A stretch of DNA of 53,990 bases from Candidatus Saccharibacteria bacterium CG_4_10_14_0_2_um_filter_52_9 (GTDB lineage: Bacteria; Actinomycetota; Acidimicrobiia; Acidimicrobiales; RAAP-2), in contig CAJCJA010000051.1 in NCBI GenBank assembly GCA_903970515.1, forward strand, positions 1 through 53,990, written 5' to 3'. Of this stretch, positions 1 through 53,990 are shown piece after piece. The notes under the pieces were generated by a model. It was not told where the DNA came from and made no database searches. It saw only the letters and a program-made list of their open reading frames with translations. Each line of letters opens with the position of its first letter. Position 1 is the stretch's first letter. A program made the translations under genes and the position numbers.

Positions 1-2594
1 GCGGCGATGGCGTCGGCGAGTGCCAACTGACCCGCCTCGTCGATCACGAGATAGTCAACGGCGAACGCTCGCATACCGGGTCGCGCCCACAGCCACGTGG
101 TCCCCGCGACGAGGTTGTAACGATCGCTTTCGGCGCCGTCGCTCGACCCCTGATACGTCACGCCCTCGAGCGCGCCGACCTTTGGTTTGGAGCTCCGCCG
201 CAGTACCCGCAACAAGTCGCGATCCCCTTTATCGTCGAATACCTCGAGCGTCGCACCCAAGAGATTGTCAATCGCGGCGTGACTCATCGCCGTGATGCCG
301 ACGCGCTTGCCCGCACGGATCAATTCGTAGATGATGTGCGAACCGCTAAACGTCTTGCCCGTACCGGGCGGGCCCTGAATCGCCACGTAGCTCTCGTCGA
401 GATGGCCGACCCACGAAAGGATGTGGGGCAGATCGTCGACGAAGACGCCGCCTTTTGGTCCACCGTCAGTGTCAAAGCGCGGTCGCTCACGCGCGAGCAG
501 AGCCATCGACACGCGACTCGGCACGTCGTTAGCGTCATTACTTAACACCTGCTCAGCGAGATGCACCAAGACACCCGGCTTTTGCTGGGGACCAATGTAG
601 TCATCCAGCGTAAAGACGAGTGGCATGAGGCCTAATTCCTCGTCACTCTCGCGCCAACGCATGGAGAGTTCACGACGAGCGACGTCAACCTTTGGGAGGT
701 ACCCGAACCCGTGTTCAATGCCGACGCCCGTGAACAGCACCCTGCACTTATCGACGAAGAGAGGACTGACTTCCTGCGGAGGCCACGAAAAGACGGCGTC
801 GCGTACCGGTGCGCCACGAGAAAGCGAGTCGTCAAAACGCACGAACTGCACGTTGGCGATGAAATCCGGGTTGGTGTAGATCGTCGCGAAATCCGATGAC
901 GCCTCGGCGAATTTGGGCGTGATGTTCGCAGATCGTTCTCGTCGCCAATAATTCAAGAGGTCACCAATGAGACGTTCGGCGCTTTCTTCAGGGAATTGCT
1001 CGAGTTGCGAGACCAATCCGTCCGTGTCGTATTCATAGTCCTCAACGTCCAGGACCGCTTCGCGCCACGCGACGTCGTCGGGGCGCTGTTCATTGAGCCA
1101 ATCGCGTAGCGCCTTCGTCGCGGCGACGTCATCACGGTTATACGCGGCGATGTCATCGAGTTTTGTCGTGTCACCAGTCTTCATGTATTGCTCGTACTCG
1201 ACGACCGCGCCGGCGCCTTGTTCGATCCCGCCGCCGCGCTCGTACGCGGCGAGGTGTTCGAGATGCTTGAGTCCGTAGGACTCGGTGCCGACGAGGACGG
1301 CATTCTTCGTGACCTGGTACAAGTCGACGAAGAGTCCGCTCTCGACGAGCGACGTCAGCAGCGATTCGGACTCGGTGCCAGCCGTCAGACGCTCTAACGC
1401 GGAGCGTTCGGTGTGGTTGTAGTGGTAGACGTGCATGTCGGGATACGTGCGACGGCGCGTCGAGAGAAAGTCGACGAGATTGGTGATCATGCGATGTTCT
1501 TCGTCGCGGTCATGGGCCCAGCGCGCGTCATAGGTCCAGACACCTTGTTCGTCGCGCAGCAACAAGCCGGCGAGGAAGAAGAGGTCGTGCCGGGGCGTCC
1601 AAAACGGGTGTCCTTCGAAATCGAAAAACACGTCACCGTCGTCGGGCGCGGGCATCAGACTGAAGCCGTGGCCAAACACCGGGTCGTCACTCTCCTCGAT
1701 CCTTTCGAACGCGGGCCGCTCGTTGGGGTGTTCTCGCGAATGAACCTGGAGTGACGCCTGGCGCACCAGTCGCTCGAGGTTCTCGTCGTGCAACGCCGGC
1801 ACCGGTTCGCGGCGGGTGGCGAGCGTGGCCACGGTCGTGACGCCGGAGGATTCGAGCGCTTCACGTTGCGCAGGGCGAATGTTCGCGACGAACACGAGTG
1901 AGTCCTCCTTTCGCCACTCGTTCTCGCAACGACCTTTGAATTCGCAATAATCGCAGTGATCGCACGGCGAGGGCTTCGTGTCAAGGATCACGTCGCGGTT
2001 AAGTAATTCGACCAATTGCCGACGCAATCGTCGCCAATACGGAAGGAATTGTTCGACCTCAAGGGTTTCTTGCATCCCAGTGCCGAGCCAGAGATGCATG
2101 TGGCGCGGCGTGCGACCCGTCAACGCGTGAATCGCCTCGGCATAAAAACACAGTTGCAAGACGTGTCCGGGCTTACCCTCGGATCGGGCGAGTTTCGCAT
2201 CGATGGGCTCGTACGTTGCCCGGCCATCCTCACCGGTGCCCGATCGCACCAGAAAATCTGCGATGCCGCGGATACCTTCGTGGACAAACGGCATCTGATA
2301 GATCACGTCGTGTTCTTGGTTCAATACGCCATTGACCCTCGCCACCCAGCGCTCGAAGGACTCGTCGGGGTTACGTCCCGGGACGTGGTACACACTGCGC
2401 CCTTGGTTCTCCAAATCCATCAGGCAATCGCGCTCGTGCGTCGTACCCTTCTCAATTAAGAGGTCGGCGAGCGGTCCTCGAGGGGTCGCGTCCAGCGCCA
2501 TGGCGCCAGCGTCTACCTGGTTGCGCAGCGATAAGAAATGGGCACACTCGAGCCACGCGGTGATCTTCGAGGGGGTTAGGAGCCGTTCAACCAT
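1..2594 (-). CDS. RecB-like nuclease / RNase H-like / SF1 helicase protein (TM0106-type), 3' end beyond window
   Basis: About 864 codons are visible; the C-terminus lies outside the window. The N-terminus (LTPSKITAWLECAHFLSLRN) fits the TM0106 family of RecB-like PD-(D/E)XK nucleases. A cysteine cluster follows at C211, C214, C217 and C223, a likely Fe-S or structural metal site. D325 sits in FFDFEGHPFW, the first acidic motif of an RNase H/YprB-like DEDD exonuclease domain, and YNRDDVAATKAL supplies a later acidic motif. A Walker A (GPPGTGKT, about 740-748) and a DEAGQ Walker B near 852 mark a superfamily 1 DNA2/Upf1-like helicase core. Family knowledge suggests DNA processing, but no specific role is established. 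It starts at ATG 43 bases after argH, so it may be carried on the arg transcript; TACGCT lies 8 bases upstream as a possible weak -10. All checked motifs are in one frame, so it looks intact. Confidence 0.82.
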   Translation of the reverse strand, partial: MVERLLTPSKITAWLECAHFLSLRNQVDAGAMALDATPRGPLADLLIEKGTTHERDCLMDLENQGRSVYHVPGRNPDESFERWVARVNGVLNQEHDVIYQMPFVHEGIRGIADFLVRSGTGEDGRATYEPIDAKLARSEGKPGHVLQLCFYAEAIHALTGRTPRHMHLWLGTGMQETLEVEQFLPYWRRLRRQLVELLNRDVILDTKPSPCDHCDYCEFKGRCENEWRKEDSLVFVANIRPAQREALESSGVTTVATLATRREPVPALHDENLERLVRQASLQVHSREHPNERPAFERIEESDDPVFGHGFSLMPAPDDGDVFFDFEGHPFWTPRHDLFFLAGLLLRDEQGVWTYDARWAHDRDEEHRMITNLVDFLSTRRRTYPDMHVYHYNHTERSALERLTAGTESESLLTSLVESGLFVDLYQVTKNAVLVGTESYGLKHLEHLAAYERGGGIEQGAGAVVEYEQYMKTGDTTKLDDIAAYNRDDVAATKALRDWLNEQRPDDVAWREAVLDVEDYEYDTDGLVSQLEQFPEESAERLIGDLLNYWRRERSANITPKFAEASSDFATIYTNPDFIANVQFVRFDDSLSRGAPVRDAVFSWPPQEVSPLFVDKCRVLFTGVGIEHGFGYLPKVDVARRELSMRWRESDEELGLMPLVFTLDDYIGPQQKPGVLVHLAEQVLSNDANDVPSRVSMALLARERPRFDTDGGPKGGVFVDDLPHILSWVGHLDESYVAIQGPPGTGKTFSGSHIIYELIRAGKRVGITAMSHAAIDNLLGATLEVFDDKGDRDLLRVLRRSSKPKVGALEGVTYQGSSDGAESDRYNLVAGTTWLWARPGMRAFAVDYLVIDEAGQLALADAIA

Positions 2595-2637
2595 TTGTGT
2601 CCAGCGTACGTGGACGCCGTGACACCACCTTGGTTCA

Positions 2638-4029
2638 TCAACCGATGTAACCCTCATCCTCGTGCGCGCTCTTCAGCGCACGAACACGCTCGTCGAGTCG
2701 ACGTCGCTGCTCGTCGCGCGCGAGTGGTCCCGAACCTCCCGGTGACGATCGACGACGCAACGATGCACCGTCCTCGAAGAGAGGCGCGAATCGGGAGTAT
2801 TGCCCGTGATCGAGCACGACGTCGCGCAAGGAGCGGCCACTCGTGGCGGCTTCACCCACCAGTCTGCCCACTTCCTCGTGGGCTTGGCGGAACGGAACTC
2901 CCTCGCGTACCAGGTCCTCGGCGATGTCGATCGCGACGAGGGCTTGATCGTTCGCCGCACGTTGTGCAGTGTCGATGTGAAAATGCAACGCACCGTAGGC
3001 ACCGGCCATCGAAGCGAGAACCAGCATTACTTGGCGAAGCGAATCAAACAGGGGTTCTTTGTCTTCTTGAAGGTCGCGGTTATACGACAACGGAAGTCCC
3101 TTGAGCGTCACCAAAAGTCCCGTGAGGTTGCCCACGAGGCGGCCCGATTTGCCTCGCGCGAGTTCAGCGACGTCGCTGTTCTTCTTTTGGGGAAGCATTG
3201 ACGAACCGGTGCTGAATTCATCGGCCAATGTGGCGAAGGCGAATTCCGCACTCGTCCACAACACGAGTTCCTCGCCCATTCTCGACAAGTGCACGCCAAG
3301 TAATGCAATATCAAAGAGTGTCTCGGCGACGAAATCCCGGTCACTCACGGCGTCGAGCGAATTGGCGAACGTGCCCTCGAATCCCAGAATCGTCGCGGGC
3401 ACTTGTGGATCGAGGTCGAGTGAGGTCCCGGCGAGTGCACCGGCACCGAGCGGAGAGACATTGCAACGTCGGCGCGCATCGCCGAGTCGCTCGACGTCGC
3501 GCAGGAGTGCCCACGCGTGGGCGTTCAGATGATGCGACAAGAGAACGGGCTGCGCACGCTGCAGGTGGGTGTAGCCGGGCAAGTACGCTTCCTCATTCGC
3601 GTCACCCAGTGCCACGAGAGCGTTCACAAGCGAGAAAATCGCCTTGATGACGTCGCCGATCGCGTCGCGGGTGAACAGGCGAAGCGTCGTCGCGATCTGG
3701 TCGTTGCGACTCCTTCCGGTGTGCATCTTCGCGCCAAGCGCGCCGAGTAGCTCGGTCGCTCGACGTTCGATCGCAGTGTGGACGTCTTCGTCACTGCCCA
3801 CGCGGACGAAGACGCCACGGTCAAATTCAGCTTCGATGTCGTCGAGCACCCCACAGAGGTCGTTCGCCTCGGCGGCGCTCAAGATACCTGCGTGTTCGAG
3901 ACCTCGTGCGTGCGCCTTCGAGCCCATTATGTCGTGGTGATAGAGCACGTGGTCGAACGAATAACTCTCTGAGAGATCCCAAAGCGTCGCGTCCATCGAG
4001 GTTGAAATTCGCCCGCTCCAGAGCGTCAT
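2638..4029 (-). CDS. argH: Argininosuccinate lyase
   Basis: 463 residues, normal for the family. It splits argininosuccinate into arginine and fumarate, the last step of arginine synthesis, in the cytoplasm. It shows the fumarase/aspartase-superfamily signature GSSMLPQKKNSDVAELARGK with the mobile catalytic-serine loop, TGRSRNDQIATTLRLF near 105-120, and the N-terminal WSGRIS segment. The ATG overlaps the argG stop by 4 bases (ATGA), so translation is probably coupled. It is the last arginine gene of the operon; the nuclease-helicase gene follows after 43 bases. Confidence 0.97.
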   Translation of the reverse strand: MTLWSGRISTSMDATLWDLSESYSFDHVLYHHDIMGSKAHARGLEHAGILSAAEANDLCGVLDDIEAEFDRGVFVRVGSDEDVHTAIERRATELLGALGAKMHTGRSRNDQIATTLRLFTRDAIGDVIKAIFSLVNALVALGDANEEAYLPGYTHLQRAQPVLLSHHLNAHAWALLRDVERLGDARRRCNVSPLGAGALAGTSLDLDPQVPATILGFEGTFANSLDAVSDRDFVAETLFDIALLGVHLSRMGEELVLWTSAEFAFATLADEFSTGSSMLPQKKNSDVAELARGKSGRLVGNLTGLLVTLKGLPLSYNRDLQEDKEPLFDSLRQVMLVLASMAGAYGALHFHIDTAQRAANDQALVAIDIAEDLVREGVPFRQAHEEVGRLVGEAATSGRSLRDVVLDHGQYSRFAPLFEDGASLRRRSSPGGSGPLARDEQRRRLDERVRALKSAHEDEGYIG

Positions 4030-5249
4030 GGCGAGGGCGGCGTCGCGTTTTTTGCCCCTTGGCGGGCGGCCCAGGTCTTGACGCCGAGACCATAGATTTT
4101 CACGTAGCCTTCCGAGTCGGCGTGCTGGAAGGTGTCCGCAGCGTCGTACGTGGCGAGACCATGGTCGTAGAGCGCGTGCGGACTTCGGCGCCCGACGATT
4201 CGCATGAGTCCCGGCGCCTCGAAACGAAGTCGGACGTCACCGGTCACGAAACGCTGCGTGTCGAACATGAACGCATCCAGTGCTTCTTTAAGCGGCGAGA
4301 ACCACATGCCGTCATAGACCAACTCGGACCAGCGCAACTCGAGGCGTGCCTTCTCGTGATGAACGTCACGCTCGAGCACGAGGTCCTCGAGGTCGGCGTG
4401 CGCCGCGATGATCGAGAGCGCGGCGGGGCATTCATAGACTTCGCGGCTCTTGATGCCAACGCGACGGTTCTCGACCATGTCGAGACGACCGAAGCCCGTG
4501 GCACCCGCGCGGTGGTTGAGTTGTTTGATCAAGTCAGCGAGTGACATTGGTGCATCGTCGATCGCGACCGGCAACCCCGCCTTGAAACTCAGCACTAATT
4601 CGACGGGTTCGACATTGGTGACCCGCGTCAACGTGTAGGGCTCTTCGGGCGGTGCCGCCCAGGGATCTTCGATGGCGCCGCACTCGATCGCCCGTCCCCA
4701 CAGATTCTCATCGATCGAGTAGATCTTCTCCTTACTCGCACGGATTGGAATGTCCCACTTTTCGGCGAAGTCCACCGAGTCAGCTCGGGTCATGCCCCAA
4801 TTGCGAGCGGGCGCCAGCACCTCCAAGTCGGGTGCGAGAGCGTGGGTGCCGACCTCGAAGCGAACCTGGTCGTTACCTTTTCCGGTGCAACCGTGCGCGA
4901 CGGCCGTCGCGGAGAACTTGCGAGCCTGGTCGACCAAGTGCCGTACGATCACCGGTCGCGACAAGGCCGAGACGAGAGGATACTTTCCCTCATAGCGGGC
5001 GTTCGCGTAGATCGCGTTCGCACAGAACTGCTCGGCCATTTCGTCGCGAGCGTCGACGACCACGCACTCGATCGCGCCAGCAGCAATCGCGCGCGCTTGA
5101 ATGTCCTCGAAACTCTCCGAAGAATCGGCATCCTGGCCCACGTTGACGAGCACGCAGACGACTTCGACGCCCCACTCTTCGATCATCCAACGCACCGCCA
5201 CCGACGTGTCCAACCCGCCGCTGTAGGCGAGCACCACCCTCTTAGCCAT
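4026..5249 (-). CDS. argG: Argininosuccinate synthase
   Basis: 407 residues, full length. It joins citrulline and aspartate with ATP to form argininosuccinate. The N-terminal PP-loop AYSGGLDTSVAVRWM (about 9-23) binds ATP; AHGCTGKGNDQVRFE near 116-130 is the family's substrate-binding block. The ATG is preceded by a GAGGAG ribosome-binding site five bases upstream, placed inside the end of argR. It overlaps argR by 8 bases and argH by 4, so the genes are tightly coupled. Confidence 0.97.
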   Translation of the reverse strand: MAKRVVLAYSGGLDTSVAVRWMIEEWGVEVVCVLVNVGQDADSSESFEDIQARAIAAGAIECVVVDARDEMAEQFCANAIYANARYEGKYPLVSALSRPVIVRHLVDQARKFSATAVAHGCTGKGNDQVRFEVGTHALAPDLEVLAPARNWGMTRADSVDFAEKWDIPIRASKEKIYSIDENLWGRAIECGAIEDPWAAPPEEPYTLTRVTNVEPVELVLSFKAGLPVAIDDAPMSLADLIKQLNHRAGATGFGRLDMVENRRVGIKSREVYECPAALSIIAAHADLEDLVLERDVHHEKARLELRWSELVYDGMWFSPLKEALDAFMFDTQRFVTGDVRLRFEAPGLMRIVGRRSPHALYDHGLATYDAADTFQHADSEGYVKIYGLGVKTWAARQGAKNATPPSP

Positions 5250-5745
5250 GGAAACTCCTCTTCTGCGCCTCGAGCGTCACCTCATCGAGGCTCGCGAGCA
5301 CTCGAAATTCCTGCGCCAACTGCTGACCGCCTCGGTGCTCGTTGGCGATGACCAGCACCGTGTCGTCGCCCGCGACGCTTCCGAGCACGCCGTCAAGTGC
5401 GCTTCGATCGAGCGCGGAGGCGACGACGTGCGCGCATCCCGGCGGCGTGCGCACCACCACCAGGTTCCCCGAACTCTCGACGGACACGACCCACTCGCCC
5501 ATCATCCGGCGAAGGTGCTCGAGTGGCGCCGGGCTGGAGCGTGTCGCACCTCCGACAACGATGCGTCTCGTCCCGTGCTCGTCGCGTATCTTGATCGTCC
5601 CCAACTCTTGGAGGTCGCGCGTGACCGTCGCCTGGGTGGCGGGGATACCCTCGGCGTTCAACTTGACCACGATCTGCGCGGCGGTCGAGATGACTTCGCG
5701 TTCGATGAGCTCGCCAATACGATGTTGCCGTTGCGTCTTAGTCAT
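5242..5745 (-). CDS. argR: Arginine repressor ArgR
   Basis: 167 residues. The N-terminal winged helix-turn-helix (about 5-75; TQATVTRDLQELGTIKI) contains the ArgR recognition helix. The C-terminal oligomerisation/arginine-binding domain includes SVAGDDTVLVIA with the GD(D/N)T motif that binds L-arginine. In other bacteria hexameric ArgR plus arginine represses arg promoters. Lying between argF and argG, it would be controlled by the argC promoter, where an inverted repeat overlaps the -10, so autoregulation is likely (inference). It overlaps argF by 8 bases. Confidence 0.95.
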   Translation of the reverse strand: MTKTQRQHRIGELIEREVISTAAQIVVKLNAEGIPATQATVTRDLQELGTIKIRDEHGTRRIVVGGATRSSPAPLEHLRRMMGEWVVSVESSGNLVVVRTPPGCAHVVASALDRSALDGVLGSVAGDDTVLVIANEHRGGQQLAQEFRVLASLDEVTLEAQKRSFHG

Positions 5746-6661
5746 GGTGTTCCTCTTTTATCCATCCCAGGATCCCGAGCATGGCGCTTCGGCGATGAAA
5801 CGCCTGGCGCCATACGAGTGATCGTTCGCTGTCCAGTACCTGATCCGTGATTTCGTCACCTCGATGGGCAGGCAAACAGTGCAACACGGCAACGTCGGGA
5901 CTGGCGAGTCCCACGAGTTCCTCGTTGACCTGAAACGGCGCGAAGTCCACTCGGCGTTGGGCGGTCTCTGCCTCGAGCCCCATCGAAACCCACGCGTCGG
6001 TGTAGATCACGTCGGCGCCCCTCACGGCGTCGGCGGGTGAACTACTCAGTCGCAGCTCCCCACCCTCGACGTTGAACGGGTCCTCGGCGCCACCTTGACG
6101 AAGTTGATACGCCTCCGGCGCCGCCACGGTGACGTGGGCGCCGAGGCGAAGGAGTGCGACGCACAGCGAGCGTGTCACATTGGTCGCGTCCCCGACGTAC
6201 ACGACCTCGAGACCCTTGAGACCTTCGACGTCACCCTTCGCGAAATGTTCGGCGATGGTCAACACGTCAGCGATTGCCTGAGTCGGATGAGCCGCGTTGC
6301 TCAGCAAGTTTATGAGCGACAACGTGTCATTCGTCGCGCGGCGCATCCTGGCGAACACGTCGTGGTCGCGCACGCGCAACGCACAGATCGCGTACATCTG
6401 TGCCAACGTTCGCGCCACGTCCTCGGCCGATTCGCGAGTATTGAGACCGATCTCTTCGTCGCTGAAGAACGTCACGTAGCCACCGAGTTCCTGGACGGCG
6501 GAGGAACTCGAGGCGCGCGTGCGCAAGCTCGGTCGCTCGAAGACCAGCGCCACGCCCTGGCCCTTCAAGAGTTCGTCATTGAGCGGAGCGAGCGCGTCAC
6601 GATAGATGACCCGTAGGTCCTTCTTCGCGAGCTCTTCGATGGTGATGAACTGGCGACTCAT
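5738..6661 (-). CDS. argF: Ornithine carbamoyltransferase
   Basis: 307 residues. It transfers the carbamoyl group from carbamoyl phosphate to ornithine, giving citrulline. Carbamoyl-phosphate site: FERPSLRTRASS (about 46-57; the family usually has STRTR, so SLRTR is a small variation). HPTQAIADVLTI and HCLPAHRGDEITDQVLDS are the other hallmark motifs; the latter holds the ornithine-side catalytic cysteine. The frame stays open upstream to 7141, but the true start is the ATG at 6661 (MSRQFITIEEL), which matches the family N-terminus and overlaps the argB stop by 4 bases. No argD separates it from argB. Confidence 0.96.
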   Translation of the reverse strand: MSRQFITIEELAKKDLRVIYRDALAPLNDELLKGQGVALVFERPSLRTRASSSSAVQELGGYVTFFSDEEIGLNTRESAEDVARTLAQMYAICALRVRDHDVFARMRRATNDTLSLINLLSNAAHPTQAIADVLTIAEHFAKGDVEGLKGLEVVYVGDATNVTRSLCVALLRLGAHVTVAAPEAYQLRQGGAEDPFNVEGGELRLSSSPADAVRGADVIYTDAWVSMGLEAETAQRRVDFAPFQVNEELVGLASPDVAVLHCLPAHRGDEITDQVLDSERSLVWRQAFHRRSAMLGILGWIKEEHHD

Positions 6662-7449
6662 GAAACGATCTCCGTGGTGGGAATGTCGCCATTCAGCGCC
6701 TCGCGCAGTGCGTGGTGGCGCGTGCCGTTCGCCATCAGCACCCGGCCCGCCCCGGCGTCGAGCGCGTCGAGCGCGGCACGAAGTTTCGGCACCATGCCCT
6801 CGCGCGCGGCGCCCGACTCGATCAGCGCGGACGCTTGAAAGGAGCTCAAGTGCGACAACGCCGAACCTGGATCGTCGGGGTCGTCGCGCACTTGATCGAT
6901 GTCGCTCAACAAGACCAATAGTTCTGTGTCCAACGAACCCGCCAGCGCCCCCGCGGCGGTGTCCGCGTTGCAATTGACCAATTCGCCAAGTTCGTCGACC
7001 GCGATGGGGCTCAGCACCGGGCAGAATCCATTGGCCCAGAGCGACGTAACCACCTCGGGTCGAACCTTCGGAGTCGCCGCGGCCCTTTGCCAAGGTTCGC
7101 CAAGCGAATTGGCACAAAAGAGTGTCCCGTCGACACCACACAGACCCACGGCAGGGACCCCGGCGTGATTCAACGCCGCGGTAATGAGTACGTTCACGTG
7201 ACCGAGAGCCATGGCGACGTAACTCATGGTCAGGGTGTCGGTGATGCGAAGTCCCTCGTGAAAGCGGCTCTCAATTCGAGCGGTCTCGAGAAGCTCTTCA
7301 ATCTGGGGTCCTCCACCGTGCACGAGGGCCACCTCAGTACCGCCACTGACGAGGTGGGCAATGTCTTGGGCCAGCTCGACGAGCAGAGGCGCGCTCGCAC
7401 CCAAGGTGTCGAGAGCGTGACCGCCCAATTTGACGACGATCCTCTTCAC
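6658..7449 (-). CDS. argB: Acetylglutamate kinase
   Basis: 263 residues, an amino-acid-kinase fold. It phosphorylates N-acetylglutamate, usually the feedback-controlled step. VKLGGHAL (6-13) is the phosphate-binding glycine loop and LVHGGGPQIEELL near 43-55 binds N-acetylglutamate; NCNADTAAGALA is a conserved nucleotide-site stretch. It is rather short at the N-terminus and lacks the extra helix typical of arginine-inhibited enzymes, so feedback inhibition cannot be assumed. ATGA overlaps with argC upstream and argF downstream. Confidence 0.95.
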   Translation of the reverse strand: MKRIVVKLGGHALDTLGASAPLLVELAQDIAHLVSGGTEVALVHGGGPQIEELLETARIESRFHEGLRITDTLTMSYVAMALGHVNVLITAALNHAGVPAVGLCGVDGTLFCANSLGEPWQRAAATPKVRPEVVTSLWANGFCPVLSPIAVDELGELVNCNADTAAGALAGSLDTELLVLLSDIDQVRDDPDDPGSALSHLSSFQASALIESGAAREGMVPKLRAALDALDAGAGRVLMANGTRHHALREALNGDIPTTEIVS

Positions 7450-8462
7450 GGCGTCACCCCACTCAATGGAAGCCCCGTCGTCTCGTCAAATCCTGCCGCA
7501 ACGTTCCACGCCTGAATGGCTTGCCCGGCGGCACCCTTGATGAGATTGTCGAGCGAACTCATGGCGACCAACCAACCAGTGCGAGCATCGACGCGAGCAC
7601 TGAGAAAACACAGATTGCTCCCGAGTGGATCCTTCAAGGTTGGTGGATCATCGACGACCACGACGAACGGATCATCAGCGTACGTCTCGCGAAGCACGTC
7701 CATCGCCGCCGCGGAGTCGAAGTTTGGCTCAAGCACGCGAGCGTACGCTGTGACGAGTTCTCCTCGGCTCGTAGGAACGAGGTGCGGCGTGAACAATATC
7801 TCCGCGCCGATCTCGCGTTGGATCTCAATCGTGTGACGATGGTCCAAGAGGCCGTACGCCTCAGCGTTGCCGGCGAGACGAGAAAAGTGCAATCGATCAC
7901 TCGGCCCACGACCGGCCCCCGACGCGCCGCTTAGGGCGTTGACGATGATCCCCTCGTTGGCGATCACGCCACGATCGAGGAAGGGTCCCAGTGCGAGGGC
8001 GCTCGCCGTCGGATAGCAACCAGGCACCGCGATGAGTGACGCGCCGACGAGCTCCTTGCGATGACGCTCGACGAGTCCGTAGACGGATCGCGCGAGGAGT
8101 TCCGGCGCTCGATGCTCGTCGTGGTACCACTCGGAATAGTCACTGGCGTCCTTCAGACGAAAGTCGGCGCCAAGGTCGACCACGTTGATACCGCGCTCTA
8201 CCAGTGCCGGTACGTAACGTTGGCTCTCGCCGTGCGGTAGAGCGAAAAAGGCAACGTCGACTGACGCCTCGAGGATGGCTTCGGTAGGCGCGAAGGTAAA
8301 TTCTGAATACAAGGCCGCAAGCGCCGGCGCGTGGTGTGCGACACTTTTGCCCGCGTTCGAGTCCCCCGTCGCAAGAACCACGTCGAGTTCGTCGTGCGAC
8401 GCCAAGAGCCGCAAGATCTCCAGTCCGGCATAACCGGTCGCTCCCACGACGCCAACACGCAT
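7446..8462 (-). CDS. argC: N-acetyl-gamma-glutamyl-phosphate reductase
   Basis: 338 residues. It reduces N-acetylglutamyl phosphate to the semialdehyde with NADPH. The Rossmann motif VGVVGATGYAGLEILRLL lies at the N-terminus and the catalytic cysteine is in AVPGCYPTASALALGP (about 145-160). It is the first gene of the operon. There is no Shine-Dalgarno sequence: the ATG sits six bases after TAAAAT, so the message is probably leaderless. argJ, which usually follows argC in this kind of operon, is absent here; argB follows at once. Confidence 0.96.
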   Translation of the reverse strand: MRVGVVGATGYAGLEILRLLASHDELDVVLATGDSNAGKSVAHHAPALAALYSEFTFAPTEAILEASVDVAFFALPHGESQRYVPALVERGINVVDLGADFRLKDASDYSEWYHDEHRAPELLARSVYGLVERHRKELVGASLIAVPGCYPTASALALGPFLDRGVIANEGIIVNALSGASGAGRGPSDRLHFSRLAGNAEAYGLLDHRHTIEIQREIGAEILFTPHLVPTSRGELVTAYARVLEPNFDSAAAMDVLRETYADDPFVVVVDDPPTLKDPLGSNLCFLSARVDARTGWLVAMSSLDNLIKGAAGQAIQAWNVAAGFDETTGLPLSGVTP

Positions 8463-8468
8463 TCTGCC

Positions 8469-8499
8469 ATTTTATGCATATCGGAGCATAAAAGTGCAA
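8469..8499 (-). promoter_or_regulatory. Promoter of the argCBFRGH operon (leaderless)
   Basis: On the minus strand, TTGCAC (8494-8499) is a fair -35 and TAAAAT (8469-8474) a good -10, with a 19-base spacer. TAAAAT is followed by six bases (GGCAGA) and then the argC ATG, so transcription should begin at or beside the start codon. Confidence 0.6.
8470..8493. promoter_or_regulatory. Putative ArgR operator (ARG box)
   Basis: A perfect inverted repeat, TTTTATGC / GCATAAAA, with 8-base arms and an 8-base spacer. The TGCAT/ATGCA half-sites and AT-rich flanks resemble actinobacterial ARG boxes. It covers the argC -10 and lies between the divergent argC and EamA genes. The operon encodes ArgR, which supports the assignment; binding itself is inferred. 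Confidence 0.6.
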
Positions 8500-8516
8500 G
8501 AAGGAATTCCCAGGAT

Positions 8517-8522
8517 TAGTCT
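8517..8522 (+). promoter_or_regulatory. -10 element of the EamA transporter gene
   Basis: TAGTCT followed by six bases (GGAGGG) and ATG. GGAGGG directly abuts the ATG, too close for a normal Shine-Dalgarno, which favours a leaderless start. Confidence 0.45.
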
Positions 8523-8528
8523 GGAGGG

Positions 8529-9437
8529 ATGTCAAGGCGCGGATGGCTCTTCTTTTCGGCAATGGCCGTCTTCTGGGGCATCCCATACCTGTTGATCCGT
8601 GTCGCGGTGCGCCATCTCGACCCGGGTGTCCTGGTGTTGGGTCGCACCCTGCCCGCGGGCCTTCTCTTGTTACCGATCGTCCTTTGGCGACGCGAATTAC
8701 CCCTCTTGATGAAGAACTTCGCTTGGATCGCGATCTTTGGTGTCGTCGAGTTCGGCGTGCCCTGGTATCTCATGGCAACGGCAGAAAAGCACTTGACGAG
8801 TTCATTGACAAGTCTGTTGATCTGCGCAGTTCCGCTTTTTTCGGTACTCGCCCAGCGATTCATGAACAACGAGGGTCAGATCAGTGCCCGACGCTACGTC
8901 GGCTTGGGTCTTGGCGCGTTGGGCGTCGCATCGCTCGTGGGACTTGACCTGAAGGGCGGCTCACTGACCTGGATCGGTCTGATGATGATCATCTGCGTGG
9001 GCTACACCGTCGGTCCCATCATCCTCGCGACAAAACTCAGTCACGTTCCGGGTGTCGTCGTCGTCGCCGGAGCTTCGTTGTTCGTCGGGGTCTGTTGGTT
9101 ACCGTGGTCTACGTATCACTGGCCGTCGTCGATTTCCACCGAGACGCTCAACTGCGTCGCGGTCCTTTCGGTCGTGTGCACCGCCGGGGCATTTCTCACG
9201 TTCTTTGAACTCGTCAAGGAGGTCGGTGCGACGAGGGCGACGGTCGTGCCCTACGTCAACACCGCCATCGCCGTGGTACTGGGAATCGTGGGATTACACG
9301 AGCCACTCACCGTCGGCATCGTCGTAGGTTTTCCCCTCGTGCTCATTGGTTCGATTTTCGCGACCAGCCGCGGCGGACGCGACATCTCGTCAGACTTCGA
9401 AGTTCGCAGCGACACGAACCTGGTCGTCAACGAGTAA
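8529..9437 (+). CDS. EamA (DMT-superfamily) transporter
   Basis: 302 residues with about ten hydrophobic segments arranged as two repeated EamA halves; the first begins FFSAMAVFWGIPYLLIRVAV and the second near ITWIGLMMIICVGYTVGP. Drug/metabolite transporters of this type export small molecules or amino acids, but the substrate cannot be read from sequence. It is divergent from argC and shares the region of the putative ArgR operator, which raises the unproven possibility of arginine-linked expression. Its 3' end overlaps the convergent thioesterase gene by 48 bases. A downstream in-frame ATG at residue 12 would cut into the first membrane helix and is unlikely. Confidence 0.85.
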   Translation: MSRRGWLFFSAMAVFWGIPYLLIRVAVRHLDPGVLVLGRTLPAGLLLLPIVLWRRELPLLMKNFAWIAIFGVVEFGVPWYLMATAEKHLTSSLTSLLICAVPLFSVLAQRFMNNEGQISARRYVGLGLGALGVASLVGLDLKGGSLTWIGLMMIICVGYTVGPIILATKLSHVPGVVVVAGASLFVGVCWLPWSTYHWPSSISTETLNCVAVLSVVCTAGAFLTFFELVKEVGATRATVVPYVNTAIAVVLGIVGLHEPLTVGIVVGFPLVLIGSIFATSRGGRDISSDFEVRSDTNLVVNE

Positions 9438-10091
9438 CCACATCGAACCGGGCACCGTCACGAGCTCGACGTGGTGGCCATTCTCGACGGCGCCGTGGTG
9501 GATGACTTCGACGTGACGCACCGGGACGTCGACAACCTCGGTGACCGCTTGCCACACCGCCGCGTTATTCACGTGACCCACCACGTCCAGGTCCGCCCGG
9601 CGAAGGGGCCACGCTCGTCGAGGCGCGTCGTCGGGTGGTGCGACGAGGGTGACGCGACCGGAGACCTTGCGACCACGAGTCGCGTCGCCGTAAACCTCGA
9701 AGAACTCCGGTCGCACCCGAACGGGGTGTCCGGAGCGATCGACCGGCACCCACAACGCCGCTGATTCCAGCACGGTCTCCTCGCCAATGGCGATGTCAGT
9801 GCGCCGTTCGGCCCACGCCGCCCCGACGCCGCCGCACCACGTAGTCACCTGTAGACGCTCACTCATCGTTGGCCATCGTTGATGGACTTGTCGAATCACC
9901 GTTCGACGCACGACCCACGTGTCGTCGGACACAATGCCCGAATCCTCCCAGTCCTCGGTCGCGACGTCTTGGAGAAAGCGAGCAATGCCGTCGAGGCGAA
10001 GCAAGCCTTGCGGGTCGGCGTCGCTCAAACGAACGGTCACGTCACTCTCGTAGCGTCGCCCGTGATGTGTCAAGGGGACGAATTCAATCAC
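9390..10091 (-). CDS. Acyl-ACP thioesterase-like double-hotdog protein
   Basis: 233 residues. It has two hotdog halves: the first begins with RYESDVTVRLSDADPQGLLR (about 13-32) and the second contains RRADLDVVGHVNNAAVWQAV near 165-185, where the DxxxHVNN-type motif is the usual catalytic/substrate region. It fits the bacterial FatA/acyl-ACP thioesterase family, which releases fatty acids from acyl carrier protein or removes acyl groups from CoA. The substrate is unknown. GTG start six bases after TAGTTT, so probably monocistronic and leaderless. The 3' end overlaps the EamA gene on the other strand. Confidence 0.82.
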   Translation of the reverse strand: MIEFVPLTHHGRRYESDVTVRLSDADPQGLLRLDGIARFLQDVATEDWEDSGIVSDDTWVVRRTVIRQVHQRWPTMSERLQVTTWCGGVGAAWAERRTDIAIGEETVLESAALWVPVDRSGHPVRVRPEFFEVYGDATRGRKVSGRVTLVAPPDDAPRRAWPLRRADLDVVGHVNNAAVWQAVTEVVDVPVRHVEVIHHGAVENGHHVELVTVPGSMWLLVDDQVRVAANFEV

Positions 10092-10097
10092 GTCGTC

Positions 10098-10103
10098 AAA
10101 CTA
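10098..10103 (-). promoter_or_regulatory. -10 element of the thioesterase gene
   Basis: TAGTTT, then GACGAC (six bases), then the GTG start at 10091. No ribosome-binding site is present, consistent with a leaderless message. Confidence 0.5.
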
Positions 10104-10121
10104 CTGTCCACCAACGACGCT

Positions 10122-12596
10122 CTATCGAAGGCGCGCGCCCAAGTGGGCACCGACGGCGATCAACTCGTCGCGCAAGGTCGCGACTTCAGTCTCGCTCAGC
10201 GTACGTTCCTCTGAACTCGCGCGAACCGCGTAGGCGAGACTCCTCGTCCCTTCCGGCAGTCCCGCGCCGCGGTAGACGTCAAAAAGTCGCACTTCTTCGA
10301 CAAGGTCCGAGGACGTGCGCAACGCAAACGCCAGGTCTTGTGCGTGCACCGTCGCCGGAGTGACGAAGGCGAGGTCGAAGAGGGCACTGGGGTAACGACT
10401 CGGTACGGTGACGAAGTCGCTGCGCCGCACGACTAACGTGCGATCCGCCAAATAGTCGACGTCGAGGTCAAGCACACCCACGCGGCGCCCGTCGAGACTG
10501 GGCGCGAGTTGCGCCACGAACGCCTGGTCGAGTTCACCAACGCGACCGAACACCGCGCCCGTGGCGCGGTCTATCAACACGCCCGCGCGCGTGGGATGCA
10601 TGAAGCGCTCCGGATTCTCGTCCTTGCGAATGACGACGTCGGCGAGTCCAAGTCGTTCGCCGAGCACCGCCCAGAACGCCACCGCCGAGACCGCACTGTC
10701 CTCGCGACGCCCGAGCAGCACGCTCACGCGCTCGCTTTCCTTTGGCAAGTTGAGCACCATTCCCCCACCGTCGCCACCCTTGGTGATCCGCGGATCGTCA
10801 ATGGCATCGGGATGGACGAAGACCGTTCCGAACTCCGCCACTACGACGTCACCGGTGCCGCGTTCGACATTCTTCGCCCACGCCTGAACGGAACCGGTCA
10901 CCATCGTGGCGCGTAACACCGATTCGTCGGCGGCGAGTGGATTAGTCACGCGCACTCGTGGTGCCCCCGGGTGGGCGAGATCGAAGAGTGCATCGCTGAC
11001 GAGCGTGGGCGTCCACACCTCGACACCTCCCAAGTCGACGATGACGCTGCGAAGTCGACGGCGCAGGACCTGGCGATCACTGAGCGCGCCAGGCTGCGGC
11101 CAGGATGGCACACGACGGGGGAGGCGTCGATAACTATGAAGTCGTGCAATCTCTTCGATTACGTCGGCGCGCCCCATGGCGCCCGCACGCACGTCAAGAC
11201 GCGCGCTTGGCGGTGTCACCACGATGGTGTCGTCACGCTCTTCTACACGAAAGTTAAGGCCCTCCAGGAGTCGTTGAATCTCATCGTTCGAGATGGCTAC
11301 GCCCAGGACTCGTTGCACGTCGCCGGGTCGAAGTTCGACGTCGGTCACATCAGGCACGATGCCGTGTTCATCGAGGGGCTCGGACAGCCACTCGAGATCC
11401 GGAACGCTTTCGAGCAATAACGCAACGAACCGAGCGACCGCGCGCAGGGCCAACTGAGGATCAACACCTCGTTCGAATCGATTCGACGCCTCTGAACGCA
11501 GTCCGTGTCGTTTCGAACTTCGCGCGATGCTCATGGGCTCGAAGAACGCCGCTTCGAGTAAGACGTCGGTGGTGGCGTCGCTGATCTCACTTGACGAGCC
11601 CCCCATAATGCCCGCGAGCCCAAGAACTGCGTCGTCACCATCGACGATCACGCAATCATCGCCCGTGTCGCCCAGCCCTCGTCCCGGCAGCGCCAGGTGT
11701 CGCTCTATGCCGTCGAGCGTGGTGAGCACCTCACCCTCTCTAGCCCGGCGAGCGCGCAAAGTGCGATTCGCCACGTGTCGCGCGTCGTAGGGGTGGGTGG
11801 GTTGTCCCAATTCGAGCATCACGTAGTTCGAAGCGTCCACGACATTCGAAATTGGTCGCATGCCGGCGTTACGCAAGCGCTCCGCGATCCACGCAGGTGA
11901 AGGTTGCACCCGCACCTTGCGAAGGACCGACACCGTCAAGCGTCCGCAAAGGTCAGGTGCGTCGATGCCGGTGCTCGCGAACTCTGACGAGAGCGCCGGT
12001 GACGTCGGCGACACGGTCGCTGGTGACTTCAGGCGCCGACCAAGTCTCGTGGCGAGGTCACGAGCGACGCCCTCGACGGACCAGGCGTCGGGTCGGTTCC
12101 CCTCGACGCTGATATCGAAGACGACGTCAACGTTGATCGAAAGGGCCTCCACAAGCCCTTGTCCCACGATGGGGGTCGCCAGATCATCGAGGATCATGAG
12201 GCCTTCGTGGTCGTCGCTCAGTCGAAGTTCCCGCGCTGAGCACAACATGCCGTGCGACGTCGCGCCGCGCATCTTGCGCTCGGCGATCTCGAACCCGCCA
12301 GGGAGTATGGCGCCGACTGGTGCGAGCGGGACGTAATTGCCCACCGAGAAGTTTGTCGCGCCGCACACGATCTCCAAAGGCCCGTCGCCGGCTTCCACGA
12401 CGACGAGACGAACGCGGTCCGCGCCTTCGATGGCACGAATCTCGTCCACGCGTGCAACGACAACGTCCTCGAGGCCCTCGCCCACCGTCTCGACACCTTC
12501 GACCACGAGACCGAGGTCGTCGAGAATCTCGGTGAGTTCAGCGACCGATTCATGTAGCTCGACGAAGTCACGCAACCACGAGAGAGGGATCCTCAC
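10122..12596 (-). CDS. pheT: Phenylalanine-tRNA ligase beta subunit
   Basis: 824 residues, normal for the long bacterial form. With PheS it forms the alpha2-beta2 enzyme that charges tRNA-Phe. Domains in order: EMAPII-like tRNA-binding domain (about 39-150; VVEAGDGPLEIVCGATNF), B3/4 editing domain (about 215-390; SNVVDASNYVMLELGQPTHPYDA), B5 (about 410-475), catalytic-like core with ARLHSYRRLPRRVPS, and a C-terminal ferredoxin-fold anticodon-binding domain beginning VTVPSRYPSALFDLAF. It overlaps pheS by 4 bases (ATGA). Confidence 0.97.
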   Translation of the reverse strand: MRIPLSWLRDFVELHESVAELTEILDDLGLVVEGVETVGEGLEDVVVARVDEIRAIEGADRVRLVVVEAGDGPLEIVCGATNFSVGNYVPLAPVGAILPGGFEIAERKMRGATSHGMLCSARELRLSDDHEGLMILDDLATPIVGQGLVEALSINVDVVFDISVEGNRPDAWSVEGVARDLATRLGRRLKSPATVSPTSPALSSEFASTGIDAPDLCGRLTVSVLRKVRVQPSPAWIAERLRNAGMRPISNVVDASNYVMLELGQPTHPYDARHVANRTLRARRAREGEVLTTLDGIERHLALPGRGLGDTGDDCVIVDGDDAVLGLAGIMGGSSSEISDATTDVLLEAAFFEPMSIARSSKRHGLRSEASNRFERGVDPQLALRAVARFVALLLESVPDLEWLSEPLDEHGIVPDVTDVELRPGDVQRVLGVAISNDEIQRLLEGLNFRVEERDDTIVVTPPSARLDVRAGAMGRADVIEEIARLHSYRRLPRRVPSWPQPGALSDRQVLRRRLRSVIVDLGGVEVWTPTLVSDALFDLAHPGAPRVRVTNPLAADESVLRATMVTGSVQAWAKNVERGTGDVVVAEFGTVFVHPDAIDDPRITKGGDGGGMVLNLPKESERVSVLLGRREDSAVSAVAFWAVLGERLGLADVVIRKDENPERFMHPTRAGVLIDRATGAVFGRVGELDQAFVAQLAPSLDGRRVGVLDLDVDYLADRTLVVRRSDFVTVPSRYPSALFDLAFVTPATVHAQDLAFALRTSSDLVEEVRLFDVYRGAGLPEGTRSLAYAVRASSEERTLSETEVATLRDELIAVGAHLGARLR

Positions 12597-13666
12597 GAGA
12601 ATTGCTCCAGGAAGCGAACGTCGTTCTCAATGAGCGCGCGCATGTCGGCGATTTGGTGGCGCATCTGGGCACAGCGATCGATACCAAATCCGAACGCGAA
12701 ACCACCCCACTCGTCGGCGTCGATACCCACGGCGTGCAGCACGGCGGGATCGACGACGCCGCAACCGCCCAGTTCAATCCAGCCAGTCTGGGAGCACGTG
12801 CGGCATCCGCTCCCCTTGCAGATGGTGCAAGTAATTTCAAACTCGGCTGAGGGTTCCGTGAAAGGGAAGAACGCGGGTCGTAGTCGCGAAGTGATGTCGG
12901 GGCCAAAATACGATCGTGTGAATGTCTCGATTACCCCCGCGAGGTCCGAGAAGCCAATCCCTCGATCGACGACGAGACCTTCGATCTGATGAAAGGTCGC
13001 AAGGTGGCGCGAGTCTGGTGCGTCGCGACGAAAACAACGACCCGGCATCACGGCGTGGAGCGGCAGCGATTCGCTGCGCACCGCCTCTTCCATGAGATGG
13101 ATCTGCGTGGGCGACGTGTGGGTGCGCAACACCACTGTTTCGGGGTCGCCGAGATCGACGTAGAAGGTGTCCCACATGCCGCGAGCCGGATGCGCGGGCG
13201 GCATGTTGAGTGCCTCGAAGTTGTACCAGTCGCTCTCGACTTCGGGTCCTTCGGAAACGGTGAAGCCCATGGCGACAAAGACGTCCTCGAGTTGGCTCTG
13301 AGTGACCGCGATGATGCCCGGGTGTCCGGTCGTCGCCGGGAAACGCACATTGTCGACGACGACGTCGCCGAGTTCGAGACGATCCTGTTCGAGGCTGTGA
13401 AGTCTCGCCACGCTCGCGAGCTCCTCTCGCCTGGCTTCGAAGGCGTTCTCGACGTCGCGGCGCGCACTCTGTAGTCGAGCGCCAGCGTCGCTACGGTCCT
13501 CTGGCGCGAGAGCGCCCAGCGACTTTTGAAGCGTCGAAAGAATCGAGCGCTTGCCAATGGTCCCGGGCTCCGCCTCGCGCAATGCGTCGAGGGAGTCGAT
13601 TTCCGAAATGGCAGCGAGCAACTCGCTGACCTTCTGGTCGAGGTCGTGGAGTGGTGACGTGCTCAT
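12593..13666 (-). CDS. pheS: Phenylalanine-tRNA ligase alpha subunit
   Basis: 357 residues. It has an N-terminal coiled-coil (about 1-90) that binds tRNA, then a class II catalytic core: motif 2 lies around GRCFRRDAPDSRHLATFHQIEG and motif 3 around WIELGGCGVVDPAVL ... GFAFGFGIDRCAQMRH. The stretch CTICKGSGCRTCSQTGW shows a four-cysteine cluster (about 280-295), as found in some bacterial PheS. It overlaps the rRNA methyltransferase gene upstream by 4 bases. Confidence 0.97.
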   Translation of the reverse strand: MSTSPLHDLDQKVSELLAAISEIDSLDALREAEPGTIGKRSILSTLQKSLGALAPEDRSDAGARLQSARRDVENAFEARREELASVARLHSLEQDRLELGDVVVDNVRFPATTGHPGIIAVTQSQLEDVFVAMGFTVSEGPEVESDWYNFEALNMPPAHPARGMWDTFYVDLGDPETVVLRTHTSPTQIHLMEEAVRSESLPLHAVMPGRCFRRDAPDSRHLATFHQIEGLVVDRGIGFSDLAGVIETFTRSYFGPDITSRLRPAFFPFTEPSAEFEITCTICKGSGCRTCSQTGWIELGGCGVVDPAVLHAVGIDADEWGGFAFGFGIDRCAQMRHQIADMRALIENDVRFLEQFS

Positions 13667-14403
13667 GACTCTTCAAGGTTACGGGGTCGCGGTGTGACGA
13701 TGGTGTCTTCTCGCTGTCGAAGAGCTTCGAACACGATGAGTGAGGCGGCGATTGCCGCGTTGAGCGATTCACTCTTGCCACGCATAGGAATGGATGCTCT
13801 TTGCTCGCATCGTGCAATCGTGGCGTCGTCTAACCCGGTCGCTTCGTTGCCAATAAAGATTGCCGCGGGCGCCGCATAATCGACGTCTCGAAAATTCCGT
13901 CCACCTTGCACCACGGTCGCGATTGTGCACACCGAACCTCTCGCCAAGAAATCGAAGGTGTCGTCCAGACTGGCGACCACGACCGGGAGATGGAATATCG
14001 AACCCGCGGTTGCTCGTAGCGTTTTCGGATTGAACGGATCGACCGAACTACCAGTGAAGATCACCGCGTCCGCACCCGCCGCGTCCGCGGAGCGCACGAT
14101 GGTTCCCGCGTTGCCGGGGTCGCGAAGGTCGTGGAGCACCATGACGACTCCGCTGGTCACAACGTCACCGAGTTCGGCGACGGGCAGCCGCACGACCGCC
14201 AATACCGGCTGGGGCGTCTGGGTGTCGGCGACCTTCTCGAGAACTCCCCGGGCGAGACTGAAGATGCGTACGCCTTGGTCGGAGGCGGCGCTCAGCACGC
14301 TCGCGAGACTTTCATCTTCGATGGAGGGGCCGTCGACGTAGATCGCCTCGAATTCGATTGACGCGTCGAGCGCGGCGAGAATCAGGTCGGGACCTTCGAG
14401 CAC
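13663..14403 (-). CDS. SpoU/TrmH-family RNA 2'-O-methyltransferase
   Basis: 246 residues from the GTG at 14403. It methylates a ribose 2'-OH, probably of 23S rRNA given its place between rplT and pheS. The three SPOUT motifs are present: LRDPGNAGTIVRSADAAG, IFIGNEATGLDD, and SIPMRGKSESLNAAIAASL, which form the knotted SAM site. The chosen GTG falls in the middle of what should be the first strand (ACVLEGPDLI) of the N-terminal substrate-binding domain. The frame continues upstream, coding a basic helix (RVRRLRRLAQKR) as far as the rplT stop codon, but with no ATG, GTG or TTG. A start at CTG 14496 would add 31 residues. The body of the gene is certain; its start is not. Confidence 0.85.
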   Translation of the reverse strand: MLEGPDLILAALDASIEFEAIYVDGPSIEDESLASVLSAASDQGVRIFSLARGVLEKVADTQTPQPVLAVVRLPVAELGDVVTSGVVMVLHDLRDPGNAGTIVRSADAAGADAVIFTGSSVDPFNPKTLRATAGSIFHLPVVVASLDDTFDFLARGSVCTIATVVQGGRNFRDVDYAAPAAIFIGNEATGLDDATIARCEQRASIPMRGKSESLNAAIAASLIVFEALRQREDTIVTPRPRNLEES

Positions 14404-14502
14404 GCACGCACTTTCACTCCAGCGAAGAGAGCGCTTTTGAGCAAGTCGACGAAGTCGACGTACTCGTTGGTGTGACGAACCTAACGATTCGATCAGGGTT
14501 GC

Positions 14503-14862
14503 CTACTTCGTCAATGCGGCGTTCGCCTGTGCGACGATTGCTGCGAATGCAGCGTTGTCGTTCACGGCGAGGTCCGCCAACATCCGACGGTCGACTTCAA
14601 TGCCCGCGGCGTTGAGACCGGCTATGAACTTGCTGTAGCTGAGCCCGTGGGCACGAGTACCGGCGTTGATGCGCTGGATCCAGAGTCGACGCATCTCACC
14701 TTTGCGAGCCCGTCGGTCTCGGAACGCGTACACGCCCGAGTGCTGCACCGCCTGGTTCGCTGCGCGAAACGTCCGGCTCCGGTCACCGTAGTAACCCTTT
14801 GCCTCATCAAGAATTGCCTTGTGATGCTTCTTGGCGTTTACCGCCCTCTTGACTCGTGCCAT
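14503..14862 (-). CDS. rplT: Large ribosomal subunit protein bL20
   Basis: 119 residues, standard length. The N-terminus [15 protein letters not shown], the [17 protein letters not shown] segment and [19 protein letters not shown] are diagnostic for bL20, which binds 23S rRNA and is needed early in 50S assembly. It is third in the infC-rpmI-rplT cluster, 27 bases after rpmI. Confidence 0.98.
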
Positions 14863-14889
14863 GTCGGTTCCCCTTTACTCTCTTGTGCT

Positions 14890-15084
14890 CTACAGGCCCA
14901 TTAATTTCTTGACGTGCTTTTCAATGCCGGGCGAGATGTCGGTCTCGCGACCCAGGCGTCGAGATTGCACCGAAGACTTCTTTCTCATAAGGTGACCACG
15001 GAACGCCTTACCGCGTCGCAATTTGCCGCTACCCGTGATCTTGATTCGCTTCTTCGCGCCACTGTCCGTCTTCATCTTTGGCAT
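14890..15084 (-). CDS. rpmI: Large ribosomal subunit protein bL35
   Basis: 64 residues: MPKMKTDSGAKKRIKITG and RGKAFRGHLMRKKSS are typical of bL35, which binds deep in the 50S subunit. It lies one base after the infC stop and ahead of rplT, the usual bacterial order. Confidence 0.97.
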   Translation of the reverse strand: MPKMKTDSGAKKRIKITGSGKLRRGKAFRGHLMRKKSSVQSRRLGRETDISPGIEKHVKKLMGL

Positions 15085-15085
15085 C

Positions 15086-15694
15086 TCAGCCCTCCTCTAT
15101 CGAAACTTCCGCCGAGACACTCGGCACGACTTCTTGTTTCAGTGATTCCTGCGAACTCTCAGCCTTCGGTCGAGACTTCTTCTCGGGTCCGAGGACCATA
15201 ATCATGTTGCGGCCATCAAGCTTTGCGGCCGATTCGACTTTCGCGACATCGACCAGCTTTTCAACAATTCGATCAAGAATCTTCTTACCCAGTTCGGGAT
15301 GAGCCGATTCGCGACCTCGAAACATAATCGTGACCTTTACCTTGTGACCTTCGTTTAAGAACTTTTCCACGAGCCTGGTCTTGGTGTCGAAGTCCCCCGG
15401 TCCAATCTTCGGTCGGTACTTCATCTCCTTGACGCCCACGTTTTGGGTCTTTCGACGCGACTCCTTGGCCTTTTGTGCTTCATCGAACTTGAACTTTCCG
15501 TAGTCCATGATTCGACACACTGGTGGTTGCGCGGTGGGCGCAATCTCCACGAGATCTAGGTCGAGGCTCCGGGCCAATGCCAACGCTTCCCGAGTGGGAA
15601 CGACGCCACGTTGATTGCCTTCATTATCAATGAGACGCACGGTCTCCACGCGGATTCGGTCATTGACACGGTGGTCTCCAGGCACTGTTGCGAT
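15086..15694 (-). CDS. infC: Translation initiation factor IF-3 (ATC start proposed)
   Basis: IF-3 binds the 30S subunit and checks the start codon and initiator tRNA. N-domain: HRVNDRIRVETVRLID; linker around QKAKESRRKTQNVGVKEMKYR; C-domain: RPKIGPGDFDTKTRLVEKFL and VTIMFRGRESAHPELG. A GTG start at 15685 gives 199 residues, but it is 15 bases from the Shine-Dalgarno. Three codons upstream, ATC at 15692-15694 lies exactly six bases after a clean AAGGAG and gives 202 residues. infC is well known for AUU/AUC-type starts that IF-3 discriminates against, giving autoregulation, so I place the start at ATC. It leads the infC-rpmI-rplT-methyltransferase-pheS-pheT cluster. Confidence 0.93.
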   Translation of the reverse strand: MATVPGDHRVNDRIRVETVRLIDNEGNQRGVVPTREALALARSLDLDLVEIAPTAQPPVCRIMDYGKFKFDEAQKAKESRRKTQNVGVKEMKYRPKIGPGDFDTKTRLVEKFLNEGHKVKVTIMFRGRESAHPELGKKILDRIVEKLVDVAKVESAAKLDGRNMIMVLGPEKKSRPKAESSQESLKQEVVPSVSAEVSIEEG

Positions 15695-15700
15695 AACTCA

Positions 15701-15706
15701 CTCCTT
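15701..15706 (-). promoter_or_regulatory. infC ribosome-binding site deciding the ATC start
   Basis: AAGGAG on the minus strand, six bases (TGAGTT) before ATC at 15694. The spacing is optimal for ATC and too long (15 bases) for the nearest GTG. Confidence 0.75.
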
Positions 15707-15716
15707 GCTCTACGCG

Positions 15717-15751
15717 GCGCCTCGATGGCGTCGCCACGGCAAGCGAGGCGC
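15717..15751 (-). promoter_or_regulatory. Hairpin in the infC 5' leader
   Basis: A perfect 8-base inverted repeat, GCGCCTCG / CGAGGCGC, with a 19-base loop that can itself pair (TGGCG/CGCCA). It ends 10 bases before the infC Shine-Dalgarno. No T-run follows on the minus strand, so it is not a simple terminator; it could control IF-3/L35/L20 translation (inference). Confidence 0.45.
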
Positions 15752-15933
15752 AAAAACCTTGGAAACCCAACGCACGTCGGTGCGCAGGTGGACGTTAGCG
15801 ATGCCAACCTCACTTGCTGTGAACTGCCCTATTACGTTAGCAGACTGGGAAATGTCCTCGACACCGGGCTCTTAAAACATCTTTAGCGTTCTAGGGGATT
15901 TGCGCTTATCTGCCTTCCGTACTGTGTGGGCCC

Positions 15934-17421
15934 ATGACTACATCAACCCTGCTCGACGTCGACGAACCCCGCGAGGAGCTCGTGCGTCCGCGACGGTGGT
16001 GGCGAAGTGGCGAATTTCTCTGGGCGCTCGTGGGCTTCGTCGTCTTCGCCGTCATCGTCCTTTCCAAGGCGGCGGCGCTGCTCGAACCTGACGATTACGC
16101 CTACCGTGCCTCGATTGTCGCGCTGAGTCATGGGCACATTTTGCTCACCAACGCCCAGTACATCAATCTCAACAAGCAACTCGCCAGCACCGGCGGACAG
16201 GGCATCGTGCAATGGCACCATCTCGCATCGGGAAAATGGATCAGCGAGAAAAACCCAGGCTACCCCTTCTTCGCAGTGATCTTCTATTTGCTCGATCTAC
16301 TTCGCGTTACTCCCTTGTTCTATGGAGCACTCGCGTGCGTAGGGCTCTTCGTCGGTGCTCGGGCCTGGTTGGGCAAGTGGGCGGGCACCTACGCCGTATG
16401 GCTCTACTGCTTCTCGGGCGCCGCGATCACCTTCGCGTGGCGAGCGACGATGCCAAGTTTCACTGACGCGTCGCTCATCGCCGCAGGCTTTGGCACGTTG
16501 CTGTGGGTCATGCTGTCCGACGCCATCAGGCAGCGCCGTCGCGGCCTCGTGGGGCTGCTCGGTTTCGTCGCGCTCGAGGGTGCGGTCTTCATCCGCTACA
16601 CGAACGTCATCGAGCTGGGTGTCGCGTTGCTCGCGGTGTTGGTGCTCGCACGACGATGCCACATCACATGGCGCAGCGTTGCGCTCTGGATGGGGTCCGT
16701 CGTCGCCTTTGGCATCCTCGTGCTGGGTTTTGACAAATGGGCCTATGGCAGTACCACGTCGACCGGGTACTCTGCGGGCGAAATCACATTCTCCATCAAA
16801 GCCCTCTGGCCAAATCTCAAGGGCATGCCGAAGTATCTCACCTCATCGATGCCGTTTTGGATTCTCGCCTTCGTCGCGATCGTGTGGATCGGTGTTCGCG
16901 CATGGCGAGTACGACGAGGTGGTCTCGACGAAACCGCGCGCGCGAGCGTACAACGCGACGCGCTCGTTGGCGCGGTCCTCGCTCTCGGTTGGCTCGGGTT
17001 GTGGTTCTTGTACCTGAATTACACCTGGACCGCCAACATGGTGAACGGCGCGGGCGGCATTGGCGGTGGCCACGGCGGAGGCACGACCGTGCACGTGATT
17101 CGTTTCTATCTACCCGCGCTCGGACTCGTGGCGCTGCTCGCGACGTGGCTCGTAGTGCGGCTCCAGCGCGTGATCTCCTGGACGTTGGTCGCCGCTCTCG
17201 CGATCGCCGCGTTCTTCTCTTTTCATTCAATGGCGTCGTCGGGCTCAATCGGCGCCAACGGTGCGGGGCCGTTTGGCGGCCGTGGATTCGGCAACGGACC
17301 GCAAGGTTCACCCTCTTCCATTCATTACGGCACGCCCCCGGGCGGTGCACATCGCCATGGCGCTCCTCCAGGCGGGGGAAACGGGGGCCCACCCAACGGA
17401 GAGCCGGGGGCCAACGGATAG
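15934..17421 (+). CDS. Polytopic membrane protein, GT-C glycosyltransferase-like
   Basis: 495 residues with about ten predicted membrane spans; the first is around 28-47. The first extracytoplasmic loop has EPDDYAYRAS (about 50-60), an acidic pair where GT39/ArnT-like GT-C enzymes carry the catalytic acidic residue, and later EKNPGYPF. This suggests transfer of a sugar from a lipid carrier at the outer face of the membrane, but the family match is only general. The last 60 residues form a Gly/Pro/Asn/His-rich tail, probably disordered and external. No ribosome-binding site is seen; TACTGT lies 8 bases before the ATG. The gene is divergent from infC. Confidence 0.65.
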   Translation: MTTSTLLDVDEPREELVRPRRWWRSGEFLWALVGFVVFAVIVLSKAAALLEPDDYAYRASIVALSHGHILLTNAQYINLNKQLASTGGQGIVQWHHLASGKWISEKNPGYPFFAVIFYLLDLLRVTPLFYGALACVGLFVGARAWLGKWAGTYAVWLYCFSGAAITFAWRATMPSFTDASLIAAGFGTLLWVMLSDAIRQRRRGLVGLLGFVALEGAVFIRYTNVIELGVALLAVLVLARRCHITWRSVALWMGSVVAFGILVLGFDKWAYGSTTSTGYSAGEITFSIKALWPNLKGMPKYLTSSMPFWILAFVAIVWIGVRAWRVRRGGLDETARASVQRDALVGAVLALGWLGLWFLYLNYTWTANMVNGAGGIGGGHGGGTTVHVIRFYLPALGLVALLATWLVVRLQRVISWTLVAALAIAAFFSFHSMASSGSIGANGAGPFGGRGFGNGPQGSPSSIHYGTPPGGAHRHGAPPGGGNGGPPNGEPGANG

Positions 17422-17465
17422 GTCGCATCGAGCATCGTGCCTAGCGCGGACGACGCGGCGACCAG

Positions 17466-17471
17466 TACTTT
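17466..17471 (+). promoter_or_regulatory. -10 element of the DUF1844 gene
   Basis: TACTTT followed by GTTGCG (six bases) and the ATG at 17478; no Shine-Dalgarno, so a leaderless start is likely. Confidence 0.5.
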
Positions 17472-17477
17472 GTTGCG

Positions 17478-17768
17478 ATGAGTTCCCACGAATCCGACGC
17501 GTATGAAGCCGACGAATTGGCCTACTTGCGCGAGACGCCCGTCGAGACGGTCCTCGGAAATCACATCTTCGTCCTCGTGCAATTGGCGGCCTTACGTCTC
17601 GCCACGGCACCTCCGGACTTGAAGGGCGCCCAGCTGATCATCGATACATTGAGCGCGATCATTTCGACCGGGGGTGATCGACTCGGTGAGCACCTCACGC
17701 TCTATCGAAACGCGCTCGCCGAAGTGCAACAGGTGTACGTCCGAGCGGCCCAGTCGCCGAGCGCCTAA
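17478..17768 (+). CDS. DUF1844 family protein
   Basis: 96 residues, helical, no membrane span or signal peptide. VETVLGNHIFVLVQLAALRLA (about 23-43), then DLKGAQLIIDTLSAI and a C-terminal helix with LYRNALAEVQQVYV fit DUF1844 proteins, which in actinobacteria often sit near infC, as here. The function is unknown. The stop overlaps the convergent histidine kinase stop by 4 bases, with no terminator between them. Confidence 0.8.
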   Translation: MSSHESDAYEADELAYLRETPVETVLGNHIFVLVQLAALRLATAPPDLKGAQLIIDTLSAIISTGGDRLGEHLTLYRNALAEVQQVYVRAAQSPSA

Positions 17769-19114
17769 TCCAAGGCAGGAAATACGAACGTCAGGCGCAG
17801 TCCGCCAAGGTCGCTCGCCGACGTCGCCATCGTGCCACTCATGGCCTTCGCGAGATCGAACATGATGCTCATGCCCAAGCCAGAACCCCCCGAGTCGCGA
17901 CTGCGTGATGCGTCAAAGCGTCGAAAGCGTTCCGGGGTCGTTCCGTATTCGGGAAGACCCTCGCCCGCGTCGTCGATCCGCAATTCGACGCCGTCGCTTG
18001 CACGATGAAGTCCCACGCGTACCGCGACGTCGGGTTTGGTATGACGAGCTACGTTGCCCAACGCGTTAGTCATGAGACGTTCGAGTAAATCTCGTCGACC
18101 ACGTATCCAGACGTCCGCAGCGATGTCGGCATCAATGCGCCTCGCCGACTGATCGTCGCGCATTTCACCCACACTCGAGGAGACAATCGCGCTGAAATCA
18201 ACCGGCTCCATTGATTTCTCGGGTAGTTCTCGTAGCTCGGCGAGCAAGAGGAGGTCGGTGACGAGTGTCTCCATTCGCTCGATTTCCTTGCGCATTCGCG
18301 CGAGCGCGCGCTCAAGTTGTTCCGCGGACACCTCAGGATTGGAGATCAGTTCGGTGTATCCCTTGAGCACGGTCAGCGGCGTGCGAAGCTCGTGCGACGC
18401 GTCGCCAATGAACAACTGCATCGACTCAGCGTGTCGAGACTCGATGTCGATCTTCTCTTGCAGTGCCACGACCATCGTCGCGAGCGCGTGGCGCAATTCG
18501 CGAACGTCTTTGCTGCCGAGCGCCGGAGGAACTGGTTCGTGCGCGTTCCCCTCGGCGACGTCCGAGGCGAAGTCGATCAGACTCCCCATCGTGACGAGGT
18601 CGCGGCGCATGAAGAGCCGGGCGACGAGGACCATCACGATCGCGGCGGCAAGTGCCGCGAGGACCACTCGAAAGATGAGCTGTTGACTCGATTTTCTGAC
18701 GCTCTTGGTCGACGCCGCCACGACTAAATAGTCGCCGCCGCCGATATTGAGTGAGCGAACGAGAAACCCGGGCAGATTCGATTCGCTGACCACGGCGCTG
18801 AGCGACGAGTGCACGTTGTTGAGTGTCGGGGTGCTCACCAGAGGCGTATTGGCGCTAATGATTCGAGTCACGGTCCCGTTGGCGAAGACGACATCGAGCG
18901 TGAGGTCGTAGTTGTTCTCCTCGTCGACGTTGATCGCGTCACTTAGCGCCGCGTCGGGGTTGCCCTCGCCACTCTGCACGACTGAATTGATCGTGTTGTC
19001 AAGGGCGGCGTACGCCGAGTGCGTGCTGGAGTTGACGGCGTACCAACCAACGCTCAAGGCCACCACGGTCGTGATGACGACGAGCAGGATGGTCAGGCGC
19101 GTCGCCAGCTTCAC
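17765..19114 (-). CDS. Sensor histidine kinase
   Basis: 449 residues. First membrane span about 6-25, extracytoplasmic sensor region to about 145, second span about 150-170, HAMP-like linker, HisKA dimerisation helix with phospho-acceptor His in GDASHELRTPLTVLKGY, and a C-terminal ATPase with N-box NALGNVARHT, G1 DAGEGLP and G2 GSGLGMSIMF. It should autophosphorylate and pass phosphate to the adjacent response regulator. The signal is unknown. The GTG start shares one base with the regulator's TAG stop (TAGTG), so the pair is translationally coupled. Confidence 0.92.
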   Translation of the reverse strand: MKLATRLTILLVVITTVVALSVGWYAVNSSTHSAYAALDNTINSVVQSGEGNPDAALSDAINVDEENNYDLTLDVVFANGTVTRIISANTPLVSTPTLNNVHSSLSAVVSESNLPGFLVRSLNIGGGDYLVVAASTKSVRKSSQQLIFRVVLAALAAAIVMVLVARLFMRRDLVTMGSLIDFASDVAEGNAHEPVPPALGSKDVRELRHALATMVVALQEKIDIESRHAESMQLFIGDASHELRTPLTVLKGYTELISNPEVSAEQLERALARMRKEIERMETLVTDLLLLAELRELPEKSMEPVDFSAIVSSSVGEMRDDQSARRIDADIAADVWIRGRRDLLERLMTNALGNVARHTKPDVAVRVGLHRASDGVELRIDDAGEGLPEYGTTPERFRRFDASRSRDSGGSGLGMSIMFDLAKAMSGTMATSASDLGGLRLTFVFPALD

Positions 19115-19800
19115 TACGTGGAGCTTTCGTCAACCAACTTAAATCCGACGCCGCGAACGGTCGTCAGCGGTGCGAAATCGGCTCGGTGGATCTTTCGTCG
19201 AAGATACGAGACGTAGGTGTCGAGCACCGAGGTCTCCGAATCGAAATCAATGTTCCAGACCTCGCGCAAGAGTTGTTCGCGCGTCACCAAGCGGTCCATC
19301 CGTTCCATCAGCACTTCGAGGAGTCGAAACTCCGTCGCGGAGAGCTCCACCGCTTGCGCATCCAGCGTCACCTCGTGACGATCTACGTTCATGTTCAGCG
19401 GGCCGCACGCGTAGGAGAGCTCAGCTTCGCCAACCTGGTTCGAACGTCGCAAGATCGCCCCGACGCGCAGCAGCAATTCTTCGAGGCTAAAAGGCTTGCG
19501 GACGTAGTCGTCGGCGCCAAAACGCAAGCCCTGGGCGACGTCGTCGCTCGAGTCCCTCGCCGAGAGCATCAGTACCGGGGTCGTCGTGTCGTAAGCGCGC
19601 AGTTTGGCGAGGAACGCGAATCCGTCCATCGTGGGCATATTCACGTCGACAATGCACAAGTCGGCGTGTCGTCGACGCATCTTTTCGAAGGCGTCAAGTC
19701 CGTTGGATGCCGTCTCGGTCTCGTAGCCCGCGATCCTGAGCGCGTCGCTCAACAGCTCACGCACCCCTGGTTCGTCGTCGACCACCAGCACCGTCGTCAT
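19114..19800 (-). CDS. OmpR/PhoB-family response regulator
   Basis: 228 residues. The receiver domain (about 1-118) has the acidic pair DDE, the phospho-acceptor Asp in CIVDVNMPTMDG, Thr/Ser in MLSARD and Lys in VRKPF. The C-terminal winged helix (about 130-225) has ELSATEFRLLEVLMER and VLDTYVSYLRRKI, typical of PhoB/MprA-type DNA binding. I chose ATG 19800 (MTTVLVVDDE) because it matches the family; an 18-residue upstream extension is open but unlikely. It is first in the operon with the kinase, and divergent from the small secreted protein gene. Confidence 0.92.
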   Translation of the reverse strand: MTTVLVVDDEPGVRELLSDALRIAGYETETASNGLDAFEKMRRRHADLCIVDVNMPTMDGFAFLAKLRAYDTTTPVLMLSARDSSDDVAQGLRFGADDYVRKPFSLEELLLRVGAILRRSNQVGEAELSYACGPLNMNVDRHEVTLDAQAVELSATEFRLLEVLMERMDRLVTREQLLREVWNIDFDSETSVLDTYVSYLRRKIHRADFAPLTTVRGVGFKLVDESST

Positions 19801-19956
19801 TGCTCGCACGCCATGGAGCGAGCGTACCCGTGGAAAGGTGGTTTTCGAGTTCACCGAACCCGATGAAGCGCGTTCTCAGGTAACCGTAGTCACAGACACA
19901 GGGAATTCACAAGATTGCTCGTTACGCTGGGTACCAGTTGGACGAAAGGGACGCTG

Positions 19957-20349
19957 ATGAGAGGCACGGTCGCACGAAGCATCGCCGCCTTGGCGATCGC
20001 TGGTTCGGCGCTCCTCGCACCTGGCGTCGTCGGCGCGGCCGGTCGTGGCACTCACTCGAGTGCTGGCGCGACGACGACCACGTCGGCAACGACGAGCAAA
20101 CCCAGTGGTCCTTGGAAGACCTACTACGAGGAATTGTCCGCCTACGTCGCCGCTCGCAAGCAAATCGCCCAGACCTTTCGCGACGCCGTCGGCGCTGCGA
20201 AGCAGCAGTTCGTCACCGCGAGCAGTTCGGCGAGCACCGTTGACGAACGCGCGACCGCTCGAGCCGCCTACGCACTCGCGATCGCACAAGCGGCGGCGAC
20301 TCGCAGCGCAGCACTGGTAAGTCTCGGCAATCCCCCTACGGCACCGTAA
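19957..20349 (+). CDS. Small secreted protein of unknown function
   Basis: 130 residues from the ATG at 19957, chosen because an AAAGGGA ribosome-binding site lies just upstream. A signal peptide is evident: a short basic start (MRGTVAR), a hydrophobic core of Ala/Leu/Gly and a likely cut after GVVGAAG or nearby (about 25-30). A Thr/Ser/Ala-rich linker (about 32-50) leads to a helical domain rich in Ala, Gln, Lys and Arg. No cysteines or known domain are seen. It is next to, and divergent from, the two-component pair, so it may be a target of that system (guess). A strong terminator follows. Confidence 0.65.
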   Translation: MRGTVARSIAALAIAGSALLAPGVVGAAGRGTHSSAGATTTTSATTSKPSGPWKTYYEELSAYVAARKQIAQTFRDAVGAAKQQFVTASSSASTVDERATARAAYALAIAQAAATRSAALVSLGNPPTAP

Positions 20350-20367
20350 CGATTCGCTGTTCCCCTG

Positions 20368-20410
20368 GCGGCGCGTCGCTCGAGAGAGTGGCGCGCCGCT
20401 TCTCCCTTTT
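20368..20410 (+). terminator. Rho-independent terminator after the secreted protein gene
   Basis: GCGGCGCG (20368-20375) pairs perfectly with CGCGCCGC (20392-20399), with a 16-base loop, followed by a pyrimidine-rich tract (TTCTCCCTTTT). It lies between convergent genes and would mainly serve the plus-strand gene. Confidence 0.7.
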
Positions 20411-20424
20411 CGTTCCCATTTCCC

Positions 20425-20625
20425 CTAGAACGCGACGAGATCGATGAGCTCGTCGCGACCCAATCGTCCGACCGCTCGTATTCCGGTTGCGCGTACGCCA
20501 GTCGGGATACTTCTCGACCCGTCCTTGATGGCGACGCAATGAAAATACAGTCGCTCGCCCGTCTCGGCGACGAACCAACCGTCCCCACGTTGCTCGTCGA
20601 AGATTTCGATGACGCCGACGATCAC
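20425..20625 (-). CDS. Cold-shock-domain-like small protein
   Basis: 66 residues: GVIEIFDEQRGDGWFVAE, then RLYFHCVAIKDGSRSIPTG and a C-terminal beta strand, the pattern of an OB-fold cold-shock protein with RNP-like positions FDEQRGDGWF and LYFHC. Such actinobacterial variants usually bind single-stranded nucleic acid. The GTG start overlaps the ribH stop by 4 bases (GTGA), so it is translated from the end of the riboflavin genes and closes the long operon. Confidence 0.75.
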   Translation of the reverse strand: MIVGVIEIFDEQRGDGWFVAETGERLYFHCVAIKDGSRSIPTGVRATGIRAVGRLGRDELIDLVAF

Positions 20626-21167
20626 GTCGACGCAGCGAGGGATCCTTGGCGCAGCACCGAGACCATCTCGAGCGCCGTCAACGCCGCCTCGCGCCCTTTG
20701 TTCGATTCATCGGGCATCGAGCGATCGAGTGCTTGCTGGACCGTGTTTGTCGTGAGAACACCGAACACGACCGGCACCCCGTAGGTCAACTGCACGTCTT
20801 GGACGCCTCGCGCGCACTCACCTGCGACGAAGTCGTAGTGGCCCGTGTCACCGCGAATCACGGCGCCGAGCGTGATCACCACGTCAACCGGTCGAGCCCC
20901 ACTCACGAAGGCCCTCGCCACGAGGGGCAATTCGAACGCACCAGGCGCCCACGCGAGTTTCACGTCGCGGCGATCGACCCCCGCCGCGAGCAAGGTCTCG
21001 AGCGCTGCTTCCAACAACCGCACGCTTACGCCACCGTTGAAACGCGCACAAGCAATGCCGACACGCAACCCACGGCCATTGGCGGAACCTTCCAAGGACT
21101 CGCCAACTTTGCCGCGAAATGTTGCAACTGACGATGGGTCGAGGTCGGTCTCATTCGCTGAGGTCAT
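20622..21167 (-). CDS. ribH: 6,7-dimethyl-8-ribityllumazine synthase
   Basis: 181 residues. It condenses the ribityl pyrimidinedione with dihydroxybutanone phosphate to give lumazine, the penultimate step of riboflavin synthesis. Conserved blocks: ARFNGGVSVRLLEAAL, WAPGAFELPLVARA and GAVIRGDTGHYDFVAGE, with the catalytic His in TGHYDFV. I chose ATG 21167, since GGAGG lies five bases upstream; this overlaps the ribBA stop by 17 bases. The N-terminal 30 residues are less conserved. Confidence 0.94.
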   Translation of the reverse strand: MTSANETDLDPSSVATFRGKVGESLEGSANGRGLRVGIACARFNGGVSVRLLEAALETLLAAGVDRRDVKLAWAPGAFELPLVARAFVSGARPVDVVITLGAVIRGDTGHYDFVAGECARGVQDVQLTYGVPVVFGVLTTNTVQQALDRSMPDESNKGREAALTALEMVSVLRQGSLAAST

Positions 21168-22374
21168 CAAGTCCTCCGAGTAGATGGCCCATCTTCTCGC
21201 GTTTCGTTCGCAGGTACTCGAGGTTGAACTCAGTGGGACGGCTCTCGAGAGGAACCCGCTCGACGATGTTGAGACCGAATCCTTCCAAGCCTCCGTATTT
21301 AGAAGGATTGTTCGTCATCAGTCGCATGGTCGTCACGCCGAGGTCCACCAATATCTGTGCGCCGATGCCGTATTCTCGCGAATCTACTGGCAGGCCAAGT
21401 TCGAGGTTCGCGTCGACCGTGTCGTGACCATCTTCTTGCAAGGCGTACGCACGAATCTTGTGACCGAGACCAATCCCTCGTCCCTCGTGACCGCGCAGAT
21501 ACACCACGATCCCGGTGCCTTCGGCCGCGATCTTCGCAAGAGCGGTGTGAAGTTGGGGTCCACAATCACATCGCAATGAACCCAGAGCGTCTCCCGTGAG
21601 GCATTCGGAATGCACACGAACCAAGACGTCGCGGGCGTCGTCGATGTCCCCATAGACGAGGGCCATGTGTTGCTCGCCGTCGAGCACGCTCTCGTAGACG
21701 AAGGCTTGGAACTGTCCGTACTCCGTGGGGAGTGACGCCTCGGCGATTTGCTTCACCAACTTCTCGTGGTGGCGCCGGTAGCGAATCAAGTCGGCGATCG
21801 AAACCAGAGGCAGACCATGGCGTTGCGCGAACTCCTCAAGCTCGGGAAGGCGCGCCATGCCCGTCTTGTCGGCGGTCACGATCTCACACAGCACGCCCGA
21901 GGGGTACTTGCCAGCCAGTCGACAAAGATCGACCGTCGCTTCGGTGTGGCCCGCGCGCTTGAGCACGCCACCCGCGCGGTAGCGCAGCGGAAAAATATGA
22001 CCTGGTCGATTCAAATCGGTCGAGCGCGTGTTCGGATCGATCAGCGCCTGAATGGTCGCGGCCCGGTCGCCCGCCGAAATCCCGGTCGTCGTACCGTGGC
22101 GAAAGTCGACGGTCACAGTGAAAGCCGTACGTTGCGCCTCGGTGTTCGCCACCACCATCAGTGGCAAGTCGAGTTCGTCCGCTCGTTCTGATTCGAGCGG
22201 CACGCAAAAGACGCCCGACGTGTATTCAAGGAAAAACGCCATGCTCTCAGGCGTCACGTCCCCGGCGGCCATGATCAGGTCGCCTTCATTCTCACGGTCC
22301 TCGTCATCAACCACGACGACCATCCCGCCCTTTTTCAACTGGGCAATCGCTTGCTCTATCGTCGACAGCGCCAT
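21151..22374 (-). CDS. ribBA: Bifunctional DHBP synthase / GTP cyclohydrolase II
   Basis: 407 residues. The N-terminal RibB half (about 1-205) makes dihydroxybutanone phosphate: DDEDRENEGDLIMAA, DFRHGTTTGISAGDRA and GHIFPLRYRAGGVLKRAGHTEA. The C-terminal RibA half opens GTP: the zinc site is in HSECLTGDALGSLRCDCGPQL and the catalytic stretch in YLRGHEGRGIGLGHKI. The frame is open far upstream, but the ATG at 22374 (MALSTIEQAIAQL) fits the family and shares one base with the ribD stop (TGATG). A riboflavin synthase gene (ribE), often placed before ribBA, is not present. Confidence 0.96.
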   Translation of the reverse strand: MALSTIEQAIAQLKKGGMVVVVDDEDRENEGDLIMAAGDVTPESMAFFLEYTSGVFCVPLESERADELDLPLMVVANTEAQRTAFTVTVDFRHGTTTGISAGDRAATIQALIDPNTRSTDLNRPGHIFPLRYRAGGVLKRAGHTEATVDLCRLAGKYPSGVLCEIVTADKTGMARLPELEEFAQRHGLPLVSIADLIRYRRHHEKLVKQIAEASLPTEYGQFQAFVYESVLDGEQHMALVYGDIDDARDVLVRVHSECLTGDALGSLRCDCGPQLHTALAKIAAEGTGIVVYLRGHEGRGIGLGHKIRAYALQEDGHDTVDANLELGLPVDSREYGIGAQILVDLGVTTMRLMTNNPSKYGGLEGFGLNIVERVPLESRPTEFNLEYLRTKREKMGHLLGGLDDLSE

Positions 22375-23363
22375 CAGATTTCCACGTCCACTCGTATATC
22401 TTCGCCTATTCTTCGCACGTCCACCACTCGTCCCCTTCGCAGTGCGCCAATCGTTGGTGTCGAAAGTTCCCGCAACGCTCCCGCCGTCGCGAGGGAACCA
22501 CCGAACGCTGGAGCCTGGTACCACACCACGTGATTCACCAGTCCTTGTTCGACAAATTCACTCGCCGTGAGAGGACCTCCCTCGACAAGTACTTGCAACA
22601 CGTCGTGCTGTCCGAGTTCATCGAGTACCGCCCCAATCTCGCCGCTTCGCTCAAGGCATGGTCGAACCCGCGCATCGGGTGCCACCGTTCCAAGAACAAC
22701 TCGCAGCGGTTCTAGAATAATGTCGTCGAGCCTCGCAGTAAGCGCCGGATTGTCAGCACGCACCGTTCCCGCGCCCACGAGAATCGCCTGGCTTTGCGCG
22801 CGAAGAACGTGAGCGTCACGACGTGCAGATTCACCAGTGATCCACTGGCTCGAACCGTCCGCCATGGCAACCACGCCGTCGAGTGTTGAGGCGACTTTCA
22901 AGACCACGTACGGTCGACCTGTCACGCGGTGCCAGAGATAGGGCGCTAACTGGGCGCGCACGAGTGATTCCTCAATTCCGACTTCGACGTCGACCCCCGA
23001 CTCCTTCAAGAGCGCAACGCCCCGTCCCGAGACTCGAGAATCGGCGTCGAGCGTGCCCACGACCACGCGCGCGATACCCGCCTCGACGATTGCTTCGACG
23101 CACGGGCCCGTACGGCCCACGTGACAACACGGCTCGAGCGTCACGATCATCGTCGCGCCGCGCGCACGCTCGCGTGCTCGTCGCAATGCCTCGATTTCGG
23201 CGTGCGACTCGCCCGGAGCCTGCGTGTGTCCTTCCGCGATGACGACTCCGTCGCTATTGACGATCAACGCACCGACCCACGGGTTGGGTGGCGCGTGCAA
23301 GCGCGCCTTCTCGCCCTCGGCGACCGCCATCTGCATAAGTTCGTGAGGACTGTAGAGCATCAC
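22374..23363 (-). CDS. ribD: Bifunctional riboflavin deaminase/reductase
   Basis: 329 residues, slightly short. The N-terminal deaminase (about 1-145) has zinc ligands in SHAEIEAL and EPCCHVGRTGPC; the C-terminal reductase (about 150-329) has KVASTLDGVVAMADGSSQWITG and a glycine motif at LVEGGPLT. The region between APDARVRPC and the LVEGG motif is shorter than usual, accounting for the length. It makes the ribitylamino-pyrimidine for lumazine synthase. It overlaps rpe by 4 bases and shares a base with ribBA. Confidence 0.94.
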   Translation of the reverse strand: MMLYSPHELMQMAVAEGEKARLHAPPNPWVGALIVNSDGVVIAEGHTQAPGESHAEIEALRRARERARGATMIVTLEPCCHVGRTGPCVEAIVEAGIARVVVGTLDADSRVSGRGVALLKESGVDVEVGIEESLVRAQLAPYLWHRVTGRPYVVLKVASTLDGVVAMADGSSQWITGESARRDAHVLRAQSQAILVGAGTVRADNPALTARLDDIILEPLRVVLGTVAPDARVRPCLERSGEIGAVLDELGQHDVLQVLVEGGPLTASEFVEQGLVNHVVWYQAPAFGGSLATAGALRELSTPTIGALRRGRVVDVRRIGEDIRVDVEI

Positions 23364-24046
23364 TCAGCGAGCATGGCTGCCGCTCGAATGGCGCGCGCCG
23401 CTTCGAGGGGTTCAGGTCGCGCGAAGATTGCCGAGCCAGCGACGAGCACGTTCGCGCCCGCTTCGACGACGATCGGTGCCGTGCGCACGTCGATGCCGCC
23501 GTCCACTTCGATGTCCACCCCGAGCGCGTTGTCGTCGATCTCGCGGCGAGCCAAACTCACTTTGGGCATCACGTCACCCATGAAGGACTGCCCCCCGAAA
23601 CCAGGGAACACGGTCATCAGTAAGAGCAGGTCGATATCAGCGAGGAAGGGGGCAACGGAGACAAAGGGAGTGTCGGGATTGGCCGCGAGTCCCACTCGAA
23701 GTCCGAGTGATCGAGCGTCACGTATCAATGACGCGGTGCCCCCAACCTCGACGTGCACCGTACAACCGTTAGCTCCCGCATTCTTGAAAGCCTCTAGATA
23801 TCGACCGGGCTCGCTCATCATGAGATGGCAATCAAAAAAACGATTGCTGTAGTGCCGTAACGACTGTACAACGGGTGGACCAATCGACACGTTGGGCACG
23901 AAGTGCCCGTCCATCACGTCGACGTGAAGCCAATCGGTCTCGGCGTCAATGGCGCGTACGGCTTCGGCGAGTGCGCCAAAGTCAGCCGCCAGAATTGAAG
24001 GCGCAATTCGAAGGGCACCCGTGGGACCTGCTTCGATCGTCGTCAC
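23360..24046 (-). CDS. rpe: Ribulose-phosphate 3-epimerase
   Basis: 228 residues, TIM barrel. It interconverts ribulose 5-phosphate and xylulose 5-phosphate; ribulose 5-phosphate also feeds riboflavin synthesis. Metal/catalytic motifs: LHVDVMDGHFVPN near 36-48, CHLMMSEPGRYLE, and LLLLMTVFPGFGGQSF; the phosphate site is at VDGGI. The GTG lies six bases after TAGGCT, pointing to an internal leaderless promoter. rsmB, often found between fmt and rpe in actinobacteria, is missing. Confidence 0.95.
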   Translation of the reverse strand: MTTIEAGPTGALRIAPSILAADFGALAEAVRAIDAETDWLHVDVMDGHFVPNVSIGPPVVQSLRHYSNRFFDCHLMMSEPGRYLEAFKNAGANGCTVHVEVGGTASLIRDARSLGLRVGLAANPDTPFVSVAPFLADIDLLLLMTVFPGFGGQSFMGDVMPKVSLARREIDDNALGVDIEVDGGIDVRTAPIVVEAGANVLVAGSAIFARPEPLEAARAIRAAAMLAE

Positions 24047-24052
24047 GGCTCC

Positions 24053-24058
24053 AGCCTA
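24053..24058 (-). promoter_or_regulatory. -10 element of rpe inside the long operon
   Basis: TAGGCT, six bases (GGAGCC), then the GTG of rpe. It lies in the 27-base gap after fmt, one of the few gaps in the run. GGAG could also act as a ribosome-binding site but is very close. Confidence 0.45.
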
Positions 24059-24073
24059 GAGCGGAGACTCAAT

Positions 24074-24946
24074 TCAGCCCCACATGGCCGTCGAAGCGTC
24101 GAGCCGCGCTCCCGACCACCATTCGTGCGCGCGCATCGTCCTCGAGCCTTCAGGTTGGACAACATCGAGCACGTAGTTCCCATCACCCGTACCCATCACG
24201 ACGTCGTTATCCTTTCGCGTCAGCGATCCACGTGCACCAACACCATTGCCCTCGTGGCCTTCGAAGACTCGAAGTCGCCGTCCGGCGACGAAAAAGTACG
24301 CACGACCAAGTCGTACCGTCCTCGCGACCTCAACGAGAGTCATCGCGGGCTGAAGATGGAAGTCCTCTTTCGTGAGTTTCTCAGCGTACGTCGCCTCCCC
24401 TTCTTGGGCTTTAGGCGACGCAAGGGCCTGCGGATCGCGGAGAACTTCACGCAGTAACGACGCCCCCACGTGGGCAAGTTCTTCAGTCAGCTCATAGGCA
24501 GTCTTCTCGCCGATTGACGTACGTGCCGTCGCGTAGACCGGACCGGTATCCAACGTTGGTTCGATCGCCATGATGCTGACTCCCGTCTCGTGGTCCCCAG
24601 CGAGGATCGCGCGTTCGACGGGCGCAGCGCCTCGCCATCGCGGAAGCAGCGAAAAATGCACGTTCAGCATCGGCACCTGCTCGAGCAACGCTGCGGGAAT
24701 GAGGGCGCCGTAAGCGACGACGACGCCGCGCTCGACGTCGTACGCCCCGAGATCTTTGAGCGAATGCGCGACATTGAGTCCGAGCGATTGTGCCGCGAAC
24801 TTCACTGGACTCGCGAGCAGCGAGGAACCTCGTCCCCGTTTTTTGTCCGCCCGAGTGATGACGACCGCGACGTCGTGACCAGCACGAACGAGCTCTTCTA
24901 AAACGGGCACCGCCGCGTGAGGGGTACCGAGGAATGCGAGACGCAT
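24074..24946 (-). CDS. fmt: Methionyl-tRNA formyltransferase
   Basis: 290 residues. It formylates initiator Met-tRNA with formyl-tetrahydrofolate. The catalytic region is LNVHFSLLPRWRGAAPVERAI with Asn and His, followed by MAIEPTLDTGPVYA holding the catalytic Asp; the C-terminal OB-like domain binds tRNA. The ATG follows the def stop directly. The def-fmt pairing is the normal formylation/deformylation unit. Confidence 0.95.
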   Translation of the reverse strand: MRLAFLGTPHAAVPVLEELVRAGHDVAVVITRADKKRGRGSSLLASPVKFAAQSLGLNVAHSLKDLGAYDVERGVVVAYGALIPAALLEQVPMLNVHFSLLPRWRGAAPVERAILAGDHETGVSIMAIEPTLDTGPVYATARTSIGEKTAYELTEELAHVGASLLREVLRDPQALASPKAQEGEATYAEKLTKEDFHLQPAMTLVEVARTVRLGRAYFFVAGRRLRVFEGHEGNGVGARGSLTRKDNDVVMGTGDGNYVLDVVQPEGSRTMRAHEWWSGARLDASTAMWG

Positions 24947-25480
24947 CTACTCGCCGAGCAAGAGGTGCAGACCGTCTGGATCACTCCTCGCGAGTTCCAA
25001 CTTTCGAGCCCTTAAAATCTTCTTCGCTTCCTTGCGCTGGTCCGGATCGAGACGCTCGATGAGCAGGACCCCGTTGAGATGATCCATCTCGTGCTGGAAG
25101 ATGCGACCTTCGAATTCATCGGTTTCGATGCTGAGTTCGTTGCCGTCGAGGTCGAATCCAACGAGATGAATCGCGTTGGCCCGCGTGATCTCCCAGCTGA
25201 GTCCAGGAACTGAGAGACAACCTTCTTGGAACGTCCACTCACCATCGGACTCTACGATGCGCGGATTGACGATCACCATGGGACCATCACCCTTGTCGTA
25301 GACGAAGAGTCGTTTTTGCACGCCCACCTGATTGGCGGCGAGTCCGACGCCCGGCGCCTCGTACATGGTAGTGATCATCGACTCGGCGAGTTTGGCGATT
25401 CCCCCGTCGATGTTGTCGATCTCGGTCGTCACCTCATTGAGTACGGGGTCGCCGTACTCGCGAATAGGTAGCGTGCTCAC
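24947..25480 (-). CDS. def: Peptide deformylase
   Basis: 177 residues. It removes the formyl group from new proteins. All three motifs are present: GVGLAANQVG (about 45-54), EGCLSVPG (cysteine metal ligand) and QHEMDHLNG with HExxH. The GTG start lies six bases after TATCGT, with no good spacing for a Shine-Dalgarno, so an internal leaderless promoter is likely. It lies 49 bases after priA. Confidence 0.96.
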   Translation of the reverse strand: MSTLPIREYGDPVLNEVTTEIDNIDGGIAKLAESMITTMYEAPGVGLAANQVGVQKRLFVYDKGDGPMVIVNPRIVESDGEWTFQEGCLSVPGLSWEITRANAIHLVGFDLDGNELSIETDEFEGRIFQHEMDHLNGVLLIERLDPDQRKEAKKILRARKLELARSDPDGLHLLLGE

Positions 25481-25486
25481 CGCTCC

Positions 25487-25492
25487 ACGATA
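25487..25492 (-). promoter_or_regulatory. -10 element of def inside the long operon
   Basis: TATCGT, six bases (GGAGCG), then the def GTG at 25480. It sits in the 49-base priA-def gap. Confidence 0.45.
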
Positions 25493-25529
25493 TCGTCCTC
25501 GACGCCCATTCGACGCTTGATTGCTGACG

Positions 25530-27242
25530 CTATTCGATCGCGACGCGAAGTCGTCCCGCCGGCCGCTCGAGTCGGCGCAAGGTGGTGGTGAGATCTAAGA
25601 GCGTCGAAGCGCGAAGTTCGAAGCCCTCTTCGTTGGGATACGCACGCACGGGCGAATGAACGATTTGCGCGACGAAGTTCGCGGCCCCTTCCCCCGACAC
25701 GTGGGCGAGCGCCCCGTACGGAGGAAGTCCGAGCAGTTTCGCCGTCTCGTCGTCCTCGCGCATTACGTCGCGAAAGTCGCCGCTGCGCAACGCCGCGATC
25801 ACCGCATCCTCCCCTCGACGGGTTTGCACGACGACGGCACCTCCGTCTTTATTACGCGCGCCTACGAGACGCCCCGCCTTGCCCACCGCCGTGATTGCGG
25901 CGCGACGAGCAGACGCACGCGGTGCCAACAGATACTGATCGAAATCTACGAATATCACGACCCCGCAACGCCGGACGCGCTGCCACACCGCCTCGGTGCC
26001 GACGACGACTCGCGACATCGGTATCGAGGCGTCACTTTGCGCGGTGATCTCACTGACGGGTTGTGAAAGTTGGGCACTCACGTCCTTGGCCATGCTCGAC
26101 ACGCCGACACGAACCTTACGCAGATTTGTCGCACCGCACGAGGTGCAGAAGTTCGCGCGCAACACGTGTCGTTCGCGACAGCTCAAGGCATCGCCCACTT
26201 CTTCTTCGGGTTGGCCGCACTGGGCGCACCTCGCGAGCTCGCCGCAAGCTCGACAGGCGAAGAGTCGACCCGACCCAAGACGCTGCAGCACGACCACGAC
26301 GGCTACGGGCTCGTCGCTCGAGAGGGCCTGATGGGCGAGATCGAGCGCCTCTCGCGATAAGACGCCGTCACGCGGATCGCTGTGACGGCGGTCAACGACG
26401 ACGACTCGTGGCCACCCTGACGCGATGTCCGCAGCAACGTGCAAGGTTCCTCCGTTGATCATGGAAGGTGAAGGAACCACCGACGTCGCCCACAACGGGG
26501 CCTTGTCACGTTGGCATCGTTCGCGCAGCATCGTGAGCGCGTCCCACGTGGGAGTGGCTTCGGATCTAAAGGCCTCATCGTCTGCGTCGATGATGACGGC
26601 GCCCGACAAGGTGGGAACGGGCGCGAGCGCCGCCCCGCGCGAACCAACGACCACCGGCCATCCCGCTCGCATGCGGTTCCACTCACTTTCACCTGACGCG
26701 ACGGCGATGCCGCGCTGTTCGAGTCGCCCGCGAAGCCTGGTTGCCCATGACTCCGTGGGAACGAGCACGAGCAGCGAACCTTTACTCTCGCGCGTCGCGA
26801 CGTACGCACCAAGCACGAGCGAGATCGGGTCCGTCGTCGGGGCGCATTGCCACATCCCCGGCTCGATGTCGAGGGCGGTCGCGAGCACCGACGAGGCAAG
26901 TGCCAACGTCGACGGCACGCTCGGTAAGTCAGTGACGAGACGCTTCGGTGACGAGGAAATCAAAAAACGCGACAAGGGGCTGTACCATCGCTCGCTCGCC
27001 CATTCCAAAAGTGTGAGGAGTGAGGCGGGTGGCCCGTAGCCGAGCCACTTCGTGATGGTTTTGAGATCGTCACGCGGCGCGACGTCTTCCAGCACCCACG
27101 CACGCACGGAGCGATTGTTGAAGTCCACTCGCACTCGATCACCAATGCCGCAATGCGCGAGGGCATCGGACAAGGCGTAGTCAAACGGCCGATCGACTGC
27201 GCCGACTTCGGTGATCACGCGAACCGCTCGTGGCGCGGTCAC
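25530..27242 (-). CDS. priA: PriA-like primosome protein without a working ATPase
   Basis: 570 residues from GTG 27242, two bases after the metK stop; a longer frame exists but runs into metK. The N-terminal 3' DNA-binding domain starts VRVITEVGAVDRPFDYAL. Where PriA has its Walker A there is CAPTTDPISLV, and where DEEH is expected there is IDADDEAFRSEATPTW, so ATP binding and hydrolysis look lost. The zinc-binding cysteines remain (CRACGELARCAQCG ... FCTSCGATN). Mycobacterial and other actinobacterial PriA proteins are likewise helicase-dead. It probably keeps a structural role in replication restart. Confidence 0.88.
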   Translation of the reverse strand: MTAPRAVRVITEVGAVDRPFDYALSDALAHCGIGDRVRVDFNNRSVRAWVLEDVAPRDDLKTITKWLGYGPPASLLTLLEWASERWYSPLSRFLISSSPKRLVTDLPSVPSTLALASSVLATALDIEPGMWQCAPTTDPISLVLGAYVATRESKGSLLVLVPTESWATRLRGRLEQRGIAVASGESEWNRMRAGWPVVVGSRGAALAPVPTLSGAVIIDADDEAFRSEATPTWDALTMLRERCQRDKAPLWATSVVPSPSMINGGTLHVAADIASGWPRVVVVDRRHSDPRDGVLSREALDLAHQALSSDEPVAVVVVLQRLGSGRLFACRACGELARCAQCGQPEEEVGDALSCRERHVLRANFCTSCGATNLRKVRVGVSSMAKDVSAQLSQPVSEITAQSDASIPMSRVVVGTEAVWQRVRRCGVVIFVDFDQYLLAPRASARRAAITAVGKAGRLVGARNKDGGAVVVQTRRGEDAVIAALRSGDFRDVMREDDETAKLLGLPPYGALAHVSGEGAANFVAQIVHSPVRAYPNEEGFELRASTLLDLTTTLRRLERPAGRLRVAIE

Positions 27243-27244
27243 GC

Positions 27245-28441
27245 CTACAGGGAAAGTTCTCGGCGCAGATCGTCGAGGCGGGGTGTCTGCTCCCAAAGGA
27301 ATCCTTGATCACTCCGCCCAAAGTGTCCGTACGCCGCCGTCCGCTGGTAAATCGGTCGACGAAGGTCGAGGTCGTTAATGATCGCGGCCGGTCGCAGGTC
27401 AAAGATCGCGTCAACCGCCTTGGCGATCTTCGCGCGCTCGACGCGCTCGGTGCCGAAGGTCTCGACGAGCACCGACACTGGTCGCGCGACCCCAATCGCG
27501 TAGGCGACTTGCACTTCACATCGCTCTGCCGCTCCTGAGGCGACTACGTGCTTGGCAACCCAACGTGCCGCGTACGCCGCCGAACGGTCCACCTTGGAAG
27601 GGTCCTTACCCGAAAAGGCACCCCCGCCGTGTCGCGCCATCCCCCCGTAGGTGTCAACGATGATCTTGCGTCCCGTGAGACCCGCGTCGGCGTGCGGCCC
27701 ACCGAGAACGAATTTCCCTGAAGGGTTCGCGTAGACGCGCATGGAACTCGCGTCGAGATTCGACGGCAACATCGGTTTAATGACGTGCTCGATGAGGTCC
27801 TGCTTGATAGTCGTCTGCGAGTCGTACCCGTCCTCGTGTTGGGTCGAAATAAGTACGGTGTCGACGGCGACGGGACGACCGTCTTCGTAGACAATCGTGA
27901 CTTGGGTTTTGCCGTCAGGACGCAAGTACGGCACCAGGCCGGAACGACGGACCTGCGTGAGTCGCATCGAGAGTCGGTGCGCGAGCCAAATAGGCACCGG
28001 CATGAAGTCCTCGTTGTCGTTGCACGCGTAACCGAACATCATTCCCTGATCGCCCGCACCGAGCGCGTTCAACTCGTCCTCGCCACCTGTCCCGGAACGA
28101 TGTTCGAAGGCAATGTCGACGCCACCCGCGATGTCGGGGCTTTGCTTGTCGAACGAGACCAGCACCGCACAATTCTTCCCGTCGAAACCTTTGGCGCCGT
28201 CGTCGTAGCCAATGTCGAGGATCGTGCGGCGCGCGACCGCGGTGACGTCGACGACGGCACTTGTCGTCACTTCGCCCGCGATGACGCACAATCCCGTCGT
28301 GAGCAACGTTTCGCACGCGACGCGCGCGTAAGGGTCTTGGGTCAAGATGGCATCAAGTACTCCGTCAGAGATTTGATCGGCGATCTTGTCCGGATGTCCT
28401 TCGGTCACCGACTCCGAGGTGAAGAGGGTGCGATCGCTCAT
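27245..28441 (-). CDS. metK: S-adenosylmethionine synthase
   Basis: 398 residues. It makes S-adenosylmethionine from methionine and [19 protein letters not shown] near the N-terminus, [12 protein letters not shown] (about 120-131) and [23 protein letters not shown], with active-site Lys and Asp residues, are diagnostic. The ATG overlaps the coaBC stop by 4 bases. No SAM riboswitch is visible, consistent with its position inside an operon. Confidence 0.98.
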
Positions 28442-29670
28442 GATGCTCCTTGAGATAACAATGAAACAACCCTAGTCAAGATCTCATACGAAATTGCTTC
28501 TTTCGAGCGCAGCGAGATTGTTTGTTCCTTGGCGAAGCGGTCAAATAACGTCACTTCATTGGTGGGGTGTTCAAAGCCCACGCGTGGCGCACTGACGTCA
28601 TTGACGACGAGTAGATCGACACCCTTGCGACGAAGCTTCTCGCGGGCGTTCGTCTCCACGTTCTCAGTCTCGGCGGCGAAACCTACGATGAGTTGACCCG
28701 TGGATCGCTTCGCGACGAGGTCGGTCAAAATATCGACCGTAGGCTCAAAATCCAACGCGGGCGGTCCTTGGTCCTTTTTCAGTTTCTCCTTCGACGCCTT
28801 GAGCGTGAAATCAGCAACGGCGGCGGCCATGATCACGACGTCACTCTCCGAAGTCCGCGACATCACTTCGTCGTGCATTTCTTGAGCGCTCTGGACCTTG
28901 ACGACTTGCACACCTCGTACGACGTCGAGCGCGAGAGCCCGATCGACGGTCGAGATCAGCGTGACGTCGGCGCCCATGCGGTACGCCGTCTCGGCGAGGG
29001 CGTAGCCTTGGCGCCCCGAGGAGCGATTGGAAATCACACGTACGGGATCGATCGCTTCGCGAGTTCCTCCCGCCGTGACGAGCACTCGTCGTCCCGTCAA
29101 CGCGCCCCGATAACCCTTGACGATGCGTTCGACGAGATCAAAAATCGTGCCGGGTTCGGGCATCCGGCCTGATCCGACGTCACCTCCAGCGAGTGCACCG
29201 ACGTCGGGTTCGAGCACGAGGACGCCTCTTCGGCGAAGTGTCGCAAGGTTCTCCTGTACCGAGGGCTGCTCCCACATCTCGGTGTGCATCGCTGGACACA
29301 ACAGCACTGGCGCTCTGGTCGCGAGCAACGTCGCGAGTAACAGATCGTCGCCGAGTCCGTGTGCGTAGCGAGCAATGACGTGGGCCGTCGCCGGAGCGAC
29401 GACGATGAGGTCCGCGTGTTGACCGAGATACGTGTGAGGAATCGGTGTGCTCGCATCGCCGTAGAGCGACGTACGCGCCGGTTCGCTCGCGAGCGCCGAA
29501 AAGGTCACCGCGCCCACGAATCTGGTCGCGTCGGGAGTGAGCACGGGAGAGACGAAGTAGCCGGCGTCTCTCAAGAGGCGAAGGAGTTCAACCGACTTGT
29601 AGGCGGCGATCCCGCCGCTGACACCTAGGACAATGCGAGGTGACGACGAATCAGGCGTCGCGGAGGGCAT
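28438..29670 (-). CDS. coaBC: Bifunctional phosphopantothenoylcysteine decarboxylase/synthetase
   Basis: 410 residues. The CoaC flavoprotein half (about 1-190) has [16 protein letters not shown], the catalytic-His region [13 protein letters not shown] and PAMHTEMW. The CoaB half (about 195-410) has [29 protein letters not shown] and a nucleotide site containing [15 protein letters not shown]. It makes phosphopantetheine for coenzyme A. It starts at ATG 29670, overlapping the end of rpoZ by 20 bases. Confidence 0.96.
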
Positions 29671-30004
29671 CGGTGAAGGCGTCCAGGTCGTTGTTCGCGT
29701 CCTGGCGAGCCTGTTCCAATGCTTCGGCCTGGAGACGCTCGTTCTCGATTTCGTCGGGCGTGGGGCGGTGGAACTCGAGCTTGCCCTGGTACAACTCTTC
29801 CATCGCGAGCGACAACGACTTGTTCGACATCGACGTCACTTGGGGTGGGATGAGCGCCCCGTGCCCTGAGCCGAGGCCGTTGTAATACTCGTTAATCTCG
29901 CGTGCGCGAATAGCGGACACGGCGACCAAGGTGAATTTTGAGTCGCCGACCTTGCGGAGCAGCGTTTCGATGGGTGGATCAACCAAAGTGGGGCGTTCGG
30001 CCAT
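29651..30004 (-). CDS. rpoZ: RNA polymerase omega subunit
   Basis: 117 residues. PPIETLLRKVGDSKFTLVAVSAIRAREIN is the conserved N-terminal omega fold that clamps beta-prime; the C-terminal third is acidic and helical. The gmk-rpoZ-coaBC order confirms it. The ATG is preceded by AGGA. It lies five bases after the gmk stop. Confidence 0.93.
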   Translation of the reverse strand: MAERPTLVDPPIETLLRKVGDSKFTLVAVSAIRAREINEYYNGLGSGHGALIPPQVTSMSNKSLSLAMEELYQGKLEFHRPTPDEIENERLQAEALEQARQDANNDLDAFTDALRDA

Positions 30005-30009
30005 GGGTC

Positions 30010-30582
30010 CTAATCCTTTGCAGAGGGGTTTCGCCGTTGCTGGCGGAGTTCTTCCAGTATAGAGAGTATTTCCTTCGTCGCCCTCTCCAGGTCGTCATTC
30101 GTAACCTCGAACGACGCTAGCTCGTGTCCCCGTGCGAGTTCCTTGGGGGTGCTGGACAAACGCAGTCGCACGTGCTCCTCGCTGTCACCTCGAGAGCGAA
30201 GTCGTTGCTCCAATTGGTCCATAGAAGGCGCCAAGATCAGAATCACGACCGCGTCAGGGTGTTCGGCGCGAACCTGCCCGGCACCCTGGACTTCGATCTC
30301 CAAGAGAACGTCCTTGCCGTCCGCATCGGGCAGAGGCGTGCCGTAGAGGTTGCCATGGAAATCGGCCCACTCGAGGAAACGGTGCTCGTCAATGGCGCGC
30401 TCAAAGGTCGCGCGATCGACGAAATGATATTCGGAGCCATTCTCATTAGCGCGTCGGGGCCGGGTAGTCCAACTGCGGCTCAGCCACAGCCGTTCGTCGT
30501 GTTCGACGAGCGCACGGGCAATGGATCCTTTACCTACGCCGCCGGGACCAATGAGAACGACAATTAGTGGTTCAGCGGACAA
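30010..30582 (-). CDS. gmk: Guanylate kinase
   Basis: About 190 residues. It phosphorylates GMP to GDP. The P-loop GPGGVGKGSIARALV is close to the N-terminus; SRSWTTRPRRANENGSEYHFVD and the EIEVQGAGQVRA segment are typical of the GMP-binding and catalytic regions. The frame stays open into mihF, but no ATG fits. TTG 30582 puts the P-loop at the usual distance and overlaps the mihF stop by 11 bases. The start is the least certain point. Confidence 0.9.
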   Translation of the reverse strand: MSAEPLIVVLIGPGGVGKGSIARALVEHDERLWLSRSWTTRPRRANENGSEYHFVDRATFERAIDEHRFLEWADFHGNLYGTPLPDADGKDVLLEIEVQGAGQVRAEHPDAVVILILAPSMDQLEQRLRSRGDSEEHVRLRLSSTPKELARGHELASFEVTNDDLERATKEILSILEELRQQRRNPSAKD

Positions 30583-30892
30583 GAGCTCGAAACAGTTCGG
30601 CACGCTGCTTTGGTCCGAGACCACGAATACGACGCGTCTGAGCAATGGACGCGCTCTTCATGATTCGCTCGGCCTTCACTTCACCAATCGCGGGCAGCGC
30701 ACTGATGAGGTCGTAGGCGCGCATTTGGGCGACACACTCTTCGCGCTCGGCGAGCTCGAAGAGTTCCTCAAGGGAGAGCTCACCGGACTTCACCTGACGC
30801 TTCACTTCCGCGCGACGCCGGCGATTCGCCACCGCTAGGCGCGACGCTTCCACGCGCTGTTCGTGCGTGAGAGCGGGCGGCGTTGGTGTCAC
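30572..30892 (-). CDS. mihF: Integration host factor, actinobacterial type (mIHF)
   Basis: 106 residues with no cysteine-rich or membrane segment. A basic N-terminal helix (RRRRAEVKRQVKSGELS) and the C-terminal helix-two-turn-helix LPAIGEVKAERIMKSASIAQTRRIRGLG match mIHF, the nucleoid-associated protein restricted to actinobacteria and always found before gmk. The GTG start lies six bases after TATTCT, so it probably has its own leaderless promoter after pyrF. Confidence 0.92.
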   Translation of the reverse strand: MTPTPPALTHEQRVEASRLAVANRRRRAEVKRQVKSGELSLEELFELAEREECVAQMRAYDLISALPAIGEVKAERIMKSASIAQTRRIRGLGPKQRAELFRALVR

Positions 30893-30898
30893 GACGTC

Positions 30899-30904
30899 AG
30901 AATA
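30899..30904 (-). promoter_or_regulatory. -10 element of mihF inside the long operon
   Basis: TATTCT, six bases (GACGTC), then the GTG of mihF. It lies in the 33-base gap after pyrF and would separate the pyr genes from the mihF-gmk-rpoZ group. Confidence 0.5.
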
Positions 30905-30925
30905 CTCCTGTTCTCGCGCTTTGGC

Positions 30926-31762
30926 TCAGGTCAAGACTTCACTTAAATCGTCGCGCCACCGACGTGCGGCGTCGCGCAGCGCCGAACGCTCGGGACCCGC
31001 CTGCAATATGGCCCGTGACACGCTCGGCAGCACCGTCCCGGGCGTGCAACGGTCAAAGATTCTTGCCACGTTCTCGGGGGTGGCACCCTGAAACCCAACA
31101 CCGGGCACCAAGAACGGTCCCCTCAACGTGGTGAGGTCAAAACTCGGTCGGTCCCTCGTCGCACCGAGGACCGCGCCGAAGGGACCAAGGCCATCGAAGT
31201 TCGCGTTGCGCGCGCGCACCGCGCCGAGGACAAAGTCCTCCACGGTCTCGTTATCGCGCGTTCGTGCATCTTGAATCATGCGACCTTCCGCGTTCGACGT
31301 CGCGGTGAGCACGAAGACGCCGCGTCCGCTCGCTTGTGCTTTGTCCAACATCGGTGCGAGTGACTCAACGCCCAGATACGGACTCGCGGTCACCGCGTCA
31401 CTTCGAAGAGGTGACGCGTCGTCGAGCCACGCTTGCGCGTAACCAACGTTGGTCGAACCGACGTCCCCGCGTTTGGCGTCAGCGACGATCATGACGTGCG
31501 CGTCGCGGGCGTCGCTCATGACCCGCTCGAGCACTCGCACGCCTTCTGATCCGAATCGTTCGAAAAACGCCACTTGAGGTTTGATGACGGCGACGGTATC
31601 GAGCACCGCTTCGAGAACCGCGAGCGAGAAGTATTCGAGACTCTCGACGTTGTCACCCCTACCCCACGACTCGATCATCTCCTTGCTGGGATCAATTCCC
31701 ACGCACAGTGGTCCGCGTTCGCGCAGATGCTCTTGTAATCGCACACCAAAATTCTCATCCAT
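30926..31762 (-). CDS. pyrF: Orotidine 5'-phosphate decarboxylase (type 2)
   Basis: 278 residues, longer than the E. coli-type enzyme and fitting the mycobacterial type 2 family. It converts OMP to UMP. The catalytic block is VIVADAKRGDVGSTNVGYAQA with the Asp-Lys-Asp charge network; GPFLVPGVGFQGA near the end binds phosphate. ATG overlaps the pyrD stop by 8 bases. It is the last pyrimidine gene of the operon. Confidence 0.95.
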   Translation of the reverse strand: MDENFGVRLQEHLRERGPLCVGIDPSKEMIESWGRGDNVESLEYFSLAVLEAVLDTVAVIKPQVAFFERFGSEGVRVLERVMSDARDAHVMIVADAKRGDVGSTNVGYAQAWLDDASPLRSDAVTASPYLGVESLAPMLDKAQASGRGVFVLTATSNAEGRMIQDARTRDNETVEDFVLGAVRARNANFDGLGPFGAVLGATRDRPSFDLTTLRGPFLVPGVGFQGATPENVARIFDRCTPGTVLPSVSRAILQAGPERSALRDAARRWRDDLSEVLT

Positions 31763-32666
31763 GAGCCACCCCCACCAAATCAGTCACGTACGCGACGCGG
31801 TGTCGTCGCATCCACTTCTCGATCCCCCGCTGAACCAACCACGCGGCACGAGGATTGGCGAAACTCGCCGTTCCTACTTCGACCGCGTTGGCGCCCGCCA
31901 TCAACATCGCCACGGCATCCTCACCGCTCGTGATCCCTCCGACCCCCACGATCGCGGCGTCGGGGTACGCAGCGCGACAATCGAAGACGGCGCGCAACGA
32001 CACCGGCAAGATCCCCGGGCCACTCACGCCACCGCCGCCGCTCGCGAGCGACGTGCGACGATGCTCGATGTCGATGCCGAGACCCAAGACGGTGTTCACG
32101 AGCACCAGCGCCGACGCGCCCGCCTTGATGGCGGCACCGGCAATCTCGATCAAGTCGGGAGTGTTGGGACTCAGCTTCACCCAAAGCGGTAGACCTGCGA
32201 CCTTCGACGCGCTCACAATCGCTCGAGTGGCACTCGCTGAGTGAGCGAACATTGACGAACGGTTCTCGAGATTGGGACAACTCGCGTTCACTTCGAGCGC
32301 GACGACGTTGGCCCCTTTCATGGCACGAGCGGCGTCCTTGTACTCGGTGACGCTACGTCCCCAAATTGAGCCCACCACTTTGGCACCTCGAGCTTCGAGC
32401 GCGCCAAGATACGTCGCTCGCCATGCTTCGACGCCCGGACCCGTTAAGCCCACGGAGTTCAACATGTGCATCCCCGAAGAGGAAACTCGTGGCGCGGGAT
32501 TGCCTTCCCAGGGATAACTGGCGAGCGACTTGACGACGACGGCGCCCAACGCGGCGAGGTCGCCGTACGCCGCGAGTTCGTCACCGTAACCCGACGTGCC
32601 CGCGGCCGTCAACACCGGCGATCGCAGTTCGACGTCGCCCACCGGGGTGGAGAGGTCAACTCTCAT
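31755..32666 (-). CDS. pyrD: Dihydroorotate dehydrogenase, class 1B-like catalytic subunit
   Basis: 303 residues from ATG 32666, which overlaps the carB stop by 4 bases; a longer frame exists but lies in carB. It oxidises dihydroorotate to orotate using FMN. Catalytic Cys in [40 protein letters not shown] and GIGG-like [13 protein letters not shown] form the FMN site. The overall pattern is class 1 (soluble) with class 1B features, yet the PyrK electron-transfer partner is not in the window, and class 1B normally needs it. Confidence 0.9.
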
Positions 32667-35600
32667 CGATGCAGTTCCTGTAGTGAACGAACCCGCCACC
32701 CTCGAGCCCGCGTGTCGGCGATGCCCAGCGCCGCGGCGAAGCCCGCCGACAACGTGGTGAGACAAGGGACGGCGTGCACGATGCAGGCGGTGCGAATCTC
32801 GGCGCCGTCCACGCGCGCGCCGCTGCCCGACGGTGTGTTGACGACGAGTTGCACGTGACCCGACGCGAGCATTGACACGGCGTCCGCTCCGAGCTCGGCG
32901 ACGCCGATCTTGCCCACGAGGGTTTCGACCGGCACTTCATTACTGCGTAAGAATCCTGCTGTCCCGATGGTGGCGGCGATGCGAAAACCGAGCGCCACGA
33001 ATTCGCGCGCGAGGGCGAGTCCCGCCACCTTGTCTCGATCAGCGAGCGACATGAAGACTTGTCCCACGTCAGGAAGCCTCGTGCCGGCGGCGAGTTGCGC
33101 CTTCGCGAAGGCAATCCCGAAACTCTCACCGATGCCCATCACTTCGCCGGTGGAGCGCATCTCGGGACCGAGCACCGTATCGACCCCTGGAAAACGACTG
33201 AAGGGAAGCACCGCCTCTTTCACACTGACGTAGTTCGGAACGGGCGTCGTCGTTGGCACCATGCCCGCCTCGCGCAGTTGCGCCAGTGATTCGCCCATCG
33301 TCACGCGCACCGCCACCTGGGCGAGTGCCACGCCGGTCGCCTTCGCGACGAATGGCACGGTGCGGCTCGCGCGCGGATTCGCTTCGAGCACATAGACCTC
33401 TTCGTTCTTGACCGCGTACTGCACGTTGATGAGACCCCGTACCTCGAGCGACGTCGCAATCTTTCGCGTGTAGTCATCTAACGTCGCGAGCACGTGCGCG
33501 CTGAGCGACTGGGGCGGCAAGGCACAGGCGGAATCGCCCGAGTGCACGCCCGCCTCTTCGACGTGCTCCATGATCCCCGCCACGAACACCTCACCCGTCG
33601 CGTCACGCACCGCATCGACGTCAACTTCGATGGCGTCCTCGAGGAAGCTATCGAGAAGGATGGGGCGACTCTTCGAGACCCCCCCTTCACGAGCCAGCGA
33701 GCCGTGCTCGCTCGTCAAGTCCTTCATGACCCGTTCGAGGGCGGCGTCGTCGTAGACGATCTCCATGGCGCGACCACCAAGGACGTAGCTCGGGCGCACG
33801 AGTACGGGATAACCAATGCGCTTGACGATCGCCTTGGCTTCGGACAGACTCAGCGCGACGTCGCCGGGAGGTTGTCGAAGTCCCAAGCTCGTACAGATCT
33901 TCGACCACTGCTCACGGTCTTCAGCGGCGTCAATCGAGGCGACCGATGTGCCAAGTACGAGAGAGGAGTCGAGGGAGTGCGAGAGTTTGAGCGGCGTCTG
34001 ACCACCCAGGGCGACGATGACGCCCACCACCTTGGCACCGTCCGAGCACGCGGCGCGCTCCGCTTCGATCACCTCAGCGACGTCCTCGGGCGTCAGAGGC
34101 TCGAAGTACAAGCGGTCCGACGTCGAATAGTCCGTTGAGACCGTCTCGGGATTGCAGTTGACCATCACGGTTTCGTACCCCATGTCGCGCAGCGCCATCG
34201 ACGCGTGGACGCAGCAGTAATCGAACTCAATTCCTTGGCCAATTCGATTCGGACCGGAACCGAGGATGATGACGCGATCGCGCGCGGACATCTCGACCTC
34301 ACTCGTGTCCTCGTAGGTGCTGTAGTGATACGGCGTTGACGCATCGAACTCTGCGGCGCACGTGTCAACGGTCTTGAAGCTCGTCGTGACGCCGGCCTCG
34401 CGGCGTAATGTAGTCACGCGTTCGGTGCTCGTGCCCGTCAACAACGCGATCTGGGGATCAGAAAAGCCCCATTGCTTGACGCGCAGCCAACCGCGACGAT
34501 CGAGCGACGTGAGATCCAGGTCGCGCGTCAGTTCTCGTTCGCGTTCGATGATGCTGGCGAGTTGATGTACGAACCAGCGATCAATCTTCGTTCGTCGCAC
34601 CACTTCCTCGACGTCCGCTCCTCGCCACATCACTTCGTGCATCGCGAAGAGACGCTCAGGGGTTGCCACCTCGCAGCGATGCCACAACGTCTCGAGGTCC
34701 AGCTCACTGAACTCCGAGTCGCCCGTCGCGAAACCCAATCGACCTTGCTCCAAGGACCGGATCGCCTTTTGCAACGATTCGGCGAAGTTGCGACCAATCG
34801 CCATCACCTCGCCTACGGACTGCATGCGGGTGCCGAGTTCGGGTATCACCCCAGGTAACTTCTCGAACGCCCAGCGTGGGATCTTGGTGACGACGTAGTC
34901 GATCACCGGTTCGAAACTCGCGGGCGTCACCTTGGTGATGTCGTTGCGAATCTCGTCGAGCGTGTAGCCCACGGCGAGACGAGCGGCAATCTTCGCGATC
35001 GGAAAACCGGTGGCTTTGGACGCCAGCGCGCTCGAGCGGCTCACGCGGGGATTCATCTCAATCACCAGGCGTTCGCCCGTGTCGGGATTGACCGCGAACT
35101 GGACGTTGGAACCTCCCGTTTCCACCCCCACGCGACGCAGTACCGCGAAGGCGTCGTCGCGCATCGCCTGGTACTCGACGTCGGACAGCGTTTGTTGGGG
35201 GGCGACGGTGATTGAGTCACCGGTGTGCACGCCCATCGGATCGAAGTTCTCGATGCTGCAGATCACCACGCAATTGTCAGCGACGTCGCGCATGACCTCG
35301 AGTTCATATTCCTTCCAACCGGCGATGGATTTCTCCACGAGAATCTCACCAATCGGCGAGGCGACGATGCCTTCGTCGGCGAGACGGCGAAAGTCCTTCT
35401 CGTTGTGGGCAATGCCCGTACCAGCCCCTCCGAGGATGAAGCTCGGACGGATGATAATGGGCCAACCAATTCGCTCGGCGATCGTGACGGCGCTCTCCAC
35501 GTCGTGCGCGAATCCCGACTCGGGTACTTGCAGTCCGATGTCACCCATGGCGGCTTTGAACTTCTCGCGGTCCTCCGCAGTTTCTATCGCCTCGGGACGC

Positions 35601-35953
35601 GCACCGATGACTTCGACGCCTAGACGCTGCGGCACGCCTCGGCGCACCAGTTCCATAGTGAGATTGAGCGCCGTCTGTCCCCCCAAGGTGGGCAGCAGGG
35701 CGTCGGGACGCTCTCGCTCCAGGATGTCGATGAGCACCTCGACGTCGAGAGGCTCCACGTAGGTGACATCCGCGGTCGCCGGGTCCGTCATGATCGTCGC
35801 GGGGTTCGAATTCACGAGGATTACTTTGTAGCCCTCTTCACGCAAGACTTGGCACGCTTGGGTTCCCGAGTAGTCGAACTCACACGCTTGACCAATGACG
35901 ATGGGCCCCGAACCAATAACCATGATCGAGTGCAGGTCATTTCGACGAGGCAT
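32663..35953 (-). CDS. carB: Carbamoyl-phosphate synthase large subunit
   Basis: 1096 residues from ATG 35953 ([16 protein letters not shown]), which shares one base with the carA stop. Two homologous ATP-grasp synthetase halves: the first with [19 protein letters not shown], the second near residue 560 with [19 protein letters not shown]; the last 140 residues form the allosteric MGS-like domain. It makes carbamoyl phosphate for both pyrimidine and arginine synthesis, so it links this operon to the arg operon at the window's start. The frame is open upstream to 36295, but that part overlaps carA. Confidence 0.97.
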
Positions 35954-37044
35954 CAGACGCCCTCCAGCTTCCCGGTGCGCAAGAGTGCTTCGAATCGATC
36001 GAACAGATAGCGCGCGTCGTGAGGGCCGGGGCCCGCTTCGGGGTGATACTGCACCGAGAAACATCGGTGATCCAGCGACTCGATGCCTTCGATGACCCCG
36101 TCGTTCAAATTGACGTGGCTGATCATGCCGCGCTCCAAAGAATCGGGCGTCACCGCATAATTGTGATTTTGCGCCGTGATCTCGATTCGATGTGTGCGAA
36201 GATCCTTGACGGGATGGTTGCTGCCGTGATGTCCGAAGGGGAGCTTGAACGTCGTCGCACCTAAGGCGCTGGCGAGCAACTGGTGTCCCAGGCAAATGCC
36301 AAAGATCGGTACCGAACCAATGAGTTCTTCGACCACCGCGGAGTTTGCCCCGAGCGCTGCGGGGTCGCCAGGTCCGTTGGAGAGGAAGACGCCGTCGGGA
36401 TGAAGTTCGCGCAACTCATCGGCACTCGTTGACGAAGGTACGACCGTTACGCGAAATCGTGCGCCGAGTTGTTGGACCATCGTGGTCTTGATGCCATAGT
36501 CAAAGGCGACGACGTGCAGGTCCCCCGACCCGCGCTCGTACGCAACCGGTGTCGAGACACTAGACACGTAATCGGTGTTATCCGTCCCACGCGCCTCGCG
36601 GGCGCTCGCGAGCACCAACGCGGGCTCGGCGTGACCGAAGGCGCCGGGCAGCGCTCCGTGCGCGCGCAAATGTCGCGTCAGGCGTCTCGTGTCGATTCCC
36701 ATGATGCCCGCGAGACGGTGTTGGCGCATGAATCCTTCGAGCGGGCCCACGGAGCGCCAGTTGGAAGGTACGTCAGAGAGTTCGCGCACGACGACGCCCC
36801 CACACCAAGGACGAAGGGCCTCGTCATCGAGTGGCGTGACACCGTAGTTACCAATGTGGGGATAGGTGAAGGCGATGATCTGGCCCGCGTAGCTGGGATC
36901 GGTGATGACCTCTTGATAACCACTCAAGGCCGTGTTAAAGACGAATTCACCCGAACTGATCCCATCCTCAGGAAGGTGCCCGAAGGCTTCGCCCTCAAAG
37001 AGGGTCCCATCGGCGAGAGCGAGCACCGCGGAAGTTCGCTTCAC
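35953..37044 (-). CDS. carA: Carbamoyl-phosphate synthase small subunit
   Basis: 363 residues. An N-terminal small-subunit domain (about 1-150; [31 protein letters not shown]) leads to a class I glutaminase with catalytic Cys in [14 protein letters not shown] and His in [13 protein letters not shown]. It supplies ammonia to CarB. ATG overlaps the pyrC stop by 4 bases. Confidence 0.97.
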
Positions 37045-38351
37045 ACCAACTCCGCTTCGTGGACGACGAGCGTGCCCTTGGCGATGGTCGAGCGAACTTG
37101 ACCCACTAACGCTCGTCCGTCATAGGGACTGTTGGTCGCTCGACTGTGCAAGGTGGCATTCGACGCGGTCCATCGCGCGTTCGGGTCAAAGACGACGAGA
37201 TTCGCGTCGTCACCCGCAACGAGTGCGCCGCCGTGCGCACTATGTCGAACGCGCAAGTCATCGCGACGTAGTTGCGCAATGCGCGCCGGCCCTCGACTCA
37301 ACAACGAGAAGAACTGCACCGGATCAACGTCACCACCGAGTGCCTCGAACGTGAGCGACGCGCTGTACTCGAGTCCGAGCAATCCCGCAGGCGCTTCGTC
37401 AAAGGCGAGATCCTTAAGCTCTGGCGCGTGTGGCGCGTGGTCGGACGCGACGGCGTCGACCAACCCGGAGCGAAGTGCGACGCGCAAACCCTCCACGTCA
37501 CTCGCGGCGCGAAGCGGCGGGTGGACCTTGAAGAGTGCGTCAAATCCTTGGCACGACGTCTCGTCGAGCGTGAGGTGGTGCGGTGCCACCTCACACGTGA
37601 CGGGCAGACCTTCGCGTCGTGCGGCGTCGACCAGATTTAGTGAACGAATCGTCGAGAGGTGCAAGAAGTGAAGCGGAGCGCCGGTGAGTCGCACGAGTTC
37701 GATGTCGCGCATCACCATGAGCTCCTCGGCGAGCGCGGGTCGCCCGACCAGTCCGAGTCGGCTACTCAACGCCCCCTCGTTCATCGACCCACCGGCCGCC
37801 AACAACTCGTCTTCACAGTGTTGTGCGAGGCGAACGCCGAGGGGGCGCGCGTAGGTCAGCGCCCTACGCATCACCGAGGGATCTTGGACGCCAATGCCGT
37901 CGTCGGTAAAAAGTCGTACCCCTAACGCTGCCATTTCCGCCATCGGAGCCAAGGACTCGCCTTTTCGACCCACGGTGATCGCGCCGGCGACCGCGACGTC
38001 GATTGGTGTTCGTGTGCCTCGATCGAGGACGTAGGACACGAGGGCCACGTTGTCGAGAGCGGGCTCCGTATTGGGCATCGCCACGAGCGCGGTGAATCCA
38101 CCGATGGCGCCCGCGTGGGCGCCACTCTCAATTGTCTCGGCGGCTTCTCGGCCCGGTTCGCGCAGGTGCGCGTGCAAGTCAACCATTCCGGGGCCAACCC
38201 AGCATCCTCGTGCGTCGATCTCCGAGCAACCGGGTGGCAACGCGATGGTGTCCGACACGTCGACGATGACGCCGTCGCGTACGAGAACGTCACCTACGGA
38301 ACTCGTGGATGGACCCACGACGAGCCCTCCGCGCACCAGTAACGAGCTCAC
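37041..38351 (-). CDS. pyrC: Dihydroorotase (type I)
   Basis: 436 residues from GTG 38351, giving a GTGA overlap with pyrB. The amidohydrolase barrel has the zinc motif DLHAHLREPG, MPNTEPALDN, and ASDHAPHAPELK with the catalytic Asp. It closes carbamoyl aspartate to dihydroorotate. The open frame runs upstream to 38645, but that stretch lies in pyrB and matches no family sequence. Confidence 0.95.
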   Translation of the reverse strand: MSSLLVRGGLVVGPSTSSVGDVLVRDGVIVDVSDTIALPPGCSEIDARGCWVGPGMVDLHAHLREPGREAAETIESGAHAGAIGGFTALVAMPNTEPALDNVALVSYVLDRGTRTPIDVAVAGAITVGRKGESLAPMAEMAALGVRLFTDDGIGVQDPSVMRRALTYARPLGVRLAQHCEDELLAAGGSMNEGALSSRLGLVGRPALAEELMVMRDIELVRLTGAPLHFLHLSTIRSLNLVDAARREGLPVTCEVAPHHLTLDETSCQGFDALFKVHPPLRAASDVEGLRVALRSGLVDAVASDHAPHAPELKDLAFDEAPAGLLGLEYSASLTFEALGGDVDPVQFFSLLSRGPARIAQLRRDDLRVRHSAHGGALVAGDDANLVVFDPNARWTASNATLHSRATNSPYDGRALVGQVRSTIAKGTLVVHEAELV

Positions 38352-39334
38352 GAGCCACCTCCATCTCGGACACTTGCTAAGGCGAGATACAACACGGCCA
38401 TTCGCACCGGGACGCCGTTCGTGACTTGGCGCGTGATGACTGCGCTCGCCAAGTCTGCGACCTTTGAATCGATCTCGACGCCACGATTCATTGGTCCGGG
38501 GTGCATGATGATCGTCGTGGGGCGCAGACGCTTCGCGCGAGCGAAAGTGAGGCCGAAGGTTTGCGTGAACTCCTCCAATGAGGGCACGAACGACCCCGAA
38601 CCGCGCTCTCGTTGCAAGCGCAACAGACCAACCACGTCGGCCCACTCGAGGGCTTCATCGAAGTCCGACACCACCGTCACGGGCCACGTCTCAATGTTGG
38701 CGGGCAGCAGAGTGCCCGGTGCCGCAACGCGTACTTCGCAACCCAGCGTCGAATAGGCCACGATGTCGCTGCGTGCGACCCGGCTGTGACGGACGTCACC
38801 GACGATCAGTACGCGCAGTCCCTTGAACAGTTCCAGACCAGACTCGACACCGGTGGTGTCGGCTCGCTCGCTGAGCACTTGACGAATCGTGAATGCGTCT
38901 AAGAGGCCTTGCGTGGGATGCTGGTGCAACCCGTCGCCCGCATTGATGACTCGCACGTGGGGGACGTAACGACTCACCTGTAATGCCGCGCCGCTTGATT
39001 GGTGTCGCATGACGAGCGCGTCGATGCCGAGCGCGTCAATTGTGGCGGTCGTGTCGCGAAGTGACTCCCCCTTCTTGACGCTGCTCGATGCCACGGCGAG
39101 CGAGAGGACGTCGGCGGACAATCTCTTTGCGGCGGTCTCGAAACTCAGCCGCGTTCGCGTCGATTCCTCGAAGAAGATCGAGGCGACGACCTTACCCTTG
39201 AGGGCGGGGACCTTTTTTATCGAGCGCCGATTCACTTCAACAAAGGACTCGGCGGTGTCGAGCACTTCGAGCAGCGCAGCATCGGACACTCCCTCGAGGG
39301 TCAGCAAGTTTTCGCCCCGCAGCGACGCAATCAC
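38348..39334 (-). CDS. pyrB: Aspartate carbamoyltransferase catalytic chain
   Basis: 328 residues from GTG 39334, chosen because it gives the 4-base GTGA overlap with pyrR seen at other junctions here; an ATG at 39358 would add 8 residues. Motifs: FFEESTRTRLSFE (carbamoyl-phosphate loop), HPTQGLLDAFTI and MHPGPMNRGVEID. No pyrI regulatory chain is present, so it is likely the unregulated trimer type. It commits carbamoyl phosphate to pyrimidine synthesis. Confidence 0.96.
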   Translation of the reverse strand: MIASLRGENLLTLEGVSDAALLEVLDTAESFVEVNRRSIKKVPALKGKVVASIFFEESTRTRLSFETAAKRLSADVLSLAVASSSVKKGESLRDTTATIDALGIDALVMRHQSSGAALQVSRYVPHVRVINAGDGLHQHPTQGLLDAFTIRQVLSERADTTGVESGLELFKGLRVLIVGDVRHSRVARSDIVAYSTLGCEVRVAAPGTLLPANIETWPVTVVSDFDEALEWADVVGLLRLQRERGSGSFVPSLEEFTQTFGLTFARAKRLRPTTIIMHPGPMNRGVEIDSKVADLASAVITRQVTNGVPVRMAVLYLALASVRDGGGS

Positions 39335-39900
39335 GACACGCCCTTCGTTCCCATCCACACCCCGTCAAGGGTGGCGCGAATCGTCTCGTCCAGGGCCGTG
39401 GGCAGATTTTTCCCTACGTAATCGGGCCGAATGGGTAGTTCACGATGCCCGCGGTCGACCATGACGGCCAATTGGACTGAACGAGGTCGTCCCCAATCCG
39501 ATAACGCGTTCAAGGCCGCGCGAATGGTCCGGCCGGTGAACAAGACGTCATCGACCAAGATCACCGTCCGGTCGGTCAAATCATCGTCGATTGCCGTCAT
39601 CGACGTTCTCGGCGTGGGATTCACATTGAGATCGTCGCGGTAAAAAGAAACGTCGAGGAGCCCGAGTGAGGTTGTCGTTGAGGTGATATCGCTCAGGAGT
39701 TCGCTCATGCGAGTCGCGAAACCTACGCCGCCTGTCTGCATGCCAATCACCGTCATATCTTCCAGCGCGTGATTGCGCTCGACGATCTCGTGGGCCATTC
39801 GTCGCAAAGCGCGTTCCACATCGTCGGCGCTCAACAGTTGGCTCTTCGCAAGAAACGCCAGATCGCGCGGGGGCGTCTGGCGTTCATTTTTAAAACTCAT
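39331..39900 (-). CDS. pyrR: PyrR, pyrimidine operon RNA-binding regulator / uracil phosphoribosyltransferase
   Basis: 189 residues. The PRPP-binding motif VILVDDVLFTGRTIRAAL (about 107-124) and GVGFATRMSELL, with basic segments for RNA contact, are typical. In Bacillus it causes attenuation; in Mycobacterium smegmatis it represses translation. The ATG has GGGAG four bases upstream, and a hairpin matching the PyrR site lies just before it, so it likely regulates its own operon. Confidence 0.96.
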   Translation of the reverse strand: MSFKNERQTPPRDLAFLAKSQLLSADDVERALRRMAHEIVERNHALEDMTVIGMQTGGVGFATRMSELLSDITSTTTSLGLLDVSFYRDDLNVNPTPRTSMTAIDDDLTDRTVILVDDVLFTGRTIRAALNALSDWGRPRSVQLAVMVDRGHRELPIRPDYVGKNLPTALDETIRATLDGVWMGTKGVS

Positions 39901-39915
39901 GATTCTCCCGTCGTT

Positions 39916-39933
39916 CGGACCTCACGGGATCCG
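39916..39933 (-). promoter_or_regulatory. PyrR-binding RNA hairpin in the pyrR leader
   Basis: On the minus-strand RNA, CGGAU-CCCGUGAG-GUCCG forms a five-pair stem and a loop. The core UCCCGUGAGGU matches the known PyrR site consensus UCCNGNGAGGY throughout; only the two outermost consensus positions differ. It ends about 7 bases before the GGGAG ribosome-binding site, and no terminator follows, so translational repression is favoured over attenuation. Confidence 0.78.
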
Positions 39934-39954
39934 CTTCACGACTACCGATTGCTA

Positions 39955-39960
39955 AGGATA
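39955..39960 (-). promoter_or_regulatory. -10 element of the pyr operon
   Basis: TATCCT on the minus strand about 55 bases before the pyrR ATG, which would start the transcript near 39948 and so include the PyrR hairpin. No convincing -35 is seen. Confidence 0.4.
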
Positions 39961-40012
39961 GCAGAGGGCAACGACCACCAGACGGTTGCAGATTTTTCAG
40001 TCCCGACGAAAG

Positions 40013-40414
40013 TCATGACGTCGAGTCGGTCTCCTTGCGTGCGTGAAGTTCGTTCCCATTTTGCTGTGCTAACAATTCGCGTTGGTGTTGTTCCCATGCG
40101 CTCAACATTCCGTGGAACTCCGGCGCCAGTGTCGTCGTCTTCTTTTTCGCCTTCGCTCGTACTCGACGTTGCGGATCGAGGACATTCCACCACATGTAGA
40201 CGCCAAAGACGCCCAGCAGGGGCCATTCGAATACGTAAGCCCAACTGAGTTCATTACCTCCCTCGGCGCGACCGAGCTCAATCCAGAACGCCGCCGCGCA
40301 CAACGCGAGACCCGCGATCAGCGTCAGGTGTGCGCGCAGCGCGTCTTTGCCCGCGAGGAGACGCGCGGTCGAAGTAGAAGCATCAGCGTGGTTTGCCTCG
40401 TCCGAGCGCTCCAT
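40013..40414 (-). CDS. Small membrane protein of unknown function
   Basis: 133 residues. An N-terminal polar segment (about 1-28) precedes two membrane spans (about 29-48 and 58-78, the second with WPLLGVFGVYMWW), then a basic KAKKK stretch and a soluble Gln/Glu-rich helical tail. No known family recognised. It is divergent from sco1 and next to the oxidase genes, so a role in the membrane near respiration is possible. ATG six bases after TAGGGT. Confidence 0.7.
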   Translation of the reverse strand: MERSDEANHADASTSTARLLAGKDALRAHLTLIAGLALCAAAFWIELGRAEGGNELSWAYVFEWPLLGVFGVYMWWNVLDPQRRVRAKAKKKTTTLAPEFHGMLSAWEQHQRELLAQQNGNELHARKETDSTS

Positions 40415-40420
40415 ACGAGT

Positions 40421-40426
40421 ACCCTA
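40421..40426 (-). promoter_or_regulatory. -10 element of the small membrane protein gene
   Basis: TAGGGT, six bases (ACTCGT), then the ATG at 40414; no ribosome-binding site. Confidence 0.5.
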
Positions 40427-40507
40427 CCGCCGCACTTTCAGTTCACCTCAAGCAAGCTGCGGCGTCTCGCACCATTGCGAGTCGCTTTAACTTCGCTGCT
40501 TCGCTCA

Positions 40508-40513
40508 GTAGAA
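40508..40513 (+). promoter_or_regulatory. -10 element of the sco1 gene pair
   Basis: TAGAAT with TTAACT 16 bases upstream as a possible -35. Transcription would begin about 40520, leaving a short leader with AAGGGG at 40526-40531; unlike its neighbours, this gene has a leader. Confidence 0.5.
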
Positions 40514-40536
40514 TCAACTAAGGTCAAGGGGACGAA

Positions 40537-41403
40537 TTGACGATGGATCACGGGCCCGACGTTGCGTCAACGACGTCGTCGCCGTTAAGCGAGGAAGAGC
40601 GCGCGGCGGCGTTTCGATTAAGTGCACCAGTCGATCGCAACACTCGACGCAGGGGCGCGAAATCGCCGATACCGCCTAAGGCAGTCGCGTGGCTGCTCGT
40701 CACCTTCGCCGTACTTGGTCTCGGTGGTGAGGCTGGCGAACATTTTTTCGGTAATTTCGGGGTCACGGACGCAACCACGAAGTTTCTCCCGTCGAACGCC
40801 ACTCTCGCACCCGTTCGAAGCGTCAATGAGATGACCGATGACTCATTCATAGGGCTCAAGGAGATCAGCAACGCCATCGCACCGCCGTTCACTCTGTTTA
40901 CCCAAAATGACCGTACGTGGGATCTTTCGCACGTGGGTAAGAAGGTCGTGGTCTTGTTCTTCGAGAATTCGATCTGTAACGACATCTGCCCGGTGCTGGG
41001 CGCTGAGATAAAGCAGGCACACGCCCAACTTGGTTCGAGCGCGCGCTCGGTCGTCTTCGCCATCGTGAACACGGATCCTCGAAGCGTCGACGTCGCTCCT
41101 CGTCCTCTCGCCCTCGAAGTTCCTCACCTTGAGGGGATGAAAAACGTGGTGTTTCTTACTGGCCCCCTTCACCGCTTAGACCACGTATGGATAAATTACG
41201 GCATTCGCATCAAGGTGGGTGCGAAGCAAACCGAGGTGTCGCACAACAACGAGATCTATTTCATTGGAGAGAATCGCCAGCTCGTTGCTCTCGCAACACC
41301 CTTCGCGAACGTCTCGAAGCAAAACGTCTCCTCGCTCAGCGCACACTTCATCGCACGTTACGCAAAGGGAATCGCAGAAACCGCGATTAGTCTTGTCCAG
41401 TGA
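40537..41403 (+). CDS. Sco1/SenC-type copper chaperone
   Basis: 288 residues from TTG 40537 (five bases after AAGGGG); ATG 40543 is the alternative. One membrane anchor (about 48-66) places a thioredoxin-like domain outside. The copper site is CNDICP (CxxxCP), with the distal His in SHNNEIYFIG; FTLFTQNDRTWDLS begins the fold. These proteins deliver copper to the CuA centre of oxidase subunit II. The cytoplasmic N-terminus is long and charged. It overlaps the next gene by 4 bases (GTGA). Confidence 0.87.
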   Translation: MTMDHGPDVASTTSSPLSEEERAAAFRLSAPVDRNTRRRGAKSPIPPKAVAWLLVTFAVLGLGGEAGEHFFGNFGVTDATTKFLPSNATLAPVRSVNEMTDDSFIGLKEISNAIAPPFTLFTQNDRTWDLSHVGKKVVVLFFENSICNDICPVLGAEIKQAHAQLGSSARSVVFAIVNTDPRSVDVAPRPLALEVPHLEGMKNVVFLTGPLHRLDHVWINYGIRIKVGAKQTEVSHNNEIYFIGENRQLVALATPFANVSKQNVSSLSAHFIARYAKGIAETAISLVQ

Positions 41404-42074
41404 CCGACGACGTACCACCCTTTGATTCTTCGGTCTTTGAACCAGCGTCGATGTCAGCGTCGTCGCTCGCGAATTTCAAAGTCGTCTTTTACAAGCGACC
41501 TTGGTTCTTAATCTCCGTTGCGATCATCGTCGTGGTTGCGGTGTCGGTCATCACCGACCTGCCGAATCACATCTCCAAGTCGCAGGACTTTACGGCGCAG
41601 AACGACACGATTGGTCAAATCAACGCCGACATTGACCCGTGCGTCTATTCCGTCAAGGAGAGTTTCAGCTTTTACAACATGAGTCTCGCAGGAAAACTAA
41701 CCACGTCGGACCGTGCCCAGGTGCCCGACCTCTTGGTGGGTGATCAAACGGCGTGTTCGTTCGCCAGCGGCGCGGTCTATGACCTAACCAACAACATTCA
41801 AGTCCTCGATACGAAGGCGGGCAAGCATATCGACCAGATGCTGAGTGTGGTCGTGTCGTGGGTCACGTCGGACGCCCTCGCTGCCATCGAGGACATACAG
41901 AATCTCTTCCAACACCCCGGAAAACTCTCCTTGATTCACAACCTCACCAAGGAAGAGGCGCAACTCACGAAGGATCGGGCGGCTGCGTTCCATGACGTCG
42001 CCGAAGCGAGCAGCATCCTCGGCACCCTCAAGAAACCAATACTCCCGAAACTGCCGCACCTGACGGGGACCTGA
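41400..42074 (+). CDS. Membrane-anchored protein of unknown function, coupled to sco1
   Basis: 224 residues. One membrane span (about 35-55) and an external, mainly helical region with two cysteines (DPCVYS and TACSFAS), possibly forming a disulfide. No known domain is recognised. GTG overlaps the sco1 stop by 4 bases, suggesting a joint role, perhaps in oxidase assembly (inference). It converges with ctaG; 24 bases separate the two stops. Confidence 0.7.
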   Translation: MTDDVPPFDSSVFEPASMSASSLANFKVVFYKRPWFLISVAIIVVVAVSVITDLPNHISKSQDFTAQNDTIGQINADIDPCVYSVKESFSFYNMSLAGKLTTSDRAQVPDLLVGDQTACSFASGAVYDLTNNIQVLDTKAGKHIDQMLSVVVSWVTSDALAAIEDIQNLFQHPGKLSLIHNLTKEEAQLTKDRAAAFHDVAEASSILGTLKKPILPKLPHLTGT

Positions 42075-42098
42075 GCGACCCTTCCTCGGACGTTGGAT

Positions 42099-42923
42099 CT
42101 ACGAAAGCTCGCCGAAAGGCCCGTACGTCTTTTCTCGGCGCACCATGCGGTGCAACTCATCAGACGGATTCTCTTCCGATTGCAGCCAGTGCATCAAATT
42201 CCAGAAAATTACCGGCAGAAACGCTCCAGCAGACACGAACCACATGGCGGCCGCGGTGAACTGCTGATCCGCGGATTGCGAAAGGCCGTGTCCGGCAACG
42301 TGGTGGAACACGTCGTACCACGATGAACGTGACATCGCGTCGAGGTACGCGAGAATCCACACCACCCACATGGCAATAGTCGCCATGCCAATGCGGTAGG
42401 GACGGGTGGTGCCCGGCGAGAGTGGTGGCGAGTCGACGAGGTCGAGCCACAACGCGAGTCCTACACCAATCAAGCTCAACGATTCAACAATCTCGACCAG
42501 ACGATGTCGGACGGTGAAGTCAACCACGGGTGCAGCGCGCCAGAAGATGAGCACCGTGAGAAATGCGAACATCAAGACGCCGGCGCGACGGTTACTTTCC
42601 TGCGTCGTGCGCGTGATCGCGTGCCGGTCGAAGGGCCGAAGACGCACGACAGCGATGACGTGCCCGTCGTCATCGAGTTCCCGGGTTGCCCGCGAGGACG
42701 CCAGCCCCGTCCAGTGCCAGGGTGCACCAATCGCCAGCAGCGCCGGAATCAGAATGGAAAATGAGAGGAACTCGAGTGCTTGCACGTATTCGAAACGCGC
42801 GAACCAACCCCAGAACGGAGGAAGGTAACACAGCAACCACAGCAACGCGGCGAGTATGGCCAAAACAGAGCGGAGACTTCTCTTCGAATCGGTCGCGACG
42901 GCGGGTGGTGCGTCCTGCGTCAC
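42099..42923 (-). CDS. ctaG: Cytochrome c oxidase assembly protein, caa3 CtaG family
   Basis: 274 residues from GTG 42923, which overlaps the stop of the 37-residue peptide gene by 4 bases; a longer frame exists but lies in that gene. About seven membrane spans. Family-like features: repeated W/F-rich spans, HRLVEIVESLSLIGVGLALW and YDVFHHVAGHGLSQSADQQF with His residues near the external face. In Bacillus, CtaG of this type is required for caa3 oxidase. The C-terminus is charged and cytoplasmic. Confidence 0.85.
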   Translation of the reverse strand: MTQDAPPAVATDSKRSLRSVLAILAALLWLLCYLPPFWGWFARFEYVQALEFLSFSILIPALLAIGAPWHWTGLASSRATRELDDDGHVIAVVRLRPFDRHAITRTTQESNRRAGVLMFAFLTVLIFWRAAPVVDFTVRHRLVEIVESLSLIGVGLALWLDLVDSPPLSPGTTRPYRIGMATIAMWVVWILAYLDAMSRSSWYDVFHHVAGHGLSQSADQQFTAAAMWFVSAGAFLPVIFWNLMHWLQSEENPSDELHRMVRREKTYGPFGELS

Positions 42924-43033
42924 TCGGTTGACTTGCGCTGGAAGAAAACCCACAGCACCACGGCAAAGAAGACGCCGAGAGGAATTGCCGTCGTCAGCAC
43001 CTGTGATCCAATGAACGTATCAACGGCTTGCAT
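42920..43033 (-). CDS. 37-residue oxidase-associated membrane peptide
   Basis: 37 residues with a single membrane span (about 12-32) and a short basic tail QRKSTE. A strong GGAGGTGA ribosome-binding site lies at the proper distance before its ATG, and its TGA overlaps the ctaG GTG. By position after subunit III it may be a small oxidase subunit (IV-like or CcoQ-like), but similarity cannot be shown at this length. Confidence 0.7.
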   Translation of the reverse strand: MQAVDTFIGSQVLTTAIPLGVFFAVVLWVFFQRKSTE

Positions 43034-43107
43034 CGTCACCTCCAACCGTGGCCTTCGAACTTCAAGATTGTCCTACGACTTCGAATCCTAGTTATTGCAA
43101 CCCTGAT

Positions 43108-43764
43108 TTACAGCAGGTAGAACATCGCGAGAAAGAGAAATCCACTCAGCGCAATGAATCCCCAGAAATAGGTCATCGAGGACACGTTCGCCCGAAACAG
43201 GCGAGCCGAGGCGTCCATCGCCAACTCCGGCTTCGCATGACCTGATTCTCTTTGCATGCGCAACGACCGTGCGAGCGTGGTCTCGAGCCAATAGGTGCCT
43301 ATGGCGATCGTGCCAATGTTGATGACCGACCAACCAATGAACGTCGAGGCGTAACCGCTCGAACCGGGATAGAACGGTACGGCGGTGAATTCCCAGATCT
43401 GGGCCCCCAACGCGCCGAGTCCACACGCGACACCAACCCAACCCGCCACCTGCCAGTCCGCGACGCTTCCTCGACGAAGTCGTCGCTCGCCAAAGAGCGC
43501 GAGCAACGCCGTCAGTAGACACAAGGAGTAGATCGTCCATCCGTACGCCGTGGGCGCGGTGACGTTGTGTGGGCGCCACAGTAACCCGTTGTTCGCGGCT
43601 CGAAGATAGAAGTACGCGAAAGCCAATGACGCAAGGAGAAACGCGTACATACCAATGAACAGTCGCCCACCCGACCAGATCGATCCAATCTGACCACGCA
43701 GCTCGTATTCAATCTCTTCGGGAGTCTCGGTGATCTCTTGTGGATTCTTCGAGGTGTCTGACAT
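43108..43764 (-). CDS. ctaE: Cytochrome c oxidase subunit III
   Basis: 218 residues from ATG 43764 (MSDTSKNPQE); a TTG two codons upstream is less likely. Five membrane spans of the subunit III type, with GGRLFIGMYAFLLASLAFAYFYL early and QIWEFTAVPFYPGSSGYAST in the middle, where the conserved E and the small-residue pattern fit. It supports subunit I and proton uptake. It starts 15 bases after subunit I. Confidence 0.87.
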   Translation of the reverse strand: MSDTSKNPQEITETPEEIEYELRGQIGSIWSGGRLFIGMYAFLLASLAFAYFYLRAANNGLLWRPHNVTAPTAYGWTIYSLCLLTALLALFGERRLRRGSVADWQVAGWVGVACGLGALGAQIWEFTAVPFYPGSSGYASTFIGWSVINIGTIAIGTYWLETTLARSLRMQRESGHAKPELAMDASARLFRANVSSMTYFWGFIALSGFLFLAMFYLL

Positions 43765-43778
43765 TCTCAATTCCCTAT

Positions 43779-45743
43779 CTAGGACTTGGGCGTTGTCGCG
43801 CCGGTGCTGACTGGACGTTTCACGCTGTCGCCGAGGTCGGCGAGAGCGGGCGCGCCCTCTTCGCTGTAGTGATACGGATCGCTCATAATCACCGGAATAC
43901 GTTCAAAGTTGTACAGGGGAACCGGGTTGGCCGTCTGCCACTCCAGGCCGAGAGAATCCCATGGGTTCGCCGGCGCTGGCGTGGGCTTGATGTACATCGA
44001 CCACATCAAGTTCGCGAAGAAGATCAAGAAAGAAAACCCCAGAAGGAACGCACTGATGGACGAGAAGTCGTTCCAGGTCTCCAGATTCCTCGCGTAGGTG
44101 AACACGCGACGCGGTTGACCGAGCAGCCCGATGATGAACATCGGGAAAAACGTCAAATTAAAGAAGACGAACATCGTCCAGAAGTGCCAAAGTCCCAATT
44201 TCTTGTTCATCATCTTGCCGGTCATCTTCGGGAGCCAGTAATAGAGACCCGCCATGAACGCGAAGAGCAGTCCACCCATGATGGTGTAATGGAAATGCGA
44301 GAGCACGAAGAATCCTCCGTGCACCGTTACGTTGACCGGAACGTCCGAGAGGAACACGCCCGTCACGCCGCCAATGAGAAAGTTGAAGAAGACCGATAAG
44401 GCGAAGAGCATCGGCACTTCAAATCTGATCTTCGCTCTATAGAGCGTGCCCATTCCTACGAGAAATATGAATCCCGTCGGCAGCGAGATCAATTCTGTCG
44501 TCAGCATGAACAGTGGACGCATGTCGGGGTTGATGCCACTTTGGAAGAGGTGGTGTTGCCACACGAAGAACGATAACAACGCCACGCCGATCATTCCCGC
44601 TGCGGCAATCTTGTAGGCGAAGAGAGGTTTTCTCGTGAATACCGGCAGTATCTCCGCGACGACGCCAAAGCCGGGCAACGCCATGATGTACACCTCAGGA
44701 TGGCCGAAGAACCAGAACAAGTTCTGCCATAGATACGAACTTCCGCCATGCTCGGTGACGTAGAACGCCGTTTGCACCGTCTTGTCGAGGACGCCGAACA
44801 GTCCGGCCGCGAACAGCGTCGGCGTGGCGAGCGTCAGTAGAGCGGCGGTCGCGAGTACTGCCCAAATGAAAATCGGCAGGCGGCTCCACGACATTCCAGG
44901 CGCCCGATAGTTGATGATGGTGGCGGCGATGTTGAACCCCGCTGCCATCATGCCGAGGCCGATCACTGCGAACCCGAGGAGGTAGGAAATCATGCCTGGC
45001 CCGGCTTGAGTCTGCAAGGGCGCGTAGCCAGTCCAACCGGTCGGGAACCCTCCGTAGGGAAGCGCTGAGAAGATCACGCCATAGCCAGCGATGAACACCC
45101 AGAAGCTGAACGCTTCGATCCGCGGGAACGCCATTCTTCGCGAACCGATCATGAGTGGTACGAAGTAGTTCCCAATCGGACCAATGATGACCGACGTCGC
45201 CATCATCATCATGATCGTGCCGTGCTCGCTGACGATATCGATGTACGTGCCTGGCCCGAACACGTGGGTCGTCGGGTTGAGTAGTTCCGTGCGAATAGCC
45301 ATCGCGAGTAGACCACCAGTGAACAAGAACAAGAGAACGCCAACGATGTACTGCTTACCCACGACTTTGTGATCAAGGGTGTAGCGGAAATACTTGGTCC
45401 AACCTTCGATCGGGGTCTCGTGCTTGGGCTCTTTACCCACCATCTTCGCGAACGGGTAATTGAGGGCACCAATGCCGAGCAGCCAACCAACGACGCCAAA
45501 AATTAATGCCAGCGCGTCGGCAGATGAATTCTGCCCGCTGTTTGCGTTGTACGGATACGCACCGGTGATGTAGTTGCCCAGCCAGTGCCCGAAAACGTAA
45601 CCCAGAATCCCGCCAATAATCGCGGTGCCCAGATGCTGGCTTAGCCACCCTGGACGTTCCGTCCAACTGACTCGATGCGGGTGCGAGTGCGCGATCGCAT
45701 CTTCCGGCGCACTCTTCAGTGGTCGTTCGGCGCTTATGGTCAT
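43779..45743 (-). CDS. ctaD: Heme-copper oxidase subunit I (divergent)
   Basis: 654 residues from ATG 45743, after a GGAGA region. Heme a ligands H174 and H485, heme a3 ligand H483, and CuB ligands H348, H397 and H398 are present, with E350 and Y352 in GHPEVY. An N-terminal extension of about 115 residues carries two extra membrane spans (about 38-58 and 78-98). Compared with the Paracoccus aa3 enzyme, the D-channel entry in APDMAFPR reads SRRMAFPR (Arg for Asp) and the K-channel motif PTGIK reads PTGFI (no Lys). HD of the Mg site reads HG. So it is an A-type core with altered proton-path residues. Confidence 0.93.
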   Translation of the reverse strand: MTISAERPLKSAPEDAIAHSHPHRVSWTERPGWLSQHLGTAIIGGILGYVFGHWLGNYITGAYPYNANSGQNSSADALALIFGVVGWLLGIGALNYPFAKMVGKEPKHETPIEGWTKYFRYTLDHKVVGKQYIVGVLLFLFTGGLLAMAIRTELLNPTTHVFGPGTYIDIVSEHGTIMMMMATSVIIGPIGNYFVPLMIGSRRMAFPRIEAFSFWVFIAGYGVIFSALPYGGFPTGWTGYAPLQTQAGPGMISYLLGFAVIGLGMMAAGFNIAATIINYRAPGMSWSRLPIFIWAVLATAALLTLATPTLFAAGLFGVLDKTVQTAFYVTEHGGSSYLWQNLFWFFGHPEVYIMALPGFGVVAEILPVFTRKPLFAYKIAAAGMIGVALLSFFVWQHHLFQSGINPDMRPLFMLTTELISLPTGFIFLVGMGTLYRAKIRFEVPMLFALSVFFNFLIGGVTGVFLSDVPVNVTVHGGFFVLSHFHYTIMGGLLFAFMAGLYYWLPKMTGKMMNKKLGLWHFWTMFVFFNLTFFPMFIIGLLGQPRRVFTYARNLETWNDFSSISAFLLGFSFLIFFANLMWSMYIKPTPAPANPWDSLGLEWQTANPVPLYNFERIPVIMSDPYHYSEEGAPALADLGDSVKRPVSTGATTPKS

Positions 45744-45801
45744 CGCCCCGTCTCCGTTTCTATCGTGGTCACGTTCGCACAGTTCGTTAACCTCAGGCAG
45801 T

Positions 45802-46794
45802 TCATGAGGCTGGTTGCTTTGCACCATAGGTTTCGACCGTGCTGTACGGCGTCACCGTGCCATCGGGGTAGAAGCCACCCGAGGCGCCGTTCGCGTCGGG
45901 CACGTACGTCCACGCGAATGGGGCGAGGTTCTTCGTATTGGCGGCATTGGCACTCTCCGTCGTCGTCGCCCAGTTCTCAAACGATGTGGTCGAGACGACT
46001 TTGCCGTAGTTATACATCGCGCCGTGCCAAAGCCCACAGAGTTCGCTGCAGCGCACGGTGAAGTCACCTGTTTGATCCGTCGTCGTGAACGCGACGTTGT
46101 TCTCCTGCGGGTTCGCGTCGGCCTTCACTTCAAGCTGGTACGCCCAGAAACTATGGATGACGTCCAACGAAGTCACGTTGAACGCAATCGACGTGTGGTC
46201 GGGCAAAATGAGTTGTGGCGTCTCAAACCCGCCGAACTGCGGGTAGCGATAGGTGAACTTCCATTGTTGTGCAATCACCTGTACCACGAGCACATGGTTC
46301 GTACCAGGAGTCCACGACGCCGACGAAGTCAGCGCAGCCGTTTCTGCCTGCACGGCCCCCGTCGGCTCCCATACTGGATTGGGTCCTTCACCACCGCCGG
46401 AACCATCGCCGGCGATCAATTCAATGGTGCCGAATCCGGCGAGGAAGAGTACCAGCACGGTTGACACCGTGATCCACCACACCTGCGCTCGAAGATTCGA
46501 CCTCGCCGCCGCGCCACCTTTAGGTTCGGCGACACCCTTTCGCTTCGCGCGCCAGGTGACGAAGCAGTACCCAAAGAACACCCAGATGCCAAAGAGCACT
46601 GGCAACGCCATCTCCATGAGAATGTTGAAGTCGAATTGGTCCGACGACGCCGAGGACGTCATCCGCCCTGGCGGGATGTGCGGTCCCACCAAGAACCAGA
46701 AGAGGATGTCGCCCACGATCGAGAGGACGACCCAGATGATGCCGATGCGACGAAGGTGGCGCGGATCAGATTGCGTTGGTTGCTCGGACGTCAT
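45802..46794 (-). CDS. ctaC: Cytochrome c oxidase subunit II
   Basis: 330 residues from ATG 46794, sharing one base with the upstream gene's stop (TAATG). Two membrane spans (about 16-36 and 60-80), a third hydrophobic stretch near 112-130, and a cupredoxin domain with a complete CuA site: H in DVIHSFWA and CSELCGLWHGAM. It accepts electrons for subunit I. No fused cytochrome c domain (no CxxCH) is present, so a separate donor is needed. A Ser/Thr/Gly-rich tail follows the cupredoxin domain. Confidence 0.93.
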   Translation of the reverse strand: MTSEQPTQSDPRHLRRIGIIWVVLSIVGDILFWFLVGPHIPPGRMTSSASSDQFDFNILMEMALPVLFGIWVFFGYCFVTWRAKRKGVAEPKGGAAARSNLRAQVWWITVSTVLVLFLAGFGTIELIAGDGSGGGEGPNPVWEPTGAVQAETAALTSSASWTPGTNHVLVVQVIAQQWKFTYRYPQFGGFETPQLILPDHTSIAFNVTSLDVIHSFWAYQLEVKADANPQENNVAFTTTDQTGDFTVRCSELCGLWHGAMYNYGKVVSTTSFENWATTTESANAANTKNLAPFAWTYVPDANGASGGFYPDGTVTPYSTVETYGAKQPAS

Positions 46795-47477
46795 TATTGC
46801 GCCACCACCTGAAGGAAACCGCCCATGTAATTCTGCGTCGACATGGGGCCACCATTGCCATACAAGTAGCCAAGACCGCAGGGTACGAAGCACTGCCACG
46901 AGTAATTACCAGCACCCGGAGTCATGAAACTGAACTTGATGATGTTGTGCGCCGAGTTCGTGTGACACGGGGCCTCGCCACAAAGTGTCGCGGTCGAGCT
47001 GTTGCCAATCAATGGCACGCTCAAGTTCAAGGAAGGAATCGCGAAGGTGTGCCCTACTCCATTGCCGGTGTTGGAGTTATAGACCGAAAAACTTTTGCCA
47101 TTAAGTGTGGCGGAGTCGCCAATCGTTCCTTGTACCTGTCCCCACTCCTGGTTTCGCAGTGGACTTCCCGAATCGTATTGATAGACGGTCATGTCGATCA
47201 ACGTGTGGGCCGGCAACTCCCACGTCGTGTCATGAATCCACTTGCCTTGGGGATCCTTCACCAAGTACGACACCCACGTGGGATGCGCGCCGAAACCAAT
47301 TGCCCCGACGGTTTGGACAGTGAGATTCACGGGCGACCCTGCCGGTTGCGCCTTCGTAAAGTTCACGACACCTCCGGGAACACCGGGCGTTAAGTACACC
47401 GCGACGCCGATGACCACAAGTGCTACGGCCACCAAAAAAGCGGCGATGACGGTGACTAGTCTTCCCCCCGTTGACAT
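46794..47477 (-). CDS. Membrane-anchored cupredoxin-like protein (second subunit II-like)
   Basis: 227 residues from ATG 47477, six bases after GAGGAG; a 10-residue upstream extension is less likely. An N-terminal anchor (about 6-28) leads to an external beta-rich domain. GHTFAIPSLNLSVPL resembles the first copper-ligand strand, and WQCFVPCGLGYLYGNGGPM has CxxxCG spacing as in CuA, but Tyr stands where CuA has His. A second cysteine pair is in LCGEAPC. It may be a type 1 or modified CuA electron carrier or oxidase subunit (inference). First gene of the oxidase operon. Confidence 0.65.
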   Translation of the reverse strand: MSTGGRLVTVIAAFLVAVALVVIGVAVYLTPGVPGGVVNFTKAQPAGSPVNLTVQTVGAIGFGAHPTWVSYLVKDPQGKWIHDTTWELPAHTLIDMTVYQYDSGSPLRNQEWGQVQGTIGDSATLNGKSFSVYNSNTGNGVGHTFAIPSLNLSVPLIGNSSTATLCGEAPCHTNSAHNIIKFSFMTPGAGNYSWQCFVPCGLGYLYGNGGPMSTQNYMGGFLQVVAQ

Positions 47478-47521
47478 GGCGTGCTCCTCGCGGTTTTGCA
47501 TCGACATAAGGTTCGAAACCG

Positions 47522-47527
47522 AATTTA
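47522..47527 (-). promoter_or_regulatory. Candidate -10 of the oxidase operon
   Basis: TAAATT in an AT-rich stretch 45 bases before the ATG, giving a short leader with the GAGGAG site. The gap 47478-47733 holds no gene that I can see. Confidence 0.3.
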
Positions 47528-47733
47528 ACGGGAATATTCAGAGATTCATAACCATGACAAATGTTTACATAAGAGAAATCTTTGGATTGAGTCACGAAGG
47601 CATTGGTCACAACGCCGCGAAACGTCAGATCGCGTCAGGGGCTTGGAGTCACACCTCCGAGCAGACGTCGGGCGCACGGAGGCCAAGTATCGGCTCGACG
47701 TTCAAAATGTCGCGAGGTGCGCAGAAGCCTTGC

Positions 47734-48138
47734 TTACAACTTCGCGAGGCGACTCGCGCACGACGACAGCACACCGTTTACGAAACTCGCCGACGCGTCC
47801 GTCGAGAATGTCTTCGCGAGCTCCACGGCTTCGTCAAGAATTACGGCAACAGGAGGTGAATCGATGAGAAACATCTCACCAATCGCCAGCGTCATGATGA
47901 TGCGATCGACGACGGCCAGGCGCTCGATGGTCCAGTCCTGGGCGAACTCCTCAATGAGGGCTTCCGCCTCGTGACGGTGCGCCTCGGTGGACGTGACGAG
48001 TTGCACGGTGTACTCGTCAGGCGCCAATGCGAGACCTTGCAAAATCTCCTCAACCGGCCGTTCCTTGATAGTCGCCTCGTAGAGGATCTCGAGAGCCCGC
48101 TCGCGTGCGCGGTGGCGCTGTTGACCGAGCTCGCTCAC
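47734..48138 (-). CDS. nusB: Transcription antitermination factor NusB
   Basis: 134 residues, all helical. RHRARERALEILYEATIKERP at the N-terminus and MTLAIGEMFLIDSPPVAVILDEAVELAKTFS with FVNGVL near the C-terminus are typical. NusB with NusE binds boxA RNA for rRNA antitermination. It begins one base after efp and ends the aro-efp-nusB group. Confidence 0.93.
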   Translation of the reverse strand: MSELGQQRHRARERALEILYEATIKERPVEEILQGLALAPDEYTVQLVTSTEAHRHEAEALIEEFAQDWTIERLAVVDRIIMTLAIGEMFLIDSPPVAVILDEAVELAKTFSTDASASFVNGVLSSCASRLAKL

Positions 48139-48139
48139 G

Positions 48140-48703
48140 TCACGCTCGCGTCATGTATTCGCCCGTTCGAGTGTCCACCTTTATCACTTCACCCGGACCA
48201 ACGAATAGTGGCACTTGCACGACGAATCCCGTCTCCAGCGTCGCCGGCTTGCGGGCCCCCGACACTCGGTCGCCTTGGATGCCAGGCTCGGTGTCGGCAA
48301 TCGTCAGTTCGACCGATGCCGGCAACTCCACGCCAATGATCTCGTCGTCGTGCAAGATCAACATCGCCTTGCCAGTTTCCTTGAGAAAGTTCGTCGCGTC
48401 GCCCAAATTCTTCGACGATACCGGCACCTGATCGTACGTGGACTGGTCCATGAAGATGTAGTCATCACCATCGCGATAGAGATACTGCGTGTCGCGCTTG
48501 TCAATGATCGCTTGTTCGAGGCGTTCGTCCGATCGATACGTTCGCTCGATCACCGCACCGGATCGAGCGTTGCGCAGTTTCGTGCGTACGAACGCCCCAC
48601 CCTTGCCGGGCTTGACGTGCTGGAATTCAATGATCGTGTAGAGCGCATCATCGAGTTTGATCGTGATGCCGTTCCTGATGTCAGATGTCGAGATTGCCGC
48701 CAT
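48140..48703 (-). CDS. efp: Translation elongation factor P
   Basis: 187 residues, three beta-barrel domains. Domain I tip FQHVKPGKGGAFVRTKL carries the Lys usually modified, within the PGKG loop. EF-P relieves ribosome stalling at polyproline. Modification genes (epmA, epmB or earP) are not seen nearby. The ATG has AAAGG upstream and its own apparent promoter in the gap after aroQ; pepQ, often next to it, is absent. Confidence 0.97.
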   Translation of the reverse strand: MAAISTSDIRNGITIKLDDALYTIIEFQHVKPGKGGAFVRTKLRNARSGAVIERTYRSDERLEQAIIDKRDTQYLYRDGDDYIFMDQSTYDQVPVSSKNLGDATNFLKETGKAMLILHDDEIIGVELPASVELTIADTEPGIQGDRVSGARKPATLETGFVVQVPLFVGPGEVIKVDTRTGEYMTRA

Positions 48704-48736
48704 GGGCCAAAACCTTTCGAGAAAGTCGCGTTGCCC

Positions 48737-48765
48737 ATTCTAGGCAAGCGCCGACTACGAGTCAC
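48737..48765 (-). promoter_or_regulatory. Promoter of efp-nusB
   Basis: -35 GTGACT (48760-48765), 17-base spacer, -10 TAGAAT (48737-48742) on the minus strand. It would start near 48730 and give a short leader before efp; the -35 lies in the last codons of aroQ. Confidence 0.55.
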
Positions 48766-49198
48766 CTAGCAGGCGCCGCACGGCGTCGAGGGCGAGGTCG
48801 TAACTCGCCGCGCCGAATCCCGCAATCGATCCGTTGACGACGGGCGCGAGCGTGCTCACGTGACGCCACGGTTCTCGCGCCGCGGGATTCGAGATGTGAA
48901 TCTCCACCTTGACGCCTTCGAACATGTCGAGCGCGTCGGCGAGTGCCCACGATGAATGCGTCAGGGCACCGGCGTTGATGACGACGGCGGATGCCCTTCC
49001 TCGAGCGGCGTGCAGCTCTTCGATCAAAGCGCCTTCGAAATTCGATTGCACGTGACGAACCGTGAATCCGAAGCTTTCAGCTCCCTCACGAAAGCGCTGC
49101 ACGTGCGCCTCGAGCGTCTCGGTACCGTAAATCTCCGGACTTCGCGAACCGAGTTGATCGAGGTTCGGTCCCGACAGCAACAGGATCTCTTTGCTCAT
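48755..49198 (-). CDS. aroQ: 3-dehydroquinate dehydratase, type II
   Basis: 147 residues. LLSGPNLDQLGSRSPEIYGTETLE at the N-terminus, INAGALTHSSWALADAL and VEIHISNPAAREPWRH match the dodecameric type II enzyme, including the flexible-loop Arg and the catalytic His. It makes 3-dehydroshikimate. ATG overlaps the aroB stop by 4 bases. Confidence 0.96.
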   Translation of the reverse strand: MSKEILLLSGPNLDQLGSRSPEIYGTETLEAHVQRFREGAESFGFTVRHVQSNFEGALIEELHAARGRASAVVINAGALTHSSWALADALDMFEGVKVEIHISNPAAREPWRHVSTLAPVVNGSIAGFGAASYDLALDAVRRLLGDS

Positions 49199-50244
49199 CG
49201 CTCCGCTCGAAATTCATCTAGTACTTGTGCCACGAGTCCTTGCTCCACTCCTCGAACCACCTCAAAACCATTCTCGCCCGCCAAGACGAAGGTCAGGTCG
49301 TGGTGCGCCTTCTTATCATGCCCCATCGCATCGACAATGGACCTCGTAGAAAACTCCTGTGGCACCGTGGTCGGAAGTTCGAAGTAGGACAGCACTTCGT
49401 CGTGATTCGCGACTTCCGATTCGTCGATACGTCCCAGGGCGAAGGCGAGCCGCGCGGCGAAGGCCAACCCTACGCCGACCGCCTCGCCGTGACGCAGCAT
49501 ATCGGGGTCTCGCGAAAGGGCCAGTACCTCGAGCGCGTGCGCGAGCGTGTGACCGTAGTTCAGCAACGCCCGTTCCCCAGACTCAAATTCGTCAGCCGCG
49601 ACGATCCGGGCCTTCAAAGTGACAGACAACAGAATTAATTCATCGAGCGACGCCGACGCGAGCGCGCTCGATCGACGGTCCTCGAGCAGCCAGCACTTGG
49701 CGACCTCGCCAAAGCCCGAGCGCCGCTCTCGCTCCGGCAATGTCTCGAGCGTCTCGGAATCACACAACACCGCAACCGGCTGATGGAACGCGCCTACCAG
49801 ATTCTTTCCCGCGCCGAGGTTGATGGCGGTCTTACCGCCTATAGCGGCGTCCACTTGTCCCACCAGCGTCGTCGGGATGTGGATCACCTTGATACCGCGC
49901 AAGTACACCGCCGCCGCGAAGCCACACACGTCGCTGAGCGCTCCGCCTCCCACCGAGACGATGACGTCGCGACGAGAGACTTTCAACGCTGCGAGCTGCT
50001 CACAGAGCACCGCCAGGGATTCGAATGATTTTGCGCCTTCACCCTCGGGTACTTCGAGGACCGTCGCATCATTTCGATGATCGATGTCGAACCACGCCTG
50101 GCCCCGCAATTCCTTCGACGTGACGATGACGCACGACTGATAACCAGCACAGGCCTGCTCAAGGATCGCGCCAAGTTCGTGACGAGCACCGGGACCGATG
50201 GTGACGTCGTACGCGTTCGATCCCAACGCCACGTTGACCTTCAC
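49195..50244 (-). CDS. aroB: 3-dehydroquinate synthase
   Basis: 349 residues from GTG 50244, which overlaps the aroK stop by 4 bases; the open frame extends further but into aroK. VSVGGGALSDVCGFAAAVYLRG and IPTTLVGQVDAAIGGKTAIN form the NAD and phosphate sites; zinc ligands are in LLNYGHTLAHALE and LRHGEAVGVGL. It forms the first ring of the shikimate pathway. Confidence 0.96.
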   Translation of the reverse strand: MKVNVALGSNAYDVTIGPGARHELGAILEQACAGYQSCVIVTSKELRGQAWFDIDHRNDATVLEVPEGEGAKSFESLAVLCEQLAALKVSRRDVIVSVGGGALSDVCGFAAAVYLRGIKVIHIPTTLVGQVDAAIGGKTAINLGAGKNLVGAFHQPVAVLCDSETLETLPERERRSGFGEVAKCWLLEDRRSSALASASLDELILLSVTLKARIVAADEFESGERALLNYGHTLAHALEVLALSRDPDMLRHGEAVGVGLAFAARLAFALGRIDESEVANHDEVLSYFELPTTVPQEFSTRSIVDAMGHDKKAHHDLTFVLAGENGFEVVRGVEQGLVAQVLDEFRAER

Positions 50245-50741
50245 GACGTAATCCTCATCAGTTCCTTTTCGACGTGGTCCGCCACCTCTTCGAGTGAACC
50301 CGAGGATTCGATTCGAGCGCGCGAGACTTGTTCGTACCACGTCGTTCGAGCCGCACGTAGTTGACCCAGAGCTTCCAGGGGGTCGTCACCCAGCAGTGGA
50401 CGATCACCGCCTCGCACCCTTTCTACGATGATGTCGTCATCACAGTCAATCCACAGCGTGGTGACCTTCGCGAGCTCGTCTCGCGACTCGGGCAGTACGA
50501 CGATGCCTCCGCCGGTTGATACGACCACGTCGTCACGAAGCGCATCGTCTAATACGTTGGCTTCCAGACGTCGAAACGTCGCCTCGCCGTCCTCACGAAG
50601 AAGATCGGCGACCGCTCGTCCCGTCGTCGCGACGAGCAATTCATCAGTGTCGACGGCCTCGATGTGCCAACGTTGAGCGAGTTCGCGCGCGAGGGTCGTC
50701 TTTCCTGTCCCCGGGAGCCCGACCAGTACGAGGCGCGCCAT
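50241..50741 (-). CDS. aroK: Shikimate kinase
   Basis: 166 residues. P-loop GLPGTGKTTLAREL (8-21), shikimate-binding DTDELL and STGGGIVVLPESRD, and the LID around VRGGDRPLLGDD. It phosphorylates shikimate with ATP. It lies two bases after aroC. Confidence 0.95.
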   Translation of the reverse strand: MARLVLVGLPGTGKTTLARELAQRWHIEAVDTDELLVATTGRAVADLLREDGEATFRRLEANVLDDALRDDVVVSTGGGIVVLPESRDELAKVTTLWIDCDDDIIVERVRGGDRPLLGDDPLEALGQLRAARTTWYEQVSRARIESSGSLEEVADHVEKELMRITS

Positions 50742-50743
50742 GA

Positions 50744-51934
50744 CTATTCAGGAATGGCGCGCGAGGACGTCGAACCAAGATTGGCGACGTAGCTCGAATG
50801 ATTTCGGACGAATTCCTCGACGGAGTCCCCGCCAAACTTACGTAGGGCCTCGTTCGCCAACACGAGTGACAACATCGCTTCGGTGACCACGCCCAGTGCT
50901 GGCACGGCCGTCACGTCGGTACGCTCCTTGAACGACACGGCTGATTCGCCCGTCGCGACATCCACGGTCTCAAGCACCGGTCGATTCAGCGTCGCGAGCG
51001 GCTTCATCGCAACCTTGGCGATCACGGGGGCGCCCGACGTCATGCCGCCTTCGAGACCGCCGGCGTGGTCCGTGCGACGAACGAATCCTCCGCCCTTGGT
51101 GAAGGCCGCATCCACGGCAATCGCGTCGTGAGCGACGCTGCCGCGCTGCGACGCTTGGATCATGCCGTCGCCAATCTCGACGGCCTTGACTGCTTGGATG
51201 CTCATGAGCGCTCCCGCAATCAAGCCGTCAAGTTTCCGGTCCCAGTGCACGTAGCTCCCCAGTCCCACCGGCACGTCGTAGGCGATCACCTCGACGATCC
51301 CACCGAGCGAGTCGCCCTCCTTCGCCGCCGCCTTGATCTCGAGGATCATTGCCGCGGCCGCGTCAGGGTCGAAACATCGAACTTCTGAACTGTCGACGGC
51401 GTCAAGGTCGTTGGGGCCTGGACGAACGCCCTCGGGTGCCGCCACCTGGCCAATGCGCACGACGTGACTCACGATCCGCACATCGATGGCGCCGAGCAGT
51501 GCCTTCGCGAGTGCGCCCGCGGCGACGCGCGCCGCGGTTTCGCGGGCGCTGGCACGCTCGAGGACGTCGCGGGCATCGTCGAACGCGTACTTCTGCATCC
51601 CGGCCAAATCGGCGTGACCGGGACGAGGCTTCGTCAACTTGTTGCTGGGCGTTCCGGGTGCCGCCGACATCTCTTGTTCCCACTTGGGCCATTCGGAATT
51701 CAATATCTCGATGGCGATGGGCGAGCCGAGGGTGCGGCCGTGGCGGATGCCACCAATCAGGCGAAGTTCATCGCGCTCGAAACGCATACGAGGTCCGCGT
51801 CCGTAGCCCAAACGACGCCGAGCGAGTTCGTCACCGATCCACGCTTCGCTTATGGCGAGTCCCGCGGGAAGTCCTTCGACAATGACCGTGAGCGACGGAC
51901 CGTGGCTCTCGCCCGCCGTCAGGAAGCGCAACAT
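50744..51934 (-). CDS. aroC: Chorismate synthase
   Basis: 396 residues. It uses reduced FMN to make chorismate. GESHGPSLTVIVEGLPAG at the N-terminus, RRLGYGRGPRMRFERDEL and RPGHADLAGMQKYAFDDARDVLERASARETAARVA are diagnostic. The ATG lies six bases after TAGAAT, so the operon's first gene appears leaderless. aroE and aroA are not in the window. Confidence 0.97.
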   Translation of the reverse strand: MLRFLTAGESHGPSLTVIVEGLPAGLAISEAWIGDELARRRLGYGRGPRMRFERDELRLIGGIRHGRTLGSPIAIEILNSEWPKWEQEMSAAPGTPSNKLTKPRPGHADLAGMQKYAFDDARDVLERASARETAARVAAGALAKALLGAIDVRIVSHVVRIGQVAAPEGVRPGPNDLDAVDSSEVRCFDPDAAAAMILEIKAAAKEGDSLGGIVEVIAYDVPVGLGSYVHWDRKLDGLIAGALMSIQAVKAVEIGDGMIQASQRGSVAHDAIAVDAAFTKGGGFVRRTDHAGGLEGGMTSGAPVIAKVAMKPLATLNRPVLETVDVATGESAVSFKERTDVTAVPALGVVTEAMLSLVLANEALRKFGGDSVEEFVRNHSSYVANLGSTSSRAIPE

Positions 51935-51940
51935 CCCCTA

Positions 51941-51946
51941 ATTCTA
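51941..51946 (-). promoter_or_regulatory. -10 element of the aroC-aroK-aroB-aroQ operon
   Basis: TAGAAT, six bases (TAGGGG), then the aroC ATG. This is one of the clearest leaderless promoters in the window. Confidence 0.6.
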
Positions 51947-51959
51947 GGCTGACGGAGGT

Positions 51960-52613
51960 TCAGGACTCGTTCGAATAAAAGGGATTGACGCCCGAAGCAT
52001 GGTCGGTCACGTCGAGGACCTGCGTGAGCTCAGGAATCGCTTCGCGAAGTGTCGTTTCAATGCCTTGGGAAAGGGTCATGCGACTCATCGCGCAACCTTG
52101 GCACCCGCCCGACATCTTGATGTAGGCGACCTTCTTTTCCTCGTCCATCGCGACCAAGTCCGCGCGACCGCCGTGCGACGCGATCGAGGGGTTGATGTTC
52201 TGTTCGAGCACAGTCGTCGCGAGCACGCCCATTGGTCCTTCGATACCGAGGGCGAGGATGTCCGCCGGCACGCCAGGATTCAGTTCTTCGGAGGTGGGGA
52301 CGTTGGGATTCACTAGAACGAGTCCCCCGCCGCCTTCACTCGCGAACTCAAGTCGACTTCCCCGGAGCCGGTCGATACTGCTCTTGGGTATGACGATCGT
52401 GATGTCGCCGTCGTTGCCGATCGCGGCGCCTTCGGGCGCGTCAGCGCGGTCAGAGAAGAAGAGGTCGTAGGAGTATCCGGCGCCTCGCGTGCCCGTCACC
52501 TCGACCCATAAGGCCAACGACTCGCTTTGTTCTTCGTTCTGCAGCGCGTCCAGTACGACGTTTCGAGCGTCATCAGTCAGCGTCAGGATGTCAAATGTTT
52601 GGACGGTAGTCAC
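51960..52613 (-). CDS. NfuA-like Fe-S cluster carrier
   Basis: 217 residues. The N-terminal part (about 10-105) resembles an IscA/A-type domain without its cysteines, and the C-terminal NifU domain has the cluster-binding CxxC in GGCQGCAMSRMTL, as in NfuA. It would carry a 4Fe-4S cluster to client enzymes. GTG start seven bases after TAGACT; monocistronic. It lies 25 bases before aroC. Confidence 0.9.
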   Translation of the reverse strand: MTTVQTFDILTLTDDARNVVLDALQNEEQSESLALWVEVTGTRGAGYSYDLFFSDRADAPEGAAIGNDGDITIVIPKSSIDRLRGSRLEFASEGGGGLVLVNPNVPTSEELNPGVPADILALGIEGPMGVLATTVLEQNINPSIASHGGRADLVAMDEEKKVAYIKMSGGCQGCAMSRMTLSQGIETTLREAIPELTQVLDVTDHASGVNPFYSNES

Positions 52614-52620
52614 GACGACA

Positions 52621-52626
52621 AGTCTA
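52621..52626 (-). promoter_or_regulatory. -10 element of the NfuA-like gene
   Basis: TAGACT, seven bases, then the GTG start. This is the only N7 case among the leaderless-type starts. Confidence 0.45.
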
Positions 52627-52676
52627 TGCGCTCGAGAAAGTTGACCACTCGATCGCCGCCCAAATTCTTTCTACCC

Positions 52677-53990
52677 TTACGGCGTTACCGCAAAGGCTAC
52701 TTGGTCGGCCAGATGATTGGCTAGCGTGCGCACGCCACCAGTGATCGACCGTATGGAAATGCCGCCTACGTGGTCGTCGCGAAGAATCTGACGTAGCGCA
52801 ACCGTGGTGTCGTGGGCGCGTTCCTGGCTCAAGATTACGTTGTGCGCATTCGTACCTTGAGGCGAGGAGAATCCCGTCACCTCGATCGTTCGCCATTTTC
52901 CGATCATCATGCCGCGCACGAACTCACTGAGGAGTCGATTGTCGTGGGCGTCGACGATCGCGCCCCCGGTGGGAAAGTACACGTCGAGACGTATCGCGTG
53001 ATGCACCTCAGGCATCGTGGTCGTGGTAGTCGTCGTCGACGTCGGCAACGTGGTCGTGGTGCTTGACGTGGTCGACGTCGTGCTCGCGTACGGGGCTCGC
53101 GCCGTGGTCGTCGTGCCAGCCGACGGCGTCAAGGCGTCGTAGAAAGGTTGTTGCGTACCGTCGTCGGCCCCTACGGCAACGCAATGCGTCGCGTCGGGAC
53201 AACTCACGCCATAAAAGGAACCCGTGATACCGGTCGTGTCGATCTCGGTCGCGGTAGTCGCCCACGCGCCGGCGAAGTCGCTCGCGTACATTGCTTGTCC
53301 GTCGACTTGATCCTCACCAACCGCGGTGCAGTCCGAGGCGTCGGTACAACTCACGCCATTGAAGAGCCCGTTCGTGTGAACGCTCGCAATGTCGTGCGCT
53401 GAACTCCACACGCCGGCGGTTTCGGTGACGTAGATCGCCTCGTCGCCCGTCGTGGTCACGTCACCGACAGCCGTGCAATCATTTGCTGACGTGCAACTCA
53501 CACCCAGGAACACGCCCGCCGACCCCGACACGGCGATGTCCACGGGGGCCAACCACACGCTCGCAACTTCTTGGACGTAGTACGGCTCATCATCGCTCGA
53601 GTCGTAGCCCACCGCGGTGCAATCGGTCGCGTCAACGCAACTGACGGCGTTCAAGTCACCGTTGAGGCCAGGACTCGCCAAAGTCGTGCCGAAGTCGGAG
53701 CTTCCCGCCCAACTACCCCCCGACTCTTCGATGTACCACGGCTTATCCAACGCGTCGTCGTAACCCACCGCCGTACAGTCAGTCGCATCAACGCAACTGA
53801 CGGCGTTCAGCGTTCCGTCAAAGGTTGGTGAGTAGAGGTCGAGCGGCGTCGACCACGTTCCCGAAGTGTCGACACTGAAAAATCCCGACGTATTCCCGGG
53901 GTCATAGCCAACGGCGGTACAACTCGTGGCGCTGACGCAGCTGATACTCGTGACGTCACCGCTGTAGGGCGAGGGAAGATCGGTGCTGGC
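52677..53990 (-). CDS. Secreted Cys-repeat protein with OmpA-like C-terminus (5' end beyond window)
   Basis: 437 codons visible; the N-terminus lies outside. Six repeats with C-x5-C followed by TAVG or VAVG (for example SCVDATDCTAVGYD), spaced 48-52 residues, each with a W/Y-rich strand between; the cysteine pairs suggest disulfides outside the cell. A Thr/Ser-rich linker follows (about 35 residues), then an OmpA-like domain (LDVYFPTGGAIVD ... SQERAHDTTVALRQIL). The peptidoglycan-binding Arg of OmpA is kept, but Asp is replaced in GFSSPQG. It may be a wall-attached surface protein (inference). An internal ATG at 53768 is not a credible start because repeats continue upstream. Confidence 0.8.
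   Translation of the reverse strand, partial: ASTDLPSPYSGDVTSISCVSATSCTAVGYDPGNTSGFFSVDTSGTWSTPLDLYSPTFDGTLNAVSCVDATDCTAVGYDDALDKPWYIEESGGSWAGSSDFGTTLASPGLNGDLNAVSCVDATDCTAVGYDSSDDEPYYVQEVASVWLAPVDIAVSGSAGVFLGVSCTSANDCTAVGDVTTTGDEAIYVTETAGVWSSAHDIASVHTNGLFNGVSCTDASDCTAVGEDQVDGQAMYASDFAGAWATTATEIDTTGITGSFYGVSCPDATHCVAVGADDGTQQPFYDALTPSAGTTTTARAPYASTTSTTSSTTTTLPTSTTTTTTTMPEVHHAIRLDVYFPTGGAIVDAHDNRLLSEFVRGMMIGKWRTIEVTGFSSPQGTNAHNVILSQERAHDTTVALRQILRDDHVGGISIRSITGGVRTLANHLADQVAFAVTP

Follow-up and report, generated by a model that had tools for sequence, protein, structure and literature searches.

The window (the whole 53,990-nt stretch analysed here), from an uncultured soil actinobacterium, carries on its minus strand a pyr operon headed by pyrR; downstream of pyrR follow pyrB, pyrC, carA, carB, pyrD and pyrF, and further on gmk, coaBC and metK. 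The genes of the overlapping chain and the element found behind it are:

39331..39900, minus strand: pyrR, 189 aa (NF003549 PyrR equivalog at 210 bits, cut-off 138; matches to PyrR entries of the PDB)
38348..39334, minus strand: pyrB, GTGA overlap with pyrR; inferred start
37041..38351, minus strand: pyrC, GTGA overlap with pyrB; inferred start
35953..37044, minus strand: carA, GTGA overlap with pyrC
32663..35953, minus strand: carB, TGATG junction with carA (1-nt overlap); inferred start
31755..32666, minus strand: pyrD, ATGA overlap with carB; inferred start
30926..31762, minus strand: pyrF, 8 nt shared with pyrD; end of the overlapping chain
30899..30904, minus strand: predicted -10 element TATTCT before the gene that follows pyrF; TANNNT conserved in same-genus loci

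Solved PyrR structures matched the window protein with E-values down to 6e-48, and in the alignment to these structures the PRPP-loop stretch was kept, as were the residues that we take to be RNA-binding, except that R stands at the position of B. subtilis T18. All six junctions between the seven genes from pyrR to pyrF (39900-30926) overlap at start and stop, with the starts as inferred. The first gene after pyrF starts at 30892, 33 nt past pyrF in the window, and encodes a small protein that presumably resembles mIHF. In 24/24 same-genus loci, the window included, this gene has a TANNNT 12 or 13 nt ahead of its start codon, which suggests a separate promoter with a leaderless transcript, splitting the 19-kb run of genes. 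The original prediction had proposed that one hairpin upstream of pyrR could affect this whole run; such a reach is doubtful, as the overlap chain stops at pyrF and a separate -10 element precedes the gene behind it. Read-through from the pyr genes is possible, but control by the hairpin need not extend to gmk, coaBC, metK and the remaining genes.

The leader and the first codons of pyrR contain the following features:

39955..39960, minus strand: predicted -10 element TATCCT, preceded by TGC (from the sequence; TANNNT conserved in leaders)
39910..39942, minus strand: PyrR-binding stem-loop (from the sequence, covariation and covariance-model match)
39942-39938/39914-39910, minus strand: lower stem GUCGU/ACGAC
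39937-39934, minus strand: internal loop GAAG, on the 5' side
39933-39928/39921-39916, minus strand: upper stem CGGAUC/GGUCCG
39922..39927, minus strand: hexaloop CCGUGA (CNGNGA; from the sequence and the leader alignment)
39905..39909, minus strand: pyrR Shine-Dalgarno GGGAG, abutting the lower stem (from the sequence and leader positions)
39856..39882, minus strand: terminator-like hairpin at pyrR codons 7-15 (-15.6 kcal/mol, z -4.33)
39850..39855, minus strand: T-run TTTCTT after the terminator-like hairpin (total d -3.2)

A PyrR-binding hairpin upstream of pyrR, as originally predicted, was confirmed: the exact consensus is present on the minus strand and the pyrR Shine-Dalgarno adjoins it. 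The predicted interval (39916-39933) corresponds exactly to the upper stem-loop, whereas the full element is larger (39942-39910, minus strand) and has a single unpaired A on its 3' side, between the upper and the lower stem. The Shine-Dalgarno is followed by AAUC and by the AUG at 39900. PyrR sites were defined by a CNGNGA hexaloop, the sequence UCCNGNGAGGY (the known consensus, as also given in the original prediction) and a covarying stem, and the leader alignment revealed all three in the window, where the site also lies in the leader of a pyr operon in a genome encoding PyrR. The 11-base consensus by itself matched the window three times, with 1.31 matches expected, and was rejected as sufficient proof of a PyrR site, the motif alone being at chance level; the fold of 100 nt around the hairpin was nothing unusual (z 0.53). 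Because the short consensus alone is not rare, the case for the window site rests on its context and its relatives, that is, on place and conservation rather than on motif or fold alone, and on these grounds we regard its identity as a PyrR-binding site as near certain.

The Rfam covariance search suggested with the original prediction gave no match of the PyrR model, RF00515, in the window or its genome, either at the gathering score or at a permissive E-value. The best Rfam match of the window site was a weak one to SpF44_sRNA (14.8 bits with a cut-off of 70, E 5.2), and no other family matched. This family (RF02437) is catalogued as a Streptococcus sRNA and looks like a PyrR element; F44 is given as a PyrR-binding site in PMC12323649, and we infer that it is the same as Rfam SpF44. 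RF00515 does match two other leaders (L163 and L168), where the alignment also spans the downstream terminator, and it aligned L037 over its full length at 36 bits, with a cut of 54.

By name the relatives belong to the Acidimicrobiales, and many came from peat and permafrost soils. A convincing PyrR match was found in 60 of the 61 genomes searched, the window's own included; the sole match in G022 was weak (E 7.9e-5, 24% identity). The leaders of these 60 genomes and of 80 further loci made up a set of 140, in which 10 leaders are present twice, having come from each of two collections. The exact consensus was present in 127/140 and a variant in 12 (five recognised by eye: L055, L088, L117, L126 and L136), and the remaining leader (L101) is cut by a contig end. 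The covariation alignment and the covariance model comprised 121 distinct leaders, the window's among them, with identical leaders counted once, L069, L101 and L136 left out, and L135 apparently in the wrong register. A lack of covariation in the stem had been named as counter-evidence; in these 121 leaders the stem does covary. The 11 stem pairs were formed in 92.6% of cells versus 83.6% in shuffled alignments and the covariation score was 0.286 versus 0.133, neither value being equalled in 500 shuffles; both sides were changed in 109 cells versus 31 shuffled, and pairing fell to 36-37% when the partner column was slid by one. Seven of the 11 pairs changed on both sides, a weaker measure that 8/500 shuffles and one slid version also reach, and the outermost pair of the lower stem was formed in just 49/121 leaders. 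In L135 a second PyrR-like hairpin (CUGGUC-CCGUGA-GGCCAG) was observed about 80 nt before pyrR, upstream of the nearest one, possibly representing tandem sites.

In the window's own genome the covariance model detected one site (E 2.9e-11; next best 3.1), and in the order it detected at least one site in 357/397 genomes (E ≤ 1e-4). Twenty of the 40 model-negative genomes were checked: 11 had no PyrR match at E ≤ 1e-20 and nine had one, and in eight of these nine a divergent site was recognised by eye, the exception being L216. At the phylum level, the model found a site in at least 37/296 genomes, a lower bound with 21 candidates scored per genome. Counted from column 38 of the alignment (the last pair but one at the foot of the stem), the start codon lies 11-20 nt to the 3' side in 115/124 leaders, and Shine-Dalgarno matches begin 1-9 nt to the 3' side in 113/124. 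The window site adjoins the first ribosome-binding site, a position that by itself corresponds to Shine-Dalgarno occlusion of the Mycobacterium smegmatis type, and the PyrR protein very probably blocks ribosome loading at pyrR.

A TANNNT lies 34 to 18 nt before the loop UCC in 110/125 leaders, whereas 16-nt intervals not overlapping that one contained it in 0 to 11 of the 125. The transcript start is predicted at about 39947-39950 in the window, a few bases 5' of the lower stem. Since a conserved -10 element lies just upstream, the transcript probably begins with the PyrR hairpin; the downstream start that would have spoken against the hairpin is not what this element indicates, as it puts the start 5' of it. 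Eleven leaders without TANNNT in the usual interval (L002, L008, L010-L013, L016, L018, L019, L064 and L068, of the window's genus or close to it) have a hairpin of variable sequence, 8-17 pairs long, abutting the lower stem of the PyrR site. The mean z of these hairpins was -3.8, with 9/11 below -2, in comparison with a mean of -0.45 and one value below -2 in 27 other same-genus leaders. In L002, L010, L013, L016 and L018 a same-direction ORF, presumably of cytochrome-oxidase-related genes, ends 50-70 nt before the loop motif, and the abutting hairpin of the TANNNT-less leaders is perhaps a processing or insulating hairpin.

The original prediction had also stated that no terminator/antiterminator pair is present. 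This holds for the antiterminator, as no classical helix of that kind was found, but across the order a terminator-like hairpin lies inside the first pyrR codons. Relatives have G+C-rich inverted repeats followed by T-runs in early pyrR codons (e.g. CGCCCCC-loop-GGGGGCG-TTTTTGTT), mostly at codons 7-17. Terminators were scored with the d'Aubenton formula, with the usual cut of d>0, and the pyrR start was taken as the first in-frame start after the site, which is doubtful for L088, L130, L136 and L139. A d>0 was obtained in 59/128 pyrR leaders of the order, while permuting synonymous codons within each gene (40 rounds, with protein and codon usage unchanged) gave a mean of 4.25 and a maximum of 9 of 128. 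Values above 0 were absent (0/128) from each of four other pyrR windows and from the pyrB start, and occurred in 25/3000 random windows of the loci, a count in which windows containing the intragenic terminator itself are not separated. The terminator was present in 17/24 families, with one genome each; in family f3, four of the 16 pyrR leaders had d clearly above 0 and a fifth stood at 0.0. Val and Phe codons at the T-run end in T in 125/149 cases versus 139/1402 elsewhere, a bias that is partly circular, since the leaders were chosen for their T-run; the permutation test is free of this circularity. At the sequence level, selection for an intragenic terminator across the order is evident.

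The homologous hairpin of the window (CGCCAGACGCCCCCGCGCGATCTGGCG, 39882-39856, minus strand) has an energy matched by 1/400 synonymous permutations. Its d of -3.2 is just below the usual cut and was reached by 4/400, and the segment reaching from the PyrR hairpin as far as the T-run has a better fold than 196/200 shuffles (z -2.5). Seven of the 36 leaders of the window's genus have d>0 and five, the window among them, lie between -10 and 0. As judged by these scores, a large part of the order has a strong terminator, and most of the window's genus has a weak one or has lost it.

More than one PyrR site was found in 12/397 genomes of the order, namely 10 of the 16 sampled from family f3 and two of f7. 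The 13 extra sites (one genome has two) all precede carA; the PyrR element thus accompanies genes besides pyrR, which argues for control of the operon and not for autoregulation only. In 11/13 carA sites, all of f3 and from three genera, so that they are not independent, the PyrR hairpin and a Shine-Dalgarno lead an ORF of 22-31 codons whose stop has a 4-nt overlap with a carA start; among the possible starts of both reading frames a script chose the pair closest to such an overlap, which may flatter this result. A terminator hairpin lies inside this short ORF in the 11 f3 sites, 17-26 nt past its start, and d>0 was obtained in 10/13 carA sites, all among these 11. Both f7 sites were negative for the terminator (0/2); one leads an ORF of 35 codons with an 8-nt carA overlap and the other has no ORF. 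A short ORF spanning a terminator and led by a regulator-binding hairpin is a requirement of translation-coupled attenuation. Genome G629 has two different carA loci (L199 and L223), each with PyrR site, short ORF and terminator, reflecting either duplication or mixed strains.

The same elements were compared across the phylum, where 89 PyrR leaders were assigned: a terminator precedes the ORF in 35 (d>-5) and none was found by the scan in 37. These assignments are partly crude, as 10 leaders were labelled as having no site, although by eye a site-like sequence is recognisable in L284 and L312, and perhaps also in L327 and L343, and L263, L324 and L336 look misplaced. As a comparison group, 35 leaders of other lineages with d≥0, mostly with the terminator before the ORF, were used; this group differs from the 35 obtained at d>-5. 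The helix that their terminator arm could form with the 3' side of the hairpin averaged 5.2 bp, versus 3.2 bp in the 59 leaders with an embedded terminator, 50 of which had 3 bp or less. The CCUU/AAGG motif occurs in 34 lower stems and 21 arms of the 35 comparison leaders, and in neither element of the 59 embedded ones (0 and 0). By this comparison of helix lengths, a classical antiterminator helix was not found in the 59 embedded leaders. When the truncated transcript was folded as an ensemble, pairing between the arm and the PyrR hairpin was mostly absent, exceeding a probability of 0.5 in 7/59 embedded and 7/35 comparison leaders, which does not separate the groups, and a duplex-energy test (z<-2 in 0/60 embedded leaders) was uninformative, as the control group was also negative (1/40). 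A Bacillus-type leader has a terminator and a mutually exclusive antiterminator before the ORF; here the hairpin lies inside the ORF and the arm helix is short.

UMP is the established ligand of PyrR. PyrR with UMP is described for Streptococcus in PMC6296669, and according to PMC5021804 intrinsic termination is prevented by a ribosome in the act of translation, the pyrL leader of E. coli included. From the PyrR site, its covariation, the positions of the -10 element and the Shine-Dalgarno, the selection on the terminator across the order and the carA copies, all of which can be read in the sequences, we infer the binding of PyrR with its ligand, the exclusion of the ribosome, termination, and a role of the ribosome as antiterminator. 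With abundant UMP, PyrR would bind the hairpin with which the nascent mRNA begins and, as the stem borders directly on the Shine-Dalgarno, would keep the ribosome off pyrR; on the untranslated transcript the terminator in the first codons would form and transcription would end after about 100 nt. Without PyrR, a loaded ribosome would disrupt the terminator hairpin and transcription would continue into pyrB-pyrF. To such PyrR-gated, translation-coupled attenuation, in which one protein-RNA contact would turn off both translation and transcription, we give somewhat better than even chances. That PyrR would only gate the ribosome, and that the ribosome over the terminator, in the pyrR codons or in the carA leader ORF, would be the antiterminator of a hybrid attenuator, falls a little short of an even chance; such an attenuator would stand midway between that of Bacillus and mycobacterial translational repression, and would have arisen through a reading frame extended over the terminator. 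In the window, where the terminator is borderline, translational repression alone may be dominant.

Pure translational repression of the M. smegmatis type would have PyrR cover the Shine-Dalgarno with no regulated termination, and we consider it rather unlikely as the whole account; similarly doubtful is its corollary that translational coupling passes the control on to the downstream pyr genes and that the intragenic hairpin of the window is a decaying relic. M. smegmatis transcriptional fusions reportedly escaped regulation by PyrR (Fields and Switzer, 2007), which speaks against coupled attenuation. The abutting Shine-Dalgarno, the overlap of all six pyr junctions, the interrupted T-run of the window, the 29/36 same-genus leaders without a terminator by the usual cut and the 37/89 phylum leaders without one by the scan are all consistent with it, but this type of control fits poorly with a window hairpin more stable than 399/400 synonymous permutations, with an order that keeps hairpin and T-run far above its permutations, and with the retention of both within a short ORF in 10/13 carA copies.

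Two further readings were weighed. If the locus were a classical PyrR attenuator, an antiterminator would compete with the terminator and PyrR would free the terminator, the ribosome being uninvolved; the parts do follow in the order of RF00515, site and then terminator (as in the full-length alignment of L037, 36 bits versus 54), and 35/89 phylum leaders have the terminator before the ORF, but the match of 3 bp or less between arm and hairpin in 50/59 embedded leaders (comparison group: 5.2 bp on average) makes this very unlikely. An RNA-only switch, in which the loop UCCCGU pairs with the Shine-Dalgarno ACGGGA and PyrR opens or closes that pairing, draws on the predicted minimum of the window RNA, which contains the loop-Shine-Dalgarno pairing at lengths of 47, 51 and 93 nt, and on the slightly greater predicted stability of the unbound 47-nt RNA with this pairing (-14.0 versus -13.0 kcal/mol). 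Among the leaders, however, the loop-Shine-Dalgarno cells are paired in 62.9% versus 62.5% of shuffled cases, the covariation score is 0.171 versus 0.163 with 76/500 shuffles as high, any PyrR site beside a Shine-Dalgarno offers the complementary UCC and GGA, and the closing pair of the hexaloop has a probability >0.5 in 105/122 leaders folded from the hairpin to the start codon (0.74 in the window). The pairing was rejected as a conserved switch for want of covariation, and we give this reading hardly any credence.

The favoured translation-coupled attenuation shares features with three known systems. PyrR translational repression in M. smegmatis, with the site beside the first ribosome-binding site, is said to have been described by Fields and Switzer in 2007; like that leader, those studied here have the PyrR site beside the first ribosome-binding site of a pyr operon and no terminator before the ORF. 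Unlike it, many members of the order have a terminator in the first codons (d>0 in 59/128, versus -3.2 in the window, for a type defined by no terminator in leader or early gene), and the carA copies of one family precede a short ORF. With the Firmicutes attenuator RF00515 they share the hexaloop, the U-G pair, the 5' internal loop and, in many relatives, a downstream terminator, whereas here the terminator is inside the reading frame, a classical antiterminator helix was not seen and RF00515 misses the window. The pyrL type is marked by a terminator lying close to the start of a translated ORF; many relatives have one there and the window is borderline, with translation deduced from frame and Shine-Dalgarno. 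As in E. coli pyrBI/pyrL, according to PMC5021804 and PMC4824070, the terminator is inside a leader ORF and the ribosome would decide on termination; there, however, the response is to UTP through polymerase pausing, while here the PyrR site would gate ribosome loading.

The PyrR site itself, also in its translational form, is already known. Among titles and abstract openings, with subscription papers mostly outside this coverage, no description was found of a PyrR site combined with an intragenic terminator or of a PyrR-gated leader ORF. If true, the proposed mechanism would join two PyrR mechanisms that are treated as alternatives, would account for the silencing of an entire operon by a block of translation at its first gene, and would be a case of a protein-coding stretch doubling as a terminator. 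The leaders of this one order make the shift of PyrR control from attenuation to translation directly testable.
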